Part shown: positions 1 through 64,000 of the stretch, piece after piece | Layout of the letters: every line of letters begins with the position of its first letter | Position numbering within the stretch: position 1 is the stretch's first letter | DNA from: an uncultured Clostridia bacterium | GTDB taxonomy: Bacteria; Bacillota; Clostridia; Oscillospirales; Acutalibacteraceae | DNA length: 64,000 nucleotides | Direction of reading: 5' to 3' | NCBI GenBank assembly: GCA_946555465.1 | Contig: CAMNST010000004.1 | Location: 124,001-188,000 of the forward strand | The notes under the pieces: model-generated | What the model was told of the DNA's origin: nothing | What the model saw: the letters and a program-made list of their open reading frames with translations, nothing else | Databases searched by the model: none | Position numbers and translations under genes: made by a program

Positions 1-2
1 AT

Positions 3-2168
3 AATTTTGTAAAACTTCAAGTTACAAGTATTGATGATAGCGGAAAGAAGAATATCAATGAAGAACTTTTTTATTGTAAAAATAATGAACTTTATATATC
101 AAATTATACTATTGTAAAATATACTATGTATGATTATGATGAGGAAAATACGGCGTTTGTAAGAATTGGACAAACATACAAAAACTCAACATCAAAGATT
201 AAAATCAATGAGTCTGATAATACCGTTGATGTTTGGTCACTGATTTATCATGAAACTCAGGATTGTGATATTTACAAATTTAATGAATGCTATTTTCTTC
301 CACTTGCCAAAATAGCATCATACCTGAAAGCCAATGTTACATATGTTGATGATAATTGTATTTGTATAACAAGCAGTGGTTATTCTATTGCGGATGCAAT
401 GTATAACTTTAATAAAGATGTAAAGTTTATGGATGATATAAAAATAATCGACGATTTGTTTTATGGAAATGAATCAGCATATAAAAGATACTGTGTTTTA
501 GGATATATGGGTGAAACGCTATATTTTAAACTCAGCAACATTGTGGGACTCGGTTCGTATGAAACATATTGTGATATTATGGAAAGCGCTGTAAATAACA
601 ATGATGTATACAATGAGCTGATGATTAATGATAATTTATTAATTGATGTATTGAATTTTTCTCAGGATACATATGAAAATATTTATAAAAAAGTAAGCAA
701 GGTTCCAAAATTGTCAAGCAGTGCGATAACTACTATATTTGAAGAATATAAAGAAAATAATTCTTTTGGAGATACAGATACATTATTTGATAACTTTTTT
801 GAAAGCGAAGACTTGGAAATTGCTCCGATAAAAGAGTTTGGTGATACCATCAGTGTAGTTAGCGATTATCTTGAAATGGCAAATTATCTTTGTGATTATT
901 TCAGAATGAATGAAGATAATAGAGCTGCCATAGAGTATGTATCATCTGCTAAATCAAATTCCAACGAAATGTCAGCAATCAGATATATAGGAGGTTTGTA
1001 TAATGATGATTTTGTAAAAAGTACATCGACTAAATTGGTATCAAAAATAAGTGAAGAGCTTGTCAGTGAAAGTGTTAAAAAAATCGGACTCGGTAAAGTT
1101 AAATTGGCAACCGGTATAACCAACGAAGTGTTTAAGCTGCTCGGTTTCGATTTATCCGACAATTCTTCATATGATATAATGCTTGCCAACGATTTAAAAC
1201 GGGTGATTTTAAACAACTGTAAGGAATATGAAACAGAGAAACTATTAAAACCAAGCAATAGTAAAAACCTACGTTTAACAATGATTATGACTTTATTGGT
1301 GGAAATCGAAGCATATGAAATGGCTAATAAGGTTGCAAAGAAAACAGGGTTATCAGGTTATTACGATGATGATATTGAATATCTGAATAAACGATTGGCA
1401 TTGTTTTACAAAGCAAAAGAAAGTCAGAATTATGATGATTTTGAAAGTATAAAATGCATTTGTGATGAGAATCAACGGCAATTACAAAAGATAGATTTAG
1501 AAAAATTAGATATTGTTTCACAGGAGGAAGCTGAAACTATATTACATACTGATAAATCATGCCGAGGTATATTACTATCTTTCATTGAAAGTTATACAGA
1601 TTTAGTTATCTCTTTTGTTAAAAACTATGAGTTTGAAGGTTATACTGATTATGGTCATATGAGAATAATAGATATCAATATGGATGGTTATCCGGATCTA
1701 ACATTATCTCAGTTTTCAGCAGGTGGAGGACATGGTGGTATTTCTAATGTATATTTGTATCACAATGGTTCTTTTGAGGAAATTATGCTGGATGATGATT
1801 TCGTAAGTACATATTTACAATTAGCTACTGATTCTCACGGGAATCAGTTTATATCAAATGGTAAGCCTGAACCATATAATGTTTGTAATGATTTTTATAC
1901 ACCAAGTGTTTTTGGAAAAGTAATAATTAAAAATGGTAAATTGGATATAGAAGTAATTTATGACGAATACAGCGAGTCAAACACTCCTGAAAAATACATT
2001 AAAGTTATCAATGAAAACTATCAGTTTAACGAATTATCGGACTACTCAACGGTTAATTTTCATTTGGATTTAGATGATAATGGAAACGGTACATTTAAAT
2101 TAACATCATCTGAAGAAGAAATAAAGGATACAGTTATTGATTATTTTGGTTGGGATTATGAACTTTGA
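3..2168 (+). CDS. 5'-truncated protein with copper-amine-oxidase-N-like and FG-GAP-like segments
   Basis: The frame is open from the left window edge, and the first in-frame ATG (126) has no ribosome binding site, so the real start lies outside. Around nt 270-420 the translation (PLAKIASYLKANVTYVDD) resembles the copper amine oxidase N-terminal-like stalk domain common on clostridial surface proteins. A long helical middle follows. Near nt 1671-1720 a D-x-N-x-D-G-x-x-D calcium-loop motif (DINMDGYPDL) is typical of FG-GAP/VCBS beta-propeller repeats. Without the N-terminus a signal peptide cannot be seen; extracellular location is inferred from the domains. Function unknown. It ends 93 nt before the next gene. 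Confidence 0.75.
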   Translation, partial: NFVKLQVTSIDDSGKKNINEELFYCKNNELYISNYTIVKYTMYDYDEENTAFVRIGQTYKNSTSKIKINESDNTVDVWSLIYHETQDCDIYKFNECYFLPLAKIASYLKANVTYVDDNCICITSSGYSIADAMYNFNKDVKFMDDIKIIDDLFYGNESAYKRYCVLGYMGETLYFKLSNIVGLGSYETYCDIMESAVNNNDVYNELMINDNLLIDVLNFSQDTYENIYKKVSKVPKLSSSAITTIFEEYKENNSFGDTDTLFDNFFESEDLEIAPIKEFGDTISVVSDYLEMANYLCDYFRMNEDNRAAIEYVSSAKSNSNEMSAIRYIGGLYNDDFVKSTSTKLVSKISEELVSESVKKIGLGKVKLATGITNEVFKLLGFDLSDNSSYDIMLANDLKRVILNNCKEYETEKLLKPSNSKNLRLTMIMTLLVEIEAYEMANKVAKKTGLSGYYDDDIEYLNKRLALFYKAKESQNYDDFESIKCICDENQRQLQKIDLEKLDIVSQEEAETILHTDKSCRGILLSFIESYTDLVISFVKNYEFEGYTDYGHMRIIDINMDGYPDLTLSQFSAGGGHGGISNVYLYHNGSFEEIMLDDDFVSTYLQLATDSHGNQFISNGKPEPYNVCNDFYTPSVFGKVIIKNGKLDIEVIYDEYSESNTPEKYIKVINENYQFNELSDYSTVNFHLDLDDNGNGTFKLTSSEEEIKDTVIDYFGWDYEL

Positions 2169-2261
2169 TAATTATTATGAAACTGTTGTTTTGCATACAA
2201 GTGAATCCAGATTACATTTGTGTATTGCAGAGTAATCAAATAAATTAGGAGGTATAATTTT

Positions 2262-2528
2262 ATGTTATCTATAATATCTGAATTTGATAGCATGATTATA
2301 GATATGGAATATGATTTATGTATTCCGAGTGTTCACGCAAGATATAAAAGAGAAAATATATTGATTGATTTTAGCGGAGAAATTCGTTCTGTTAGTGAGA
2401 ATTTTCCTGAAGACAAGGTGAAACGACTCGTTGAGTGGGTGAATATTCATTCCGAAGAAATTATTACAAACCATATTCGCAAAGGATGCAATGAATCGCC
2501 AAATAGGATAAAGCCTTTACTGCGATGA
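2262..2528 (+). CDS. DUF4160 family protein
   Basis: An 88-aa protein with the DUF4160 pattern: an HARY core (residues 25-28), a short strand pair, then an E-W-x3-H helix (VEWVNIHSEEI, about 57-67) and a C-terminal IKPL. DUF4160 proteins are small, of unknown function, and often sit beside DUF2442 or toxin-antitoxin genes on mobile DNA. The start is fixed by AGGAGGT ten bases upstream. It lies between the truncated gene and the SIMPL gene, 38 nt before the latter. No DUF2442 partner is seen. Confidence 0.75.
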   Translation: MLSIISEFDSMIIDMEYDLCIPSVHARYKRENILIDFSGEIRSVSENFPEDKVKRLVEWVNIHSEEIITNHIRKGCNESPNRIKPLLR

Positions 2529-2566
2529 TGATATTGCAAATTATATAACTAAAAGGAGTTGAATTT

Positions 2567-3238
2567 ATGGAAAGAAAAATTACCGTTAAGGGAATAGGTC
2601 ATATTACAGCAAAACCAGATTATGTTGTAATTTCTATGACGATTGATGCAACAAATAAAAAATATGAAAAGGCTGTTGAAGATGCAGCTGAAAGAATTAA
2701 CAAACTTTCAAATGCTCTTGTTAATGCAGGTTTTGAAAGTGATGCACTCAAAACTGTTGATTTTAAAGTTAACATTGCAACAGGATATAAGAAGAATTTA
2801 AAAGGTGTGAGTGAAGTTGTCAAAACAGGATTCAACTGCACGTACAGAGTGAAGCTTGCCTTTGATTTCGAAAGTGAGAAATTATCAAAAGCTATCGATG
2901 CGATCACAAAATGTGTTTCAGATCCAAGACTAAATATTACATTTACAGTTAAAGATGAAGAAGCAGTTAAGGATGAACTTTTAAAATCAGCAGGTGCTAA
3001 TGCAAGACGCAGGGCAGAAATTCTTTGCGAAGCAGCAGGCGGTAAGTTAGGCAGTCTTGTTACGGTTAATTATAACTGGAATGAAATCAGTATTTTATCA
3101 CCAACTCGATTTGATTCGGATTATTTGACCGATACTGCGGAATTATGCAGTGAAATGCCTATACTTGCACCTGAATCAATTCAGCCTGACGATATTGATT
3201 TGAGTGACAATGCTGTATTTGTTTGGGAGATTATCTGA
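2567..3238 (+). CDS. SIMPL domain (DUF541) protein
   Basis: A 223-aa protein of the SIMPL/DUF541 family. It opens with the typical ITVKGIGHITAKPD strand, where most members have G-x-G-x4-P-D, followed by alternating beta strands and helices up to a C-terminal strand. Family members include the oxidative-stress protein YggE and BP26, but many have a signal peptide and this one has none, so it is probably cytoplasmic. The start has AAGGAG spaced eight bases upstream. No enzymatic motif is visible and the role is unknown. It is followed by the separate promoter of the toxin-antitoxin pair. Confidence 0.8.
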   Translation: MERKITVKGIGHITAKPDYVVISMTIDATNKKYEKAVEDAAERINKLSNALVNAGFESDALKTVDFKVNIATGYKKNLKGVSEVVKTGFNCTYRVKLAFDFESEKLSKAIDAITKCVSDPRLNITFTVKDEEAVKDELLKSAGANARRRAEILCEAAGGKLGSLVTVNYNWNEISILSPTRFDSDYLTDTAELCSEMPILAPESIQPDDIDLSDNAVFVWEII

Positions 3239-3245
3239 TATAATA

Positions 3246-3299
3246 ATTGTCAATTAAGTAATGACAATGTATTGACACTGCGAAATTTTAGGGTATAAT
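3246..3299 (+). promoter_or_regulatory. relBE promoter with upstream palindromic operator
   Basis: TTGACA (3272-3277) and TATAAT (3294-3299) are spaced 16 nt and lie 20 nt before the antitoxin start. Just upstream are perfect inverted arms ATTGTCA (3246-3252) and TGACAAT (3262-3268), a likely operator for autoregulation by the RelB/RelE complex, as is usual in this family. Confidence 0.7.
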
Positions 3300-3318
3300 A
3301 TTATTAGGAGATGATATT

Positions 3319-3636
3319 ATGCAGACAAATAATGTAACCTCAGCCCAGAAAACTTCTACATTCCAAATGAGGATTAATCCTGAAGTGAAAAAGGAAGTAG
3401 AGCAGATTTATGCAAATTGCGGAATGACTTTGACGGATGCTATAAATGCATTCATTCAACAATCAATCAATGTTGGCGGTATGCCGTTTTTAGTTAATCA
3501 GAATTCAAAAGAGGCATTGCGTCAGCAGGCAATAGCATATTTAATGGCAGAATTGAAAATGGGCGAAAATTCAGTGAAAAATGAAAGTGATTGGATTTCG
3601 GAAGATGATATTCTTGCTGAATTTGGTGCTGAATAA
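3319..3636 (+). CDS. relB: Type II antitoxin, RelB/DinJ family
   Basis: A 105-aa antitoxin with an N-terminal ribbon-helix-helix (about residues 11-55: FQMRINPEVKKEVEQIYANCG then LTDAINAFIQQS), the RelB/DinJ dimerisation and DNA-binding fold. The C-terminal 50 residues are acidic and would wrap the toxin. It overlaps the toxin gene by one base (TAATG), ensuring coupled translation. RBS AGGAGATG precedes the ATG. Autoregulation through the palindrome at 3246-3268 is inferred. On mobile DNA such pairs stabilise the element, which fits the tRNA fragment just downstream. Confidence 0.88.
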   Translation: MQTNNVTSAQKTSTFQMRINPEVKKEVEQIYANCGMTLTDAINAFIQQSINVGGMPFLVNQNSKEALRQQAIAYLMAELKMGENSVKNESDWISEDDILAEFGAE

Positions 3637-3944
3637 TGAAGTTAAGATATACACCACAAGCAAGAAATGATTTAAGAAATTTCAAGCAATATATTTCTAT
3701 AGAACTTTGCAACCCACAGGCAGCAAAAAGGGTTGCTGAAAAAATTGTAAAAGATTGTTCCAATCTGAAAAACAATCCGTTTTTAGGTCCTGAACTGAAA
3801 AGTAAATTAGATGTAGATACAGATTTAAGATATCTTATTTCATCTAATTACATAGTGTTTTATCAAATTAAAGATGATGTTATATCCATTATTCGTATTT
3901 GTGATGCAAGAACAAATTATATAAATATCTTGTTTGAAGATTGA
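3636..3944 (+). CDS. relE: Type II toxin, RelE/ParE family
   Basis: A 102-aa basic protein with the RelE/ParE pattern: N-terminal strand and helix (LRYTPQARNDLRNFKQYI), a conserved central NNPFLGPEL stretch, and the C-terminal strand block ending with IIRICDARTNYINILF (ParE-type R-x-x-D/H-x-R-x-x-x). Members are either ribosome-dependent mRNA endonucleases (RelE/YafQ) or gyrase poisons (ParE); sequence alone does not settle which. It is translated from a one-base overlap with the antitoxin and followed by a terminator hairpin at about 3991. Confidence 0.88.
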   Translation: MKLRYTPQARNDLRNFKQYISIELCNPQAAKRVAEKIVKDCSNLKNNPFLGPELKSKLDVDTDLRYLISSNYIVFYQIKDDVISIIRICDARTNYINILFED

Positions 3945-3990
3945 TTTATTATTAAGTTGGATTTTTATATTGTTCGTCATCAAATTTTGG

Positions 3991-4031
3991 GGTAGGGGTA
4001 CTGTAAAATATACAGTGCATCCCTACCTTTT
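3991..4031 (+). terminator. Terminator after the toxin-antitoxin pair
   Basis: GGTAGGG (3991-3997) pairs with CCCTACC (4021-4027) and CTGTA (4001-4005) with TACAG (4011-4015), followed by TTTT. The rest of the 3945-4272 gap holds the tRNA fragment and the 4237 hairpin; I see no gene in it. Confidence 0.7.
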
Positions 4032-4183
4032 GATTATTATAATGCAAACTTCAACGACCACTTATTGACCATTTATTATCGGAAAATGGTTTATAATGAG
4101 AGTGCCGGATGAAAAATAATACTTACAATGGATAAAAGAAAGTATTAAAAATCGTTATAAATCATTAGATTTATCTATCCAGT

Positions 4184-4233
4184 GCTGTTTCGTAATCAGT
4201 AGGTCAGCGGTTCGAATCCGCTTACCAGCTCCA
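4184..4233 (+). pseudogene. tRNA-Thr(CGT) 3' fragment, probable attachment site
   Basis: The sequence from 4184 reads as the 3' half of a tRNA: anticodon loop TTCGTAA (anticodon CGT, Thr) with its 3' stem TCAGT, variable loop AGGTC, a perfect T-arm (AGCGG, loop TTCGAAT, CCGCT), the acceptor strand TACCAGC, discriminator T and CCA. The D-arm and 5' acceptor strand (expected GCTGGTA) are missing upstream, and the 5' anticodon stem carries a mismatch. It cannot be a working tRNA. A 3'-half copy is what tyrosine-recombinase integration into a tRNA gene leaves at the far end of an island, so this probably marks the right boundary of an element extending left of the window. Confidence 0.75.
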
Positions 4234-4236
4234 AAA

Positions 4237-4265
4237 AAAGAGGTTATCGTTTTGATAACCTCTTT
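4237..4265. terminator. Bidirectional terminator hairpin
   Basis: A perfect 12-bp stem, AAAGAGGTTATC (4237-4248) and GATAACCTCTTT (4254-4265), with a five-base loop and A/T runs on both sides. It lies just after the end of the leftward permease gene and directly after the tRNA fragment, so it works for the ABC operon and could have served the intact tRNA. Confidence 0.8.
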
Positions 4266-4272
4266 AATATTA

Positions 4273-6435
4273 TTATTTTATTGCATCGTCTTTGAGGACA
4301 TCAGCTATGTTTGCATTCAGTATTTTTTTGCCGCTTATATAGTATGACAGTGCTATTGCTAATAGCATTATTATGGCAAATATAATTGTCGGCAGGATAG
4401 GTGCATTTTGTAAAAATTCGCTTAGAGTTATTCCATTATCTGATGTAGTAAGCAGAATAAACAATATATTAAACGGTATGCTGAGCAATATCGGTTTCAC
4501 GCCAATAACAAGTGCTTCTATTGAAAGAATTTTTGCAGTGCTTTTCGGTGTTACACCTATGGACTGATATTCTGCAAATTCTCTTTTTCTCTGCTGCATA
4601 TATCCAAGCGTATTCGCAAAAACATTTGATATACCGATACAGGCAAGAATTGCACAAATCATTGTGATGATACTTTTATAGCCGCCGTACATCTGCACGT
4701 TCGTATCATATGCATCCACTCTGTTTTCAATCGTGTAATTGAATTTATCACCCAAAATCTGTTTTATTTCATTTTCGGTTTCTGCAAGATTATCATCCGC
4801 ATTCGTGTTGATATTGATATAAAATGTATCTGCCGACCCCACATCAGTTAATGTATTATACGAACTTTCGGACATTATCTGGAGTAAACTGTATTTATCA
4901 AAATCCTTTCTGATTTGCGGTACATTTTGAGAATATCCAATGACATTTACTTTTTCAGAATCTGACTGCATTAATAAATTCAGTGAAAAGTCATCATCAA
5001 CTTTTATAAATGGTATTGACTCACTATCATCTGAATCATAATAAAGGACTTTGCCTATTTTGTTTACAACAACGGAATTCGGATAATTATCCTTCCTGTT
5101 TACAATATTATTTTCAGCACAGTATTGTTCAAAACTGTAATCATCAAGAATAAGCACGGGTGCATTAATGACATAATCGCCATTATCATTCTGCTTAGCA
5201 TTCGTATTCATAGTTTTGTAACCGCCGTTTTCAATAAGCTCATCACTTAAATCAGTTTCCGTTAATACGGTTTGAAAATTCATCGTTTTATAAAGCTGTG
5301 CCGAAGAAATATTTTCTGTTTTTCTTATTTTATTAAGAATTTTGTCGTCAGGGCTTTCACCTTTAACCTCAACCATAATATCCCACACATTTTCATATCT
5401 GTTCCAATAGGATTTGCTTGTGCTGATTTCGGATATTGTCATAAAGTTAAGGAAAATGCTTAGTACAAAGAAAGACAGCATAAGACAAATTGTTGCCGTT
5501 CGGAATTCCTTTCGCCTTACATAAATTGATTTGCGAGCAAGTTCGCCCTCAACACCGAATAGTTTTGAAAACAATTTATATTTTCTTATTCTCTTAACCT
5601 TTTTTATTGTCTGTCCTTTAACAAGTTCAATAGACTCGCTTTTGCTGAGTTTTCTTGCAGGCAGCCATATGGAAACAAGCACTGTAAGCATTGTTACGGC
5701 AAAGGTTGCTATAAACAAAACGATATGATAATGAAGTTTTGCTCCCTGCAAGCCTATCTGCGAAGTAAAGGTATTTGCATATTTTATAAAGAGTGCATCT
5801 AATCCCACACCTGCTGCAATTCCGGCAACTACTGACGGTATACTCAGCACCAAAGCCTCCTGCACCATAACCGCTCTTAACTGCTTTGGTGTCGCACCAA
5901 CACTTTGCAGAATTCCGAGCTGTCTTATTCGTGTGTTCATTGAAAAACTGAAAGCGTTTTTGATAATCATTATCAGTGATGCGCACATCATCAATATGAT
6001 TGCACCGTAAAGCAGTTCAATCGGCATAGGCTGTTCACCGTTTTCCTTTGAATAAATAAACTGCTTTTGCAAAAGTGAACTGTGGTATTCAATATCATCA
6101 CTATTGATATTCAGCTTTTCGGCAATTAAAGGCATATCTTCATAAATATCAGACGGTTTTATAAAATAAACTTCGATCGATTCCGATTGTATAACCTTAT
6201 CAACATTTGCAAAATTTTCTATAATTTTTATCTCATCATCAGAGAGTGCGGCAGTAATTCTGACCTGCCAATCGCCCTCATCTGCCTTGATTCTTTCCAT
6301 ATCATCTATCCGCATATTGTAAAAAAGTGTACAAAGAAAAGAGATAAACATTGACGCTACCAGCACTGCAACCATAATTGAAACTGCAGTTGACTTGTTT
6401 TTCTTTAAGTAATTCACAGAATAATCCTTCCACAT
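4273..6435 (-). CDS. ABC transporter permease, FtsX/MacB-like, duplicated
   Basis: A 720-aa membrane protein with two FtsX domains. An N-terminal membrane helix (about 15-40) is followed by a soluble region of about 100 residues. Three helices (about 145-262) carry the first FtsX core, and another helix lies near 310-332. A soluble extracytoplasmic domain of about 250 residues precedes three C-terminal helices (about 590-700) with the second FtsX core. This eight-helix layout fits macrolide- or antimicrobial-peptide-type exporters and lipoprotein movers rather than importers. Substrate unknown. RBS GGAGGT precedes the ATG, 16 nt after the ATPase gene. It is the last gene of a regulator-kinase-ATPase-permease operon, so it is probably induced by the stress the kinase senses. 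Confidence 0.88.
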   Translation of the reverse strand: MWKDYSVNYLKKNKSTAVSIMVAVLVASMFISFLCTLFYNMRIDDMERIKADEGDWQVRITAALSDDEIKIIENFANVDKVIQSESIEVYFIKPSDIYEDMPLIAEKLNINSDDIEYHSSLLQKQFIYSKENGEQPMPIELLYGAIILMMCASLIMIIKNAFSFSMNTRIRQLGILQSVGATPKQLRAVMVQEALVLSIPSVVAGIAAGVGLDALFIKYANTFTSQIGLQGAKLHYHIVLFIATFAVTMLTVLVSIWLPARKLSKSESIELVKGQTIKKVKRIRKYKLFSKLFGVEGELARKSIYVRRKEFRTATICLMLSFFVLSIFLNFMTISEISTSKSYWNRYENVWDIMVEVKGESPDDKILNKIRKTENISSAQLYKTMNFQTVLTETDLSDELIENGGYKTMNTNAKQNDNGDYVINAPVLILDDYSFEQYCAENNIVNRKDNYPNSVVVNKIGKVLYYDSDDSESIPFIKVDDDFSLNLLMQSDSEKVNVIGYSQNVPQIRKDFDKYSLLQIMSESSYNTLTDVGSADTFYININTNADDNLAETENEIKQILGDKFNYTIENRVDAYDTNVQMYGGYKSIITMICAILACIGISNVFANTLGYMQQRKREFAEYQSIGVTPKSTAKILSIEALVIGVKPILLSIPFNILFILLTTSDNGITLSEFLQNAPILPTIIFAIIMLLAIALSYYISGKKILNANIADVLKDDAIK

Positions 6436-6450
6436 AAAACCACCTCCGAA

Positions 6451-7134
6451 TTAAAGGCTTGTGCTTTTATCGGAAACGATTTTTCCGTCTTCGATTGTTA
6501 TAATTCTGTCTGCCTGCAAAGCAACATTTTCATCGTGGGTAATCAGAATAATCGTCTGATTATAACTTTTGTTTGATAATTTAAGCAGATCAATAATTTC
6601 CTGTGAATTTTTACGGTCAAGATTACCCGTGGGTTCATCTGCAAGAATGATTGCAGGGCGGTACATTAATGCCCTTGCAATCGCAGTTCTTTGCTGCTGA
6701 CCGCCTGATAACTGGTTAGGATAACTGCTCAATTTTTTTTGCAAACCAAGTATGGATGTTACTTCATAAAAGTAACTTTCGTTAAAGTTCTTTTTATCAA
6801 GTTTGAGAGGCAGCAGAATATTCTGTTCTACTGTTAAAGTCGGTATCAGATTATAAAACTGATAAATCAATCCCACTTTTCTGCGTCTGAATATTGCGGA
6901 TTTTTCTTTGTTCAGATTTGAAATATCCTTGCCGTCAATATAAATTTTGCCCGAAGTTGCCTTATCAACAGTTCCGATTAAATGAAGAAGTGTTGACTTG
7001 CCCGATCCCGATGCACCGACGATTGCAACAAATTCACCTTTATTGACAGACAGGTTGATATTATCAAGTGCTTTTTGCTGTGTTTCGCCGCCTCCATAAA
7101 TCTTTGTTACATTTTCACATTTCAGTATTTCCAT
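6451..7134 (-). CDS. ABC transporter ATP-binding protein (LolD/MacB family)
   Basis: A 227-aa ATPase with all motifs: Walker A GASGSGKS (about 40-47), Q-loop YQFYNLIPTLT, signature LSGGQQQR, Walker B IILADEPTGNLD and the H-loop histidine in ILITHDENVA. The TGNLD Walker B extension is typical of LolD/MacB/FtsE-type ATPases that pair with FtsX permeases, matching the next gene. RBS AAAGGAGG lies just upstream, and the kinase gene ends 51 nt before. It should power the 720-aa permease. Substrate cannot be told from the sequence. Confidence 0.93.
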   Translation of the reverse strand: MEILKCENVTKIYGGGETQQKALDNINLSVNKGEFVAIVGASGSGKSTLLHLIGTVDKATSGKIYIDGKDISNLNKEKSAIFRRRKVGLIYQFYNLIPTLTVEQNILLPLKLDKKNFNESYFYEVTSILGLQKKLSSYPNQLSGGQQQRTAIARALMYRPAIILADEPTGNLDRKNSQEIIDLLKLSNKSYNQTIILITHDENVALQADRIITIEDGKIVSDKSTSL

Positions 7135-7185
7135 TTTGAAACCTCCTTTTATTTTAATGTGATGATAACAAAGAAAAGTGACAAC

Positions 7186-8337
7186 TTAGTGACGGTAAAA
7201 CCTTATATTAAACCGTGCTCCGCAATTTTCAGCATTTTCGGCAGTAATAAAGCCGTTCTGCATTTCAATAATGGATTTTGCAATAGAAAGACCAATTCCG
7301 AGACCGCCTTTTGAATTCCTGCCCTGATAAAACCTTTTGAATATATTTTTCAAATCTTCTCTGTCAAAGCCTGTTCCGTTATCACTTATGGTTATTTCTG
7401 TATAAAGCGGATTAACAGAATAATCAAAACTGATTTTTCCGTTTTTAGGCGTATGCTCGGTACAGTTTTTAATTATGTTGATAAACGCCTCCGTACTCCA
7501 ATCCATATCACCCAAAAATGAAGCATCACTATGATTCGGTAACTCAATTTCAATATTCTTTTGCTTAATATTTTGCTCTAATTCTTCAACAGACAGTTCA
7601 AGCAAAGTATAAACATCAACCTCATTTTTCTTTAATTCAAGAACACCTGCATCTATTTTAGACATCAAGAGCAGTGACTCAACAAGCCTGCTCATTCTTT
7701 TGATATGTTTGTTTATAGCAGAACTGTTTTCGCTGTTGTCAACCTGTGTGATTAAAGAAATATTTGTTATAGGTGTTTTAATCTGATGGGCAATATTTGC
7801 AAGGCTGTCTGCAAACTCAATGCGTTCATTTATTGCCGTATCCTTTGCAATTTTCATTTCGGTAACTGTTTTGCATATTTCGTCCTGCAAAAGACTGAAC
7901 ATATCTTCTTTCTGTGAAATGATTTCAATATCTTTTCCCGCATTAATCTGTTCAAGATAAGCGGTTAATTCCTGAATTCTGTTTTTATTTTTCTTATTGA
8001 TAAAATAAATTATCCCTGCAATAAGCATAACAAAAATGATTATGCAGGTGATTACCGAGATAACCGATACAACAGTATAAGGCTGTAAAAAGTCTGCTGC
8101 ACTGAAACCATATGAAGTTAAAGTATCATTTTCAGTATTACCGAGATGATTATTCTTAACGATTTCAATTATTTTCTGTTCGCTGTTCGGATATTCTGTA
8201 ATTAACTGTTCTGCCAAAGCAGATGTAACCTGATATTGATTATTTGCATAAACAAAAGACAGAATTGATGTTGTTAACAAACTGACACACAAAGTAATCG
8301 CAATTATAAATAGTGGCGTTTTAATCTTTTGCTTCAC
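7186..8337 (-). CDS. Sensor histidine kinase
   Basis: A 383-aa membrane kinase. Two membrane helices (about 9-29 and 88-112) flank a sensor region of about 58 residues outside the cell. The H-box is ANIAHQIKTPITN with phospho-acceptor His184. The ATPase domain has the N-box (INIIKNCTEHTP), G1 (ISDNGTGFD) and G2 (GGLGIGLSIAKS). It starts with GTG, preceded by GGAGG six bases upstream inside the end of the response-regulator gene, leaving a one-base gap. The partner is the OmpR-type regulator upstream. Its extracellular loop is longer than in BceS-type intramembrane sensors, so a soluble ligand is possible. Confidence 0.92.
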   Translation of the reverse strand: MKQKIKTPLFIIAITLCVSLLTTSILSFVYANNQYQVTSALAEQLITEYPNSEQKIIEIVKNNHLGNTENDTLTSYGFSAADFLQPYTVVSVISVITCIIIFVMLIAGIIYFINKKNKNRIQELTAYLEQINAGKDIEIISQKEDMFSLLQDEICKTVTEMKIAKDTAINERIEFADSLANIAHQIKTPITNISLITQVDNSENSSAINKHIKRMSRLVESLLLMSKIDAGVLELKKNEVDVYTLLELSVEELEQNIKQKNIEIELPNHSDASFLGDMDWSTEAFINIIKNCTEHTPKNGKISFDYSVNPLYTEITISDNGTGFDREDLKNIFKRFYQGRNSKGGLGIGLSIAKSIIEMQNGFITAENAENCGARFNIRFYRH

Positions 8338-8338
8338 A

Positions 8339-9001
8339 CTAATCCTCCATTCTGTAGCCGAAACTGCGGATAGTTTTAATACAGGAGGGATTTCCTAACT
8401 TTTCTCTTAACCTTTTCATGGTAACGGTTAAAGTGTTGTCATTGACAAAATTGTTATTATCATCCCAAAGTGATTTCAAAAGCTGCTGCCTTGTAACGGT
8501 GGCGTTTTTATTTTTTATCAAAATCTGTAAAAGTTGATATTCCATAGCACTTAATGTTATCTCTTTATCATTCAAAAACACTTTCAATTTATTATCATCA
8601 AGTAAAATATTATTACAAATGTATATTTTATCCGAGTTTTTACTTCGTCTGAGCAATGCACAAATTCTTGAATAAAGAATATCAAGTTCAAACGGCTTTG
8701 TAATATAATCATCAGCACCAATGTCAAAGCCTGATACTATATCACCGGTTTCATTTTTAACTGTTATGAAAATCACAGGCAGGTCAGGATAACTTTTTCT
8801 AATCCACTTGCATAAATCCGTTCCATTACCGTCACATAAATTTATATCAATAAGGCAAAGTGCAGGTATCTTATTTTTTATACTGTTTTTCGCTGAGTTT
8901 ATTTCCGAAAACACAGAAACAAAAAATCCCTTGCTTTCCAAATAAGTTTTCACGCTCTTTGCAATATCTATATCATCTTCAATGTAAAATATATTTTTCA
9001 T
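8339..9001 (-). CDS. OmpR/PhoB-family response regulator
   Basis: A 220-aa two-domain regulator. The receiver has acidic residues E8/D9/D10, phospho-acceptor Asp52 (CLIDINL), Thr80 and Lys102 (YITKPFE). The C-terminal winged helix (about 125-218) ends with the recognition region NTLTVTMKRLREKLG and the FGYRME wing. The sequence fits the family that controls peptide-antibiotic ABC exporters, and the two ABC genes downstream are the probable targets. An extended -10 (TGTTAAAAT) lies about 30 nt upstream on the minus strand, overlapping the start of the degenerate rightward frame. RBS GAGGT precedes the ATG. Confidence 0.93.
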   Translation of the reverse strand: MKNIFYIEDDIDIAKSVKTYLESKGFFVSVFSEINSAKNSIKNKIPALCLIDINLCDGNGTDLCKWIRKSYPDLPVIFITVKNETGDIVSGFDIGADDYITKPFELDILYSRICALLRRSKNSDKIYICNNILLDDNKLKVFLNDKEITLSAMEYQLLQILIKNKNATVTRQQLLKSLWDDNNNFVNDNTLTVTMKRLREKLGNPSCIKTIRSFGYRMED

Positions 9002-9407
9002 ATGATTACCTCATTTGCTGTTGTTATTTTCATTTTAACACAGTCAACTCTTCAGTCGCAACAGGCTATTAATGCTGCTAATATGAGATTGGAGGAAATT
9101 GAAGAAGAATTGATTCCTTTGAGAGAGCAGTATGAAGCAAAGCAGCAGGAGGCTGATGCAATGAATATGAATGGTCCAAATTGGTTTTCAGAGTAGTCAA
9201 GGCTTGAAAGGGAGGCAAGCAATATCTATACCAAATTACAGATTTGGAAAACGAACAATCCGCAATGAAGACCATACGGTTTATTATTCTTTAGTTGAGC
9301 CTATAACATATCTTATATTCTATTATATTGCGGCAGGAGTGATTGCAGTTATGTCGCTAATTGTGTTGGTTTATTTTCTTGCCGCAAGAAAAAATAGAAT
9401 TTATTAA
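9002..9407 (+). pseudogene. Degenerate coiled-coil membrane protein gene
   Basis: The first frame codes for 64 residues of coiled coil (MRLEEIEEELIPLREQYEA) and hits TAG at 9194-9196. The same frame then continues with protein-like sequence (SRLEREASNIYTKLQIWK) to a second stop near 9267. A different frame overlapping this part (open 9171-9407) ends with a convincing membrane helix (IAAGVIAVMSLIVLVYFLAA) and a basic tail. The simplest reading is a small coiled-coil plus membrane-anchor protein broken by a stop and a frameshift. The 5' end overlaps the promoter region of the divergent response regulator, and no RBS is seen. Confidence 0.4.
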
Positions 9408-9449
9408 TTGAATATTTTTTCTTCGGGTATATTAGTTTCTTATCAGAGA

Positions 9450-9547
9450 GAGAACCCCTTTTTAATTTATTAGAAGGGTTCTCCTGATTTCTTTATTACT
9501 TCCCGATATCACAAACCCCTATTCCGATTTCTCGGGATAGGGGTTTT
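9450..9547. terminator. Two hairpins in the 9408-9678 gap
   Basis: GAGAACCC (9450-9457) pairs with GGGTTCTC (9476-9483), and AAACCCCTAT (about 9513-9522) with ATAGGGGTTTT (about 9537-9547), the second followed by T-rich sequence on the plus strand. They probably end the degenerate frame and separate it from the leftward TlpA operon. No gene is seen in the rest of the gap. Confidence 0.5.
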
Positions 9548-9678
9548 GTGCTCCTTGCTGTCTCTGTTTTTTTGCTTTTTTGAATGATTTTGTGTCATTA
9601 TTGAAAACATGATAACTTTGTTATATAATTAATTTGTGTGAAGCAGGTAATAAATGAACCATTAATATATTTTTGCAA

Positions 9679-10245
9679 TTAATTTACAATCATATTTATT
9701 CCGTTTTCTAGGGTATCCTTATCAATCATACCGGTTCTTTGAGCGACGATATTACCATTTTTGTCAATAAAATATGTTGCGGGGAGTCCGGTAACATTGT
9801 AATTGTTTACCGCTTCCTGATTGGAATCAAAGAAAACATCAAATACAAAGCCCTGTTCGGTGACATAGTTTTTTGCTTTTTCCGGTGTTTCCTGAACCCC
9901 GTCTGTTGCATTAACCATTAAAAACTGAACCTCGGGATGATTTTTATAAGCCTCGTTGAAATCGGGCATCTCTTCTTTACAATAATAGCACCAGGTTGCC
10001 CAGAAATTCAGCACGACAGGCTTTCCGCGATAATCAGATAGATTAACTTTGTTTCCGTTTATATCAAGAACAGTAAAGTCAGGTGCTGCATTTGTAGTAT
10101 TGTTTTGCTGCTCTTGATTTGTTGTGTTTTGGCTGATAATATCGTTATTGTAATCCTTACTTAATTTATTATACATAACTGATGCCCCGGCAATAATTCC
10201 CACCAAGAGCAATACAATTACAATCCATTTAACAGAATTTTTCAT
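9679..10245 (-). CDS. TlpA/ResA-like membrane-anchored thiol-disulfide oxidoreductase
   Basis: A 188-aa protein with an N-terminal membrane anchor (about 7-24), a Q/N/T-rich linker (38-52) and a redoxin/TlpA-type thioredoxin fold. The active site is WATWCYYCKE with Cys86 and Cys89; the cis-Pro region is VTGLPATYFID. It should act outside the membrane, reducing disulfides with electrons supplied through the CcdA protein encoded nine bases upstream. CYYC is less oxidising than DsbA-type motifs, which fits a reductase. RBS AAGGTGG precedes the ATG. It is the last gene of a leftward redox operon. Confidence 0.9.
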   Translation of the reverse strand: MKNSVKWIVIVLLLVGIIAGASVMYNKLSKDYNNDIISQNTTNQEQQNNTTNAAPDFTVLDINGNKVNLSDYRGKPVVLNFWATWCYYCKEEMPDFNEAYKNHPEVQFLMVNATDGVQETPEKAKNYVTEQGFVFDVFFDSNQEAVNNYNVTGLPATYFIDKNGNIVAQRTGMIDKDTLENGINMIVN

Positions 10246-10254
10246 ACAACCACC

Positions 10255-10914
10255 TTATGACAGCAGATTTAAGAATTTACCGAACAAGCCGGTTGCCATT
10301 AATACACCGACTGCTACGAGCAAAACACCGCTTACTGTATTTATAATATTATAATGTTTTTTGATAAAATTGAATGTACCTTTTAATTTATCAATAAGTA
10401 TTGCACTTATGAAAAAAGGTATTCCCAAACCCATGGAGTAAAGCAACAGCATAATTATTCCTTGAACAATGCTTCCTTGATTTGTTGCCATCATCAGTGC
10501 AGAGCCTAAAAATGCACCTACGCAAGGCGTCCATCCGATTGAAAAAACAATGCCAAATAAAAATGATGAGAAAAATCCCAATTTATCGGTCTTTGCAGAT
10601 TTGATGCCTTTGAAAATGTTCAGTTTGAAAACGCCGAGAAAATTCAGTCCGAAAAAGATAACAATAAGTCCTGTTACAATATTTACGATTGTTTTGTATT
10701 CGTTAAGAAGGCTTCCAAGCGTTCCTGCAAGTGCACCTAAAAGAACAAACACAACAGTAAAGCCCGATATAAAACCGACAGCATTTTTGACAACCTTTTT
10801 TGTGTCCTTTTCTTTTCCGCCTGCAAAATAAGAAATATATATGGGAAGCATAGGCAAAAGGCATGGCGAAACAAATGTTATTATGCCCTCTAAAAATGAT
10901 ATGAAATATTGCAT
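10255..10914 (-). CDS. ccdA: CcdA-family transmembrane electron carrier
   Basis: A 219-aa six-helix membrane protein of the CcdA/DsbD-beta family. The two redox cysteines are in the family motifs VSPCLLPMLP (Cys18) and GWTPCVGAFLG (Cys131). CcdA passes electrons from cytoplasmic thioredoxin to extracytoplasmic TlpA/ResA proteins, which matches the gene just downstream. There are no cytochrome c genes here, so general disulfide reduction is more likely than cytochrome maturation. RBS CGGAGAG lies inside the end of the rhodanese gene, whose 3' end overlaps this start by 25 nt. Confidence 0.9.
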   Translation of the reverse strand: MQYFISFLEGIITFVSPCLLPMLPIYISYFAGGKEKDTKKVVKNAVGFISGFTVVFVLLGALAGTLGSLLNEYKTIVNIVTGLIVIFFGLNFLGVFKLNIFKGIKSAKTDKLGFFSSFLFGIVFSIGWTPCVGAFLGSALMMATNQGSIVQGIIMLLLYSMGLGIPFFISAILIDKLKGTFNFIKKHYNIINTVSGVLLVAVGVLMATGLFGKFLNLLS

Positions 10915-11228
10915 GAAACGATCTCTCCGGTGTATGCATTTATACCGCCGATATCCTTGACATTGTTATAGCCCTGAGATACTAAATAATTTGTTGCATC
11001 AGCACTTCTTGCACCGCTTAAACAATGAACGAAAATCGTGGCGTTTTTATTTGTTATTTTTTGATTAACAGCATCTAAACTATCAAGAGGAATATTGATA
11101 CTTCCCTCAATATGATAATCATTATACTCCTCTTTTGTACGAACATCAAGGAGTATACCATCTGCCGTGTTTTTCCATTCTTTAATGCCTTGATTTATAT
11201 TTTTGCGGCTGGACAAATTAAAAAACAT
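10890..11228 (-). CDS. Single-domain rhodanese
   Basis: A 112-aa rhodanese with LLDVRTKEEYNDYHIEGSIN (residues 26-45) and the active-site loop HCLSGARSA with Cys69. Rhodaneses carry sulfane sulfur as a cysteine persulfide and transfer it to cyanide, thiols or partner proteins. No signal peptide, so cytoplasmic. RBS AAGGAAG precedes the ATG. It is 20 nt downstream of the CoA-disulfide reductase fusion, which has its own rhodanese domain, so two sulfur-transferase modules lie in one operon, together with CcdA and TlpA. Confidence 0.9.
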   Translation of the reverse strand: MFFNLSSRKNINQGIKEWKNTADGILLDVRTKEEYNDYHIEGSINIPLDSLDAVNQKITNKNATIFVHCLSGARSADATNYLVSQGYNNVKDIGGINAYTGEIVSCNISYHF

Positions 11229-11248
11229 TTTTTTACTTCCTTATTTTT

Positions 11249-12919
11249 TTATTTACACTCTGTGCATACATACTCCGGCACGGTTCGTTCATTGATTACC
11301 GACTCATAAAGGCGCCAGCCTCCTGCAAGGTTATAGCAATCATATCCGTTGCCCTGCAAAATTCGGCAGGCAATATAACTGCGAAGACCTGAATGACAGT
11401 GAACATATACCGGCTTATCCTTTGGTATTTCGCTGATTCTTTCCCGCAGGGTATCAAGTGGAATGTTGGTAAAGCCATCAATTTTTCCGTATTCAACTTC
11501 CGTAACCGTTCTTGCGTCAAGCAAGGTTACACTGCCATCACGCGGAAGACAATCAACATCGTGCCAGAAAAATTGCTTTATTTTGCCTGTTACAATGTTT
11601 TCAGCCACAAAACCCAACATGTTTACAGGGTCTTTTGCACTTGAAAACGGCGGAGCATAACACAGTTCCAGTTCAGTAAGATCGGTTATTTTTCCTCCAA
11701 AGCGTATTGCCGTTGCAAGAACATCCATTCTCTTGTCAACTCCGTCAAAGCCTACAATTTGAGCACCGATAATTTTCAGGCTTTTCTTATCCCATAATGC
11801 TTTAATTGACATCATATTCCCATTGGGGTAATATGATGCATGTGAGGACGAATAAATATATGTTTTTTCATAATCTATTTTGTCTAATTGAGCGGTTTTT
11901 TCATTAAGTCCGGTTGTTGCAACAGTCATATCAAAGAGTTTAAGAACAGCAGAGCCTTGTGTTCCGGTATATTTGCTATTGATGCCTGAAATATTATCAG
12001 CCGCTATTCTTCCTTGTTTGTTTGCCGGTCCTGCAAGAGGAATAAATGCGGGTGATTTTGTAACAAAGTTTTCTGCCTCAACTGCATCTCCAACTGCGTA
12101 GATGTTAGGAATATTTGTGCACATATTGTTATCAACGATTATACTGCCTTTTGCATTTGTTTTGATTCCACAGTCCTGTGCAATAGCCGTTTCGGGACGA
12201 ACTCCCACGGACATAATTACCATATCGGCTTTTATTTCGCCTTTCTGAAGAATAACCTTGCTGCTCTCAATAGCGGTAACACCATTATTCAAATAAAGTT
12301 TTATCCCTTTTTGCTTGATGTAGCGGTGAACATCTGCCGCCATATCAAAGTCAAGAGGTGCAATAAGGTGGTCTGCAAGTTCAACTATTGAAACATCAAG
12401 ACCTGCTTTTGCAAGATTTTCGGCCATTTCAACGCCGATATATCCGCCGCCAACCACAACTGCTGTTTTCGGCTTTTCTTTTTCAATATAACTTTTTATT
12501 TTGAATGTGTCGGGGATATTTCGCAGAGTGAATACATGGTTTGCATCTATGCCCTTTATGTTTGGCTTTATTGGTTCGGCACCGGGAGAAAGAATAAGAT
12601 TATCATATTTTAACGAATATTCTTCTCCTGTAACAATATTTTTAACAATTACGGTTTTTTCATCAGGATTTATTTTTGTTGCCTCGTTAAACACACGAAC
12701 ATCAATATTAAACCTTGACTTGAAACTTTCGGGAGTTTGCAGAGTTAAATTCTCCCGGTCGGTAATTTCTCCGCCGATGTAGTAGGGCAATCCGCAGTTT
12801 GCAAAAGAAACAAACTCTCCTCTTTCTAAAATAATAATTTCGGCTTGTTCATCAAGTCGTCTGAGTCTTGCGGCAGCGGATGCACCGCCTGCAACACCAC
12901 CGATAATAATTGTTTTCAT
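11249..12919 (-). CDS. CoA-disulfide/persulfide reductase fused to a rhodanese domain
   Basis: A 556-aa fusion. The FAD dinucleotide-binding site GGVAGGASAAA is at 8-18 and the redox-active cysteine of the CoA-disulfide reductase/NADH-oxidase family is Cys42 in SFANCGLPYY. The NAD-binding motif VVGGGYIGVEMAE follows near 155-167, and the second FAD motif is NIYAVGDAV. The C-terminal rhodanese domain (about 455-540) has the loop VHCHSGLRS with Cys508. Known enzymes of this architecture reduce CoA-disulfide and CoA- or polysulfide persulfides with NAD(P)H. The last residues add a CTEC tail. It is the first gene of the leftward redox operon and diverges from the Crp/Fnr gene. Confidence 0.93.
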   Translation of the reverse strand: MKTIIIGGVAGGASAAARLRRLDEQAEIIILERGEFVSFANCGLPYYIGGEITDRENLTLQTPESFKSRFNIDVRVFNEATKINPDEKTVIVKNIVTGEEYSLKYDNLILSPGAEPIKPNIKGIDANHVFTLRNIPDTFKIKSYIEKEKPKTAVVVGGGYIGVEMAENLAKAGLDVSIVELADHLIAPLDFDMAADVHRYIKQKGIKLYLNNGVTAIESSKVILQKGEIKADMVIMSVGVRPETAIAQDCGIKTNAKGSIIVDNNMCTNIPNIYAVGDAVEAENFVTKSPAFIPLAGPANKQGRIAADNISGINSKYTGTQGSAVLKLFDMTVATTGLNEKTAQLDKIDYEKTYIYSSSHASYYPNGNMMSIKALWDKKSLKIIGAQIVGFDGVDKRMDVLATAIRFGGKITDLTELELCYAPPFSSAKDPVNMLGFVAENIVTGKIKQFFWHDVDCLPRDGSVTLLDARTVTEVEYGKIDGFTNIPLDTLRERISEIPKDKPVYVHCHSGLRSYIACRILQGNGYDCYNLAGGWRLYESVINERTVPEYVCTECK

Positions 12920-12938
12920 AGTAATTCACATGACCTTC

Positions 12939-13042
12939 CCGGCTACAAATAATAATTGATAATCACGACATCCTTGTTGTAGCCGGACAAGGCGTGAATG
13001 AATTCAGCCATCTCAAAATTATGCCAAAGGCAAATTTTTGAG
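12939..13042. promoter_or_regulatory. Two inverted repeats in the CoADR leader
   Basis: CCGGCTACAA (12939-12948) and TTGTAGCCGG (12977-12986) are perfect 10-bp arms around 28 nt. CTCAAAA (13012-13018) pairs with TTTTGAG (13036-13042), with TGCC/GGCA inside. Both would lie near the 5' end of the leftward CoA-disulfide reductase transcript and could be operators or mRNA structures. Nothing in the sequence says which. Confidence 0.45.
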
Positions 13043-13055
13043 GGCAATATAACAT

Positions 13056-13150
13056 TTGATTTTCTTTCAGTGTGAGTTATAATCTCCTGCTGAAACGGGA
13101 TGCGCCCTTAATAAATGTTGACGTTCAGGCGTTTGCATTGATTAAATCAA
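13056..13150 (+). promoter_or_regulatory. Promoter and Fnr-like palindrome before the Crp/Fnr gene
   Basis: TTGATT (13056-13061) and TATAAT (13078-13083), spacing 16, form a promoter. TTGATTAAATCAA (13138-13150) is a perfect 13-base palindrome close to the Crp/Fnr consensus TTGAT-N4-ATCAA but with three central bases. Lying downstream of the start point, it would suit autorepression by the encoded regulator. Confidence 0.5.
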
Positions 13151-13202
13151 GTGTTAGTGTGATTTTTTACACGGATACCTCTTTCTGAAAGGAATAGTAC
13201 GA

Positions 13203-13877
13203 ATGGCAAAAATTGATTTTAATTCCGTTTACAGCGATATGCTTCCGTTTTGGAATAAAATATCCGAAAACGAAAAAGAATTTATCTGCAGCAATTCAGC
13301 AGATGTTATTTATAAAAAGGGCTCAGCCGTTCACGACAGCACTGAATGTTCGGGTGTAATCTTTGTTCAAAGCGGCTGTCTCAGAGTATATATTATGTCC
13401 GATGAAGGAAAAGCAATTACATTATACCGTTTGTATAAAGGTGATATGTGCATGCTTTCAGCCTCCTGCGTATTGAGTTCGATAACCTTTGATGTTTTTA
13501 TTGATGCAGAGGAGGACAGCGAATGCTATGTGATTAACGGTCCTGCCTTTATGAAACTCAGCAACAACAATCCGGATGTCAAAATATTTTCTCTTGAAAC
13601 GGCAGTCAGCCGGTTTTCTGATGTTATGTGGGTTATGCAGCAAATTCTTTTTATGAGTTTTGATAAAAGGCTTGCTATCTTTCTTCTTGATGAAACATCA
13701 AGAACAGGCAGTGATTTTATTCCGCTGACTCACGAACAGATTGCAAAATATATCGGCTCTGCCCGTGAGGTGGTTTCAAGAATGATGAAGTATTTTGCAA
13801 CCGAGGGTATAGTTGAAACATCCCGCAAAGGTGTTAATATAATTGATAAGCAGAAACTCCGCAACTTAACCCTCTAA
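13203..13877 (+). CDS. Crp/Fnr family transcriptional regulator
   Basis: A 224-aa regulator with a cyclic-nucleotide-binding-like beta roll (about 25-115), a dimer helix (about 125-150) and a C-terminal winged helix with LTHEQIAKYIGSAREVVSRM (175-194), whose recognition helix is SAREVVSRMMKYF. It lacks the N-terminal cysteine cluster of Fnr but has cysteines at 29, 49, 59, 83, 89 and 108, some of which could sense thiol or persulfide chemistry. It diverges from the CoA-disulfide reductase operon and converges on thioredoxin, overlapping its 3' end by 12 nt. Control of both is inferred. RBS GAAAGG is present. Confidence 0.9.
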   Translation: MAKIDFNSVYSDMLPFWNKISENEKEFICSNSADVIYKKGSAVHDSTECSGVIFVQSGCLRVYIMSDEGKAITLYRLYKGDMCMLSASCVLSSITFDVFIDAEEDSECYVINGPAFMKLSNNNPDVKIFSLETAVSRFSDVMWVMQQILFMSFDKRLAIFLLDETSRTGSDFIPLTHEQIAKYIGSAREVVSRMMKYFATEGIVETSRKGVNIIDKQKLRNLTL

Positions 13878-14174
13878 CATTTTAAGAATACTGTCCTTTG
13901 GTCTTGCGCCGACTGCTTGATTTACTACTTTGCCGTCCTTCATTACTGCAAGCATCGGGATACTCATAACGCCGAAAGCCTGTGCCAATTCAGGTTCGTT
14001 GTCAACATTAATTTTGCCGACAATGTATTGTGGATTTTCATCTGCTATTTCATCAACCAGAGGAGATACGATTCGGCACGGACCGCACCAATCTGCATAG
14101 AAATCCAAAAGAACAGGTTTATTACTGCTTTTGATTTCGTTGAAATTGTTTTTATTTACACTTATTACTGACAT
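13866..14174 (-). CDS. trxA: Thioredoxin
   Basis: A 102-aa classical thioredoxin: FYADWCGPCRIVSPLVDEIA with Cys30/Cys33, the KINVDNEPELA strand-helix, and cis-Pro in VMSIPMLAVMKDG. It is cytoplasmic and would be the natural electron donor for the CcdA/TlpA relay encoded nearby, and a reductant of persulfides. No thioredoxin reductase gene is next to it. Its end overlaps the convergent Crp/Fnr gene by 12 nt. Confidence 0.95.
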   Translation of the reverse strand: MSVISVNKNNFNEIKSSNKPVLLDFYADWCGPCRIVSPLVDEIADENPQYIVGKINVDNEPELAQAFGVMSIPMLAVMKDGKVVNQAVGARPKDSILKMLEG

Positions 14175-14299
14175 AACTTTTATATCCTTTCTTTGTTTGT
14201 GGCTTCATTATAACCCATATGAATGTACCTTTCAGTGACAAAGTCACAATAAATCACAAAATATATAAGAATCTGATTTTCCGGTTTTTATTTTATACA

Positions 14300-14460
14300 A
14301 AGTTATTTTAACAAATGATATTACAGATGATGGTGTTGTTGGAAATAAGGATCCGGCAAAAGCAGTCTCAGAAAACAAAAAACTTCGCTGTAAAAATAAT
14401 AACAAAATAGTAAAAGGGGTTATCGTATGGTAACTTTTTTATTCTTGATTATTTAGAATT
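14300..14460 (+). other. Non-coding stretch with a possible gene-tail relic
   Basis: The 14175-14562 gap has no full gene. From about 14315 one frame reads TNDITDDGVVGNKDPAKAVS and on to a TAA near 14430. This has the look of a dockerin-like or calcium-loop protein tail but has no start, RBS or upstream body. It may be a decayed gene end or chance. Confidence 0.25.
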
Positions 14461-14467
14461 ATAATAT

Positions 14468-14518
14468 TTGACTTTTATATAATTGCCATTATATAATAAA
14501 AACCCGGGAGATAGCGGG
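14468..14518 (+). promoter_or_regulatory. Promoter and short leader of the phosphodiesterase operon
   Basis: TTGACT (14468-14473) and TATAAT (14492-14497), spacing 18. The leader of about 60 nt begins with CCCG (14503-14506) pairing with CGGG (14515-14518). It matches no riboswitch class I can name. Confidence 0.55.
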
Positions 14519-14562
14519 AATACCTGATAAAAAGCCTGTTATTTTAAAGGAGTTAGTTTATA

Positions 14563-15441
14563 ATGAATTTATGTGACAAGAAATATATTAAGTTTGTTAA
14601 CCAAAGCGGCATATTTGACAACGCTTATGCAGATGCATATCCTCAGACTGTAGTTGCCGATATGGTCAGAAAACACCTTTATAATAATGATAATGACAAG
14701 AAAAAGCGTGTTCTAATATATGGTTTTGACGGGGCCAGAGCCGACGCTTTAACATATTTTATTCCCGATAATAAAGAGTTTTATAAGAACAGGTATAATG
14801 CCGTTGCTTATCTTAAAGAGCAGGGCGGTCTTTATCTGAGTTATGCAGGCGGTGACAAAAGAAAGCCTGAGACATTGCAGGAAACAAGCACTGCACAGGG
14901 CTGGTGCTCTGTTTTGACAGGTGTATGGGGCATTGAAAATGGTGTTGTAAAACATAAAACAAAAAGAGACGATGTGCCGACTGTTCTTATGGAGTGTGCC
15001 GAAAAAGGGTTATCAGCAATTTTTTCTGCAATATGGCAGGATCATTTTACGATTACATACAAGAATGAAATTGCCAAAGCAAAGAATAATAATCTTCCGC
15101 TTGAATTTTCGCTTGTAAAAGATGAAAATGAATTGCAGAAAACATTGCTCGGTGCTGTTGACAGCGGTACAGACATTTTATTCGGTATCAGCGAGTTTCC
15201 GGATGCCAATGGTCATGGTTCAGGTTTTTCAAATAAGAACTACAGATATGTTTCGGGAATTATCAATGCAGACAGATATGCCTGCGAACTGATTGAGCAT
15301 ATAGAAAACCGCAGTGAATTCAAAAATGAAGACTGGCTGATGATTATAACATCGGATCACGGCGGACATGGAAGAAGACACGGAACACAGTCTGCTGCAG
15401 ACAGGACAACATTTATAGCAGTAAACAAGAAGATAAAATAA
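14563..15441 (+). CDS. Alkaline-phosphatase-superfamily phosphodiesterase
   Basis: A 292-aa protein of the type I phosphodiesterase/nucleotide pyrophosphatase branch. The metal-binding Asp56 is in LIYGFDGARAD, the nucleophile region is STAQGWCSVLTG (about 109-120, Thr or Ser), and the second metal site is SDHGGHGRRHG (Asp265, His266, His269). Enzymes of this fold split phosphomono- or diesters. There is no signal peptide, so it acts inside the cell. The carrier gene follows six bases later, suggesting that imported organophosphates are hydrolysed here. AAAGGAG precedes the ATG. Confidence 0.82.
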   Translation: MNLCDKKYIKFVNQSGIFDNAYADAYPQTVVADMVRKHLYNNDNDKKKRVLIYGFDGARADALTYFIPDNKEFYKNRYNAVAYLKEQGGLYLSYAGGDKRKPETLQETSTAQGWCSVLTGVWGIENGVVKHKTKRDDVPTVLMECAEKGLSAIFSAIWQDHFTITYKNEIAKAKNNNLPLEFSLVKDENELQKTLLGAVDSGTDILFGISEFPDANGHGSGFSNKNYRYVSGIINADRYACELIEHIENRSEFKNEDWLMIITSDHGGHGRRHGTQSAADRTTFIAVNKKIK

Positions 15442-15447
15442 TAATCT

Positions 15448-16689
15448 ATGTCAAAATCATTAGGATATAAAAACAACTATTCGCTGAAACTTTTTCTTGC
15501 CTGTTGGGTAGCATATTTTTCTACATATATATGCCGGCTTAATTTTTCAATCGTAACTCCCGAACTTGTAAAAAATGATGTATTAACACAACCGCAGATT
15601 GCTGTTGTGTCATCGGCATTTTTTATTTTCTATGGTACAGGGCAACTTTTCAGCGGAATTCTCGGTGACAAAGTATCGCCAAGATTATTGGTGTTTGCAG
15701 GTACATTTATTTCTGCATTAAGCAATATACTGATATTTTTCTTCTGCAAATCACATATGGCGCTTACTTTTCTGTGGGGTATTAACGGAATTGTTCAGTC
15801 GTTGGTGTGGTCACCGATTTTAAGAATTGCAGGTGATTATTTTGATGAAAATGATAAAGAAAAATTTGCAACGGATATATCAACAACCGTAACGCTCGGC
15901 ACGCTTTCAAGTTATGCGGTGGGGCTTGTTACAATGCTGTTTCTTCCGTGGAATTATGTCTTTTTAACTTGCGGAATATGTACTTTAGCCGCCTCTTTTT
16001 TCTGGATAAAGCAAACGGGTAAATTGAATTTGTATAAAGATTCGCTTCAGAATAAAGCAATCAAGCAAAAATCAGATTTGTCATTAAGGCAGTTTATAAA
16101 ACTGTTTGCAGTATCAGGCTGTGCAATACTGCTGATACCGATTGCAATACACGGCACGCTTAAAGACGGTGTTACACAGTGGATGCCGACATTTTTTTCT
16201 GATAAATTTAATCTTGGTACAGATATTTCCATTCTGCTTACGATGATACTTCCCGTAATAAATGTATCGGGTGCGTATATAGCACGTGCAATTAATAAAA
16301 AACTGAAGAATATAATGAGAACTTCTTTGGCTTTCTTTTCCGTGACAATACTGTTTTTGGTTTTAATTCGTTTTATAGGAATAAACAGTTCGCTGTTTTC
16401 TCTGGTGTGTTTGGCGGTTGTTACTACCTGTATGCATGCGGTTAATGTTATGTTTATAACAATGGTTCCGCTTCAGTTCGGAAAATATGGCTGTGTAAGC
16501 ACAATGGGCGGTGTGCTTAATTCTTCTGCTTATATCGGCTGCGGAATACTTAATATTGCAGCAGGCAATATATTAGATGGAAATTCATCTTGGAACATGC
16601 TGTTTTTATTTTGGATTTTGTTATGCACGGCTGCAATTATTTTTACTGTTATATGTTCAGTAATATGGAAAAAATTTATTAAAAGATAA
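15448..16689 (+). CDS. MFS transporter, organophosphate:phosphate antiporter-like
   Basis: A 413-aa, 12-helix major facilitator. The first loop, YICRLNFSIVTPEL, resembles the GlpT/UhpT family, as does the GTGQLFSGILGDKVSPR loop 2-3 motif. Family members exchange glycerol-3-phosphate, hexose phosphates or related phosphoesters for phosphate. It is co-transcribed with the intracellular phosphodiesterase, which may act on the substrate. No strong RBS is visible, so translation may be coupled to the upstream gene six bases away. A terminator follows. Confidence 0.85.
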   Translation: MSKSLGYKNNYSLKLFLACWVAYFSTYICRLNFSIVTPELVKNDVLTQPQIAVVSSAFFIFYGTGQLFSGILGDKVSPRLLVFAGTFISALSNILIFFFCKSHMALTFLWGINGIVQSLVWSPILRIAGDYFDENDKEKFATDISTTVTLGTLSSYAVGLVTMLFLPWNYVFLTCGICTLAASFFWIKQTGKLNLYKDSLQNKAIKQKSDLSLRQFIKLFAVSGCAILLIPIAIHGTLKDGVTQWMPTFFSDKFNLGTDISILLTMILPVINVSGAYIARAINKKLKNIMRTSLAFFSVTILFLVLIRFIGINSSLFSLVCLAVVTTCMHAVNVMFITMVPLQFGKYGCVSTMGGVLNSSAYIGCGILNIAAGNILDGNSSWNMLFLFWILLCTAAIIFTVICSVIWKKFIKR

Positions 16690-16691
16690 AA

Positions 16692-16722
16692 AGAGGCTGT
16701 TATTTGAACAGCCTCTCTTTTG
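16692..16722. terminator. Bidirectional terminator
   Basis: AGAGGCTGTT (16692-16701) and AACAGCCTCT (16707-16716) with flanking A and T runs, placed between the convergent MFS and Dcd-like genes. Confidence 0.85.
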
Positions 16723-16729
16723 TGTTTGC

Positions 16730-17914
16730 CTATTTTGTTTTTGAAATGATGCTGTCAATTAAACTTGGCAGAATGGCAGCAGCGACAGTTATGGGAATTT
16801 CAGAGCCATCAGGGAGAAGGTTCGCTTTTTTTAACAGCAAAGCAACAATAATCGTCAATACAGTAGTTATAAACAGCCATGAGCGATGATTTGCAAGAAT
16901 TGCAAAAAACTTTTTTATTTTGCTGAATTTCTGATAAAAGTTTACATGAGAATCTATAAGTGTATGTATTTGTTTTACATTTTCGCAAAGAAGAATGTAG
17001 TCACACTCTTTTTTCAGAACAGTAATTTTACCATCAATTTCATTAACTTTTTGGCTGTGTATATAATAATTTTCGTCATCAAGATATTTTTTTAAATCAT
17101 TGATTTTTAATTTCAGTTCTTCATTTTTATCAAAATTGAACCAATCAAGTGAACTGATTAATGATTTTGCTTTTACGACATCATTTTCATATTTCAAAGC
17201 ATTTCTTATCTCAATTAAATGTTCTTTTATTTTATTGATATCCTTATATATATCTGTTTCAACATGTGTAAAATTATCCAGTTTTTCAACAAGTTTTTTG
17301 AATTTTCTGTATCCGGAATTATGTATAAAGTGATTGGGTTCCCTTGAAAGTTCTTTTAATATATCTATTCTCATTGCGGGATTATCAAGATTAAAGTCAT
17401 CAAGGGTTGAAGTGTTATCATCATCTTTTTCAGATTTAATACCGGTGAGAACTACTGTTGCAATTCCGATTTTTTCTTCTACGCCCTCAAAAATTGTGCT
17501 CAACTGAACATTGATTCGTCTGTTTGTGGTATTGTTGATTGCTATAAGAAACATACCCTGCCAGTTTGGGTCAAGCGTTGTTGAAATATGCCCTAAACCT
17601 TCGCTTACCCGTCTTACCCTTGAATAAAAGTTGCCTGCAACATTAGAATCAAGTTTAAAATATTCATTGGACAGCACAAGTGCCGTGTCGTGGGGACCAA
17701 GTTTAAAATATCTGCCGTCTTTGTAATCATATATTGTGAGCAGTTTGCGTTTTGCCAGTGAATATACCATATTTGAGGCAGTTAAATTATAACCGACACC
17801 TTTAACCTGGCTTTCATTGTATGGGGCAATAATGACCGTGGTTAAATTTTTTCTGAAATTTTTAATATCGGTTGTGGAAAACTGCCTGCAAAGGTTATCT
17901 TTTTCAGTCGGCAT
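16730..17914 (-). CDS. dCTP-deaminase-fold protein with coiled coil and membrane anchor; putative defence partner
   Basis: A 394-aa three-part protein. Residues about 10-160 look like the dCTP deaminase/dUTPase trimer fold: VKGVGYNL, FYSRVRR (97-102), then TTLDPNWQG (112-120), which matches the Dcd motif DPGWxG. In Dcd the next strand reads LEFxN, where the Glu is catalytic; here it is IAINN, so that position is Ala125, and the fold is probably non-deaminating. Residues about 185-335 are charged, helical and partly coiled coil. The C-terminus has two hydrophobic segments (about 346-362 and 373-390). It overlaps the upstream deaminase gene by 11 nt with RBS GAGGAGG. I infer a nucleotide-sensing membrane effector or a partner of the deaminase. 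Confidence 0.75.
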   Translation of the reverse strand: MPTEKDNLCRQFSTTDIKNFRKNLTTVIIAPYNESQVKGVGYNLTASNMVYSLAKRKLLTIYDYKDGRYFKLGPHDTALVLSNEYFKLDSNVAGNFYSRVRRVSEGLGHISTTLDPNWQGMFLIAINNTTNRRINVQLSTIFEGVEEKIGIATVVLTGIKSEKDDDNTSTLDDFNLDNPAMRIDILKELSREPNHFIHNSGYRKFKKLVEKLDNFTHVETDIYKDINKIKEHLIEIRNALKYENDVVKAKSLISSLDWFNFDKNEELKLKINDLKKYLDDENYYIHSQKVNEIDGKITVLKKECDYILLCENVKQIHTLIDSHVNFYQKFSKIKKFFAILANHRSWLFITTVLTIIVALLLKKANLLPDGSEIPITVAAAILPSLIDSIISKTK

Positions 17915-20201
17915 TTTTATCCTCCTCTTTTTTAGCCGGTTTTATGTAGTCTTTTGTTGAAACTTTATGACCCATCCAAAGTTCAAGTTCATCTTTTTTG
18001 GGGAGAAGCGGGGTATATAACTGCGTATATGCACGTCCGATTGCACCTGTAAACAATTCTTTTTCCGGCCTGCCGTCAACGCTTCCTGCGCTTAAAACAT
18101 GATTATTTGAAATTCCGGGATAGGGCTGAATATAGAAAATTTTTGATATTCCCATATACATTGCTTTTTTTGAGCAAAGTCCACAAGGACTTGATGTTGT
18201 AAACAAATATCCGTCTTTTATGCCGTTTATTCCGGTGCTGTTAAGATTTAAAAATGCTGTTTCTTCTGCGTGAAGTGCTCTGGTGTGAACCTGATTTTTG
18301 TTGTTTGTTATTTCGTTATATATATCTTTAAAGCAGTAAGAAATACTTCTTCCTTTCTCTTTCAGAATGCAGTCAGTCGTGCCGTAATATTCTTCAACGG
18401 CTTTTTTAACATCTATCTGAAATTTATCTTTATCATCATTTTCGTAATCGCTGTACGCTTTGGGATTGTAATGATTGCTTAATTCATTAAGGTCTCTGTA
18501 AAGGCAGGGTACCTGATCTTTTGGCTGCTGATTCCAGCCGATTGATTTTAAATTGAATTCATTATCCGTTATGACGGAACCTACCTGACGTGAAATACAG
18601 CCGGAACAGGATTTGGCCGTGTTTGCAATCTGCATACAGCGTTCAACATCGGTTGGAAGAACAAGTCCGGGATACATTATCAAAGATACATAGCGAAGCA
18701 TTTTTTTCTTCAGTTTTAGATAACTGTTGCTGTCATCCTCATTATTGATAAATATATCTGCCGATTCAATACAGTCTTCCACATTCTGCATAATGAAGGG
18801 ATATGTGGAATCCGCATTCAGTTTTGACATACCGTTAACTAAATAAAGAATTTTTTCGCAGCCTTTTAAAACATCGTCAATCAGTTCTTTTTCAGCATGG
18901 TTTTGCTTTTCTTTTTCCTCGTCGGATGTATCTGCCGGGGTTTTCGGTTCGGTTTCAGAATCCGCATTTCCTTTTAATAATTTTGATGTTATATTTTTGG
19001 CTGTCTCGCCATAGGCTTTCTGCCATGCTTTATAATCTTTCTGAATTTTTTTAAATGCAGAAAGCTGCTCGGTTATATCTATTGACTGAATATCTTTTAA
19101 CTCAAGATGATAATTGTGTTCAAGGCGCTCTTTTCTGCATTTTTCATCCGTATAAACAGCAAGAAGATAATAGTTTGAATACCGTTTCTTTAAATACATG
19201 GATTCAAAAGGGTTTTTAATGGAGTCAATTACAATAAAAGCACGTCTTTCTTCTGTAAGTACAGACTCTTTAATTTCACTGTTTTGTTTTTTCATCAACT
19301 CAGTTTTTTTGGATTTATAATCTCTCAGCAGTTTTATGCTGATGTTAATCAGTTCGGCAATTCCGCAGTAGCCGTCTTTTGTAAATTCGCAATCAGAGAG
19401 CGGGTTGTTTTTTGTTATTCTTAATTTGTTTCCCATATCCTGAAGTGCATTTGTTTTTAAATTTAATTTTATTTCATGATTCAGGTCATACCAAAATTTG
19501 CTGCAAATTTCAGGCAGAATATGGTATATATATTTATAAAGTATATAATAAATCAAAAAACTTTCAAAACCGCTTTTGCTGAGACGCAATTCTTTATATT
19601 TGAAAAATAATGCATTTATATTACTGACTGTTGTTTCAAAATAATATTTATCCCCGTTTTTTTGTATGCTGCTGTTTGTTATATGGTTTTTTATTTCTCT
19701 GTTAAAAACTTCTGCTTCATTTTCAATATCAATTTTATCGGATATATCATCAAATTCAATTTTAATCATTTTTTCAGGTTTGTCAGAATAAAATGAATTT
19801 TCAATGATATCATGAATTCGTTCTTCTAATTTATCAACAACAATGTTTTCGGATTGTTTTGTAAAACTAAAGAGATAATTTGTAAAACTTTCGGCATCTT
19901 TATTTATTGCTGTTGATACAATAAGACTGCTGGTTTTTATTTTGTAAAAATTTTTCCAGTTTCGTTCTGCAAAGTTATGAAGAATGCGGTATTCTGTTTC
20001 TTCAATTTTTGCTTCGCTTTCTTCGCCGGGCAGGGGCAGTTGCAGTTCTTCAAAATTCTTTGTCAGAATATTGGAAACGGTCGAAACGCCGGAGCCTGTT
20101 TTTCCGCACAGACCCAGAACTACAAATTCTTTTTGTGAATCAAATAAATTTTCCACAATATTTAAACTGTTTTTTCCTTTTTCACATATATCTGCTGCCA
20201 T
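17904..20201 (-). CDS. P-loop plus deoxycytidylate deaminase protein (AvcD/DcdV-like defence enzyme)
   Basis: A 765-aa protein starting at the ATG with GGAGG eight bases upstream; a TTG 15 bases earlier falls inside the RBS. The N-terminal P-loop GKTGSGVST (33-41) has Val39 where Walker A has Lys. A kinase-like core includes FIVIDSIKNPFESMYL. A charged linker (about 425-450) leads to a C-terminal deoxycytidylate deaminase domain: SRQVGSVITDN, then HAEE (zinc His644, catalytic Glu646) and SSPCGLC (zinc Cys673, Cys676). AvcD/DcdV proteins have this order and deplete dCTP pools on phage infection. This one is longer than the roughly 500-550 aa I recall for that family. It forms an operon with the Dcd-fold membrane protein. 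Confidence 0.82.
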   Translation of the reverse strand: MAADICEKGKNSLNIVENLFDSQKEFVVLGLCGKTGSGVSTVSNILTKNFEELQLPLPGEESEAKIEETEYRILHNFAERNWKNFYKIKTSSLIVSTAINKDAESFTNYLFSFTKQSENIVVDKLEERIHDIIENSFYSDKPEKMIKIEFDDISDKIDIENEAEVFNREIKNHITNSSIQKNGDKYYFETTVSNINALFFKYKELRLSKSGFESFLIYYILYKYIYHILPEICSKFWYDLNHEIKLNLKTNALQDMGNKLRITKNNPLSDCEFTKDGYCGIAELINISIKLLRDYKSKKTELMKKQNSEIKESVLTEERRAFIVIDSIKNPFESMYLKKRYSNYYLLAVYTDEKCRKERLEHNYHLELKDIQSIDITEQLSAFKKIQKDYKAWQKAYGETAKNITSKLLKGNADSETEPKTPADTSDEEKEKQNHAEKELIDDVLKGCEKILYLVNGMSKLNADSTYPFIMQNVEDCIESADIFINNEDDSNSYLKLKKKMLRYVSLIMYPGLVLPTDVERCMQIANTAKSCSGCISRQVGSVITDNEFNLKSIGWNQQPKDQVPCLYRDLNELSNHYNPKAYSDYENDDKDKFQIDVKKAVEEYYGTTDCILKEKGRSISYCFKDIYNEITNNKNQVHTRALHAEETAFLNLNSTGINGIKDGYLFTTSSPCGLCSKKAMYMGISKIFYIQPYPGISNNHVLSAGSVDGRPEKELFTGAIGRAYTQLYTPLLPKKDELELWMGHKVSTKDYIKPAKKEEDKNAD

Positions 20202-20348
20202 AATAATTACCTCCAAAGTGTAAGCGAATATTTTTGCTTATATTATATAGTTGCAAAAAACGTCAAAAAGTGACATTTTATTTTCAATAAAATATAAATG
20301 TTTTTATCAGATTTACAATTATTTAATATGTTTTGTTTTGTTTTTTTA

Positions 20349-20412
20349 TTGACAAATCCGGTGGCTTGTGATAGGCTGAATATAAACTGTGATATCTTTG
20401 ATGTCACAGTTT
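20349..20412 (+). promoter_or_regulatory. Promoter and leader hairpin of the PIG-L gene
   Basis: TTGACA (20349-20354), then an extended -10 (TG at 20369-20370, TAGGCT 20372-20377), spacing 17. A perfect 9-bp hairpin, AAACTGTGA (20384-20392) with TCACAGTTT (20404-20412), lies in the early leader. It could be a repressor site or an mRNA structure. The minus-strand promoter for the deaminase operon should lie near 20240-20270 but is weak. Confidence 0.5.
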
Positions 20413-20438
20413 AGAATTATATTCTTGGAGAAGATAAA

Positions 20439-21977
20439 GTGAAAAAAAAGGTTGTTAAAATTTTAGTTCCGGTTTTAGTTTTTTTGCTGATTGCCGCAAT
20501 CGGTGTTGGTGTTTATTTCGGCATGCGGCCCGATAAAACCGATATAAGCAATATGGAGGCTCTTGAAGAAGCATTTTATGTTCAGATGCAGGAAACTGCA
20601 GAGGTAACGGGTTATCAGTTGCAGTGGTCACTTTCTGATGATTTTTCCGATGAAAGTACAGATGATGTTCACACTTACAATACTGAAAGCACGATAACCG
20701 AACTTGAGCCTGAAAAAGAATATTTTGTAAGGACAAGAACTTTTAAAGATAAAAACAAGATAACATTATATTCGCCTTGGAGCGAAGCCAAAAGCGTTGT
20801 TACAAAGAAGAAAATACCGCTTGAGCGTATTGATGTTACACCAACTGAGGTTTCTATTCTTATTGATGAAACCGCTCAACTTGAAATAAAACTTGTTCCT
20901 GAAAATACAAGTTACAAGGAATATAAAATCACCTCATCGGACAGCAGTATTGCAACGGTTGATCAGAACGGACTTGTTAAGGGAATTAAAGAAGGACAGG
21001 TAAAAATTGTTGTAAAATCGGTTGAGACTGATAAAAGTGCAACGGTTGATATAACAGTTAAAAAGCCTTATGTTCCTACCACGGGAATTAAGTTTACGGA
21101 TAAGGCAGGGCTTACTCTTGATATGAGCGAACCGCTGCAACTTCACGCAACCGTAGTGCCCGCAGATGCAACAGACAATAAAATTATCTGGAGTGTAAGT
21201 GACGACAGTAAGGCAACCGTTGACGATAAAGGTGTTGTAAAGGGAATAAGACCCTCTGAATATGTTGCTGTTACCGCCAAGACTGAGGACGGAAAGTTTT
21301 CGGCAAAATACGAATTGAAAATTACAAATGATAATGGTTTTCTTACAAAGTCAGATCTTGACAAACTCAATCTTGACGGATATGACAATCTTATGATTGT
21401 TGCGCATCCTGATGATGAAACCCTGTGGGGCGGAGCGCATCTGCTTAATGACAGATGGCTTGTTGTTGTTCTCACAAACGGATTCAATGCAGACCGCAAA
21501 GAAGACTTTTACAATGTTATGAGCCGCACAAATGATAAGCATATTATACTTACGTATCCGGATACAAAACTTGACTGGTATGCTGCTGACGGCGGTCACA
21601 GATATGAAACAGATGAATGGACCACTGCTGAAAAAGGAATGAAAGCAGATATAACACTGCTCATGAATTATAAAAAATGGGATACGATTGCAACACACAA
21701 TCCGAATGGTGAGTACAATAAAAACCACCACAAGATGACAAGTGCTTATGTTACCCAGTGCTGGAAAAACAGCAACAGTTCAGGCACACCGCTTTATTAT
21801 TTCGGTCGTTATTACGGGGCATATAATACCATCCCGGGTGAGCAGATAAGCAGTGAAGATCTTAAAGTTAAGAGAGAACTTATTGATTTGTATCTTCCTA
21901 TTGCTCAGGGTGCTATAGATTCATTTGGTCATATGATTCCGTACGAAAACTGGATACGTGCCGACGAGTGGGAATAA
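20439..21977 (+). CDS. Surface PIG-L/LmbE deacetylase with Ig-like domains
   Basis: A 512-aa protein starting with GTG (GGAG nearby). A basic N-terminus and membrane helix (about 8-28) anchor it outside the cell. Residues about 55-122 resemble a fibronectin type III domain, and 128-207 and 214-295 are two BIG2-type bacterial Ig domains. Residues about 315-510 are a PIG-L/LmbE N-deacetylase with the zinc motif AHPDDE (His323, Asp325, Asp326) and a downstream N-x-N-H-H site. PIG-L enzymes remove acetyl groups from GlcNAc-containing substrates; here a cell-wall or extracellular glycan is likely. It diverges from the deaminase operon by 237 nt and looks functionally separate from it. Confidence 0.85.
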   Translation: MKKKVVKILVPVLVFLLIAAIGVGVYFGMRPDKTDISNMEALEEAFYVQMQETAEVTGYQLQWSLSDDFSDESTDDVHTYNTESTITELEPEKEYFVRTRTFKDKNKITLYSPWSEAKSVVTKKKIPLERIDVTPTEVSILIDETAQLEIKLVPENTSYKEYKITSSDSSIATVDQNGLVKGIKEGQVKIVVKSVETDKSATVDITVKKPYVPTTGIKFTDKAGLTLDMSEPLQLHATVVPADATDNKIIWSVSDDSKATVDDKGVVKGIRPSEYVAVTAKTEDGKFSAKYELKITNDNGFLTKSDLDKLNLDGYDNLMIVAHPDDETLWGGAHLLNDRWLVVVLTNGFNADRKEDFYNVMSRTNDKHIILTYPDTKLDWYAADGGHRYETDEWTTAEKGMKADITLLMNYKKWDTIATHNPNGEYNKNHHKMTSAYVTQCWKNSNSSGTPLYYFGRYYGAYNTIPGEQISSEDLKVKRELIDLYLPIAQGAIDSFGHMIPYENWIRADEWE

Positions 21978-22000
21978 ACTGAATATAGGTACAAAAAGCA

Positions 22001-22035
22001 AAACAGTGAAGTCATAAAGACTTCACTGTTTTTAT
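22001..22035. terminator. Bidirectional terminator
   Basis: A 13-bp stem, AAACAGTGAAGTC (22001-22013) with GACTTCACTGTTT (22019-22031), plus T run, between the convergent PIG-L and thiamine-transport genes. Confidence 0.88.
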
Positions 22036-22048
22036 GTTTGCATGCTTA

Positions 22049-22792
22049 TTAAATTGTTCCGAGTGCTGAAATAACCTGTTTTTTATATTCAAGAAATTCA
22101 GGTGTAAGATTGAAATCTTTATCCCTCGGTTTCGGTTTGTCTATAACAATTTCAGATGTTATTTTACCCGGTGAGCCTGATAAAATAAGTATTCTGTCTG
22201 ACAGCAACACAGCCTCGTCAATATCGTGTGTTATGAAAATTGTTGAAAGGTCAATTTTTTCCATAACAGAAAGATACCATTTGTGCATTGCACTTTTTGT
22301 TATTGTGTCAAGGGCACTGAAAGGTTCGTCGAGCAGGGCAACACCGTCTGCCGCAAGGTAAGTTCTCAGCAAGGCAGCGCGCTGGCGCATACCACCAGAA
22401 AGTTCGGCGGGATACAGATTTTCTGTACCTTCAATGCCGAATTCTTCAAAGTGGATTTGTGCTTTTTTACGTGCCTCTGCTTTTTTTTCTCCTGAAAGAA
22501 CAAGCGGCAGTGAAACATTATCTATAATTTTTTTATAAGGCAAAAGCAAATCTTTCTGCAGCATATAACTGATGTGACCTGCTTTGCCTGTTATATCTGT
22601 TTCGTTGAGGACGATTTTGCCTTCGTCAGCCGTATCAATTCCCGATATGCAGTTGAAAAGCGTTGTTTTGCCTGCACCGCTCACTCCTAAAAGCGAAATT
22701 AATTCGCCTTTTCTGAGCGACAGGTTTACATCTTCAATAATTGTTTTATTACCGAAACTTTTTTTTATGGATTTAACTGATAAAACTTCCAT
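22049..22792 (-). CDS. thiZ: ABC transporter ATPase for thiamine precursor (ThiZ-like)
   Basis: A 247-aa ATPase of the nitrate/sulfonate/taurine class: Walker A GVSGAGKTT (about 36-44), signature LSGGMRQRAALLR, Walker B VALLDEPFSALD, H-loop TIFITHDIDEA. The SALD extension is typical of this importer class. Together with the NMT1-type binding protein, the single permease and the upstream TPP riboswitch, it fits the ThiXYZ importer of the pyrimidine moiety of thiamine (HMP or formylaminopyrimidine). It is last in the operon, ten bases after the binding-protein gene. Confidence 0.85.
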   Translation of the reverse strand: MEVLSVKSIKKSFGNKTIIEDVNLSLRKGELISLLGVSGAGKTTLFNCISGIDTADEGKIVLNETDITGKAGHISYMLQKDLLLPYKKIIDNVSLPLVLSGEKKAEARKKAQIHFEEFGIEGTENLYPAELSGGMRQRAALLRTYLAADGVALLDEPFSALDTITKSAMHKWYLSVMEKIDLSTIFITHDIDEAVLLSDRILILSGSPGKITSEIVIDKPKPRDKDFNLTPEFLEYKKQVISALGTI

Positions 22793-22802
22793 TTTTTATT
22801 CT

Positions 22803-23807
22803 CTATGATAAATAGTCGTTTGAGAAACCTACATTTTCCGAAATATCTTTTTCAACAAGTTTGTTTTCATAAAGCCATGAATAAAATGCATTCCAGCGAA
22901 CAGGATCTATGTAACCCCATTTTGCAGCATCGGCAATGTACTGAGATGCAAGCCACTCCTGACTTGCGTAAACAAGGTCTTCAGAGCCGACAAGCGAACC
23001 GGTATCGTCACCGTTTATAAGAAGGTCGGCTGCCTCTTTAGGATTTTCTATTGCAAATTCATAGCCTTTTTGAGTTGCTGCAAGAAATGCCTTTGCAGCC
23101 TCGGGGTTTGTTTCAAGGAATTCGTTGTTGGCAACAAGAATAGGGGAGTAGTAGTTGAAAACACTGTTGATATCTTTGAAGAAGAAGAAATCTGTTTCAA
23201 CATGATTTACCTCTGCGTTGATTCCGCCCCATCCGTAATATACCCATATTGCATGGTCGGGATTTTGCTTAACGTCCTGTGCTTCATCTGTAACTGTATT
23301 GGGAATTCTTGTTACTTTGCTCCAATCACCGCCGTCTTTATTAACAACATTTTCAAGTGTTGCAAGTTCAATAGGTGAGTCCCATGTAAGATAGGTTTTG
23401 CCTGTAAGACCTTTAGGTGAATCCATTCCCTGACCTTTTGCAGACATTACTCCCGATGTGTTATTCTGCACCAAAGCGGCAACAGCGGTAACATCAAGCG
23501 GGGTATCAGAGGCGAATGCAGATGCAATTATGTCTTGAAAATCAACGGCGAACTGTGCCTGACCTGCTGCACAAGCCTGGGTTGCACCGTTTTCAGGCGG
23601 CTGAATTATTTTTACATCCAGACCTGCCTCATCATAATAGTCGTTTGCAAGAGCAACATACATACCTGTGTGGTTCGTGTTCGGTGTCCAGTCGAGACAA
23701 ACGGTTATTTCTGTTTTTTCACTGCTTTTTTCACCTGAAGAGCAGGCAGAAAAACAAGCAGCAATCATTAAAACCGATAAAATAACCGCTAAAGTTTTTT
23801 TAAACAT
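22803..23807 (-). CDS. thiY: NMT1/THI5-like substrate-binding lipoprotein (ThiY-like)
   Basis: A 334-aa lipoprotein with a signal ending in a lipobox (FSAC, Cys22) and a serine-rich start. The mature part has the NMT1/THI5 motifs: VCLDWTPNTNHTGMYVALAN, typical of pyrimidine-binding ThiY/THI5 proteins, and PPENGATQACAAG, where THI5-like proteins have a phosphate/pyrimidine-binding loop. It would capture HMP-type pyrimidines outside the cell and hand them to the permease encoded two bases upstream. Control by the TPP riboswitch at 24938-25026 is inferred. Confidence 0.88.
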   Translation of the reverse strand: MFKKTLAVILSVLMIAACFSACSSGEKSSEKTEITVCLDWTPNTNHTGMYVALANDYYDEAGLDVKIIQPPENGATQACAAGQAQFAVDFQDIIASAFASDTPLDVTAVAALVQNNTSGVMSAKGQGMDSPKGLTGKTYLTWDSPIELATLENVVNKDGGDWSKVTRIPNTVTDEAQDVKQNPDHAIWVYYGWGGINAEVNHVETDFFFFKDINSVFNYYSPILVANNEFLETNPEAAKAFLAATQKGYEFAIENPKEAADLLINGDDTGSLVGSEDLVYASQEWLASQYIADAAKWGYIDPVRWNAFYSWLYENKLVEKDISENVGFSNDYLS

Positions 23808-23809
23808 AT

Positions 23810-24586
23810 TTAATCTTCCTTTCGGGTTTTCTTATCCCACGGCATAGCAACTTTCTGAAGTATGCCCACAAGCAGCATAAGAAGCAGGCTGATAAAGGAA
23901 ATAAATACAATAACGGCAAACATTTTGTCAAAGGCATAAGCCTTTTTAACTCTTGTCATATAAACGCCGAGACCGTTGAAACCGCCGAGCCATTCAGAAA
24001 TAACTGCACCCACAATGGCATATGAGGCAGAGATTTTGAGCCCTGAAAAAAACGAGGCAGTGGCGGATGGCAGTTTGATATGCCTGAATATTTGAAAATT
24101 GTTTGCACCCATTGAGCGCATCATATTTATTTCATCTCTGTCGGCACTGCGGTATCCGTTTAAAAGACCGATTGAAATCGGAAAAAATGTTGTAATAACA
24201 ACGAGTGTAATTTTTGGTGCCATGCCAAAACCCATCCATAAAACAAGCAGAGGGGCAATGGCGATTGTGGGAACAGTCTGTGTAATTACAAGTATGGGAT
24301 AAATTGCTTTATAAAGAAAATGAAATCTATCCATAAGTGCGGATACAATAAATGCTAAAACTATTCCTATACCGAGTCCGTATACTGCCTCCTGAAGAGT
24401 TACAGCAGCTTGTTTCATCATAATTGAAAAATTATTGACAAAGGCTTTGGCAACATCTGTTGGGGACGGCAGCATATATGCCGGCACAATTTCAAAATCG
24501 CTGCACAGATACCATATTAAAATAATTACTGCCAGTGCAATAATGGGAGCAGTTTTATTTGTGATGTTTTGTAATTTTTTTGTCAA
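23810..24586 (-). CDS. thiX: ABC transporter permease for thiamine precursor (ThiX-like)
   Basis: A 258-aa permease with six predicted helices and the EAA-type coupling loop (YRSADRDEINMMRSMGAN, about 145-162), of the BPD-transport/SsuC class. It starts with TTG; GGAGAGG lies upstream inside the 3' end of the MTH1187 gene, overlapping it by 32 nt. It completes the ThiXYZ importer with the next two genes. Membrane protein; substrate inferred from neighbours and riboswitch. Confidence 0.88.
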   Translation of the reverse strand: MTKKLQNITNKTAPIIALAVIILIWYLCSDFEIVPAYMLPSPTDVAKAFVNNFSIMMKQAAVTLQEAVYGLGIGIVLAFIVSALMDRFHFLYKAIYPILVITQTVPTIAIAPLLVLWMGFGMAPKITLVVITTFFPISIGLLNGYRSADRDEINMMRSMGANNFQIFRHIKLPSATASFFSGLKISASYAIVGAVISEWLGGFNGLGVYMTRVKKAYAFDKMFAVIVFISFISLLLMLLVGILQKVAMPWDKKTRKED

Positions 24587-24854
24587 TAGTCAAGACCTCT
24601 CCTTCAGGAGTGTAAACGATTTTTACGTAAGCACTTACACTATCGCATCCTGCTTTGATGGCAATTTTTTGGCAGTTAGCAACGATTTCCATAAGTTCGT
24701 CGTAACTTTCGCCTTCGATTGTTGTTTCAAAAGGACCGACTGAGCAGTTAAGTCCTGTGCTTTTGATGTAGGCAATTACCTCGTCAACGATGCGGATCAG
24801 TTCATCCTCACTGTTTGTCTGGGGCAATACCTGAATTGCTACACTTGCTTTCAT
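24555..24854 (-). CDS. MTH1187/YkoF-type thiamine-binding protein
   Basis: A 99-aa single-domain protein of the MTH1187 (DUF77) family: a ferredoxin-like fold with SVAIQVLPQTNSEDELIRIV at the start and SVGPFETTIEGESYDELMEI in the middle. Homologs bind thiamine or its pyrimidine and are often encoded in TPP-riboswitch operons with HMP transporters, as here. It is the first gene after the riboswitch terminator; GGAAG lies just upstream of the ATG. Cytoplasmic. Confidence 0.88.
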   Translation of the reverse strand: MKASVAIQVLPQTNSEDELIRIVDEVIAYIKSTGLNCSVGPFETTIEGESYDELMEIVANCQKIAIKAGCDSVSAYVKIVYTPEGEVLTIDKKITKHHK

Positions 24855-24891
24855 TTTTTCTGCTTCCTTTCATAATATTTCAAAATAAGCC

Positions 24892-24919
24892 AAAAAACGC
24901 CCTGCAAAAAAGCAGGGCG
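24892..24919 (-). terminator. Riboswitch expression-platform terminator
   Basis: On the minus strand CGCCCTGC (24919-24912) pairs with GCAGGGCG (24905-24898) and is followed by six T. It lies between the TPP aptamer and the MTH1187 gene, so the switch works by transcription termination. Confidence 0.88.
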
Positions 24920-24937
24920 CAATAAAATGCTGTACAT

Positions 24938-25026
24938 TATCTTCGTCTAACCGTCCATATTAATGCTCGGCTCGAAGGGTATAATCTCAGCGACAGCAGA
25001 TTTATCTGCCGAAGCACCCCTGACTT
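24938..25026 (-). promoter_or_regulatory. TPP riboswitch aptamer
   Basis: Read on the minus strand, the aptamer has the conserved AGGGGTGC, a variable hairpin (CGGCAGATAAATCTGCTG), CTGAGAT and ATACCC of the THI-box. CTTCG after it pairs with CGAAG about 30 nt later, as P4. The 3' half (GAGCCGAGCATTAATATGG, then ACGGTTAG) departs from the usual GAACCTGAT...TAAT...CG pattern. The downstream thiamine-transport genes support the call. With TPP bound, the terminator at 24892-24919 should form. Confidence 0.75.
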
Positions 25027-25040
25027 ATTAAGTTGTTTCA

Positions 25041-25069
25041 ATTATAGGGCAATAAATTTGTTTTGTCAA
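25041..25069 (-). promoter_or_regulatory. Promoter of the thiamine operon
   Basis: On the minus strand TTGACA (25069-25064), 17 bases, TATAAT (25046-25041): a perfect sigma-A consensus, 15 nt before the aptamer. Confidence 0.88.
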
Positions 25070-25075
25070 TAGTAA

Positions 25076-26017
25076 CTATGCTTTTTTAACTACAAATACA
25101 AGCCAGCCCTTTTCTTCAAAACGCTGCAAAACTTCAAAACCGTTTTGTGAAAAAGAATAAAGAACCTCATCTTCACGTGTGTCAATTATACCGCCGGTGA
25201 TATAAACACCGCCGTCTTCAAGATACTGACCGACTGATTTGTTGAATTCTATAATTATATCGGCAACAATGTTTGCCACGATAACATTATATTTTCCCGT
25301 AACTTTGTCCGAAAGATTACCCTGAACAGCGGTAAATCTGCTATTATCAAGGTTGTTTTCTGCGGCATTTGCCATTGCTGTTTTTACAGCGAGCGAGTCT
25401 ATATCAACACCGAATGCATTTTTTGCACCGAGAAGAAGAGCGGCTATGGAAAGAATACCGCTGCCGCATCCAATATCAAGCACGGTTGAATTTTCGTCAA
25501 TATATTTTTCAAGTGTTTCAAGACAGAGTTTTGTTGTGGGGTGGCTGCCTGTGCCGAAAGCAAGACCCGGTTCAATATGAAGAACCTTTCTCCCGCCTGC
25601 ATCGTATTCATCTTCCCATGTGGGGCGGATTAACAGTTTTTCTCCGATAGGCATAGGATGAAAATACTGTTTCCAGTTGTTTACCCAGTCTTCGGTGGCG
25701 CAGTCGGCAATTTTAATATCATGTTTTATATTTTCATTATCAAGTCTTTCTTTGATGAATGAAACTGCTTCAAGGGGATTTTCGTGCGGATTTACATAAA
25801 CGTGAATAATCCCTTTTGTTCTGTCTGCCTGAAGAAGTTTTTCGTCAATCAAATCAATATGGGCAATTTCCATAACTTCGCCTTCAAGATTTGAGTAATC
25901 TTCAATATATATGCCGTAAGGCACTACCATATTGGCAATACTGCCTGCAGTGTCTATATCTTTCGTGTCAATGGTTATTGATATTTCTGTCCAGTTTTCG
26001 TTTAACGTGTTTTCCAT
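25076..26017 (-). CDS. prmA: Ribosomal protein L11 methyltransferase
   Basis: A 313-aa class I SAM methyltransferase. The N-terminal L11-recognition domain (about 1-130) is followed by EPGLAFGTGSHPTTKLCLE, typical of PrmA, and SAM motif I VLDIGCGSGILSI. The later motif VIVANIVADIII holds the PrmA version of N-x-x-A. It trimethylates ribosomal protein L11 on lysines and the N-terminus. RBS AGGAG precedes the ATG. Its 3' end abuts the promoter of the thiamine operon; YhaM is 33 nt upstream on the same strand. Confidence 0.95.
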   Translation of the reverse strand: MENTLNENWTEISITIDTKDIDTAGSIANMVVPYGIYIEDYSNLEGEVMEIAHIDLIDEKLLQADRTKGIIHVYVNPHENPLEAVSFIKERLDNENIKHDIKIADCATEDWVNNWKQYFHPMPIGEKLLIRPTWEDEYDAGGRKVLHIEPGLAFGTGSHPTTKLCLETLEKYIDENSTVLDIGCGSGILSIAALLLGAKNAFGVDIDSLAVKTAMANAAENNLDNSRFTAVQGNLSDKVTGKYNVIVANIVADIIIEFNKSVGQYLEDGGVYITGGIIDTREDEVLYSFSQNGFEVLQRFEEKGWLVFVVKKA

Positions 26018-26050
26018 TTCTGCTCCTTGTAGAAATTTATTCTTGATTTG

Positions 26051-26980
26051 CTATTCGCCGAGGTTTACTTTATGTTCTGTTGATGAAAGACCGTGATTAA
26101 ACAGTTTTCTGTTATCAAGTGCCCACTGTCTGTCTGTAAACGAACCGGCATCAACCTTGCTTGTTGCGTTGTTTATTTCAAATATGGTTGCATCAAGGCT
26201 GTCAAGTGAAGAAAGAATTTCTGCCTCAAGAAACATCGGTCTTACAGGTGAACCGTATTCCGGAATACCATGATGAGAAAGTATCATATGTTCAAGGAGA
26301 ATAACTTTTTCGCTGTCGATATTCAGTTTTTTTGCTGTTTCTTCAATATACATTGCGCCTTTTACAAGGTGACCGATCAATTCACCGCCGACCGTGTATG
26401 CTTTGCAGAGACCTGTTTTTGAGGTTTCCATTTCAAATGTTTTTGCAACATCGTGAAGAATTGCACCGGAAAGCAGTAATTCTCTGTTGATATTCGGGTA
26501 AACAGTGCAGGTTTTTTCTGCCATTTCAACAATAGATGCCGTGTGAAGCATAAGACCGCCCACGATTGCATGGTGAAGTCTGAATGCGGCAGGGAACACT
26601 TCCAGTTTTTCTCTGTTTGCAAGCATTATTTCGTTGACAATTCTTTTCAGTTCGCTGTCTTTAAAGTTGTTGACTTTTTCAAGAAGCATTGAAAAAATGA
26701 TTTTTCCGTCATATTCAGAGGCAGGAACAAAGTTTTTAATCATTTCATCAGGTGCTTTTCTTATTGTGTTTATAGTTAATTGGTCTTTACCCTTGTAGTT
26801 ATCCAGTGTGTATTCAATTTCAACAACATCACCTGATTCAAACTGACCGTTATTATCAAATCTCCAGATTTTTGCCGGATATTCTTTTTTATCACTTCCT
26901 ATAACGATTAAATCAAGATATCCATTGCCGTTTTTATCTTTTTTTTCGTTTAACTCTTTTATCATTGCAAAAGATGCCAT
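26051..26980 (-). CDS. yhaM: 3'-5' exoribonuclease YhaM family (OB fold + HD)
   Basis: A 309-aa protein with an N-terminal OB fold (about 1-95) and an HD domain whose metal ligands lie in RLHHAIVGGLMLHT and SGAILHDVAK, then EHMILSHHG. This is the YhaM/CBF1 exoribonuclease layout, close to the B. subtilis length. I use the ATG at 26980 (MASFAMIKEL) because the longer frame begins inside the promoter (-35 27043-27038, -10 27020-27015); GAGAGG lies 12 bases before this ATG. It degrades RNA 3'-5' and joins RNA turnover. Confidence 0.88.
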   Translation of the reverse strand: MASFAMIKELNEKKDKNGNGYLDLIVIGSDKKEYPAKIWRFDNNGQFESGDVVEIEYTLDNYKGKDQLTINTIRKAPDEMIKNFVPASEYDGKIIFSMLLEKVNNFKDSELKRIVNEIMLANREKLEVFPAAFRLHHAIVGGLMLHTASIVEMAEKTCTVYPNINRELLLSGAILHDVAKTFEMETSKTGLCKAYTVGGELIGHLVKGAMYIEETAKKLNIDSEKVILLEHMILSHHGIPEYGSPVRPMFLEAEILSSLDSLDATIFEINNATSKVDAGSFTDRQWALDNRKLFNHGLSSTEHKVNLGE

Positions 26981-27014
26981 ATTGCTGTTCATCCTCTCGT
27001 AATTATCAATGTCT

Positions 27015-27081
27015 ATTATACAATAATTATTGTGTTTATTCAACGGCTAATCTTGACAAAGATTAATTGTGTTGGTATTAT
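27015..27081. promoter_or_regulatory. Divergent promoters for YhaM and the pseudokinase
   Basis: Minus strand: TTGAAT (27043-27038) and TATAAT (27020-27015), spacing 17, for YhaM. Plus strand: TTGACA (27053-27058) and TATTAT (27076-27081), spacing 17, for the pseudokinase gene at 27143. Confidence 0.78.
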
Positions 27082-27142
27082 TTTAATATAATAATGAATA
27101 GTAATATTAGTTTGAATTTAATTTGGAGTGTGATACTCACTT

Positions 27143-28819
27143 ATGGATATAGAAAATTTATGTATGAATTGTTTCGGTGAACTCACCGGGGGAAGCGTCT
27201 GCCGAAACTGCGGTTACGATAATGATACAAATGTTGATACAATTTATCTTCAGCCCAAAACTGTTCTGAATGACAGATATGTTATAGGTGCTTTTGTTTC
27301 ACACGAAAGTGACGCAGCGGTTTATATGGCATATGATAAACAGTTGGGTTTGCCTGTAACGGTAAGAGAGTTTTTACCGAAAGGAATTGCAAACAGGCTT
27401 GAAGGAAATACAGATGTTCACATCAGGGAACGCTATAAAACTGCTTTTCAAAAGTATAAAGCGTCTTTTCTTAATTTGTGGACAACGATTGTAAAAATGA
27501 GAAATCTCTCTGCAGTTATTCCCACTTATGATGTGTTTGAACTTAACGAAACCGCATATGCTGTTATGGAATATATTGAATCTATTCCGCTGAGAGATTT
27601 TCTTCTCAGAAATCCTGACGGCAATATCCTTTGGGATAAGGCAAGGCTTATGTTTATGCCTATTCTTACAACTCTTGAATCTCTTCATGCAAACGGAATC
27701 ATTCACGGTGCAATTTGCCCTGAAAATCTTCTGCTCTGCCGTGACGGAAAAATAAGACTTAAAGGTTTCTGTATCAGCGAGGCAAACTCAATGAACGGTG
27801 AACTTGAGTTTAATATTAATGAAGGTTATACTGCGCTTGAACAGTATGACAATAACCATAAAATGTGTCCGGCAACAGATATTTATGCTTTTTCGGCTTG
27901 TATTTTCCGTGCGCTTGTGGGTCAGAATCCTCCTGATGCAAAATCAAGAGAAACAAACGATAAACTAATGATACCAAATACAATCGCCGAAAAAATTCCT
28001 ACTCATATAATAAAGGCACTTGGCGGCGGTCTTCAGATTTATCCCGAAAAAAGAACGCAGAGTGTTGATGTTTTTCGTGAGCAACTTAATGCGTCACCGT
28101 CTGTTGTTGCCGCTGCAGCGGTTAAAAACAGCAATATTGTTCAGGCAGATGAAGATGACGATCCCGTTAAAAAAGAGGAATTTTACAGGGGATATCCTGA
28201 ATATCCCGAGCCCAAAAGCAAAGGCAAAGGTGCAAAGGCTGTAATTATTGTTCTTGTAATTCTTATTGTTGCCGCTATCGGTGTGGGCGTGTATGTTGCC
28301 AAGAGCGGAATGCTTGATAAGCCCGAAGATACAACAGCACCTCAGGTTTCGCTTGCAACGTATGCCGTGCCGAATTTTATATCTGCAGGATATACGCAAA
28401 GCGATATAGAAAATAATGCCGCTTGGAATAAACAGTTTACCATAACGTATAAAACCGAATACAGTGAGGATGTTGAAGAGGGCATTATTTTTGAACAGAG
28501 CATTGAAGCAGGAAAAGAAGTTGACGAAAAAACGGCAATCGTTCTTACTGTAAGTATGGGTGTTCAGACTGAGGATGTTCCCGATGTGGGCGGAATGACC
28601 CTTGAAGAGGCAACAAAAACGCTTACGGATCTTGGCTTTAAAGTGTCTACCGTTGAAATTTATAATGACGGCGGAAACAGACCCGGTACGGTAAAATCAA
28701 ATCACGGTATGGCACCTAAGGCAAATTCAACAGTTCCTGTCGGCGAAGAAATTATTCTTCAGGTATATGGTGAAGAAGTAACAACCACCCAGCCTGAAAC
28801 AACAGAACCCGAGGAATAA
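27143..28819 (+). CDS. Zinc-ribbon pseudokinase with PASTA domains
   Basis: A 558-aa membrane protein resembling a PknB/PrkC kinase whose active site has decayed. It starts with a zinc ribbon (Cys7, Cys10, Cys20, Cys23). In the kinase fold (about 40-310) the Gly-rich loop is absent, the VAIK lysine is Arg75 (VTVREF), the catalytic HRD is HGA (188-190, Asp lost) and DFG is GFC (208-210). Structural residues such as HxxxxPEN and DIYAFS remain. A membrane helix lies at about 368-388, and two extracellular PASTA repeats occupy about 400-545; PASTA binds peptidoglycan or lipid II. It is probably a scaffold or sensor. It is monocistronic, with its own promoter and terminator. Confidence 0.85.
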   Translation: MDIENLCMNCFGELTGGSVCRNCGYDNDTNVDTIYLQPKTVLNDRYVIGAFVSHESDAAVYMAYDKQLGLPVTVREFLPKGIANRLEGNTDVHIRERYKTAFQKYKASFLNLWTTIVKMRNLSAVIPTYDVFELNETAYAVMEYIESIPLRDFLLRNPDGNILWDKARLMFMPILTTLESLHANGIIHGAICPENLLLCRDGKIRLKGFCISEANSMNGELEFNINEGYTALEQYDNNHKMCPATDIYAFSACIFRALVGQNPPDAKSRETNDKLMIPNTIAEKIPTHIIKALGGGLQIYPEKRTQSVDVFREQLNASPSVVAAAAVKNSNIVQADEDDDPVKKEEFYRGYPEYPEPKSKGKGAKAVIIVLVILIVAAIGVGVYVAKSGMLDKPEDTTAPQVSLATYAVPNFISAGYTQSDIENNAAWNKQFTITYKTEYSEDVEEGIIFEQSIEAGKEVDEKTAIVLTVSMGVQTEDVPDVGGMTLEEATKTLTDLGFKVSTVEIYNDGGNRPGTVKSNHGMAPKANSTVPVGEEIILQVYGEEVTTTQPETTEPEE

Positions 28820-28847
28820 TTATTTGTAAAAATTATATATAAAGTAA

Positions 28848-28880
28848 AGCAGCAGATGTATTTAATCTGCTGCTGTTTTT
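28848..28880. terminator. Bidirectional terminator
   Basis: AGCAGCAGAT (28848-28857) pairs with ATCTGCTGCT (28865-28874), followed by T's, between convergent genes. Confidence 0.85.
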
Positions 28881-28888
28881 TGTTTATT

Positions 28889-29761
28889 TTATGCCTGTTT
28901 CCATAACATTTTGTTTTCTCTGAATTCGTAAGTGAGTTTTTCCTCGTCATAAAGGTAGGACAAAAATGATTTTATTGTGCTGCCCACCAGCATATATTGA
29001 TTGGCATTCATTGTTAAAGAATATTTATCAAATATGTATTTAAGAATTTCTTCAAAGGCAGTTTCATTTTTGCAGTAATCGCATATTGTGTTTGCAATTT
29101 CGTTAATTTTGTTTTCGTTGAGTTTTATAAGATGAGATATATCATCTGTTGCTTTACAGTGGGAGGGAATGAAAATTTTTGCTTTGAGTTCTTTAAGTTT
29201 TTGCAGTGTGTTCAGATACGCTTTAACATCGTATATAAAAAATATATGGTATTTTTCAATGGTTTCTTCACTGAATAAAGCATCTGCAAGAAATACGGCG
29301 TCATCGGATGTTCTGATACCTATCATATCAAAAAAGTGACCTTTAAGAGGAAAATATTCAAGCCCGCAGGGAAGATTGTTTTCAATCTCCGTTACAACAG
29401 ATTCTTTGGCAAGCAGAAATTTATGGCGTAAATCTTTAAAAGGATATCCGCCGTAAAGAAAAGAGGGTTCAAGAACGGGATACTGAGTAAAACACTTTTC
29501 AATTTTATCAGCATAAATTTTGCAATCTGTTCGGTCCTGAATAAATTTATTTCCGCCGATATGGTCGGCATTTGAATGTGTGCTTATAATGCCCTTAACG
29601 TTCCATCCCTCGGCATTTATGATTTTTAAAATCTTTTTGCCCGCCTCTTTGTCATTACCTGAATCTATCAGATAAACGTTATCATCATCCGTTTTATAAA
29701 TACCTATATTGGTGGCGTTTTCTATATAATAGGTGTTCTTTCCAACCTGTTTTAATTCCAT
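28889..29761 (-). CDS. MBL-fold metallohydrolase
   Basis: A 290-aa metallo-beta-lactamase-fold protein. I start it at the ATG at 29761 (MELKQVGKNTYY) with GAAGGTG six bases upstream; the longer frame would overlap recG. The metal motif is STHSNADHIGG: His62, Asp66 and His67 are kept, but the second His of HxHxDH is Asn64. Further ligands are likely in FPLKGHFFDM, FLADALFS and IPSHCK. This HxNxDH variant suggests a changed or single metal site. The substrate is unknown. It follows recG by 11 nt and is probably co-transcribed. Confidence 0.82.
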   Translation of the reverse strand: MELKQVGKNTYYIENATNIGIYKTDDDNVYLIDSGNDKEAGKKILKIINAEGWNVKGIISTHSNADHIGGNKFIQDRTDCKIYADKIEKCFTQYPVLEPSFLYGGYPFKDLRHKFLLAKESVVTEIENNLPCGLEYFPLKGHFFDMIGIRTSDDAVFLADALFSEETIEKYHIFFIYDVKAYLNTLQKLKELKAKIFIPSHCKATDDISHLIKLNENKINEIANTICDYCKNETAFEEILKYIFDKYSLTMNANQYMLVGSTIKSFLSYLYDEEKLTYEFRENKMLWKQA

Positions 29762-29772
29762 ATTTTTCACCT

Positions 29773-31803
29773 TCAGTATTGTATATCCCTGAACATTTTT
29801 GTAATCTGCCGGCATAATACGCGGTTTTCAGGAAGATCAAGATTATTATCTTTTTCAAGAATTTCTCTTGCGCAGTTCTGTGCAAGGTGCAGTGTTTCAA
29901 TATCCTCAAGCATATCGGCAATTTTAAGGTTCGGAAGTCCGTGCTGTTTTTCTCCGAAAAAGTCACCGGGACCTCGTGCTTTTAAATCTTCATCTGCAAT
30001 TTTAAATCCGTCACTGTGGTGTTTCATAACTGCCAGACGGTTTCTTGAGTTTTCACTTTTGCTGTCTGAAACCAGAATGCAAAAACTTTTTTTATTTCCT
30101 CTGCCGATTCTTCCTCTTAACTGGTGCAGTTGTGAAAGGCCAAACCGTTCGGCATTTTCAATTACCATAATTGTTGCATTGGGCACATCAACGCCAACCT
30201 CAACAACCGTTGTTGCCACAAGAATCTGAATATCGCCGTTTGAAAAGGCATTCATTACATTTTCTTTTTCTTTTGGCTTCATTTTGCCGTGAAGAAGACC
30301 GATATGATAGCCTTTAAAATCGTTTTCTGCAAGTTCTTCTGCAAATTGTTCGGCCGATTTTAAATCTGTAATATCTTCAGATTCTTCAACCATAGGGCAG
30401 ATTATATAACATTGCTCATTTCTTGCAACCGCGTCTTTAATGAATTTGTAAATTCTTTTGCTGTATGAAGAGTCAACAACATCTGTTCTTATTGTCTGTC
30501 TGCCCGGCGGCAGTTCGTCAAGTATGCTTATATCAAGGTCGCCGTAAAGGATAAGACCGAGCGTTCGCGGAATAGGTGTTGCACTCATAACAAGGGTGTG
30601 AATATTGATGCCTTTATTTGCAAGGCTTGCTCTTTGTTTAACGCCGAAACGGTGCTGTTCGTCGGTTATAACAAGGGCAAGATTTTTAAATTCAACATCG
30701 TTTTGAATTATTGCGTGGGTTCCGATAAGCAAATCAATTTTTCCGTCAATTAAATCAGATTTGATTTCACGTTTTTCTTTTGCTTTTGTTGAACCTGTTA
30801 AAAGTCTTATTCTTATGCCGGTGGCAGAAAGCATTTTAGAAATGCTTTCAAAATGCTGGGCAGCAAGTATTTCTGTAGGCGCCATGAGTGCGCTCTGATA
30901 ACCGTTTTTAAATATTGTATAAATCAAACCTGCGCCGACAGCGGTTTTTCCTGAACCCACATCACCCTGAAGAAGGCGGTTCATAGGATTCTTTTTACCC
31001 ATATCAGCGATGCATTCCTCTATTGCCCTGTTTTGTGCATTTGTAAGTTTATACGGCAGGAGAGATTTGAATTCATCATTGAAATTTATCTTGATTTCAT
31101 ATGAATTTTCTTTTTTCTTGCTGCTTTTCAGTTTTAAAAGACCTAACTGCAGGGTTAAAAGTTCTTCAAAAATCAGCCTTTTTCTTGCCTGCACGGTATC
31201 TTCGGCACTTTGTGGAAAATGAATATTTCGTATAGCTTTATCAAGCAATATTAAATTGTATTTTTCTCTTATTTCTTTATTGAGGGTTTCTTCAATTTTA
31301 TCTGTACAATCAAGAGCATTTTCAACAACTTTTGCTATTATGTTAGATGTCAGTTTCCCGCCTGACGGATAAATCGGATGTATTCTTGCAGCGATATCAG
31401 CCTTTTCAATCTTCGGGCCTGACATAGAAGCGGATGTGAAAGTTTTTTCAATTTTTCCGAAAAGGATATAGTCTTCATAAATTCTGAGTGACTGCGCAAG
31501 ATATTTGTTGTTGAAAATGGTAACATTTATGATGTTTTCTCCATCTGAAAAACGGCATTTATAAAGTGTCATTCCACGTCTTACCATATGTTCTTTGACG
31601 GGAGTAATCATTGTTGCATGTATTACAGCATTTTCGCCGTTTGGGCTTTCTGACACGGATTTTGTTTGGGTCCAGTCTTCGTATTTTCTTGGATAAAAGT
31701 GAAGAAGGGAGTCAACATCAAAAATGCCGAGACGGTTAAACATCTCGGCTCTTTTTTCGCCGACACCCTTTACATATTTTATGCTGCTGTCAAGATTTAA
31801 CAT
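29773..31803 (-). CDS. recG: ATP-dependent DNA helicase RecG
   Basis: A 676-aa RecG with the N-terminal wedge/OB domain (about 1-230), Walker A QGDVGSGKTAV (about 281-291), DEQHRFG (motif II, DExH), MSATPIPRTL (motif III), the VEVGVDVPNATIM and QLRGRIGRG motifs of the second helicase domain, and the RecG-typical C-terminal ARGPGDFFGEKQHG. It remodels stalled replication forks and Holliday junctions. It lies downstream of fakA and the Asp23 gene, the order seen in many Firmicutes (yloU-yloV-recG). Confidence 0.96.
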   Translation of the reverse strand: MLNLDSSIKYVKGVGEKRAEMFNRLGIFDVDSLLHFYPRKYEDWTQTKSVSESPNGENAVIHATMITPVKEHMVRRGMTLYKCRFSDGENIINVTIFNNKYLAQSLRIYEDYILFGKIEKTFTSASMSGPKIEKADIAARIHPIYPSGGKLTSNIIAKVVENALDCTDKIEETLNKEIREKYNLILLDKAIRNIHFPQSAEDTVQARKRLIFEELLTLQLGLLKLKSSKKKENSYEIKINFNDEFKSLLPYKLTNAQNRAIEECIADMGKKNPMNRLLQGDVGSGKTAVGAGLIYTIFKNGYQSALMAPTEILAAQHFESISKMLSATGIRIRLLTGSTKAKEKREIKSDLIDGKIDLLIGTHAIIQNDVEFKNLALVITDEQHRFGVKQRASLANKGINIHTLVMSATPIPRTLGLILYGDLDISILDELPPGRQTIRTDVVDSSYSKRIYKFIKDAVARNEQCYIICPMVEESEDITDLKSAEQFAEELAENDFKGYHIGLLHGKMKPKEKENVMNAFSNGDIQILVATTVVEVGVDVPNATIMVIENAERFGLSQLHQLRGRIGRGNKKSFCILVSDSKSENSRNRLAVMKHHSDGFKIADEDLKARGPGDFFGEKQHGLPNLKIADMLEDIETLHLAQNCAREILEKDNNLDLPENRVLCRQITKMFRDIQY

Positions 31804-31823
31804 AATATCTGCTCTTCGGTAAT

Positions 31824-33485
31824 TTATTCAACCGCAATGATGAAGTAATAAATAGGCTGACCTCCGTCAACAACACTGACTTCAACATTGCTGCCGAACT
31901 TTTTGCTCAGTGTTTCCTCAACTTTTGCGGCATCTTCTTCGCTGATTCCTTCACCGTAAATTACGGTTACAAGTGAATGTTCGTTTTTCTTAAATAATCT
32001 GTCTGCCGATTTTACGGCAATATCAATTATATCTGTTCCGATGAATTTGATTTTGCCGTTGCAAAGGCCCATTATTTCGCCTTCGTTTACTTTCTGACCG
32101 TCAACTTCGCTGTCGCGGGCAGCAAATGTAACCTGTGCAGTCTGAACGGCTTCGGCTGCTGACATCATAGTAATCTGATTTTCGTCGGCAGTGCTGCTTT
32201 CGTCAAATGCAAGCATTGCAGAAATTCCCTGAGGGATTGTTTTGGTCTGAAGCACTCTTACTTTTCTGTCAGTTGCAAGCGGGATGGTTTGTTCTGCTGC
32301 CATAATTATATTTTTGTTGTTAGGAAGAACAAAAACGGTTTTGGCAGGGGTATTCATAATGGCATTTAAAATGTCGTCTGTTGACGGATTCATTGTCTGA
32401 CCGCCGCTTACAACAACATCTGCACCGATATTTCTGAACAGTTCTTCAAGGCCTTCGCCTGCACATACGGCAACAAAACCGTATTCGTTTTCGGGAGTTA
32501 AAATCTGCGGTTCAATAATTTTTTCTCCGTCTTTAACACCCATATCGGCATTGGCATGCTGATATCTCATGTTGTCGATTTTTATATTGATAAGCTGACC
32601 GTACTTAAGCGCTGCCTGAATAACATTTCCGGGTTCATTTGAATGAACGTGAACTTTAATTATATCACTGTCGTCCACAACAACAACGCAATCGCCGATT
32701 GATTCTAAAAATGCTCTGAGTTTAATCGGGTCTTTTTCTTTTGCCGAAGATGATTTTTCAATAAGAAATTCAGAGCAGTATCCGAATTCAATATCATCAG
32801 ATGCCTGGGCAACAGTTGATTTTGAAGGAGCAGAAACGGGTGTAACACCTGAACCGTCAAGCGGCTGAACAATTACACCGTTATGCCAAACGCTTTCCAT
32901 CCCCTCAAAAACAAGAATGAGTCCCTGTCCTCCTGCGTCAACAACGCCTGCTTTTTTAAGTACCGGCAGAAGGTCGGGAGTTTTTGCAAGTGCTTCTTTT
33001 GCTGCCTGAAGTGCGGCAAAGGCAACTTCGAGAGGGTCACTCTGGATTTCTGCCATTTTTACCGCTGCGTCTTTTGCTTCTCTTACAACGGTAAGTATGG
33101 TTCCTTCTGTTGGTTTCATAACGGCTTTGTATGCGGCATCAACGCCTTCTTTGAAAGCGTTGGCAATGTCTTTTGCTCCTGCCGCTTCAAGACCCTTAAA
33201 ACCTTTTGAGAATCCGCGGAAAATAAGAGAAAGAATAACGCCTGAATTGCCTCTTGCACCTCTTAAAAGAGCGGATGCACATCTTGCTGAAGCCTCTTCT
33301 ATTGTGCAGTTATCAGGAAGGGTTGCCATCTCTTTTGCTGCTGCGGTAATTGTCATACTCATATTTGTGCCTGTATCACCGTCGGGAACAGGGAATATAT
33401 TCAGGGCATCAACTGCTTGTCTGCTGTTAGAAATATTATTAGCCGCTGAAATTATAGAATCACGAAACATTAATCCTGTAATCAT
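31824..33485 (-). CDS. fakA: Fatty acid kinase FakA-like (DAK2/YloV)
   Basis: A 553-aa protein of the YloV/FakA family. The N-terminal DhaL (DAK2) domain (about 1-200) has the ATP/Mg site FPVPDGDTGTNMS and RGARGNSGVILSLIFRG. A middle domain and a C-terminal DegV-like region (about 300-553) follow. FakA phosphorylates fatty acids held by a FakB/DegV protein for phospholipid synthesis. No fakB is in the window. RBS GGAGA is six bases upstream, and it lies 13 nt after the Asp23 gene. Confidence 0.9.
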   Translation of the reverse strand: MITGLMFRDSIISAANNISNSRQAVDALNIFPVPDGDTGTNMSMTITAAAKEMATLPDNCTIEEASARCASALLRGARGNSGVILSLIFRGFSKGFKGLEAAGAKDIANAFKEGVDAAYKAVMKPTEGTILTVVREAKDAAVKMAEIQSDPLEVAFAALQAAKEALAKTPDLLPVLKKAGVVDAGGQGLILVFEGMESVWHNGVIVQPLDGSGVTPVSAPSKSTVAQASDDIEFGYCSEFLIEKSSSAKEKDPIKLRAFLESIGDCVVVVDDSDIIKVHVHSNEPGNVIQAALKYGQLINIKIDNMRYQHANADMGVKDGEKIIEPQILTPENEYGFVAVCAGEGLEELFRNIGADVVVSGGQTMNPSTDDILNAIMNTPAKTVFVLPNNKNIIMAAEQTIPLATDRKVRVLQTKTIPQGISAMLAFDESSTADENQITMMSAAEAVQTAQVTFAARDSEVDGQKVNEGEIMGLCNGKIKFIGTDIIDIAVKSADRLFKKNEHSLVTVIYGEGISEEDAAKVEETLSKKFGSNVEVSVVDGGQPIYYFIIAVE

Positions 33486-33498
33486 TTTTTATCTCCAA

Positions 33499-33855
33499 TC
33501 AATTAAGTGCGTCTACATAGACATTAACTTTTGAAACCTTTAAATCAGTTGCTTCTTCTACTGTGTAACGCACCTTATTTACAATACTTTCAACGATTGC
33601 ACTTATATTTACACCATAGGAAACAGAAATATGAAGGTCTATAACAAGATTACCATTAATGCTTTTAACGGTAATACCCTGATCGGAATTGTCACGGGAT
33701 GTTTTGCTTTTTATTGCAGATTTTATGCTTTGATATGGGTTTGAATTAACCATTCCCGTAACACCAAAGCAACTCTGTGCTGCTTTGCCTACAAGATTTG
33801 CAAAGTAGTTATTTGTAACTTCAATATATCCGTTGGGTCTTTCTAATTTTATCAT
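33499..33855 (-). CDS. Asp23/Gls24 family envelope stress protein (YloU)
   Basis: A 118-aa Asp23/Gls24 (DUF322) protein. It has the GYIEVTNNYFANLVGKAA start, the V-x-G-MVNSNP region, and a C-terminal strand block VNISAIVESIVNKVRYTVEE ending KVNVYVDAL. YloU is found next to YloV/FakA in most Firmicutes and is thought to act with it at the membrane or in envelope stress. RBS GGAGG precedes the ATG. Confidence 0.92.
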   Translation of the reverse strand: MIKLERPNGYIEVTNNYFANLVGKAAQSCFGVTGMVNSNPYQSIKSAIKSKTSRDNSDQGITVKSINGNLVIDLHISVSYGVNISAIVESIVNKVRYTVEEATDLKVSKVNVYVDALN

Positions 33856-33939
33856 ATGAAAAATTCCTCCGTTTTTATGGTGTGGTTATAAAATTTATAA
33901 TTCTATCCGATATAATTATATGTTTTATCTGCAGGTAAA

Positions 33940-35424
33940 TCAAGAAATAAAATTCCAACTGTCAATATTTGAAAAGAAATTTCCGTAATATCCCTGCATA
34001 TCACCGTTCATTGCTTTTGAATAACATATCATTCCTTTTTTATAGAGAAGGGGAATATACGGTGTTTCTTCGTTGAATGCAAGTATAAATTTGCCGAGTT
34101 CTTCTTCACCCGACATATATTGCTCATAAAGTTTGATGCATTTTAAATTTTCATCATCAATACCGTATCTTGCGGCTCCGTCTTCGCCGAAAAATGAATA
34201 AAGATTCATATCGTCGGGCAGTTTTATTTCACCTATATATATGTCGAAGTTAACGCTTTCTATTCTTTGGGTATATGTGTTGTTGCTGACTTTTTCGATG
34301 TTAACTTTAAATCCCGCTGCTTCAAGTTGTGTTTTCAGCAAAGTTGCGGCGGCAATGCGGTTTTCATTTTCGTTAACAAGTATTGAAAGGTTCAGTTCAC
34401 TGCTGCTGTAGCCGCTCTGGGAAACTGCCTGCTTGGCCGTTGCTGTATCTGCCGCGGGTGAAAACAGACTGATGTTGTTTATTGCTTTGAAATATGGATT
34501 GAATACAGATGTTGCGGCGCTTGCATATCCTGAATATGCGCTTTCCGAAAGAATTGTTCTGTCGGCCGCAAGTGATATTGCACGGCGGATTTGTGCATTT
34601 GCGGTTATGCGCCCCATTGAATTTACGCCGATAAAAACAAGATTGTTCATATTCACTGCTTTTTTTGCACAAGACATTCTTTTTGAAGTATCGGTGCTCA
34701 TATCCCTGAATGCATAGGAGATGTTGCCGATATTAACAGCGTTGTCTATTGAGTCTGCCGCCGCGATATTTACAAGGTTTATTGTTGTAATGCTGGGGCT
34801 GAATTTGTCATTGACATTTGCTTTTAAAACTGTTTTTCCATCCACATTTTTATAACTGTATCTGCCGTTTCCTATCGGAAAACCTTCGTCATCATCATTT
34901 GTTGATGCAATCGGAAATGTCAGCAGATTTACAGCATAAGGGTTGGCATATTTCAGGCTGATTATAACCGAGTTTCCGTTTTGATAAACAGAGTCAAAAC
35001 AATCGAGAGCCCCCTGATATGCAGGCGATTTCATTGCTGCATTAACGGAATAGACAACATCCTCAATATCAATTTCGCTTCCGTCTGAAAACTTAAGGTT
35101 TGGATTGATATCAACTCTCAGTGTTTTGCTGTCGGTAAATGCATATCCGGTTGCTATATTGGTTATGGTTTCATAATTTTCGTCAATATCAAATAACGAT
35201 TCAAAAACCAGTGACGAAAGCACCTGGTTATTCTGGGTTTCCGCTTTGAACGGATCAAGACTGTCTGACTGAGTGTAACTTAGTTTAAAAGTGGTATTGT
35301 CTGTAATTTTAGCGGTAGTCGGCTGAGTTTCGGTCACATTCTCTTCTTTCTTTGCACCGCATCCGCAAAAACAGGAAACAATCATAACGATTGCCAAAAA
35401 GAAGGCAATATATTTTTTTTGCAT
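33940..35424 (-). CDS. Oligopeptide-type ABC substrate-binding lipoprotein
   Basis: A 494-aa family 5 solute-binding protein. The signal ends in a lipobox (SCFCGC), with lipidation at about Cys20-22, followed by a KKEENVTETQPTT linker. The mature part has the SBP_bac_5 pattern (SLVFESLFDID, the DGSEIDIEDVVYSV region and IRRAISLAADRTIL). It binds peptides, nickel or other ligands outside the cell. No permease or ATPase genes are adjacent, so it is an orphan binding protein that may feed a transporter encoded elsewhere. Confidence 0.88.
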   Translation of the reverse strand: MQKKYIAFFLAIVMIVSCFCGCGAKKEENVTETQPTTAKITDNTTFKLSYTQSDSLDPFKAETQNNQVLSSLVFESLFDIDENYETITNIATGYAFTDSKTLRVDINPNLKFSDGSEIDIEDVVYSVNAAMKSPAYQGALDCFDSVYQNGNSVIISLKYANPYAVNLLTFPIASTNDDDEGFPIGNGRYSYKNVDGKTVLKANVNDKFSPSITTINLVNIAAADSIDNAVNIGNISYAFRDMSTDTSKRMSCAKKAVNMNNLVFIGVNSMGRITANAQIRRAISLAADRTILSESAYSGYASAATSVFNPYFKAINNISLFSPAADTATAKQAVSQSGYSSSELNLSILVNENENRIAAATLLKTQLEAAGFKVNIEKVSNNTYTQRIESVNFDIYIGEIKLPDDMNLYSFFGEDGAARYGIDDENLKCIKLYEQYMSGEEELGKFILAFNEETPYIPLLYKKGMICYSKAMNGDMQGYYGNFFSNIDSWNFIS

Positions 35425-35426
35425 AT

Positions 35427-36200
35427 TTATCTCCTTATCAGCGATGTATTTATTGCTTTTCCGGTTTCATTATCTATTTCAAAAAGACATCCTTCAAGGA
35501 CGCATGTGCCGTCTTCCGTGATAAAACGAACCGGAAGATTGGTTGTCAGTTTTTCTATAACGCATTCAGGCTTTACACCAAGAATGCTGTAATACGGGCC
35601 GGTCATCCCGAGATCGGTGATGTAACCTGTTCCCTGCGGTAAAATCTGATTGTCGTTCGTCTGGGTGTGGGTATGCGTTCCGAAAATTGCAGAAATTTTT
35701 CCGTCAAGGAAAAAGCCCATAGCCCTTTTTTCCGACGTGGTTTCAGCGTGAAAATCAATTATAATTATGTTTATTCCCTGTGAATGAATTTCGTCAACAA
35801 TATCATTTATGATATGAAAAGGATTTTCAACAGGTTCCATAAATACACTGCCCTGAAGGTTGATTACTGCAATGCGGCAGTATCCTTTGTCGATTATTTC
35901 ATAACCTCTTCCGGGCGCGGTGCGGTGGTAATTTGCAGGTCTTATAACAGGATTGTTTTCATTTAAATAATCATATATTTCCCTGCGTTTCAGGCTGTGG
36001 TTGCCGAGCGTTATCAGATCAACTCCGCTGTCTAAAATAAAGTTTGCACTGTAGGGAGTGATTCCGTTTCCTACAGCGGAATTTTCACCGTTGGCAATTA
36101 CAATATCCGCACCAAGTTCTTTTTTTAGTTTGGGTAATTCTTTTCTGAGATAATCGCATCCCTGCTGAGAGACGATATCTCCTATTGCAAGTATCTTCAA
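35427..36200 (-). CDS. ymdB: YmdB-family metallophosphoesterase
   Basis: A 257-aa calcineurin-like phosphoesterase of the YmdB/TIGR00282 family: KILAIGDIVSQQG (metal), NGENSAVGNG, LGNHSLKR, DFHAETTSEKRAMG and GTHTHTQT. B. subtilis YmdB hydrolyses 2',3'-cyclic nucleotides and affects biofilm and motility gene expression. I start it at TTG 36200 (MKILAIG), which has AAAGGTG six bases upstream; the longer frame from 36230 has no RBS. Divergent from the LOG gene. Confidence 0.9.
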   Translation of the reverse strand: MKILAIGDIVSQQGCDYLRKELPKLKKELGADIVIANGENSAVGNGITPYSANFILDSGVDLITLGNHSLKRREIYDYLNENNPVIRPANYHRTAPGRGYEIIDKGYCRIAVINLQGSVFMEPVENPFHIINDIVDEIHSQGINIIIIDFHAETTSEKRAMGFFLDGKISAIFGTHTHTQTNDNQILPQGTGYITDLGMTGPYYSILGVKPECVIEKLTTNLPVRFITEDGTCVLEGCLFEIDNETGKAINTSLIRR

Positions 36201-36276
36201 AATGACACCTTTTCTATATATTAAGTGCAAATATTATACTATATATTAAAAATAAAAACAATACTTGCCTGCCTGT

Positions 36277-36305
36277 TTGACTTAAAATTAACATTGTGTT
36301 AAAAT
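36277..36305 (+). promoter_or_regulatory. Promoter of the LOG-family gene
   Basis: TTGACT (36277-36282) and TAAAAT (36300-36305), spacing 17, about 60 nt before the start. Confidence 0.65.
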
Positions 36306-36365
36306 TATTTGTACTATTTGCTTTTTAAAAACATATATTAATAATAAAAATATTCGGGTGATAAA

Positions 36366-36944
36366 ATGACAATTTGTGTTTATGGCGCTGCAAGCAGCGA
36401 GATAGATGAAAAATATATCAGAAGTATTGAAGATATGGCTTTTGAATTGGCAAAAAAGGGGCATAATCTTGTGTTCGGTGCCGGTGGACAGGGGCTTATG
36501 GGTGCTGCAGCGCGCGGGTTTAAAAAAGGCGGTGCAAAAATTACAGGTGTAATTCCCAAGTTTTTTAAAGAGGCAGATGTTGAAGCCATTTTTGAAGAGT
36601 GTGATGAACTTGTTTTTACCGAAACAATGCGTGAAAGAAAAGCAGAAATGGAGGCACGCGCCGATGCCTTTGTTATTGCTCCGGGCGGAATAGGCACTTT
36701 TGAAGAATTTTTTGAAATACTGACATTGAAGCAGTTAGGCAGGCATAATAAGAAAATAGCGGTATATAATATTTGCGGCTATTATGATTCGATGGAAAAC
36801 CTTATGGAAAATGCAATCGCACAGTGTTTTGTAAAAGAAAAATGCAAAGAAATATATAAGATAGTTGATAATTATGATGAACTGGTAAACTATCTTAATC
36901 AGCAGGATGAAAATATCAATGTGTCCGAACTGAAAAACGGATGA
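36366..36944 (+). CDS. LOG-family nucleotide phosphoribohydrolase
   Basis: A 192-aa protein of the LOG (lonely guy, TIGR00730) family with a Rossmann-type start (VYGAASSEIDE), the substrate loop FGAGGQGLMGAAARG and the catalytic PGGIGTFEEFFE. Members cleave nucleoside 5'-monophosphates such as cytokinin ribosides to base plus ribose-5-phosphate; many bacterial ones act on AMP and related nucleotides. It is monocistronic with a terminator right after it. Confidence 0.92.
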   Translation: MTICVYGAASSEIDEKYIRSIEDMAFELAKKGHNLVFGAGGQGLMGAAARGFKKGGAKITGVIPKFFKEADVEAIFEECDELVFTETMRERKAEMEARADAFVIAPGGIGTFEEFFEILTLKQLGRHNKKIAVYNICGYYDSMENLMENAIAQCFVKEKCKEIYKIVDNYDELVNYLNQQDENINVSELKNG

Positions 36945-36961
36945 TTATATTTCAGTAAGAA

Positions 36962-37000
36962 AAAAGCCGAAAAGCAACTTAAACTGCTTTTCGGCTTTTT
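36962..37000. terminator. Bidirectional terminator
   Basis: AAAAGCCGAAAAGCA (36962-36976) pairs with TGCTTTTCGGCTTTT (36985-36999), between convergent genes. Confidence 0.88.
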
Positions 37001-37001
37001 G

Positions 37002-37325
37002 TTAGGATTTTGCTTTTTTTCCGGATTTCGGAACAGGAGTTATTTTTTCAAGTTCAGATACGACTGTTTTACTGAAATCAACATTGTCAATATCTAAAAT
37101 ATAACATTCCTTTGCTCCTTTATACGGAAACCCTTTTTCGGCATTTTTCATTAAATCATCAATAACTTTATTCTGTTTTACAAAGGCGGTATTGTCACAT
37201 ACTGTGATTACCGGCTTATCGTTTACATAAACCATATATTCGCCGAACATTTTTTTGTATCTTATATCACCGATACCCTGAAGTTGTTCGCAGACATATT
37301 CAATATATTCTATTGTTGTTGCCAT
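37002..37325 (-). CDS. TfoX/Sxy N-terminal domain protein
   Basis: A 107-aa protein made only of the TfoX/Sxy N-terminal domain: YKKMFGEYMVYVNDKPVI and DNTAFVKQNK, then the GFPYKGAKECYILDID strand block. In Gammaproteobacteria the full TfoX induces competence; stand-alone N-domains in Firmicutes have no proven role. A Lys-rich tail (PVPKSGKKAKS) is present. It lies 26 nt downstream of the acetyltransferase gene. Confidence 0.85.
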   Translation of the reverse strand: MATTIEYIEYVCEQLQGIGDIRYKKMFGEYMVYVNDKPVITVCDNTAFVKQNKVIDDLMKNAEKGFPYKGAKECYILDIDNVDFSKTVVSELEKITPVPKSGKKAKS

Positions 37326-37350
37326 AAATTCCTCCTTGGTATTTTATGTT

Positions 37351-37968
37351 TTAAAACAGTTCCTTTTTTAGTTCTATGGCATCGGCATCTGTTATTTTTC
37401 TTATTGTTTTGCAGGGATTGCCGACAGCAAGTGAATTCGGCTCTATGTCTTTTGTGACAACGCTTCCTGCACCTATAACACAGCCGTCACCAATCGTAAC
37501 TCCGCCTGTTATGGTTGCGTTGCTCGCTATCCAGCAATTATTGCCGATTGTGATAGGTTTGCCGTATTCATAGTCGTAAAGCGTGCCGTCTTCACGTTTT
37601 CGTATATTTCTGTCCTGCCAGCGAAGCGGGTGGACCGGTGTTACAATAGAAACATTAGGACCGATTAATACATTGTCTCCGATGGTTACAGGACAGGTAT
37701 CAAGAACAGTTAAATTGAAATTGGCATAAAAATTTTCACCTACCGAAGTGAAAATGCCGTAATCAAAATAAACCGGGCCCTGAATATATACACCTTCCTT
37801 TTTGTTCGGCAGCAGTTCTTTTAAAATTTCTTCCCGCTTTTCTTCTTCATCGTCAAAAGTATCGTTGTACAGTTTTGAGAGACGATGTGCCTGTGTTCTG
37901 ATTTTTTCAAGTTCTTTATCACTGGGGTCATATATTTTGCCTGAAATCATTTTTTCTTTTTCGGTCAT
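37351..37968 (-). CDS. Sugar O-acetyltransferase (maltose/galactoside type)
   Basis: A 205-aa hexapeptide-repeat acetyltransferase. I start it at the ATG at 37968 (MTEKEKMISGKIYDPSDKEL), with AGGAGG six bases upstream, not at the 14-codon longer frame. The N-terminal helical domain carries the maltose-acetyltransferase signature (SGKIYDPSDKEL). Left-handed beta-helix turns follow, with the acetyl-CoA catalytic histidine in VTPVHPLRWQDR and NNCWIASNATITGGVTIGDG. It acetylates a sugar from acetyl-CoA in the cytoplasm; physiological role unclear. Confidence 0.9.
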   Translation of the reverse strand: MTEKEKMISGKIYDPSDKELEKIRTQAHRLSKLYNDTFDDEEEKREEILKELLPNKKEGVYIQGPVYFDYGIFTSVGENFYANFNLTVLDTCPVTIGDNVLIGPNVSIVTPVHPLRWQDRNIRKREDGTLYDYEYGKPITIGNNCWIASNATITGGVTIGDGCVIGAGSVVTKDIEPNSLAVGNPCKTIRKITDADAIELKKELF

Positions 37969-38079
37969 AATTCCTCCTGCAGATAGGTTTTTCAACACGT
38001 GATTTTTCATAATTGATTATAGCATAGATTTGCTGTTAGTAAACTATTTTTTTACTCATTTTACAATAATTTATTTTGA

Positions 38080-38108
38080 TTGATTATCAGTATTTATTAT
38101 GATATAAT
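38080..38108 (+). promoter_or_regulatory. Promoter of the rnf operon
   Basis: TTGATT (38080-38085) and TATAAT (38103-38108), spacing 17, 40 nt before the rnfC ATG. Confidence 0.75.
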
Positions 38109-38147
38109 AAAAATATATCTGCAATTATTTTGAAGGGATGTAGGTTT

Positions 38148-39470
38148 ATGAAAAAAGGAACATTCAAAAGGGGTGTTCATCCTTATGAGGGCAAGGAGTT
38201 CTCAAAGGATTGCGCCATACGAAGTATTTGTGCTTCCGATGTTATGGTTTATCCGTTAACCCAGCATATCGGAGCGCCTGCAAAACCTGTTGTTTCGGCG
38301 GGAGATCGTGTTCTGAAAGGGCAGTTAATTGCTGAGGCAGGCGGATTTGTTTCCGCGCCTGTTCACAGTGCGGTTTCCGGAACAGTAAAATCCATTGAGG
38401 ACAGACTTCTTGTCGGCGGCAACAAGGGAAAATGCATTGTTATTGAAAATGATAATGCATATGAAACCACTGCTGATTTCGGTAAGAGCAGGGAACTTTC
38501 CGATTTTACCGGAAGTGATATTGTTGATATTATCAGCAAAAGCGGTATTGTGGGACTCGGAGGTGCAGGTTTCCCGACAGGGGTAAAACTATCACCTAAA
38601 AATCCGCAGAATATTGATACACTTATAATAAACGGCTGCGAATGTGAACCGTACCTTACTTCCGATTATCGTTTGATGATTGAAAAAAGTGATGAAATTG
38701 TTCTTGGCATTCTTGCCGTTCTTAAAATTTTCCCCGCTGCAAAGGCTGTAATAGGCATTGAAAATAATAAAAACGATGCAATTAAACTTTTTGAGGAAAA
38801 AACAGCGTCACAGGAAAAAATCAGTGTTAAAGCACTGAAAACAAAGTATCCGCAGGGCGGTGAACGCCAGTTGATTTATGCAGTTACAGGCAGAAAAATC
38901 AACTCAAAAATGCTTCCTGCCGATAAGGGATGCATTGTTATGAATACGGCAAGTTGCTATGCGGTTTATGAGGCTGTATACAAGAGTATGCCTCTTATTC
39001 ATAAAGTGATGACAATTACCGGTGAGGCTGCAAATTCTCCCTGCAATCTTGATGTTCCGATAGGAATAAGCCAGAATGATGTTCTTGAGGCAGCGGGCGG
39101 TGCCAAAGATGATGTTGTTAAATTCATTTCAGGCGGACCGATGATGGGTATGGCTATCAGCAGTCTTGATGTTCCTGTTGTTAAAACATCTTCTTCCATT
39201 CTTGCATTTTCAAAAGATGATGTTGCGGCACTTAAACAGTCTGCCTGCATTCACTGCGGAAAGTGTGTTGGCGTATGCCCCGGATTTCTTGTTCCGCAGA
39301 TGATGGCAAAGGCAGTTAGATCAAATGATTTTGAACGCTTTGATTCTCTCGGCGGAATGGAATGTATTGAATGCGGATGCTGCACTTATATATGCCCTGC
39401 CAAGATTCCGCTTACACAGATGTTTAAAGTGGGCAAGGCAAATGTTCGCGATGTGAAAGCAAAAGGATAG
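38148..39470 (+). CDS. rnfC: Rnf complex subunit RnfC
   Basis: A 440-aa RnfC. The ATG at 38148 is preferred; the longer frame uses a TTG at 38130 with no better RBS. The flavoprotein-like region has GIVGLGGAGFPTGVK (NADH/FMN site). Two [4Fe-4S] motifs lie at the C-terminus: CIHCGKCVGVCP (from 367) and CIECGCCTYICP (from 406). RnfC takes electrons from or gives them to NADH in the ferredoxin:NAD+ oxidoreductase that pumps Na+ or H+. First gene of rnfCDGEAB, as in Clostridium and Acetobacterium. RnfD follows after 12 nt. Confidence 0.95.
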   Translation: MKKGTFKRGVHPYEGKEFSKDCAIRSICASDVMVYPLTQHIGAPAKPVVSAGDRVLKGQLIAEAGGFVSAPVHSAVSGTVKSIEDRLLVGGNKGKCIVIENDNAYETTADFGKSRELSDFTGSDIVDIISKSGIVGLGGAGFPTGVKLSPKNPQNIDTLIINGCECEPYLTSDYRLMIEKSDEIVLGILAVLKIFPAAKAVIGIENNKNDAIKLFEEKTASQEKISVKALKTKYPQGGERQLIYAVTGRKINSKMLPADKGCIVMNTASCYAVYEAVYKSMPLIHKVMTITGEAANSPCNLDVPIGISQNDVLEAAGGAKDDVVKFISGGPMMGMAISSLDVPVVKTSSSILAFSKDDVAALKQSACIHCGKCVGVCPGFLVPQMMAKAVRSNDFERFDSLGGMECIECGCCTYICPAKIPLTQMFKVGKANVRDVKAKG

Positions 39471-39482
39471 GAGGATTGGTTT

Positions 39483-40421
39483 ATGTTTAATGTTTCTATA
39501 TCTCCTCATGTGAGGTCACAGAACACAACAAAAGCAATTATGCGCGATGTGGTTATTTCGCTTCTTCCTGTTCTTGCTTTTGGTGTTTATCAGTTTGGTA
39601 TTGACGCTCTGATTGTTATTGCAATCAGTGTTGCAACTTGTGTAATCAGCGAATTGCTGTTTGAACTTATTGCTAAAAAACCGATAACCGTATTTGATTA
39701 CAGTGCGGTTGTTACGGGTCTTATTCTTGCAATAAATCTTCCTGCAACAGTGCCGTGGTGGATTCCTGTTATCGGCGGCGTATTTGCGATTATAGCAGTT
39801 AAAATGCTTTTCGGCGGTCTCGGTCAGAATTTTATGAACCCGGCACTTGCCGCAAGATGTTTTCTTCTTATTTCATTCACTTCAATAATGAATGATTTTT
39901 CTGTTGACGGAGTATCCGGTGCAACGCCGCTTGCTCTTTTAAAGGCCGGCGAAACACCTGATGTTTTAACTCTTTTCTTAGGCTTTCACGGTGGATGCAT
40001 AGGCGAAGTTTCTGCACTTGCAATTTTAATCGGCGGACTTTATCTGATGATTAAAAAAGTTATTTCACCTCGTATACCAATTACATATATATTGTCAACT
40101 CTTGCATTTATAGTTATTATAAATCTTGTTTCGGGCAATGATCTTTCGGTAAATTACCTTGCAGGCGAACTTTTCTCGGGCGGTCTTCTTGTTGGTGCAT
40201 TCTTTATGGCAACGGATTATGCAACCAGTCCGATAACCGCAAAAGGGCAAATTCTTTATGGTGTGATTTTAGGCTTGCTTACATCGCTGTTCAGAATGCT
40301 CGGTTCATCTGCCGAAGGTGTTTCATACGCAATTATAATCGGAAACCTTCTTGTTCCGATTATTGAAAAAATTACAATACCAAAGCCTTTCGGCTGTGAA
40401 AAAGCGAAAGGAGAAAAATAA
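39483..40421 (+). CDS. rnfD: Rnf complex subunit RnfD
   Basis: A 312-aa membrane subunit with about ten helices. The covalent FMN site is DGVSGATPLALLK, with Thr148 in the SGAT motif. Other conserved pieces are VVTGLILAINLPATVPWW and FGGLGQNFMNPALAARCFLL. RnfD is part of the ion-translocating core. RBS AGGAGG precedes the ATG. Its stop overlaps the rnfG start by one base (TAATG). Confidence 0.95.
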   Translation: MFNVSISPHVRSQNTTKAIMRDVVISLLPVLAFGVYQFGIDALIVIAISVATCVISELLFELIAKKPITVFDYSAVVTGLILAINLPATVPWWIPVIGGVFAIIAVKMLFGGLGQNFMNPALAARCFLLISFTSIMNDFSVDGVSGATPLALLKAGETPDVLTLFLGFHGGCIGEVSALAILIGGLYLMIKKVISPRIPITYILSTLAFIVIINLVSGNDLSVNYLAGELFSGGLLVGAFFMATDYATSPITAKGQILYGVILGLLTSLFRMLGSSAEGVSYAIIIGNLLVPIIEKITIPKPFGCEKAKGEK

Positions 40422-41587
40422 TGGCAAAGAAAAAGTCAAGTATTATAGTAAATACTCTGGTTCTTGTAATTGTAACATTTGTTGCAATCGCAGCATTGGC
40501 TGTTGTTAATCAGATAACAAAGGAACCTATTGCTCAGGCAGAACTTAACGCAAGAGCGGAAGTTTATAAAACCGTTTATGCCGAAGCAGCAAGTTTTGAT
40601 GAGGTTGAAAACACGCAGCAGATGCTTGAAAATGCTCCTGAAATGCTGACAAATGCAGGTTATGACGGATGTGTTATTGATGATGTTTTAGCGGTTACCG
40701 ATACAAACGGAGATACAGCAGGTTATGTTATTGCGGCTTCTTCACCAAGCGGTTACGGCGGAAATATTCAGGTTGCAGTCGGTATTACAAAAGACGGTGT
40801 AATAAAGGGTGTAGACATTGTTTCTCATAATGAAACTGCAGGTCTCGGTTCAAAATGTACCGAACCTGAATTCAAATCACAGTTTGCAGGCAAAACGGCA
40901 GCAATTCTTGAATATTCAAAAACAGGTGCATCTGCCGAAAATGAAATTGATGCAATCAGCGGTGCAACAATCACAACAAATGCCGTTACTGAAGCAGTTA
41001 ATGCTGCAATAGTATTTTATCAGGATAGTTTTGCCGGTGGTGTTAAAGAAAAAGCTGAAAATGTAACAGTTGATAATGCAGAGGAAACAGATAACGGATA
41101 CAGGATTACTGTTACCACCAAAAAAGGTTTTGCTGGTGACATTACATTGGCAGTTGAAATCGGAAAAGATTCAATAATAAATGGGTTTGAAATTTTAAGT
41201 TCCAACGAAACTGAGGGCTACGGCGCCAAAGCCAATGAACCGGATTATGCCGAGCAGTTTGTTGGTCTCAAGGCGGATAGAATAACTTATTCGGCAACGG
41301 GTGCACTTAAGGAGAATAATGAGGTTGACGCTATTTCGGGTGCAACTTACACAACCAAGGCTATAGATATGGCGGTTAATGAAGCCATTAAATATTATCA
41401 GGAAAATTACGGCGGCGGTTTATCGGAAAGTTTTGCTGATGAAAATGTGCAGACATCAGATGCAGCATCAAGTGCAACTCCGCTGAGCAGTTGTATTCGC
41501 CTGCGTAAAAGATTTTGTGCACAAAGCAAAGGAACAATTTTATTTGATATTGATATGAATCCTGTAATATCAGCGAAAGGAGAGTGA
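40421..41587 (+). CDS. rnfG: RnfG with two FMN-binding domains
   Basis: A 388-aa RnfG with an N-terminal membrane helix (about 8-28) and two FMN_bind domains in tandem. The first carries the flavinylation motif SGAT at 180-183 (AISGATITTNAVTEAV), the second at 306-309 (AISGATYTTKAIDMAV). Each is preceded by an ETAGLGSK- or ETEGYGAK-type motif. Typical RnfG subunits have one domain and about 200 residues, so this is a duplication and probably carries two covalent FMN on the outer face. The C-terminal 50 residues are unlike other RnfG, with two cysteines. RBS GGAG is present. Confidence 0.92.
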   Translation: MAKKKSSIIVNTLVLVIVTFVAIAALAVVNQITKEPIAQAELNARAEVYKTVYAEAASFDEVENTQQMLENAPEMLTNAGYDGCVIDDVLAVTDTNGDTAGYVIAASSPSGYGGNIQVAVGITKDGVIKGVDIVSHNETAGLGSKCTEPEFKSQFAGKTAAILEYSKTGASAENEIDAISGATITTNAVTEAVNAAIVFYQDSFAGGVKEKAENVTVDNAEETDNGYRITVTTKKGFAGDITLAVEIGKDSIINGFEILSSNETEGYGAKANEPDYAEQFVGLKADRITYSATGALKENNEVDAISGATYTTKAIDMAVNEAIKYYQENYGGGLSESFADENVQTSDAASSATPLSSCIRLRKRFCAQSKGTILFDIDMNPVISAKGE

Positions 41588-41591
41588 GACA

Positions 41592-42269
41592 ATGAAAGCA
41601 ATATTGGAAAGACTTTATAACGGAATTATCAAGGAAAATCCTACTTTTGTGCTTATGCTTGGTATGTGTCCCACTCTTGCAGTTACCACAAGCGCAAAAA
41701 ACGGTCTCGGTATGGGTGTTGCAACAATGGCAGTTCTTATTATGTCAAATATGCTGATATCCCTTCTTCGCAAGGTGATACCTCAGGGCGTGAGAGTGCC
41801 TGTTTATATCATTATTATTGCTTCATTCGTAACAATCGTTGAAATGCTTATGCATGCTTATGTTACCGCTCTTTATGACAGTCTCGGTATTTTTATTCCG
41901 CTTATTGTTGTAAACTGCATTATTCTGGGCAGAGCAGAAACCTATGCTTCAAAGAATAATGTTCTTCTTTCAATTTTTGATGGTGTCGGTATAGGACTTG
42001 GTTTTACAATCGGTCTTACCGTTATCGGAATTGTACGTGAACTTCTGGGCAGCGGAACAATTTTCGGCAAACAGATTATGCCTGAAAGTTTTGAGCCTGT
42101 TTCAATATTTGTTATGGCACCGGGTGCATTTTTTGTGCTTGCAATTCTTTGTGCTTTACAGAATAAGTTCAAACTCAAAGGTGCTAACCGTCATGTTAAA
42201 GGAAAAGGCGGATGCAGCGGAAACTGCGCGCAATGCAAAGCAGCCGGGGAGGTAGAAAATAATGGTTAA
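41592..42269 (+). CDS. rnfE: Rnf complex subunit RnfE
   Basis: A 225-aa membrane subunit of the RnfE/NqrD family, with about six helices. Conserved VLMLGMCPTLAVTTSAKNG and VVNCIILGRAETYASKNN contain the cysteines that hold the [2Fe-2S] or Fe centre shared with RnfA. After the usual end it has an added tail with three cysteines (CSGNCAQC, about residue 210). RBS AAAGGAGAG lies upstream, and the 3' end overlaps rnfA by 8 nt. Confidence 0.95.
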   Translation: MKAILERLYNGIIKENPTFVLMLGMCPTLAVTTSAKNGLGMGVATMAVLIMSNMLISLLRKVIPQGVRVPVYIIIIASFVTIVEMLMHAYVTALYDSLGIFIPLIVVNCIILGRAETYASKNNVLLSIFDGVGIGLGFTIGLTVIGIVRELLGSGTIFGKQIMPESFEPVSIFVMAPGAFFVLAILCALQNKFKLKGANRHVKGKGGCSGNCAQCKAAGEVENNG

Positions 42270-42840
42270 AACTTTATTTTTAGTTCTTCTTACAACAGCA
42301 CTTATTAATAATGTTGTATTAAGTCAGTTCCTTGGTATCTGTCCGTTTCTCGGCGTATCAAGAAATATAAAAACAGCAGCAGGTATGGGCGGTGCTGTAG
42401 TATTTGTTATTACACTTTCAAGTGCTGTATCAAGTCTGCTTTACACATATGTTCTTGAAAAATTAAATTTAACTTACTTAAAAACGATTGTATTTATTAT
42501 TGTAATTGCATTTCTTGTTCAACTTGTTGAACTATTCCTGAAAAAATCCGTTCCGTCTCTTTATAAGAGTCTGGGCGTGTATCTTCCTCTTATTACAACA
42601 AACTGTGCGGTGCTTGGCACAGCACTTACAAATGTTCAGTCATCAAATGATTTTGTAACAAGTGTTGTAACAGGTTTTGGAACAGCAGTTGGTTTCTGCA
42701 TTGCAATCGTGATTATGGCGGGTGTTCGTGAAAAGACGGAAACAAATGATTTTCCTGCTTCATTTAGGGGAACCCCTGCAGTGTTGATGACTGCATGTCT
42801 GATGTCTATTGCCTTTTATGGTTTTAATGCTTTTGCATAG
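42262..42840 (+). CDS. rnfA: Rnf complex subunit RnfA
   Basis: A 192-aa membrane subunit of the RnfA/NqrE family, about six helices, with the conserved LSQFLGICPFLGVSR and PLITTNCAVLGTAL motifs whose cysteines form the intramembrane Fe site together with RnfE. RBS GGGGAGG lies within the rnfE end. It ends 11 nt before rnfB. Confidence 0.95.
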   Translation: MVKTLFLVLLTTALINNVVLSQFLGICPFLGVSRNIKTAAGMGGAVVFVITLSSAVSSLLYTYVLEKLNLTYLKTIVFIIVIAFLVQLVELFLKKSVPSLYKSLGVYLPLITTNCAVLGTALTNVQSSNDFVTSVVTGFGTAVGFCIAIVIMAGVREKTETNDFPASFRGTPAVLMTACLMSIAFYGFNAFA

Positions 42841-42851
42841 GAGGGTGCCGT

Positions 42852-43649
42852 ATGAATTTTAATGAAATTATGATTGCTGTCGGTACTGTATGTGTGATAA
42901 GCCTTGTAATAGGTCTGGTTCTCGGTATTGCCGAAAAGGTATTTCATGTTGAAACAGATGAAAGAGAATCACTTGTAAGAGATGAACTTCCCGGAAGTAA
43001 CTGCGGCGGCTGCGGATACGCAGGCTGTGACAGTCTTGCAAAGGCTATCGCCAAAGGTGAAGCGCCTGTTTCGGCATGTCCTGTGGGCGGAATGCCTGTT
43101 GCACAGAAAATTGCAGAAATTATGGGCAGCGAAGTTGGAGAGATGGAAAAGAGAGTTGCATATGTAAAGTGCGATGGAACCTGTGAAAAAAGGGAAACCG
43201 ATTACAATTATTTCGGTATTGACAGTTGTGTTTATGCTGCAAAAATGCCGGGGAGCAGTCCTTATTCCTGCAAATACGGTTGTCTTGGTTTTGGTTCCTG
43301 TGCAAAGGTTTGCGACCAGCGTGCAATACGCATTATTGATAATAAGGCAGTTGTTGATGAAGAACTTTGTATTGCCTGCGGAAAATGTCTGAGAATCTGT
43401 CCGCACAATCTGATTGAACTTATACCTGCTGCCGCAAGTCATAGGGTTCAGTGTTCTTCACAGTCAAGGGGTAAGGAAGTAAGAAATGCGTGTGAGGCAG
43501 GCTGTATAGGCTGTGGTTTATGTGCCAAAAACTGCCCTCATGATGCAATTATTTTTGAAAATAACATTGCAAAAATTGACTACGAAAAATGTAAAAAATG
43601 CGGTGCTTGTGTTGAAAAATGCCCGCGTAAAATAATTAAGATATTTTAG
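42852..43649 (+). CDS. rnfB: Rnf complex ferredoxin-like subunit RnfB
   Basis: A 265-aa subunit with an N-terminal membrane helix (about 5-27), the four-cysteine cluster SNCGGCGYAGCDSLAKAI (Cys51, 54, 59, 76) and several [4Fe-4S] motifs (CIACGKCLRICP, CIGCGLCAKNCP, CKKCGACVEKCP). It receives electrons from ferredoxin and feeds the complex. RBS AGGAGGG is present. It is last in the operon; a new promoter follows at 43673. Confidence 0.95.
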   Translation: MNFNEIMIAVGTVCVISLVIGLVLGIAEKVFHVETDERESLVRDELPGSNCGGCGYAGCDSLAKAIAKGEAPVSACPVGGMPVAQKIAEIMGSEVGEMEKRVAYVKCDGTCEKRETDYNYFGIDSCVYAAKMPGSSPYSCKYGCLGFGSCAKVCDQRAIRIIDNKAVVDEELCIACGKCLRICPHNLIELIPAAASHRVQCSSQSRGKEVRNACEAGCIGCGLCAKNCPHDAIIFENNIAKIDYEKCKKCGACVEKCPRKIIKIF

Positions 43650-43672
43650 GTTAAATTAATTTTGTTAAAATA

Positions 43673-43701
43673 TTGACAATTATTTGCTTTTCGTTTATTA
43701 T
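43673..43701 (+). promoter_or_regulatory. Promoter of the tandem-repeat lipoprotein gene
   Basis: TTGACA (43673-43678) and TATTAT (43696-43701), spacing 17, 53 nt before the start codon, so the gene can be expressed apart from rnf. Confidence 0.75.
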
Positions 43702-43754
43702 GAAGTTAAATCAGGCGGAAAATTCTGCCAAAAATTAATTTAAGGAGAAAAACT

Positions 43755-44756
43755 ATGACAAAAATGAAAAAAGTTCTTGCATTAGGTCTTGCATCGGTTC
43801 TTGCTGTTTCATTTGCTGCTTGCAGCAAAGGCGGAAATGATGATGCAAACAAGGGTGATGCAAACGCTGCTGCAAAAACAGGTTATTCTGTTATCAGTTC
43901 TGTTTCAGAAGTAAAAGAAACAACACTTACTGTTGATTCTGTATTTGCGGCTGTACTTGTAGATGCAGACGGCAAAATCATCGATTGCAAGATTGATGAG
44001 GCGCAGACAAAACCTGACCTTACTGTTGACGGAGGTACGGTTTCCGATGCAGATTTAAGAACAAAACTCGAGAAAAAAGAAGACTACGGAATGAAAGATA
44101 CTTCTGCTGCTGCAGGTATCGGTAAAGAGTGGTACGAGCAGATTTCCGCTTTTGAAACTTTTGCAAAGGGCAAAACTGCCGATGAAATCACTGCTGCTGT
44201 AGGAGCAGATGGCTATGCTTCTGACGCAGATCTTAAAGCAGGATGCACAATTCACGTTGGCGATATTGCAAAGGCTGTTACAAATGCAGTTGCCAATGCA
44301 CAGGATTTAGGTGCTTCAGCATCGGATACGCTTAAAATTGACATCACAACAGAAAAGTATTATGAAAGCAATGAAACAAATCTTCAGTATGATTCAAATT
44401 ATGCTGTTGTAACGCTTGATGCAGACGGAAAGATTACATCTTGCCTTGTTGACGCTTCTCAGGCAAAATGTTCTGTAGCAGACGGCAAATTTACTGTTTC
44501 AGAGGGCACATTCGCTTCTAAGAAAGAACTCAAAGAAGATTACGGCATGAAAAACGTATCTGCTGCCGCAGGTATCGGCAAAGAATGGTATGAACAGGCT
44601 GATGCATTTGAAAAGTGGGCAGTAGGCAAAACCGCTTCGGAAATTACTGCCGGTGTTGGTTCTGACGGTTATGCTTCAGACGCAGATCTTAAATCAGGAT
44701 GCACAATTATCGTTAGTTCACTTGCGCAGACAGTTTCTAACGCTGCAACAGTTTAA
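43755..44756 (+). CDS. Lipoprotein with two homologous halves, adjacent to rnf
   Basis: A 333-aa lipoprotein: signal peptide with lipobox FAAC (about Cys23), a short linker, then two similar units (about 43-165 and 196-310). Each starts with an A-V-x-x-D-A-D-G-K-I strand, contains DYGMK...SAAAGIGKEWYEQ and ends near DGYASDADLK(A/S)GCTI. The near-identical stretches suggest a recent internal duplication. I do not recognise the family; the layout recalls FMN-binding or periplasmic sensor domains, but no SGAT site is present. It lies 105 nt after rnfB. An electron-transfer partner or envelope role is only a guess. Confidence 0.7.
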   Translation: MTKMKKVLALGLASVLAVSFAACSKGGNDDANKGDANAAAKTGYSVISSVSEVKETTLTVDSVFAAVLVDADGKIIDCKIDEAQTKPDLTVDGGTVSDADLRTKLEKKEDYGMKDTSAAAGIGKEWYEQISAFETFAKGKTADEITAAVGADGYASDADLKAGCTIHVGDIAKAVTNAVANAQDLGASASDTLKIDITTEKYYESNETNLQYDSNYAVVTLDADGKITSCLVDASQAKCSVADGKFTVSEGTFASKKELKEDYGMKNVSAAAGIGKEWYEQADAFEKWAVGKTASEITAGVGSDGYASDADLKSGCTIIVSSLAQTVSNAATV

Positions 44757-44781
44757 TCAGAATAAAAACAATACAAAAAAA

Positions 44782-44820
44782 GGCTGTAAAAAACGAAAGT
44801 TTTTTACAGCCCTTTTCGTG
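44782..44820 (+). repeat. Terminator of the lipoprotein gene; left copy of 39-nt inverted repeat
   Basis: The hairpin (GGCTGTAAAAAAC, GAAA loop, GTTTTTTACAGCC) with T-rich tail ends the lipoprotein gene. All 39 bases occur again, reverse-complemented, at 45333-45371, where they end the NSS transporter gene. The pair brackets the 91-aa gene and the structured RNA. Confidence 0.88.
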
Positions 44821-44830
44821 ATTTATTCAA

Positions 44831-45106
44831 TTATTTTTTCAACATATGCTGCATATGGGCATAGCATTTATCTGAAAAAGTGGTCAGTTCTTCAGTGTAA
44901 TCCAGTGCATCACCGATTGCCATGCAGAGCAGGTCGTAGTTTTTGTTGTTGTACGCCTCCAGTTCAACACAGCACCCCTGCAGAACATTCAGCAGTTCAA
45001 TTTTGTTGGAGAGAATCTCCAGTCTGTCATTCAGTTGATTGTGCATTTTGAAAAATTCATGCAAATCCTTGCCCTCAATGTCATATGAATACGTTTTTTC
45101 AGTCAT
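44831..45106 (-). CDS. Helical 91-aa protein of unknown function
   Basis: A 91-aa acidic protein, almost entirely helical by composition (LHEFFKMHNQLNDRLEILSN and DALDYTEELTTFSDKCYAHM), with four cysteines (two adjacent). It could be a small helical bundle or a coiled-coil dimer. I do not recognise the family. RBS AGGGGG lies eight bases upstream. The structured RNA at 45121-45300 precedes it on the same strand, ending in a terminator 15 nt before the ATG, so expression may depend on read-through. Confidence 0.7.
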   Translation of the reverse strand: MTEKTYSYDIEGKDLHEFFKMHNQLNDRLEILSNKIELLNVLQGCCVELEAYNNKNYDLLCMAIGDALDYTEELTTFSDKCYAHMQHMLKK

Positions 45107-45120
45107 TTTTATGACCCCCT

Positions 45121-45300
45121 AAAAATAAAAAATGCGCAGCCGAAGCCACGCATAAAAAACGCACACTCCAACTGTCGCTCAACACAATTTAATATTTACA
45201 CTTGGAAAAGTGCGCATAATTAAATAGAGCATGCATTTTTATCAGGGAATAAAAATATACGCACTCTTCTCCATTTTCATATTAAATTGTATTGAGCATC
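45121..45300 (-). ncRNA. Structured RNA of about 180 nt (6S-like rod or attenuating leader)
   Basis: On the minus strand a promoter (45332-45304) starts an RNA near 45300. Its 5' end (45297-45279) pairs with 45195-45177 over 19 bp with one wobble. Inside, AGTGCG pairs with CGCACT, and TTTTTAT/ATAAAAA forms an apical hairpin. After the rod, a 9-bp stem with a UUCG loop (45153-45132) and a T-rich tail form an intrinsic terminator. Length, closing stem and internal bulge recall 6S RNA. But CGCAC of the inner stem could also pair with GTGCG just before the terminator, which would suit a leader controlling the 91-aa gene. Confidence 0.65.
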
Positions 45301-45303
45301 ATT

Positions 45304-45332
45304 ATCATATCACAATCCGAAATATTTGTCAA
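45304..45332 (-). promoter_or_regulatory. Promoter of the structured RNA
   Basis: On the minus strand TTGACA (45332-45327), 17 bases, TATGAT (45309-45304). Confidence 0.78.
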
Positions 45333-45371
45333 CACGAAAAGGGCTGTAAAAAACTTTCGTTTTTTACAGCC
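45333..45371 (-). repeat. Terminator of the NSS gene; right copy of 39-nt inverted repeat
   Basis: Read on the minus strand, these 39 bases equal 44782-44820 exactly. They form the terminator of the NSS transporter and run straight into the structured-RNA promoter. Confidence 0.88.
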
Positions 45372-45388
45372 CTTTTTCTTTAGACGGA

Positions 45389-46744
45389 TTATATTAAGCC
45401 TAATATAAGAATGATTACAACGATAACAGGCAGAACGAATGTCATATATCCGCGCATCCAATTTGCAACTTTGATGCCTTTGCCTTCGTTGGCTTCTGCC
45501 ATAAAGTTTTTCCATCCCCAGCCGTATCGGCTTACACAGAAGATTACAAATATAAGTGAGCCTATCGGAAGAATAAGATTGCTTACGATAAAATCTTCAA
45601 GATCCATAATTGTGGTTCCGTCACCGAGAGGCTGAATTTTGCTTAAAATATTAAAGCCCAATGCACAGGGAAGTGAAAGAACAAACATCAGAATACCGTT
45701 TGCAGCGCATGCTTTTTTTCTGCTGCATCCGAAAATATCTATTGTGCAGGAGATAATGTTTTCAAAAACTGCAAGAACTGTTGAAAGTGCAGCAAAAGTC
45801 ATAAATACAAAAAACAAACTTCCCCATAATCTTCCGAGCGGCATATTGTTAAAAATATTCGGCAGTGTTATAAAAATAAGACTCGGTCCGCTGTCAACTT
45901 CAACATTATATGCAAAGCAGGCAGGAAAGATAATCAAACCGGATGAAATAGCAACAAAAGTATCAAGTACGGCTACATTGATGGATTCGCCGAGTAATGT
46001 GCGTTTTTTGTCTATATAACTTCCGAAAATGGCCATTGCACCTATTCCGAGACTCAGTGTGAAAAACGCCTGGTTCATTGCTCCGGCAATTACATTTCCT
46101 ATGCCGATAGATTTCATTCTTTCAAAATCAGGCATAAGATAAAATTTAAGACCTTCCTTGCCGCCGTCCATAAAAGCGCTGTTTACCGCAAGCACAATCA
46201 TGATGGCAAGCAGCGCCAGCATCATAAATTTGGTAATTCGCTCCAGACCTTTCTGCAGGCTGAACGAACAAACAACAAAACCTGCTATAACAACAACAGC
46301 CATAAATATAACCATTGAAACAGGGTTTGAAAGCATATTACTGAAAATTTCGGAAACCTGGGATGGAGTCGTTTTCTCAAACTTTCCTGATGCTGTCAGC
46401 ACAAAATAATTAAGCATCCAGCCGGCAACAGTTGTGTAAAACATCATCAGCATATAATTTCCTGCCATTGCAACATAACCGTGCAAGTGCCATTTGCTGC
46501 CCTTTGGCTCAAGTTGCTGATACAGTCTTGCAGGACTTTTCTGGCTTGCACGACCCATAGCAAATTCCATAGTCATTACAGGAATTCCCAGTATTGCAAG
46601 AAAAAACAAATAAATAAGAACAAATGCACCGCCGCCGTATTGACCTGCCATATAGGGGAATTTCCATACATTTCCTATTCCGATAGCACAGCCTGCACTC
46701 AGCAGAATGAAACCGAGACGGCTGCCTAAACGCTCTCTCTGCAT
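45389..46744 (-). CDS. Sodium:neurotransmitter symporter (NSS/SNF) family transporter
   Basis: A 451-aa transporter with about 11-12 helices and the NSS signatures RLGFILLSAGCAIGIGNVWK (residues 6-25) and FPYMAGQYGGGAF in helix 1. These form the sodium and substrate sites; helix 6 has FTLSLGIGAMAIFGSY and helix 8 AALSTVLAVFENI. Bacterial relatives (LeuT, MhsT) import amino acids with Na+. It ends in the repeated terminator and may exploit a sodium gradient, which the Rnf pump could supply. Confidence 0.93.
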   Translation of the reverse strand: MQRERLGSRLGFILLSAGCAIGIGNVWKFPYMAGQYGGGAFVLIYLFFLAILGIPVMTMEFAMGRASQKSPARLYQQLEPKGSKWHLHGYVAMAGNYMLMMFYTTVAGWMLNYFVLTASGKFEKTTPSQVSEIFSNMLSNPVSMVIFMAVVVIAGFVVCSFSLQKGLERITKFMMLALLAIMIVLAVNSAFMDGGKEGLKFYLMPDFERMKSIGIGNVIAGAMNQAFFTLSLGIGAMAIFGSYIDKKRTLLGESINVAVLDTFVAISSGLIIFPACFAYNVEVDSGPSLIFITLPNIFNNMPLGRLWGSLFFVFMTFAALSTVLAVFENIISCTIDIFGCSRKKACAANGILMFVLSLPCALGFNILSKIQPLGDGTTIMDLEDFIVSNLILPIGSLIFVIFCVSRYGWGWKNFMAEANEGKGIKVANWMRGYMTFVLPVIVVIILILGLI

Positions 46745-46833
46745 TTTAACCTCCTGAAAATAATGTTATTTATAAGAAAATAATACCATAATATTTTAAA
46801 ATGTACAACAATATAAATGTTTAAAAGAAATTA

Positions 46834-46863
46834 AAATCGCAGTGGGTTAATTCACTGCGATTT
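46834..46863 (-). terminator. Terminator of the MFS gene
   Basis: CACTGCGATTT (46853-46863) and AAATCGCAGTG (46834-46844) pair, overlapping the stop codon of the leftward MFS gene, with T's after it on the minus strand. Confidence 0.75.
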
Positions 46864-48033
46864 GTTATGTTTTAGTGATAAAAGTGAAATAATAATTATT
46901 GCAGGGAAAATTATCGAAAAAATAAGACCTTTATTAAGGCTTCCGCCCATGGCATCTGTTATCCATCCGATAAGAGTTGGTCCCGTAGTGCATCCTATAT
47001 CCCCGGCAACTGCAAGAAACGCAAACATTGCCGTTGATGCATTTGGCATTTTTCTTGTTGTGAGGCTGATTGTTCCCGGCCACATGGCAGATACTGAAAA
47101 ACCGCAGATTGCACAGCCTATAAGTGCAATTACAGGTGAAGATGAAAGACAGGCAATCAGATATGAAATAATGCACAGTATTGCGGATACAATAAGATAT
47201 TTCCTGATTTCTATTTTTTCGCTTAACTTGCTGAAAATAATTCTTCCTGTTCCCATAAGCACGGCAAAAGCCATAGGACCTGCAAGGTCACCAACAGTTT
47301 TTGAAACGCCCAGCGCGGTTTCTGCAAAGGATGATGCCCATTGGCTCATTGCAAGTTCGGCAGCACCCGAGCAAACCATCAGAATAACTGCAATAATGAA
47401 AAACCTGTTTTTAAAAAGATTTTCTTTTTTAGTTTTTTTATTCTCTTCTTCAGGTTCAATAATTGGCACAAGACTGAAAAATATGCCGTTTAAAAGGGCA
47501 AAAATGCAAAATGCAAAAGAAAGAAAACGCCAGTTATCTCTGCCGAAAAACGCAAAGAATATACTCGAAACAGCAATTACAATTACCGTTCCCCAGCAGT
47601 AAAAAGAATGAAGAAGGCTCATGGCACCGGCCTTGTTATCAGACGGGCAGGATTCAACAACAGGTGATACAAGAACCTCAAGAAGTCCGCTTCCGACTGA
47701 GTAAAGGGAAATGGATATTACAATTCCCAGAAAAGAATTTTTCATAACATAAGGCAGAATGCCCAGAAGCAGAAAACCTATTGATGAAAACAGGTGGGCA
47801 CCGATAAGACATTTTTTGTAACCAATCTTATCTGCAAATCCTGCAGATATAAAATCAATAACAATCTGAGTAAAAAAAGTTAATGTTACGATTGATGTAA
47901 GTTGCGGCAGAGAAATATTAAATTCGCTGCTCCAGCCGACAAAAAGAAGCGGAGCAAAGTTGCAGACAATCGCTTGAACCATATAACCTATAAAACAGGC
48001 TGTTACGGTATGTTTATAATTCAAAAGTTTCAT
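46852..48033 (-). CDS. MFS transporter
   Basis: A 393-aa, 12-helix major facilitator (FGxxxDxxGxxxx-type loop 2-3: AGFADKIGYKKCLIG; SISLYSVGSGLLEVLVSPVV). The ATG at 48033 fits the first helix; a longer frame uses a TTG at 48069, and neither start has a clear RBS. Resembles sugar or drug carriers of the FucP/YfkF type. Substrate unknown. Confidence 0.82.
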   Translation of the reverse strand: MKLLNYKHTVTACFIGYMVQAIVCNFAPLLFVGWSSEFNISLPQLTSIVTLTFFTQIVIDFISAGFADKIGYKKCLIGAHLFSSIGFLLLGILPYVMKNSFLGIVISISLYSVGSGLLEVLVSPVVESCPSDNKAGAMSLLHSFYCWGTVIVIAVSSIFFAFFGRDNWRFLSFAFCIFALLNGIFFSLVPIIEPEEENKKTKKENLFKNRFFIIAVILMVCSGAAELAMSQWASSFAETALGVSKTVGDLAGPMAFAVLMGTGRIIFSKLSEKIEIRKYLIVSAILCIISYLIACLSSSPVIALIGCAICGFSVSAMWPGTISLTTRKMPNASTAMFAFLAVAGDIGCTTGPTLIGWITDAMGGSLNKGLIFSIIFPAIIIISLLSLKHNKSQ

Positions 48034-48146
48034 ATCGGTAATATTAGCATATATTATTTTAAATTTCAACAGAAAGTATATTCAAAATTTTTATTTTGAA
48101 TAAAAGTTATTTTTTACGGTAATAATGCTTGTGAGGTGTTATTTTT

Positions 48147-48860
48147 ATGGCAACAAAAGAAAAACCAAATAATAGAAATTTAAGAGCGCTTTTTTCAGTT
48201 ATATGTTTATGCATTATTGCTCTTGGGCTGATTGTTTATTTTTCAACGCAGAGCAAGGAATCATCAAAGGTAAATGAACCGACAACCGTAGCGGTTGAAT
48301 CAACTACCGAAGTTCAGAAACGTGTAACTGTTAAGGATACCACTGCTCAGACCCGGACCACTAAAAAAGATAATAACGATATAAGCACAACCGCTAAGCC
48401 GACCAGCACAGAACCTGCAACTATGGAGGCAGGAGATACGAATACCCCTTATAAATCATTTTATAAATACCCTTGCGAAGAATCGGTTATAAACGGTTAT
48501 TCGGAAGAACTTGTATTGAATGATACAATGGGAGATTACAGATCTCATGCGGCAGTTGATTTTAAGTGTGCGGCGGGCGGAAAAGTTTGTGCAGTAAATG
48601 ACGGTTTAGTTATCAGTGTTGAAAAAAGCAATCTGTATGGTAAGATAGTTGAAATTGACCATGGCGGAAAACTTGTTGCAAAATACTGCGGACTTGAAAC
48701 AGTAAATGTTTCTGCAGGTGACTATGTGACAATAGGTCAGAATATCGGAACACTCGGTGTTGTTCCGTTTGAGGCAAAAAGCGAAAGCCATCTTCATTTT
48801 GAAACAAAACTTGACGGCAAAACCGTTAATCCGCTTGATGTTATGGGCAAAACTGAATAA
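48147..48860 (+). CDS. Membrane-anchored M23/LytM-domain protein, SpoIIQ-like
   Basis: A 237-aa protein with a membrane helix (about 17-39), a Thr-rich linker (about 45-100) and an M23/LytM domain. The metal motif keeps HAAVD (first His, Asp) and HLHFE, so it may be active. NGYSEELVLNDTMGDYRSHA resembles the forespore protein SpoIIQ, which pairs with SpoIIIAH. A sporulation role is inferred; a general cell-wall endopeptidase is the alternative. RBS GAGGTG precedes the ATG; monocistronic with a terminator after it. Confidence 0.82.
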   Translation: MATKEKPNNRNLRALFSVICLCIIALGLIVYFSTQSKESSKVNEPTTVAVESTTEVQKRVTVKDTTAQTRTTKKDNNDISTTAKPTSTEPATMEAGDTNTPYKSFYKYPCEESVINGYSEELVLNDTMGDYRSHAAVDFKCAAGGKVCAVNDGLVISVEKSNLYGKIVEIDHGGKLVAKYCGLETVNVSAGDYVTIGQNIGTLGVVPFEAKSESHLHFETKLDGKTVNPLDVMGKTE

Positions 48861-48867
48861 AAAAATA

Positions 48868-48900
48868 ATCCCTCAGATTCTGAATCTGAGGGATATTTTT
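48868..48900. terminator. Bidirectional terminator
   Basis: ATCCCTCAGATTC (48868-48880) pairs with GAATCTGAGGGAT (48882-48894), then ATTTTT. Confidence 0.88.
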
Positions 48901-48906
48901 ATACGA

Positions 48907-49452
48907 TTAATAGAATTCTGCTAAACCTGCAGCACCGCCGAGTACGACTGTGAAAATAAGAACATAAAAAATAATGACAAGAAGATAAACTGCAAAAGGA
49001 ATAATAATTCCTGCTAAATTCATATTTTTAACTTTCTTTTTTTCATTTGCATACTGAGGAAAGTCCGGAATATTTTTTAAATTGCTCAGACCGATGCCGC
49101 CGCAAATCCAGCCTACAATAGGAACAAAAATGCCGACAATGATTGCAACAAGACCAAGTGTTTTGCAGTTTGAAAGTTGGTTTGTAATATTAGGGTCAAC
49201 AAATGGTGCATTTTGCTGATAATTTGCATATGGATTATTCTGATATGAATTACCCTGTGGGTTGAAATACTGTTCAGGCTCTGACTGAGGCTGACTGTAT
49301 GCATTCTGCTGTGGCTGGTTATAATAATTATTATCCTGAACAGGTGCAGAATAAGTACCCTGCTGAGGATTTGGTGTGCTTACAACATTGTTGCAAAATG
49401 GACAGAAAGTGGATTCATCCGGAATCTGTTGGCCGCATTTTTCACAAAACAT
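48907..49452 (-). CDS. Zinc-ribbon membrane protein (DUF4190-like)
   Basis: A 181-aa protein starting at the ATG at 49452, with AGGAG seven bases upstream; the longer frame has no RBS. An N-terminal zinc ribbon (Cys3, Cys6, Cys17, Cys20) is followed by a Gln/Asn/Tyr/Pro-rich low-complexity linker (about 25-80). Two membrane helices (GLVAIIVGIFVPIVGWICGG and PFAVYLLVIIFYVLIFTVVL) have the DUF4190 pattern. Function unknown; such proteins are common in Clostridia. Confidence 0.82.
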   Translation of the reverse strand: MFCEKCGQQIPDESTFCPFCNNVVSTPNPQQGTYSAPVQDNNYYNQPQQNAYSQPQSEPEQYFNPQGNSYQNNPYANYQQNAPFVDPNITNQLSNCKTLGLVAIIVGIFVPIVGWICGGIGLSNLKNIPDFPQYANEKKKVKNMNLAGIIIPFAVYLLVIIFYVLIFTVVLGGAAGLAEFY

Positions 49453-49672
49453 AGTTATTCTCCTTTTAAGGGAGATAGATAAAAATCTATTCACCCTATA
49501 TAAATTAAAATTTTCATCAATATTATTTTACTAAATATATATGTTTACGTCAAGCAAAAAATATATTTGTTATTCAAAATTTAGAATCGCATATAGAAGA
49601 TTTATGAATAAATTCGTAAAATTTAATTTATTTTCATAAAATCAGGCAAAAATATAGATAAAATTTACTATA

Positions 49673-49711
49673 AAAAAACGTTTTATGCCCTATAGGTGTA
49701 AGACGTTTTTT
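49673..49711 (+). other. Hairpin upstream of the phage cluster; gap 49453-49747
   Basis: AAAAAACGTTTTA (49673-49685) pairs with TAAGACGTTTTTT (49699-49711), ending in T's. It may be a terminator or attenuator before the phage operon. The rest of the gap is AT-rich with no gene, integrase or clear attachment site. Confidence 0.5.
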
Positions 49712-49747
49712 CGTTTTACAGATTTTACGGCTTGAAAAGGAGGATAA

Positions 49748-50086
49748 ATGGCTCGAAGAAAAAGAATTACGCAAAAAGATATATGTGATGGGTTGGGGCG
49801 TCTTGCTTTCGGCGAAATTCAGGATGCGGTTACATTGCTTTTTGAAAATGAAGAAAATATACTTACCACCCTGAAAGGACTTGATTTATTTAACGTCAGT
49901 GAAATAAAAAGGGCCAAAGGCGGCGGAATGGAAATTAAGTTTTTTGACAGATTCAAAGCACTTGAAAAACTTAAAGAAATTGCTGATGAAAGCGGTGGTG
50001 CCAAAGGGGATATATCTTTTTTTGAGGCACTTGAAAAAAGTGCAAAATTAAACAGTAAAATTTGCGGAGAATCCTTTTATGAGTAA
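49748..50086 (+). CDS. Phage terminase small subunit-like protein
   Basis: A 112-aa protein before the terminase large subunit, starting after AAGGAGG. It has a basic N-terminus (ARRKRITQKD) and a helix-turn-helix-like helical body (FFDRFKALEKLKEIADE), as in terminase small subunits that recognise packaging sites. Direct family motifs are weak; position supports the call. Its end overlaps the large subunit by 8 nt. Confidence 0.72.
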   Translation: MARRKRITQKDICDGLGRLAFGEIQDAVTLLFENEENILTTLKGLDLFNVSEIKRAKGGGMEIKFFDRFKALEKLKEIADESGGAKGDISFFEALEKSAKLNSKICGESFYE

Positions 50087-51338
50087 GTTTGATGTGTTTT
50101 CGCAGAAACAACTTGCAGTTTTAACCTGGTGGTGCGGCGAAAGCAGTGTGAGTGACAAAAGCGGAGTTATATGTGACGGTGCTGTAAGAAGCGGAAAAAC
50201 ATTATGTATGAGCATTTCTTTTATATGCTGGGCTTTTTACACTTTTGGCAATACGTCTTTTGCCCTTTGCGGAAAAACGATTGCATCGCTGAGACGAAAT
50301 GTTATAACGCCGCTGATTCCTATTCTTGAGGAACTGGGTTTTTGCTGCGATTTTAAAATCAGCAGAAATTATCTGAGAATCAGCAGAGGAAATGTTTTTA
50401 ATTGTTTTTATCTTTTCGGAGGGAGAGATGAATCATCGGCGTCTCTTATTCAGGGAATGACTCTCGGCGGAGTTATGTTTGATGAGGTTGCGCTTATGCC
50501 GCGTTCATTTGTTGAACAGGCACTGGCAAGATGTTCGCTTGAAAAGAGCAAATTTTTCTTTAACTGCAATCCCGAGCATCCGTATCACTGGTTTTATGCT
50601 GAATGGATAAAAAAACATAAAGAAAAAAATGTTTTATATCTTCATTTCACGATGGAGGATAATCCGTCTCTTTCTCCTGAGATAATCGGCAGATATAAAA
50701 GCCTTTATTCAGGAGCATTTTATGAGCGTTTTGTTGAAGGGAAATGGGTAACTGCCGACGGTCTTGTTTACCCTATGTTTGATGCAAACCGCCATATAAA
50801 AAAGTGCAGCGGATCTTTCAGTGAATATTATCTGTCCTGTGACTACGGAACTGTAAATCCTTTTTCGCTTGGATTATGGGGCAAATCAGGAAACTACTGG
50901 TACAGAGTGGATGAATATTATCATTCAAGCCGTGATGCCGGAGTTCAGCATACAGATGAGGAATACTATGAGGCACTTGAAAAACTTGCAGGCGGAAGAA
51001 AGATAACTGCACTTGTTATTGACCCGTCGGCAGCATCTTTTATTCAGACGGTAAAACGGCATGGTAAATATAAAGTTATCAAGGCGGATAATGATGTGCT
51101 TTCGGGGATTAACCGGGTTTGTCAGGCACTTAAAAATGACGAGATTTTTATTTCGCCGGCTTGCACCGATATAATCAGAGAGTTCTCTGTTTACCGCTGG
51201 GATAACAGTATAAGATGCGATGCTCCGAAAAAAGAAAATGATCACGCAATGGATGATATGCGGTATTTTGTTTCAACAATAATTAATGATAATAAAAATA
51301 ACAATCCGCTTATTACATTTGCGATAGAAAGGAATTAA
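50079..51338 (+). CDS. Phage terminase large subunit (PBSX family)
   Basis: A 419-aa terminase with ATPase motifs Walker A GAVRSGKT (34-41) and Walker B GVMFDEVALM (Asp135, Glu136), the C-motif region SKFFFNCNPEHPYHW, and the nuclease domain acids in LSCDYGTVNPFS and LVIDPSAAS. It would cut and pump phage DNA into capsids. RBS CGGAG precedes the ATG. Intact length for the family. Confidence 0.93.
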   Translation: MSKFDVFSQKQLAVLTWWCGESSVSDKSGVICDGAVRSGKTLCMSISFICWAFYTFGNTSFALCGKTIASLRRNVITPLIPILEELGFCCDFKISRNYLRISRGNVFNCFYLFGGRDESSASLIQGMTLGGVMFDEVALMPRSFVEQALARCSLEKSKFFFNCNPEHPYHWFYAEWIKKHKEKNVLYLHFTMEDNPSLSPEIIGRYKSLYSGAFYERFVEGKWVTADGLVYPMFDANRHIKKCSGSFSEYYLSCDYGTVNPFSLGLWGKSGNYWYRVDEYYHSSRDAGVQHTDEEYYEALEKLAGGRKITALVIDPSAASFIQTVKRHGKYKVIKADNDVLSGINRVCQALKNDEIFISPACTDIIREFSVYRWDNSIRCDAPKKENDHAMDDMRYFVSTIINDNKNNNPLITFAIERN

Positions 51339-51342
51339 ATCA

Positions 51343-52464
51343 ATGGGCATTTTTAATTTGAGCAAAAACAGAAAAAATGCAAATATTTCTGCATCTGCGG
51401 TTCAGACTTCTTCAAATTCAAGGCATCCGTATTATCAACTTGCATCATATTACCCTATGAGCAATGAAACAAAGATATATGCGGCAATGAGAGAGGCTGT
51501 TCCTGTTGTAGATTCGGCGATTAATAAAATAGTGCGTCTTGCAGAAGGGTTTCATTTTGAAACAGGAAATGATTTGCTTGATGAACGGTTAAATGCATAT
51601 TTTGAAAACATAAATGTGGGCGGAAATCAGCAGGGAATTTCATCTTTTGTTTCAAATTACCTTAATCAACTTTTAACATTCGGTACTGCGGTAGGCGAAA
51701 TTGTTATGGGCAGGCATGGCATATATGCTCTTTATAACAGTGAGTTAAGTGAACTTGAACTTAAAAGGTCAGGCAATGGGATTGATGTTGAATTTTATAA
51801 CGGTCAGAGTAAAATTACAAATCCTGAACTAATTGTTTATTCGGTTCTTAATCCTAAGCCCGGAAACCTTGTAGGAACGAGTCTGCTTCAGGGACTTCCG
51901 TTTGTTGCAGATATACTTATGAAAATTTATAACACTGTGGGCGAAAACTGGGAACATGCAGGCAATGTTCGGTATGCAGTTGTATGCAAAACGCCTACTG
52001 ACGAAAACGGTCAGAATTCGCAGGACAGGGCAGAGGCGGTTGCAAAAGCATGGAAAGAGGCTATGGATTCAAATGCAGTAAAAGATTTTGTTGCTGTCGG
52101 GGACGTTGATATAAAAGTTATAGGGGCAGACAACAAAATACTTGACAGTGAAATTCCTGTTCGCCAACTTCTTGAGCAGATTGTTTCAAAAACAGGATTG
52201 CCGCCGTTTATGCTTGGACTTAACTGGTCGTCAACCGAAAGAATGAGCAAGCAGCAAGCAGATATCCTTACAACGGAACTTGAGGCATACAGAAGAATAC
52301 TGACGCCTGTAATAAGCAAAATAGGAAATTTGTATCTGGCGCTGTGCGGTGAAAAAATGCAGGCAAATGTTGTGTGGGATGATATTACTCTTCAGGATGA
52401 ATGCGACGGCGCAAAAGCAGAACTCTACAGGGCACAGGCAGAAAAAATAAAAACGGAGGCTTAA
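51343..52464 (+). CDS. Phage portal protein
   Basis: A 373-aa portal protein with the MREAVPVVDSAINKIVRL start, a beta-rich stem/wing region and a C-terminal ALCGEKMQANVVWDDITLQD segment with GLNWSSTERMSKQQADI, typical of Firmicutes myophage portals (XkdE-type). It would form the dodecameric DNA entry pore. RBS GAAAGGA; four nt after TerL. Confidence 0.85.
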   Translation: MGIFNLSKNRKNANISASAVQTSSNSRHPYYQLASYYPMSNETKIYAAMREAVPVVDSAINKIVRLAEGFHFETGNDLLDERLNAYFENINVGGNQQGISSFVSNYLNQLLTFGTAVGEIVMGRHGIYALYNSELSELELKRSGNGIDVEFYNGQSKITNPELIVYSVLNPKPGNLVGTSLLQGLPFVADILMKIYNTVGENWEHAGNVRYAVVCKTPTDENGQNSQDRAEAVAKAWKEAMDSNAVKDFVAVGDVDIKVIGADNKILDSEIPVRQLLEQIVSKTGLPPFMLGLNWSSTERMSKQQADILTTELEAYRRILTPVISKIGNLYLALCGEKMQANVVWDDITLQDECDGAKAELYRAQAEKIKTEA

Positions 52465-52466
52465 AA

Positions 52467-53426
52467 TTGACAAAAGGATATATTGAAAAAAGTCTGAATA
52501 TTGAACAGGCAGATATTGAAAAAATTAATAAGTTTACAAGAAGCAATTTTTCGGCAGAAAGTCTTTATGTTTTCAGCGCCTCTCTCTGCAATAATGACAT
52601 TGACAGGGATTACGAAAAATTTTCGGTTGAGTCGCTTTATCAACTTAAGGAACTTTTTCTCGGAAAAACGGGTATTTGTGACCATTCGATGAAATCTTCC
52701 AATCAGAAAGCAAGAATTTTTGAGACATGGGTTGAAAAATGCGAAGGAAGAAAAACATCTGACGGCGAAGATTTTTATGAACTTAAGGCAAAGGCTTATA
52801 TGGTGAAAAATGAAAAAAATATGCCGCTTATAACAGAAATTGAGGCGGGAATAAAGAAAGAGGTTTCGGTTTCCTGTTCAATGGGAAGAAAAATCTGCTC
52901 AATTTGCGGCAGTGAAAAAAGCAGCGGAAAATGCAGCCATCTGAGCGGGCAGGAATATTCGGGCAAACCGGCATATACAATTCTTTTTGATGCAAAGGAT
53001 GCATATGAATTCAGTTTTGTTGCTGTTCCGGCACAAAGGGAGGCAGGTGTTACCAAAGTATTTGATTTTACAAAGGGTGAAAAAGATATGACAGAAATTC
53101 TGGAAACAATGAAAAGCGGAAATAAGGATATTTCTATGACTGCCGCTCAGGCAAGGGAAATTTCAAATTATATTGAAAAAATCAGTGACGAGGCAAAACT
53201 CGGAAGAGAGTATAAAAAATGTTTGAGAGACGAGGTTGTAACTTTATGTGCAAAAGCGATGCCCAATATGGATTTAAAGGTTTTTGCAGGTGTTGCACAG
53301 GTTATGACAACAAATGAACTGCTTTCATTTAAAAAGGCATTTGCAAAATCTGAAGCAGAAGATGTTTCTCTTCAGTTAAAGCCGCAGCACAGCGGCAATC
53401 AGAATAATAATCAATTTAAAATTTAA
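52467..53426 (+). CDS. Phage prohead protease/scaffold (XkdF-like)
   Basis: A 319-aa protein starting with TTG (CGGAGG seven bases upstream); the longer frame begins inside the portal gene. The N-terminal part (about 60-200) has DNDIDRDYEKFS, GKTGICDHS and a zinc-like CSICGSEKSSGKCSH, resembling the XkdF maturation protease family; the C-terminal helical part could serve as scaffold. It would process the capsid precursor. The catalytic His may be in the CDHS motif. Confidence 0.75.
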   Translation: MTKGYIEKSLNIEQADIEKINKFTRSNFSAESLYVFSASLCNNDIDRDYEKFSVESLYQLKELFLGKTGICDHSMKSSNQKARIFETWVEKCEGRKTSDGEDFYELKAKAYMVKNEKNMPLITEIEAGIKKEVSVSCSMGRKICSICGSEKSSGKCSHLSGQEYSGKPAYTILFDAKDAYEFSFVAVPAQREAGVTKVFDFTKGEKDMTEILETMKSGNKDISMTAAQAREISNYIEKISDEAKLGREYKKCLRDEVVTLCAKAMPNMDLKVFAGVAQVMTTNELLSFKKAFAKSEAEDVSLQLKPQHSGNQNNNQFKI

Positions 53427-53444
53427 TTATAGGAGGAAATAATA

Positions 53445-54443
53445 ATGGCATACGATAATATTAATCTTGAAAAGGGTCTTTATACAACAGGCAAATCATT
53501 TTCGCAGGCGCTTGAGGAACTTGACCCGTCTGAAAATTACAAGGGAACTTCGCTTGAAGGACTGGATGCATATGAAAGGCAACTTAAGAGGTTTGATATA
53601 AAAGTGTCAGGAGCTGAGTCTGATACAATTTCAAAATTCTTTTCAACAACATCTTCTGCAGCACTTTTTCCGGAGTACATAACAAGGTCTGTTAATCAGG
53701 GGGTTGCAAATAACAATAAGATTGAAAAAATAGTTGCCACAACGACTCAGATTGACGGACTCGATTACAGATCTATTTCAACAGACGAAAAAAGCATTGC
53801 AAACAGTATGCTTATGGTGCCTGAGGGTACAATGATGTCTGAATTTACAATTACTGCAAAGGGCAAACTTACCAAACTTTCAAAATTCGGAAGAATGATA
53901 ACCGCTTCTTATGAGGCTATTAAGTTTCAGAAACTTGATCTTTTTACAATTACGCTTAAAAAAATCGGTGAAAGTATTTCGGGCAGTGAATTTAACAGAG
54001 CAATTTCGGTAATTGCCGATAATGAAAATCTTCGTATCTTTAATTCTCAAAATACGGATGTTACATATGAAGAACTTGTTAAACTTTGGAGCGAATTTTC
54101 ACCGTATCAAATGACCTCACTTATTGTAAGCAGAGAGGATATGGCAAAACTTCTCATTATGCCTGAATTCAGGGATTCAACTGCCGGGCTTGATTTTCAT
54201 GGTACGGGAAATCTGATTACACCTTTTGGTGCCGAGATTTTCTGCAGCGATAACATTACGGAGGGCACTTTTATAGCACTTGATAAAAATTATGCACTTG
54301 AGAGGGTTCAGGCGGGCGGAATTGTTACAGAGTATGATAAACTTATTGACCGTCAGATTGAACGTGCAACAATATCAAATATTGTTGGTTTTTCTCCGAT
54401 TTATGATGACGCTGCAATTTTATATACGAACAGCAATGTTTAA
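53445..54443 (+). CDS. Phage major capsid protein
   Basis: A 332-aa capsid protein of the HK97 fold by position and pattern. The N-terminal part up to about residue 60 is polar, as in delta-domains. An extended FFSTTSSAALFPEYITRSVN leads into the shell domain, followed by the IVATTTQIDGLDYRS and GKLTKLSKFGRMITASYEA loops. The AIL-type C-terminal strand is near the end. XkdG-like in order. RBS AGGAGG. Confidence 0.85.
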   Translation: MAYDNINLEKGLYTTGKSFSQALEELDPSENYKGTSLEGLDAYERQLKRFDIKVSGAESDTISKFFSTTSSAALFPEYITRSVNQGVANNNKIEKIVATTTQIDGLDYRSISTDEKSIANSMLMVPEGTMMSEFTITAKGKLTKLSKFGRMITASYEAIKFQKLDLFTITLKKIGESISGSEFNRAISVIADNENLRIFNSQNTDVTYEELVKLWSEFSPYQMTSLIVSREDMAKLLIMPEFRDSTAGLDFHGTGNLITPFGAEIFCSDNITEGTFIALDKNYALERVQAGGIVTEYDKLIDRQIERATISNIVGFSPIYDDAAILYTNSNV

Positions 54444-54464
54444 AAAAGGCAGGGTGATTATAAT

Positions 54465-54824
54465 ATGACGGATTACGGCAGCGTTAAAAATGAACTTATG
54501 CTGATTATGGAATGCAGTGAAGATGAAGTGCAGAAATATGAAATATATGTTCAGAATGCTTGTTGCTGTGTTTTTGATTTGCTGAAAAATGAAGAATATG
54601 AAAACCGCGCAGAGATTGTTCATCTCTGTGCGGCGAAAGCATTCTACAAAATTTCACTTATTAAAGAGGCAGGAAACAGCGGCGTTAAGTCATTTAAAGC
54701 GGGCGATATTTCATATACCGTGGATAATTCTTTATCGTCGGCGGCAGAAAAAGTTTTAAAAGATGCTGTCGCTGACTGCAGAAATCTGCTTGCCGATGAT
54801 GAATTTGTTTTTAAGGCGGTGTGA
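54465..54824 (+). CDS. Phage head-tail connector, gp6-like
   Basis: A 119-aa helical protein directly after the capsid gene, in the position of the connector that seals the portal (gp6/XkdH type). Its body is helices with AEIVHLCAAKAFYKISLI and a middle GDISYTV strand. The assignment rests mainly on order. Intact reading frame. Confidence 0.65.
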   Translation: MTDYGSVKNELMLIMECSEDEVQKYEIYVQNACCCVFDLLKNEEYENRAEIVHLCAAKAFYKISLIKEAGNSGVKSFKAGDISYTVDNSLSSAAEKVLKDAVADCRNLLADDEFVFKAV

Positions 54825-55183
54825 TGATGAATCAGGAGTTTATAATAAAAAAACAGATTGAAATGGCAGGAAAAGAAGTTCGTTTTTCTGAATATGGCTG
54901 GGATTCAGCACCTTTTCGTGCCGTTGTTACACATTTGTGGAGAAGAAAAAGTTCGGATTTTGAGCCGAAGTTTACCGAAATAGGTGCCGCATATTCCCAA
55001 TATTACTTATATATAGGTTCATCTGAGCATGATATTACCTCACTTTCTGATGATGCACTGCTTGTTATGGACGGCGAAAAATATGAATTCAAATGCAAAG
55101 ATGCTGTTTTTTTCGATAACAGAATTATTTACTATACGGGAATTTTAAGAGCATTAAAGGAGAATTCGGATTATGAAATTTAA
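54824..55183 (+). CDS. Phage head-closure/neck protein
   Basis: A 119-aa beta-rich protein. GTG/ATG triplets at 54821, 54824 and 54827 make the start ambiguous; ATG 54824 overlaps the TGA of the connector gene. Position after the gp6-like connector suggests a stopper or neck protein. No motif supports more. Confidence 0.6.
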   Translation: MMNQEFIIKKQIEMAGKEVRFSEYGWDSAPFRAVVTHLWRRKSSDFEPKFTEIGAAYSQYYLYIGSSEHDITSLSDDALLVMDGEKYEFKCKDAVFFDNRIIYYTGILRALKENSDYEI

Positions 55184-55583
55184 CGGTATTGTTAATAACT
55201 TAATCAGTCTTGTAAAAAAAGATAAATATTTTAAGGAGATAGAAGTAGTTGAGGCATATCCCTGCCGTGAAGTTGCGACAAGGTTAAACAGATGCATTGT
55301 TGTGTTTGGTATTGATGAGGTAAAGATGGAGTCTTATCAGGTTGATGATAATGCCAGATCCGGAAGCGTCAGCATTTTTGCTGATATTTTTGTTCCAATC
55401 AGGCGTAGCAGTCGGAAAGCAGGAGAAATTTTTTCAAAAATATGCTGCTGTTTAAATATTTATAATGTTATTTCGGTTTCGGCAGAACGTATTACTGTTG
55501 ATAAAAATACCCAGACATATGTATTAAAATCAAAAATAACTTTTAATGATGAGATAATTTTCAGGAGTGAAGAAGATGAATGA
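55173..55583 (+). CDS. Phage tail-terminator or neck protein (XkdI/J position)
   Basis: A 136-aa alpha/beta protein. RBS AAAGGAG lies inside the previous gene, with an 11-nt overlap. The pattern (short helices, then VSIFADIFVPIRRSS and a C-terminal strand pair) fits tail-terminator or completion proteins that cap the tube end. It does not look like a tail tube protein. It is the last gene before the missing tail block. Confidence 0.6.
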   Translation: MKFNGIVNNLISLVKKDKYFKEIEVVEAYPCREVATRLNRCIVVFGIDEVKMESYQVDDNARSGSVSIFADIFVPIRRSSRKAGEIFSKICCCLNIYNVISVSAERITVDKNTQTYVLKSKITFNDEIIFRSEEDE

Positions 55584-55665
55584 TGAAATGGATGCAGCGC
55601 AGCAGATAAGTGAAATGATAAGGCTTGACAGCAAAAGATATGATAAAAGCAGAGGTGAAGACTGA
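55576..55665 (+). CDS. 29-aa relic ORF at the tail-gene deletion
   Basis: The ATG at 55576 (GAAG upstream) opens 29 codons: MNDEMDAAQQISEMIRLDSK, then RYDKSRGED and TGA. The helical, acidic-to-basic composition looks like the end or a fused end of a real phage protein. It sits where sheath, tube and tape-measure genes would be expected, so it is probably a deletion scar. Whether it is translated is unknown. Confidence 0.45.
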   Translation: MNDEMDAAQQISEMIRLDSKRYDKSRGED

Positions 55666-55668
55666 TTT

Positions 55669-56175
55669 GTGAAAATGAAATATAAGGATTTTGAATGGAG
55701 TGTTAATCCGTTTGATGTGAAAGTGGTTTCATCAACAAATTTAAATATCAGTCCTGTTTTCGGTAAAAAAAGTGTAAGCGAAAATGTTTCGATTAATCCC
55801 ACTGTTGTTGAAGGCAAAGGCGTTTTTTACGGAGAGAATGGGCGTGAACGCTGTTCATTTTTGCAGCACCTTTTAAAACTTACCGATTCAGGCTGGCTTT
55901 TTATTTCGGGGGCACCGCCGATAAAGGCATTTTTTATCAGGTTTTCATTTACAAATAATTCCGAAAAGAACTGCTTTTCATATGAGTTTAAATTTGTTGA
56001 GGACTGCAGTGAAAAACGTGAGGAAAGAATATTGTCGTTTATATATGCAGAAGAAGGCGAAAATGCTTTTGATATTGCTTACAGATGCGGTGTGAGCGTG
56101 GATGATATTATGAAAAACAATGACATCAAAACGCCTTTTGATATTGCGGAAGGGCAGAAGGTGGCAATCAGATGA
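55669..56175 (+). CDS. Phage baseplate LysM protein (XkdP-like)
   Basis: A 168-aa protein, GTG start. The N-terminal part (about 1-120) resembles the XkdP/gp53-like baseplate protein; the C-terminal 45 residues are a LysM repeat (AEEGENAFDIAYRCGVSVDD). LysM-type proteins attach the baseplate hub or bind peptidoglycan. A few nt separate it from the relic ORF. Its end overlaps the hub gene by 4 nt. Confidence 0.78.
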   Translation: MKMKYKDFEWSVNPFDVKVVSSTNLNISPVFGKKSVSENVSINPTVVEGKGVFYGENGRERCSFLQHLLKLTDSGWLFISGAPPIKAFFIRFSFTNNSEKNCFSYEFKFVEDCSEKREERILSFIYAEEGENAFDIAYRCGVSVDDIMKNNDIKTPFDIAEGQKVAIR

Positions 56176-57116
56176 GAATTGAAGTTGTTGATGTAAACGG
56201 GCTGAGGAATACGATTGAGGATATTACTGAATTCAGTTTTTCGCAGTCTGTTCAGGCACCATGTGATGCTTTAGCGGTGCATTTTAAATCGGAAATTATA
56301 TTAGATGAGATTGTAAAAGTATATGCTTTTGAAAACGACGAAGCATTTTTTTATGGTTTTTGTGATAATCAGCGTACAAAAAGGAATAAAAACGGCTATG
56401 AAATTTATTTTTATGCACGTTCCTCTGCGTGCCTTTTGGTTGATAATGAAGCAAAGCCTTTTACATATAACTGCCCCGGATCAAATCAACTTTTTTATTC
56501 TTTTGCAAAACCGTTCGGTTTTAAAAATGCACTGCCTAATATAGCAAGTGCGGAAAAGTATGCAGTTTGGAAAGGTGTTTCATGTTATGGGGCAATAAAT
56601 CAGTTTGTTTCTCTTTGCACGGGACAAAATGTTTATGTTACACCGGACAATACTTTGAAATTATATGAAATCAGTGATGATATTAAGAGTTTTAATAAAT
56701 ATGAAATTCTTGAAATGGTTCAGGTTATTAACAGGAGTGAGCCGATTTCGGAAATATGCTATAAAAAATCATCAGACACAGATTATAATGTGCATGCCAA
56801 AGGAAAAATCAGTGAGGATTTACAGATAAACAGAGTGGGATATTTGAATTTGTCTTCGCTTTCAAGGTGGCAAAGGGAATTTACAATTCTACAGAGACTG
56901 AAAAAATCATATGAAGATTATAAACAGGTTGAAATTAAAATATCGGGTTATGTTTCAGAACCTCTTTTGCAGAGATTTTTATTTGAAACAGATGGAATTG
57001 TTTTTGAAGATTATGTTATGACCGATAAAAGATATCAATATGACGAAAAAGGTGAGATTACAAAATTGACTCTTAGAAAAATGATTGATGTTAAGGAGGT
57101 TGTTTATGTGGATTAG
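56172..57116 (+). CDS. Phage baseplate hub (gpD/XkdQ-like)
   Basis: A 314-aa hub protein of the late-control D family: beta-rich domains beginning MRIEVVDVNGLRNTIEDITE, YFYARSSACLLVDNEAKP and a C-terminal KISGYVSEPLLQRFLFET region. In Mu/P2-like phages it forms the trimeric hub on which the spike sits. Overlaps the LysM gene by ATGA. Confidence 0.82.
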   Translation: MRIEVVDVNGLRNTIEDITEFSFSQSVQAPCDALAVHFKSEIILDEIVKVYAFENDEAFFYGFCDNQRTKRNKNGYEIYFYARSSACLLVDNEAKPFTYNCPGSNQLFYSFAKPFGFKNALPNIASAEKYAVWKGVSCYGAINQFVSLCTGQNVYVTPDNTLKLYEISDDIKSFNKYEILEMVQVINRSEPISEICYKKSSDTDYNVHAKGKISEDLQINRVGYLNLSSLSRWQREFTILQRLKKSYEDYKQVEIKISGYVSEPLLQRFLFETDGIVFEDYVMTDKRYQYDEKGEITKLTLRKMIDVKEVVYVD

Positions 57117-57459
57117 CAGACAAATCGGCAAGGGACAGGCAAATTTTTCTGCCGAAACAGGCAAAGTAACGCTCAGCAGCAAATCAACTATAGAAACGGT
57201 TTCAACAGGAGTGGACAGGGATGTTCATATATACACGCCTTATGGTTACAGTTATCTTCCTCCTGCCGGGGCCGATATGCTTCTTACAAAAAGCAGCGGA
57301 GAGCAAGCGGGTATAGGCGTTTCCATGCAGAAAACGGATGTTAAAAACGGTGAGATTAAAATTCAGGCGCAGTCGGGAGCGTATATACATTTTAAAGAAA
57401 ACGGCAGTGTTGTTATAAACGGCATCGAAATAGACAAGGACGGTGTTTTGCATGAATAA
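57106..57459 (+). CDS. Phage baseplate spike protein (gpV/XkdR-like)
   Basis: A 117-aa protein starting at the ATG at 57106 (AAGGAGG six bases upstream). The beta-rich body with GVSMQKTDVKNGEIKIQAQSG and a C-terminal INGIEIDKDG is typical of short gpV/XkdR spike proteins. It starts inside the hub gene end. The frame is intact. Confidence 0.72.
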   Translation: MWISRQIGKGQANFSAETGKVTLSSKSTIETVSTGVDRDVHIYTPYGYSYLPPAGADMLLTKSSGEQAGIGVSMQKTDVKNGEIKIQAQSGAYIHFKENGSVVINGIEIDKDGVLHE

Positions 57460-57739
57460 CAGCGCTTATAGAAATCATGATTATGTTGAATTTGTTCTGA
57501 ATGATTTTATTATGGCTTTTAAGTGTCCCCGCGGAAAATTTTATCCCGATAAAGATTACGGCAGAGAAATTGATAAAGATGCATCTAATCAAAAAGACCG
57601 GCTTTTGGCTTCTGCAAGACAGGCGGCAGAAACTTTAGACGGTGTTTACGTAAAGGAAGTTGTTTTAAAAGACAGCATTACTGCAGAAATCTGCGTTCTG
57701 ATAAACGACAGTGAAAGGAGAGTGAGTGTTTCTCTGTGA
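57452..57739 (+). CDS. Phage baseplate gpW-like (XkdS/DUF2634)
   Basis: A 95-aa protein of the gpW/gp25/DUF2634 type (ISKE-type CPRGKFYPDKDYGREIDK); these form the baseplate wedge with gpJ. The start at 57452 overlaps the spike gene by 8 nt; a longer start at 57443 is also open. The gpJ GTG overlaps its TGA. Confidence 0.72.
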   Translation: MNNSAYRNHDYVEFVLNDFIMAFKCPRGKFYPDKDYGREIDKDASNQKDRLLASARQAAETLDGVYVKEVVLKDSITAEICVLINDSERRVSVSL

Positions 57740-58812
57740 ATTTAACCTATAACGAAATATTGGAAGAAATGAAAAATGTATATATGAGAGAAAGCGAAAA
57801 GGCGCTTGAAAGAGGCAGTGAAACGGAAAAAAGACTTGAGGCTGTTGCCAGTGAAGTTTATTCGGTTTCCTGTTACGGCGATTTTATTATGAAACAGGCT
57901 TTTGTTCAGACGGCAACGGGAATATATCTTGATAAACATGGCGAAATAAGGGATTGCTGCAGGAAAAGGGCAGCATTCGCCGAGGGTTCAATCACTTTTT
58001 TTGTTGACGAATCTATAGATGAGGATATTATAGTTGCAGAAGGAACAGTCTGTTCCGTTGCTTATAAACCGCATCTTCAGTATGCAACAACCGCACCGGC
58101 AGTTATTCGGGCCGGAGAAACAAGTGTAACAGCACCGGCAAAAGCACTTGAAGCCGGGGAGATATACAATGTTTTGGCAGATGAAATATGTGTTATGGTA
58201 AATGCACCTGTTGGGGTATGCGGCGCTGTTAATGACGATGAATTTACCGGTGGATGTGACGAGGAGAGCGATTCTTCTTTCAGAAAAAGAATAATGGATA
58301 GTTACAGCGTTATTCCGAATGGGGTAAATGCCGCTTCTCTTGAAAGCCAGATTTTAAAAAATCCGTATGTTTATGACTGCCATATAACTCCGGGAAAGAG
58401 TGCGGGAGAAATATTTGTTATTGTGCGCATACATGGTTTTATGGAAAATATTCCTGATATTCTGCAGTATATTCCGATTGTTCAGTTAATCGGTGTCAAA
58501 GCAGTTATTAAACAGGCTGTTGAGAAAAAATTTTCACTTTCGGTTGATTTTAATCTTGCTTCGGGTTTTGACAAGAACAAAATCATTGAAAAAATAAAAT
58601 ATATTGTTAAAGATTACTGTGCTGCACTCAAAATAGGCAATGAACTAAATCTCAGTGATGTTGCAAAACAGTTAAATGATATTGAGGCAGTCAGCAATGT
58701 CAGTGTAAGTTCACCGCAGTCTTATGCCAACACAGTAAACTGCGGTGCCGAAGAATACCTTCATCTCAGCGAAACGGCGGTGAAATGTTATGAAGAATAC
58801 AACTTGCTGTGA
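57736..58812 (+). CDS. Phage baseplate assembly protein J (XkdT-like)
   Basis: A 358-aa baseplate J-family protein with GTG start overlapping the gpW stop. It has GVNAASLESQILKNPYVYDC and the family's IAEGTVC...VTAPAKALEAGEIYN beta-rich domain, plus a C-terminal alpha/beta domain. gpJ wedges connect gpW to the hub and fibres. Intact length. Confidence 0.9.
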   Translation: MNLTYNEILEEMKNVYMRESEKALERGSETEKRLEAVASEVYSVSCYGDFIMKQAFVQTATGIYLDKHGEIRDCCRKRAAFAEGSITFFVDESIDEDIIVAEGTVCSVAYKPHLQYATTAPAVIRAGETSVTAPAKALEAGEIYNVLADEICVMVNAPVGVCGAVNDDEFTGGCDEESDSSFRKRIMDSYSVIPNGVNAASLESQILKNPYVYDCHITPGKSAGEIFVIVRIHGFMENIPDILQYIPIVQLIGVKAVIKQAVEKKFSLSVDFNLASGFDKNKIIEKIKYIVKDYCAALKIGNELNLSDVAKQLNDIEAVSNVSVSSPQSYANTVNCGAEEYLHLSETAVKCYEEYNLL

Positions 58813-59350
58813 AAGACTTGTGCAACTTTTTGATTTTCTCGGATTTAAATACCATAGCAATCTCTTTGTCAAAGGGGAGATTGAATCTTATTGCTATGCT
58901 GTTAATCTGATAAAAGATAAATTGGATGAGATTTTTTCTGAAGTGTTATATGAAAATATGGGCGGAACAGGTGCGAGAATGATGTGCAGCATGCTTCATC
59001 TCAGTTTTGCACCCGATGAAAATGAAAAAAGAGAAAACATAATAAAGCGGCTTTCATATGATTTCGGAAGTTATCAGAGCGGTATGCTTGAGGAATACAT
59101 TGGCTTTGTAGATGAAAATCTGTCTGCCGAAACAGAGAATTTTGTTATGAAAATTTCAGGCGCTTCTGCAAAAAACAATGATATTCTGTATAAAATAGGC
59201 GAATATTTTAAAAATTTTCTTCCGCCCTTTATAAGCGCCGATTTCGGCGGAGACGGTCTGGATTTTGATTACTGGGATTTAGCAGAATATACTTTTGATG
59301 AATATGATAATTTTAATTTGTCTTTTAACTTTCTTGAAACATTACAATAA
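58790..59350 (+). CDS. Phage tail protein I (XkdU/DUF2313-like)
   Basis: A 186-aa gpI/DUF2313 (YmfQ-type) protein; the start overlaps gpJ by 23 nt, as in P2/Mu baseplates. Helical N-terminus, then the alternating acidic C-terminus. It joins wedge to fibre. RBS is weak; coupled translation likely. Confidence 0.8.
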   Translation: MKNTTCCERLVQLFDFLGFKYHSNLFVKGEIESYCYAVNLIKDKLDEIFSEVLYENMGGTGARMMCSMLHLSFAPDENEKRENIIKRLSYDFGSYQSGMLEEYIGFVDENLSAETENFVMKISGASAKNNDILYKIGEYFKNFLPPFISADFGGDGLDFDYWDLAEYTFDEYDNFNLSFNFLETLQ

Positions 59351-59362
59351 AAAGGAGATAGT

Positions 59363-59845
59363 ATGAGCAGTACAAACAAAACAGAAAACCTTATGCTTAA
59401 TAACTGGACAGGTTCTGATAAACCGCAGAGGATTGATTTTAACTATGATAACGAGGTTATAGACAGGGAAATAACAAGGCATAATCAGGATACGGATGTT
59501 CATGTCAATGAGGGCGAAAGAGAGCGCTGGAATACATATATGTACAGCGAAACCTTTTACGGAAACGGAAATGAAAAACGTGTAATAAAAACGAAATGCC
59601 CGTTTTCTGCAAGATTCGGCTTGATTTTTGCGGATGAGTCACCGCTTTCAATAGTTAGATTTGACGGTAAAAACCAGCATAGTTATTTTGGCGTTTTCAG
59701 TCCCTTGGTTAATTCCCTTGGACTTTATCTTGAGGAAGACGGTGTAACGCTTAATGTTACACACAGTTCTTTGCCTGTGATTGTAAATGAATATGTCAAT
59801 TATAATGAAATAGGTTTGCAGTATCGCATAGTTATGTTCAGATAA
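59363..59845 (+). CDS. Phage tail fibre, short
   Basis: A 160-aa protein with the Firmicutes tail-fibre N-terminal signature (STNKTENLMLNNWTGSDKPQ, RHNQDTDVHVNEGERERW) that anchors fibres to baseplates, then a beta-rich tip. Only one small fibre is present and no chaperone. RBS AAGGAG. A terminator follows. It may be a host-binding or self-binding tip. Confidence 0.82.
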   Translation: MSSTNKTENLMLNNWTGSDKPQRIDFNYDNEVIDREITRHNQDTDVHVNEGERERWNTYMYSETFYGNGNEKRVIKTKCPFSARFGLIFADESPLSIVRFDGKNQHSYFGVFSPLVNSLGLYLEEDGVTLNVTHSSLPVIVNEYVNYNEIGLQYRIVMFR

Positions 59846-59856
59846 ATTTAATACGG

Positions 59857-59892
59857 ACACCTGCTTATCAAATAATAAGCAGGTGTTTTTTA
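59857..59892 (+). terminator. Terminator of the phage cluster
   Basis: ACACCTGCTTAT (59857-59868) pairs with ATAAGCAGGTGT (59875-59886) and TTTTTT. Confidence 0.9.
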
Positions 59893-59903
59893 TTATTCTT
59901 ATC

Positions 59904-60009
59904 TTTACATTATGAAAAGAATATAATATAATAAACATTGCATTGTATCCGCGGCAAAAATATCATTTGCCGGGCAGGTCTTTGTATTTTGTGTTTTGCA
60001 AAGAAGCCC
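59904..60009 (+). promoter_or_regulatory. Promoter and structured leader of the ECF/CoaX operon
   Basis: TTTACA (59904-59909) and TATAAT (59927-59932), spacing 17. The leader has two hairpins: CGGCAAA/TTTGCCG (59952-59958, 59966-59972), and GGGC with CTTTG pairing with CAAAG and GCCC (59972-60009). It could be a metabolite-sensing RNA for pantothenate or CoA. It matches no class I can name, and no terminator is clear before the start. Confidence 0.5.
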
Positions 60010-60038
60010 AGGAACAATAGCAGAAAGGAAAATTTAAT

Positions 60039-60620
60039 ATGAAAACAAACACAAAAAAAATCGTAGGGCTGGGTGTGCTGACTGCTATCGTGGTAGTATT
60101 GCAGTTTTTTGCCAGCCAAATTAAACTGGGTCCATTTTCAATCACCCTCTGTCTTGCACCGATAGTAGTTGGAGCAGCACTATACGGCAAATGGTCAGGC
60201 GCATGGCTTGGAGCAGTGTTCGGGGTAACCGTTCTGATTTCGGGCGACGCAGCAGCGTTTCTTACCATCAATCCCGCGGGAACAGTTGTTACCGTTTTGC
60301 TCAAAGGATTGCTTGCAGGTCTTGTTACAGGTGTTATTTATGAACTGATTGAAAAGAAAAGCAAAATCGGCGCAGTTATTACGGCAGGTGTTGTTACTCC
60401 TGTTGTTAATACGGGAATATTCCTTGTTGGCTGTCTTCTTTTCTTTATGGATACGATTGAAGGCTGGGCAGCAGCGGCAGGAATGGAATCGGTCGGAACT
60501 TATATGATTACCGGACTTGTAGGTGTTAACTTTGTTGTTGAACTTGCAGTTAATCTTGTTTTGGCAACTGCTATTGAAAGAATTATCCGCGTAGGTCAGA
60601 AAACCATTAAAGCAAAATAA
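60039..60620 (+). CDS. panT: ECF transporter S component, probably for pantothenate
   Basis: A 193-aa six-helix S component of the energy-coupling-factor class (VGLGVLTAIVVVLQFFA, FLTINPAGTVVTVLLKGLLA). S components bind a vitamin and work with a shared T/A module encoded elsewhere. The next gene, coaX, uses pantothenate, so PanT is the best guess. RBS AAAGGA. Other vitamins cannot be excluded. Confidence 0.82.
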   Translation: MKTNTKKIVGLGVLTAIVVVLQFFASQIKLGPFSITLCLAPIVVGAALYGKWSGAWLGAVFGVTVLISGDAAAFLTINPAGTVVTVLLKGLLAGLVTGVIYELIEKKSKIGAVITAGVVTPVVNTGIFLVGCLLFFMDTIEGWAAAAGMESVGTYMITGLVGVNFVVELAVNLVLATAIERIIRVGQKTIKAK

Positions 60621-60696
60621 TGTGACGGCTTGTGTTAAGTAAGAAGTGAAAAAATCTTTGATTTTTAATGTTTTGTTATAAACGGAGGATAAAATT

Positions 60697-61455
60697 ATGA
60701 TACTTGCGGTAGATGTCGGAAATACAAATACGGTGTTAGGTATTCTTGACGGTGAAGAACTTGTTTCATCCGGTCGTCTTGCAACAATAATATATGAAAC
60801 CGAAGATGATTATGCAATGAAACTTCATTCATTTCTTCAGTTGAATAATATAGATAAAATTGACGGTGCAATCATTTCAAGTGTTGTGCCTGCTCTTAAC
60901 AGAACACTTACAAAAGCAATAAAAAAAGTGGCAAAGGTTGACGCCCTTATCGTAGGACCCGGAATAAAAACAGGTCTTAATATAAAAATTGACAACCCGG
61001 CAGAACTTGGTGCTGATTTGGTTGTAGGGGCAGTTGCATCAATTAATAAATACCCATGCCCTCAGGTTATATTTGATTTGGGAACGGCAACTACCGCAAC
61101 GGTAATTGATAAAAATAAAACTTATCTCGGCGGATTGCTTTTATGCGGCGTTAAAACTGCAATCAATGCAATTTCTTCAGGAACGGCACAACTGCCGCAG
61201 GTTGATATAACTGCTCCTGATAAAGTAATTTGCTCAAACACGATTGATTGTATGAGAAGCGGTGCCGTTTACGGCAATGCCGCAATGCTTGACGGGCTTG
61301 TTAAAAGAATAGAAAAAGAGTTAGGCGAAAAGGTAACCGTTGTTGTTACAGGCGGTTTGGGAAAAACAATTTCATCTGAATGTGAAACAGATGTTATTTA
61401 TGATGAAGATTTGCTTATTGACGGTCTTCGTCTGATTTATGAAAAGAACAACTAA
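60697..61455 (+). CDS. coaX: Type III pantothenate kinase
   Basis: A 252-aa CoaX with the ASKHA motifs: DVGNTNTVLGIL (6-17, phosphate 1), ELGADLVVGAVA, IFDLGTATTATVID (phosphate 2), GVKTAINAISSGTAQLP and VVVTGGLGKTI. It makes phosphopantothenate, the first step of CoA synthesis, and is insensitive to CoA feedback. RBS CGGAGG. It follows the ECF gene by 76 nt. Confidence 0.95.
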   Translation: MILAVDVGNTNTVLGILDGEELVSSGRLATIIYETEDDYAMKLHSFLQLNNIDKIDGAIISSVVPALNRTLTKAIKKVAKVDALIVGPGIKTGLNIKIDNPAELGADLVVGAVASINKYPCPQVIFDLGTATTATVIDKNKTYLGGLLLCGVKTAINAISSGTAQLPQVDITAPDKVICSNTIDCMRSGAVYGNAAMLDGLVKRIEKELGEKVTVVVTGGLGKTISSECETDVIYDEDLLIDGLRLIYEKNN

Positions 61456-61483
61456 TCATCTGAGAGAAGAGGACTTATTATTT

Positions 61484-62722
61484 ATGGCAGTTTTTCGTGG
61501 TTTTAAGGCATTCAGGCCGGCGCAGTCAAAACAGGCGCTGATTCCGGCTTTGCCGTATGATGTTATGAGCAGTGATGAAGCAAGGGAAATGGTGAAAAAC
61601 AATCCGCTGTCTTTTCTTCATGTTGATAAGGCAGAAATTGATTTGCCTTTAGGTACTGATATTTATGACGATTCCGTGTATAACAAGGCAAATGAAAATC
61701 TTTTAAATCTTGAAAAAACAGGATCTCTTGTTCAGGATGAAAAGCCTTGTTTTTATATCTACAAACAGGTTATGAACGGCAGAAGTCAGGTGGGAATTGC
61801 CGGCTGTGCTTCTATTGACGATTATATTAATAATGTTATAAAAAAACACGAACATACCCTTGCCAAAAAAGAGCAGGACAGAATTCGCCATGTTGATACC
61901 TGTAATGCAAATACAGGTCCTATATTTCTTACATACAGAAAAAACAATCAGATTAATATGATTTTATCTTTATGGATGAATGAAAATAAGCCTGTTTATA
62001 ATTTTAACTCAAACGGTGTTCTTCAGACTGTATGGGTAATTGATGACGAGAAAACCGTTGAAAATATCAGCAGCCTTTTTAAAGATGTTTCGGCAATGTA
62101 TATAGCCGACGGTCATCACCGCTGTGCATCAGCCGTAAGAGTTGGTCAGATGCGAAGAGACGAAAACGGCGATTACACCGGTGAGGAAGAATTCAACTTT
62201 TTCCTTGCAGTGGCATTTCCTGATGAAGAACTTGAAATTATGGATTATAACCGTGTTGTAAAAGATTTGAACGGTTATACCGAAGAAGAATTTTTAAAAG
62301 CACTTGAAAAAGATTTTATTGTAAGCGAAAAAAGAGAAAAGTATCATCCCAAAAGAAAGCATACATTTGGAATGTTAATCGGAAAACAGTGGTATTCTCT
62401 TGAACTTAAAGATGGTATTGCGGATGAATCAAATCCCGTTGCAAGGCTTGATGTTTCAATTCTTCAGAATTATCTGCTTGATCCTATTCTCGGTATAAAA
62501 AATCCAAAAACAGATGACAGGATTGATTTTATCGGAGGAATAAGAGGGCTTGCAGAACTTGAAAAAAGAGTTTCCGAAGATATGAAAATTGCTTTTGCAA
62601 TGTATCCCACAACGGTAGAGGATTTAATGGATATTGCAGATGCTGATATGATTATGCCACCTAAATCCACATGGTTTGAACCAAAACTTTTATCGGGTTT
62701 ATTTATACATCATCTTTCATAA
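61484..62722 (+). CDS. DUF1015 family protein
   Basis: A 412-aa DUF1015 protein with FRGFKAFRP at the start, PYDVMSSDEAREM, HEHTLAKKEQDRIRHVDTCN and YIADGHHRCASAVRVGQ, the strongly conserved family motif. DUF1015 proteins are often near serine/tRNA-charging or CoA genes and have no proven biochemical role. I start at the ATG at 61484, giving MAVFRG; a longer frame from 61439 lies in coaX. It is co-directional with coaX. Confidence 0.82.
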   Translation: MAVFRGFKAFRPAQSKQALIPALPYDVMSSDEAREMVKNNPLSFLHVDKAEIDLPLGTDIYDDSVYNKANENLLNLEKTGSLVQDEKPCFYIYKQVMNGRSQVGIAGCASIDDYINNVIKKHEHTLAKKEQDRIRHVDTCNANTGPIFLTYRKNNQINMILSLWMNENKPVYNFNSNGVLQTVWVIDDEKTVENISSLFKDVSAMYIADGHHRCASAVRVGQMRRDENGDYTGEEEFNFFLAVAFPDEELEIMDYNRVVKDLNGYTEEEFLKALEKDFIVSEKREKYHPKRKHTFGMLIGKQWYSLELKDGIADESNPVARLDVSILQNYLLDPILGIKNPKTDDRIDFIGGIRGLAELEKRVSEDMKIAFAMYPTTVEDLMDIADADMIMPPKSTWFEPKLLSGLFIHHLS

Positions 62723-62729
62723 AACCATC

Positions 62730-62758
62730 TTGCAATCATTACTTTAGTGTGATAAAAT
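62730..62758 (+). promoter_or_regulatory. Promoter of the M28 peptidase gene
   Basis: TTGCAA (62730-62735) and TAAAAT (62753-62758), spacing 17, 31 nt before the ATG. Confidence 0.65.
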
Positions 62759-62789
62759 AAATCTGTATTATTTTAAAGGAGAGTATACT

Positions 62790-64000
62790 ATGAAAATTGC
62801 CAACGAATATTCCCCTAACATTGATATTCAGAAAAATACGGAATACGCTGTTAAGGGAATTACAAAAATTTGTAAAAAAATCGGTCCGCGTAAGCCGGGT
62901 TCGCCTGAGGAACACCGCGCTCAGCAGTGGATGGAAAAGGATATGAAAAATTACTGTAACAAAACAGAAATTGAATCCTTTACTCTTCACCGTCAGGGCT
63001 TTATGGGATTTATTCCGTTTACGGTTGCCTGCGGCGTGGCATCAGTATTTGTTAACTGGTTTGCTTCACCGATTGCGGCTCTTGTTCTTTGTGTTCTCGC
63101 ATTTATTCCGCTTTTATTCGAATTTTTAATGTATAAGCAGTTTGACGATTTCCTTTTCCCGAAACAGACTTCGCACAATATGATTGCAACAAGAAGTCCT
63201 AAGGGCGAAGTTAAGCAGAGAATTGTTCTGGTAGGTCACTCTGACAGCCAGTTTGAATGGACTCTTAACTATCTTATGGGCGGTCTTCAGGCCAAACTTT
63301 TTGTTGAAATTCCTGCAGTTGTAGGGCTTATTGTTCAGACTGTTTTTGCTGTTATCTGCCTCATTGTCGGCAAAGGCACAACTGCTGCTGTTGATATTGA
63401 AAAGGCAAGATGGTTTTTTATTCTTTTCTTTATTGTTTCCTGCGTTTTCATTCCGTTTGAACTTGCATTTCTTTTCTTCCAGAGTTGGACCAAATCTGTT
63501 CCGGGTGCATCAGACAACCTTTCAGGATGTTATGCCGGTATGGCAACAATCAAGGCTCTTGATGAGGCAGGAATTGAATTTGAAAACACAGAAGTTGTTA
63601 TGATTTGTTCAGGTTCTGAAGAAGCAGGACTTCGCGGTGCAAAGGCTTATGCAAAAGCACACGAAGATGAACTTAAAGAAATTCCTACAGCAGTTATTGC
63701 TATTGATACTTTCCGTGATTTAGAGGATATGGCGGTTTATGACCGTGACCTTTCAGGTACAGTTCAGCATGACTGGGGTGTAAAACACCTTGTTAAAAAT
63801 GCTGCTGCAAACTGCGGATTTGACCTTAAATTTGAGTCAATCTATATCGGCGGAAGCGATGCGGCTGCATTTACACAGCGTGGAATTAAAGCAACCGGTT
63901 TTGCTGCAATGAATCCTGATCCTCCTCGTTATTATCATACACGTCTTGATACCCCTGAAAATCTCAGACCTGAGGCAATTTCAGCAGGTATTGAAATTCT
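62790..64000 (+). CDS. Membrane-anchored M28-family metallopeptidase, 3' truncated
   Basis: An open frame from ATG 62790 (AAAGGAGAG upstream) to the window end, at least 403 aa. It has an N-terminal soluble region, membrane helices (about 70-108 and 170-235) and a peptidase domain with M28 metal ligands: GHSDS, GASDNLSGC (Asp, Asn), SGSEEAGLRG (Glu-Glu), and the final HTRLDTPENL (His). M28 enzymes are zinc aminopeptidases. The active-site order is complete. The end lies outside the window. Confidence 0.85.
   Translation, partial: MKIANEYSPNIDIQKNTEYAVKGITKICKKIGPRKPGSPEEHRAQQWMEKDMKNYCNKTEIESFTLHRQGFMGFIPFTVACGVASVFVNWFASPIAALVLCVLAFIPLLFEFLMYKQFDDFLFPKQTSHNMIATRSPKGEVKQRIVLVGHSDSQFEWTLNYLMGGLQAKLFVEIPAVVGLIVQTVFAVICLIVGKGTTAAVDIEKARWFFILFFIVSCVFIPFELAFLFFQSWTKSVPGASDNLSGCYAGMATIKALDEAGIEFENTEVVMICSGSEEAGLRGAKAYAKAHEDELKEIPTAVIAIDTFRDLEDMAVYDRDLSGTVQHDWGVKHLVKNAAANCGFDLKFESIYIGGSDAAAFTQRGIKATGFAAMNPDPPRYYHTRLDTPENLRPEAISAGIEI

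Follow-up and report, generated by a model that had tools for sequence, protein, structure and literature searches.

A DcdV-like deaminase gene overlapping a gene for a putatively membrane-anchored, apparently non-catalytic relative of Dcd

A two-gene unit from an uncultured Clostridia bacterium joins a deaminase of the DcdV/AvcD kind to a protein, here called DCD-TM, in which a DCD-fold domain is followed by a helical region and two hydrophobic segments. The analysed DNA, referred to as the window, is a stretch of 64,000 nucleotides. We tentatively favour, while rating it at a little under an even chance, an operon in which a dCTP/dCMP-consuming deaminase is accompanied by a membrane-anchored, non-catalytic sensor or regulator of deoxypyrimidine nucleotides. 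We infer that DCD-TM may bind nucleotides and gate the deaminase, and that the unit may serve in defence. DcdV is a known anti-phage family and nucleotide depletion by DcdV/AvcD is established. The AvcI RNA is the one case known to us in which the restraint of such toxic enzymes, or any sensing of their products, has been addressed. The features of the locus are as follows.

16688..16720, no strand assigned (found on both): terminator-like stem-loop between the deaminase/DCD-TM unit and a convergent MFS gene
16730..17914, minus strand: DCD-TM gene, 394 aa from ATG (DCD-fold domain, helical region, two hydrophobic segments)
16742..16798, minus strand: hydrophobic segment 2, residues 373-391 by Kyte-Doolittle (model helix 372-393)
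16823..16879, minus strand: hydrophobic segment 1, residues 346-364 by Kyte-Doolittle (model helix 344-363)
16904..17362, minus strand: predicted helical region, residues 185-337 (AlphaFold model, low confidence)
17507..17869, minus strand: DCD-like domain, residues 16-136 (Pfam PF22769, E 1.3e-8, over the curated cut-off)
17531..17623, minus strand: motif of the DCD-TM family at the former active site (S-R-V ... G-H-I-S-T-T-L-D-P-x-W-x-G ... N-N; residues 98-128), Dcd Arg and Glu replaced
17904..17914, minus strand: overlap of the two genes, 11 bp
17904..20201, minus strand: DcdV/AvcD-like deaminase gene, 765 aa from ATG at 20201 (PADLOC, NF041025)
17994..18806, minus strand: zinc deoxycytidylate deaminase domain, residues 466-736 (best stretch of the NF041025 match)
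18174..18188, minus strand: PCxxC motif, residues 672-676 (translation and alignment)
18261..18272, minus strand: HAEE motif, residues 644-647 (translation and alignment)
20079..20114, minus strand: P-loop-like glycine-rich motif, residues 30-41 (translation)
20202..20438, minus strand: upstream region, 237 bp; it contains promoter-like sites and, at 20383-20413, a palindrome of 14 pairs

Both open reading frames were confirmed, and the overlapping two-gene unit described in an earlier note on this DNA stands. The genes most likely form one operon, and their overlap may couple translation of the two proteins. An alternative TTG start at 20216 would lengthen the deaminase to 770 aa. Terminator-like sites in the region number five against 2.6 expected from shuffles, and promoter-like sites 24 against 16.9. 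Folding of 20190-20438 gave a z of -2.95, with 1 of 200 shuffles equally good; a search for an AvcI-like RNA upstream returned no Rfam match at the gathering threshold.

The deaminase shares the zinc-deaminase motifs of DcdV/AvcD and of the AvcID toxin-antitoxin of Vibrio, and matches the PADLOC dCTPase model strongly (E 6.5e-108). Its match to NF041025 (E 1.4e-94, 317.5 bits) falls short of the curated cut-off of 400 bits, and we therefore name the protein DcdV-like. This cut-off is passed in 1 of 299 genomes of the same phylum. The catalytic part agrees with what had been noticed from the letters, a zinc deaminase with HAEE and PCxxC, and Pfam dCMP_cyt_deam_1 (PF00383) is matched at E 3e-12. 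Of the P-loop domain proposed at the same time, a glycine-rich P-loop-like motif can be read; its Walker A lysine position, as we take it to be, is occupied by valine, and the Pfam P-loop models gave nothing significant (ABC_tran 0.19, AAA_18 0.44). A tblastn comparison with an annotated anti-phage dCTP deaminase produced three pieces spanning residues 16-752, with 64% covered.

In DCD-TM, the suggested Dcd-like fold was recovered by Pfam, with a second PF22769 match at the same place (E 3.9e-9). For the Dcd model TIGR02274 the score is 24.3 bits, where the cut-off is 92.8, and the Pfam dUTPase model (PF00692) was not listed at E up to 1. The AlphaFold model, of low confidence (mean pLDDT 49.9), combines a beta domain with long helices (residues 200-337) and a pair of helices at the terminus. 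The two hydrophobic segments proposed for the C-terminus were found; of the proposed coiled coil, the helical character is retained in this model, whereas the coiled coil itself is unsupported. Transmembrane effector families of the CBASS type or SLATT were not listed for the protein in Pfam or PADLOC, searches in which short transmembrane regions are often missed.

Compared with five Dcd rows, the 26 rows of the DCD-TM family form a clade of their own (branch support 100/99), and the profile of these 26 members matches that of the five Dcds with a profile-profile probability of 97%. A glutamate which we take to be catalytic in Dcd (E138 in E. coli, numbered as in the title of 2j4q) is present in all five Dcds and in none of the 26 DCD-TM proteins. 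The same 5/5 and 0/26 hold for a conserved arginine that presumably belongs to the SSLAR-type motif. In the window protein these positions align with A125 and S104. On this alignment, the window protein is apparently a non-catalytic relative of Dcd. The family conserves other residues, V100, T112 and N128 being kept in 26 of 26. The motif-3 aspartate position holds D in 17 members (the window protein included), N in eight and S in one; at motif 1, ten of the 26 (the window branch) have N and seven have D, so that other branches might still be enzymes. Hydrophobic C-terminal segments occur throughout the 26.

The pair itself recurs, which suggests more than a chance arrangement. In G1067, a DcdV-like gene again accompanies DCD-TM (34% identity over 321 residues to the window DCD-TM; 49% over 460 residues for the deaminase part). 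The deaminase there is truncated and lacks its N-terminal part, so the pair may be decaying. In UBP16, the pair is joined by a dUTPase as third gene. DcdV-like proteins elsewhere, however, are often found without DCD-TM. AvcD converts dCTP and dCMP to dUTP and dUMP, inhibits phage and is controlled by RNA, as far as the available text of the reports goes (PMC10511110, PMC9455884). This RNA control, together with the DcdV-like proteins that lack a DCD-TM neighbour, suggests that the deaminase does not need DCD-TM. While AvcID has an RNA antitoxin, the window deaminase has a membrane DCD-fold protein as partner, instead of or besides an RNA. Our literature search found no described pairing of a DcdV-like deaminase with such a protein, and the earlier note knew of none.

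A same-strand gene making or using deoxyuridine nucleotides lies within 3 kb in 28 of 28 DCD-TM loci examined, in several different arrangements; this is a raw count over loci that are in many cases cyanobacterial and related by descent, and with reference enzymes picked after the neighbourhoods had been inspected. The partners are DcdV-like proteins (3 loci), dUTPases (10), dCMP deaminases (13) and active-type Dcds (4). Such linkage suggests that DCD-TM senses or controls the nucleotides which these enzymes handle. Defence genes surround three of the four non-cyanobacterial relatives, these three being the ones covered by PADLOC (G1067 is the fourth): a SIR2 gene, PDC-S25 (E 3.2e-159), lies 30 bp upstream on a Peribacillus plasmid, a BnzB-like gene (E 1.1e-65) and a type I restriction subunit by annotation occur on a Priestia plasmid, and type II restriction-modification and NsnA-like genes in UBP16. 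The seven neighbouring proteins scanned in the window are not clearly encoded by defence genes.

Under the explanation we favour, DCD-TM would still bind a nucleotide in the pocket of its DCD fold, most likely dUTP or dUMP and possibly dTTP or dCTP, and its C-terminal helices would hold it at the membrane. It would act as sensor or regulatory partner of the adjoining deoxypyrimidine enzyme; in the window, it would read the nucleotide pool changed by the deaminase. Its role there may be to hold the deaminase back as long as the cell is healthy; alternatively, a rise of deoxyuridine nucleotides during infection may cause it to free the deaminase or to act on the membrane. In favour of this explanation, by their titles, structures of E. 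coli Dcd with the glutamate changed still hold dTTP (2j4q) or dUTP (2v9x). The available text of PMC4827122 describes DCDs as dTTP-regulated homotrimers with an allosteric loop, and reports that an Asp-to-Asn change in motif 3 of human dUTPase abolishes catalysis and leaves substrate binding. The module is probably anti-phage in the mobile-element branch, and in cyanobacteria, where many DCD-TM genes sit in chromosomal thymidylate loci, the family probably serves pool control. The earlier interpretation, a deaminase and a non-catalytic sensor acting together, is overall partly supported.

An unlikely but credible alternative makes DCD-TM a membrane effector: dUTP, from DcdV or from phage metabolism, would bind a DCD trimer and so cause its C-terminal helices to open the membrane or to disrupt it, as abortive infection, and an adjoining dUTPase elsewhere would be the antidote keeping dUTP low. 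The three loci among defence genes fit this. So do two further observations: 18 of the 26 members, the mobile-element branch included, end in two segments, and in UBP16 and on the two Bacillus-group plasmids the gene directly downstream encodes a dUTPase. However, the other eight members have a single segment and 19-33 further residues, the segments align poorly, a dedicated killer would be odd in the chromosomal loci of cyanobacteria, and no dUTPase adjoins the window pair (the same genome has one elsewhere). A separate, more novel reading is rather improbable in our view: DCD-TM would found a class of immune proteins, new to science, that sit in the membrane and read deoxyuridine nucleotides, with the DcdV-type product (dUTP/dUMP) as signal, a dead Dcd trimer as receptor and a dUTPase, where present, as off switch, derived from a thymidylate-pool regulator still present in cyanobacteria.

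We consider it quite doubtful that DCD-TM only tethers deoxypyrimidine enzymes to membrane or replication sites, with no defence role and with the window deaminase recruited for pool control. Same-strand ThyA-like (14 of 28) and deoxyribosyltransferase-like genes (12) within 3 kb, with the dCMP deaminases and active-type Dcds, speak for it. Against it stand the anti-phage role of the DcdV family, the plasmid-borne closest branch with its defence-gene neighbours and a patchy distribution (1/398 in the window's own phylum, 2/394 in its order, 1/87 in the family of G1067). Very improbable is a live membrane-bound DCD-family dUTPase or nucleotide hydrolase clearing DcdV-made dUTP. In its favour, the closest relatives of solved structure (8y1w of Thermococcus pacificus; 9ln0/9ln3, dUTPase P45) belong to the DCD-family dUTPases and likewise lack the Dcd glutamate, with dUMP bound in one by its title; the motif-3 aspartate is kept in the window protein, and a cyanobacterial member reaches Pfam dUTPase at E 8e-4, under the cut-off. 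Those solved enzymes differ from DCD-TM as single-domain proteins of 155-156 residues with the SSLAR motif. Against this reading, that motif is gone from the DCD-TM family, the motif-1 aspartate is missing in the window branch, motif 3 is N or S in nine members, and a real dUTPase gene adjoins DCD-TM at ten loci.

As a sensor, DCD-TM would resemble Clover (CloA/CloB), which senses dTTP and controls a nucleotide-depleting effector; unlike DCD-TM, the Clover proteins are a dGTPase and a nucleotidyltransferase, with no DCD fold or membrane part described in the available text (PMC12265719). A conserved, putatively membrane-anchored pseudo-Dcd whose gene accompanies those of dCTP deaminases, dCMP deaminases and dUTPases offers a candidate deoxypyrimidine sensor that can be tested. 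It links a defence-type module to the cyanobacterial thymidylate locus, and may serve as a marker in the search for defence operons not yet described. The available text on DefensePredictor lists dUTPase among its unvalidated predicted defence domains, within a predicted system (PMC13092281).

The earlier note's description of overlapping genes, one for a deaminase and one for a DCD-fold protein ending in two hydrophobic segments, was borne out by the open reading frames (ORFs), the Pfam and PADLOC matches and the segments found. We call the second protein and its relatives DCD-TM (a DCD-fold domain without the Dcd catalytic Glu/Arg, a helical region and C-terminal hydrophobic segments). Deaminases resembling DcdV/AvcD, the known anti-phage deoxycytidylate deaminase, are called DcdV-like. 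The unit comprises:

16688-16720, both strands, terminator-like stem-loop closing the unit (consensus scan)
16730-17914, minus strand, DCD-TM ORF, 394 aa, downstream of 17904-20201
17904-20201, minus strand, DcdV-like deaminase ORF, 765 aa counted from the ATG
upstream region of 237 bp, minus strand, with promoter-like sites (consensus scan)
20383-20413, palindrome within this 237-bp region

The two ORFs overlap by 11 bp. For the region, the consensus scans gave 24 promoter-like sites (16.9 expected) and 5 terminator-like ones (2.6 expected). The two 2-kb bins with the pair have a G+C content of 0.33-0.34, against 0.36-0.41 in bins 10-16 kb and 20-48 kb, but the window's first 10 kb are equally low (0.30-0.35), which makes composition a weak sign of foreign origin. 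The deaminase matches PADLOC dCTPase (E 6.5e-108) and the Pfam deaminase family (E 3e-12), and scores 317.5 bits against NF041025 (anti-phage dCTP deaminase; cut-off 400). Residues 16-136 of the 394-aa protein match Pfam DCD (E 1.3e-8), while its score against the dCTP deaminase equivalog, 24.3 bits, is far under the 92.8 cut-off, and no PADLOC family matches it. The deaminase is filed as DcdV-like and the pair as a variant of nucleotide-depletion modules.

DCD-TM is a separate lineage: in a maximum-likelihood tree, a 100/99 branch splits 26 intact members from 5 canonical Dcds. The sister of the window's protein (100/99, identity 34%) comes from G1067, which belongs to a different family of the same order. 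Members occur in 2 of 394 genomes of this order (the window's own and G1067), 1 of 200 of the window's family, 1 of 87 of G1067's family and 1 of 398 in an own-phylum sample, where three further matches have open frames of 182-190 aa, the size of a plain Dcd. The family is thus rare near the window's genome, apart from G1067. A DNA-level comparison with 40 other genomes of the genus reported no match inside the cassette. The own genome, 97% complete, has a single dUTPase, located away from the pair, and DCD-TM is its only match to the DCD family. Two more carriers, a UBP16 bacterium and Nostoc flagelliforme, came from a pattern-limited scan; the phylum of this Nostoc has DCD-TM in 22 of 386 genomes, that Nostoc included (E 1e-12 or better). 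One Priestia and one Peribacillus plasmid carry relatives (2 of 72,556 plasmid records), and tblastn with three DCD-TM proteins against all plasmids returned only the two Bacillus-group records. Phage records yielded none and viral contigs none confirmed. Broken copies lie near dUTPase in L035 (the second copy of Nostoc flagelliforme) and near ThyA/dCMP deaminase genes in L045 (another genome of its phylum).

All 28 DCD-TM loci (26 intact, 2 broken) have, no more than 3 kb away and in the same orientation, a gene for an enzyme making or consuming deoxyuridine nucleotides (tblastn, E 1e-8; a raw count). The loci were picked by DCD-TM alone, the reference enzymes after the neighbourhoods had been seen, and the 28 are not independent events, many cyanobacterial ones being one locus shared by descent. 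The neighbour is a stand-alone dCMP deaminase in 13 loci, dUTPase in 10 (plus one short match), canonical Dcd in 4 and a DcdV-like gene in 3 (the window, G1067 and UBP16); some loci have two. Same-strand ThyA-like genes occur in 14 of the 28 and nucleoside deoxyribosyltransferase-like genes in 12, both identities being checked on the cyanobacterial representative L042, whose ThyA-like protein has the methanogen type as best NCBIfam match, under cut-off. Distinct arrangements are DcdV-like with DCD-TM, DCD-TM with dUTPase, all three together, Dcd with DCD-TM, and a ThyA/deaminase locus with DCD-TM. The L042 cluster (3497-7082) comprises a ThyA-like gene with a DUF4346 domain, DCD-TM, a deoxyribosyltransferase-like gene and dCMP deaminase. 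Similar gene sets are seen in L037, L039-L041, L043-L048 and L050, the deoxyribosyltransferase and DCD-TM being incomplete in L045.

The earlier note had a deaminase and a non-catalytic DCD-fold membrane protein acting together as an enzyme and its sensor. Recurrence of the pair in G1067 and UBP16 fits this, although DcdV-like genes are often found without DCD-TM. In the own phylum, 8 of 299 genomes have a strong NF041025 match (E 1e-27 or better, a split of our own), some as partial genes; 25 weaker matches are confined to the deaminase core. Among these eight, DCD-TM adjoins only the window's deaminase; the regions fetched around the other seven show none (two contigs are short), and these genomes belong to the own-phylum sample in which the window's is the only long DCD-TM match. 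One own-phylum genome, G358, has a DcdV-like gene without DCD-TM, followed by a partial dUTPase ORF. Five inspected DcdV plasmid loci likewise show no DCD-TM (that of Aeromonas is unannotated and that of Picosynechococcus cut at the record end). The deaminase can therefore do without DCD-TM, and the differing neighbour enzymes mean that DCD-TM goes with several partners. In G1067, the DcdV-like ORF (L124 4959-6308, not at the contig end) has no part corresponding to the first 290 residues of the window's protein, and a search of the region found no significant trace of them; this pair may therefore be decaying, or may need the deaminase half alone. On the Geminocystis plasmid L054 (3341-4660 / 4980-6863), an annotated anti-phage dCTP deaminase gene and one for a dGTP triphosphohydrolase are divergent neighbours, and may be paired defences that deplete dNTPs.

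The partner enzymes converge on the dUTP/dUMP node. On the reading we prefer, DCD-TM would be anchored in the membrane, serve as receptor for a deoxypyrimidine nucleotide, and either control its partner enzyme or respond to it; the window's copy would be a protein that controls, or reads out, a deaminase consuming dCTP. We tentatively favour such gating or sensing over a killing pore in the membrane, which we consider unlikely, because the number of hydrophobic segments varies across the family and members sit in thymidylate loci. According to PMC10511110 and PMC9455884, AvcD deaminates dCTP/dCMP and is controlled by an RNA, and its protection against T5 is unaffected by Ung loss or Dut over-expression. 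This argues against dUTP as the poison in that system, but is no argument against dUTP as a signal for DCD-TM. Clover is a precedent for a defence that senses a deoxypyrimidine nucleotide (PMC12265719).

Defence genes surround three of the four non-cyanobacterial relatives, those scanned with PADLOC; the fourth is the G1067 copy. On the Peribacillus plasmid (L003), the SIR2 gene (6342-7883) and DCD-TM (7914-8957) follow one another with a 30-bp gap; the SIR2 gene is that of PADLOC candidate PDC-S25 (E 3.2e-159). DCD-TM there abuts dUTPase, and the three genes possibly form a defence operon. Close to the Priestia plasmid copy stand a Bunzi BnzB-like gene (E 1.1e-65) and a gene annotated as a type I restriction subunit; the UBP16 copy has an NsnA-like gene (E 2.2e-28) on one side and a type II restriction-modification pair on the other. 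The Nostoc copy is near a helicase with an MkoC match, which may be generic. Of seven scanned proteins neighbouring the window's pair, none is clearly defensive, the only matches being generic ATPase and methyltransferase ones. In the literature searched, which leaves out most subscription papers, no membrane protein with a DCD fold is described as a partner of DcdV, and the DCD-TM family appears undescribed there. DefensePredictor places dUTPase among predicted, unvalidated defence domains (PMC13092281).

Elsewhere in the window, at about 12920-13065 read on the minus strand, lies a copy of an element of ~150-165 bp dispersed in the genus, ending at the ATG of the gene at 11249-12919 (minus strand). 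The Rfam scan of the window gave no match. Twenty further copies (L125-L144) were fetched, two of them from the own genome, and they precede unrelated genes (by eye, aroQ-, purC- and hypF-like starts). In 19 of these 20, the 3′ boundary coincides with an ATG leading into a short open frame, of which 14-23 codons were read; in the other, missed by the pattern, the ATG is one base later. The predicted consensus, from the window and 18 copies (19 sequences, leaving out L127 and L142), has 37 pairs, 13 of which show at least one both-side change keeping the pair. The element may be a new cis-regulatory RNA or else a mobile leader.
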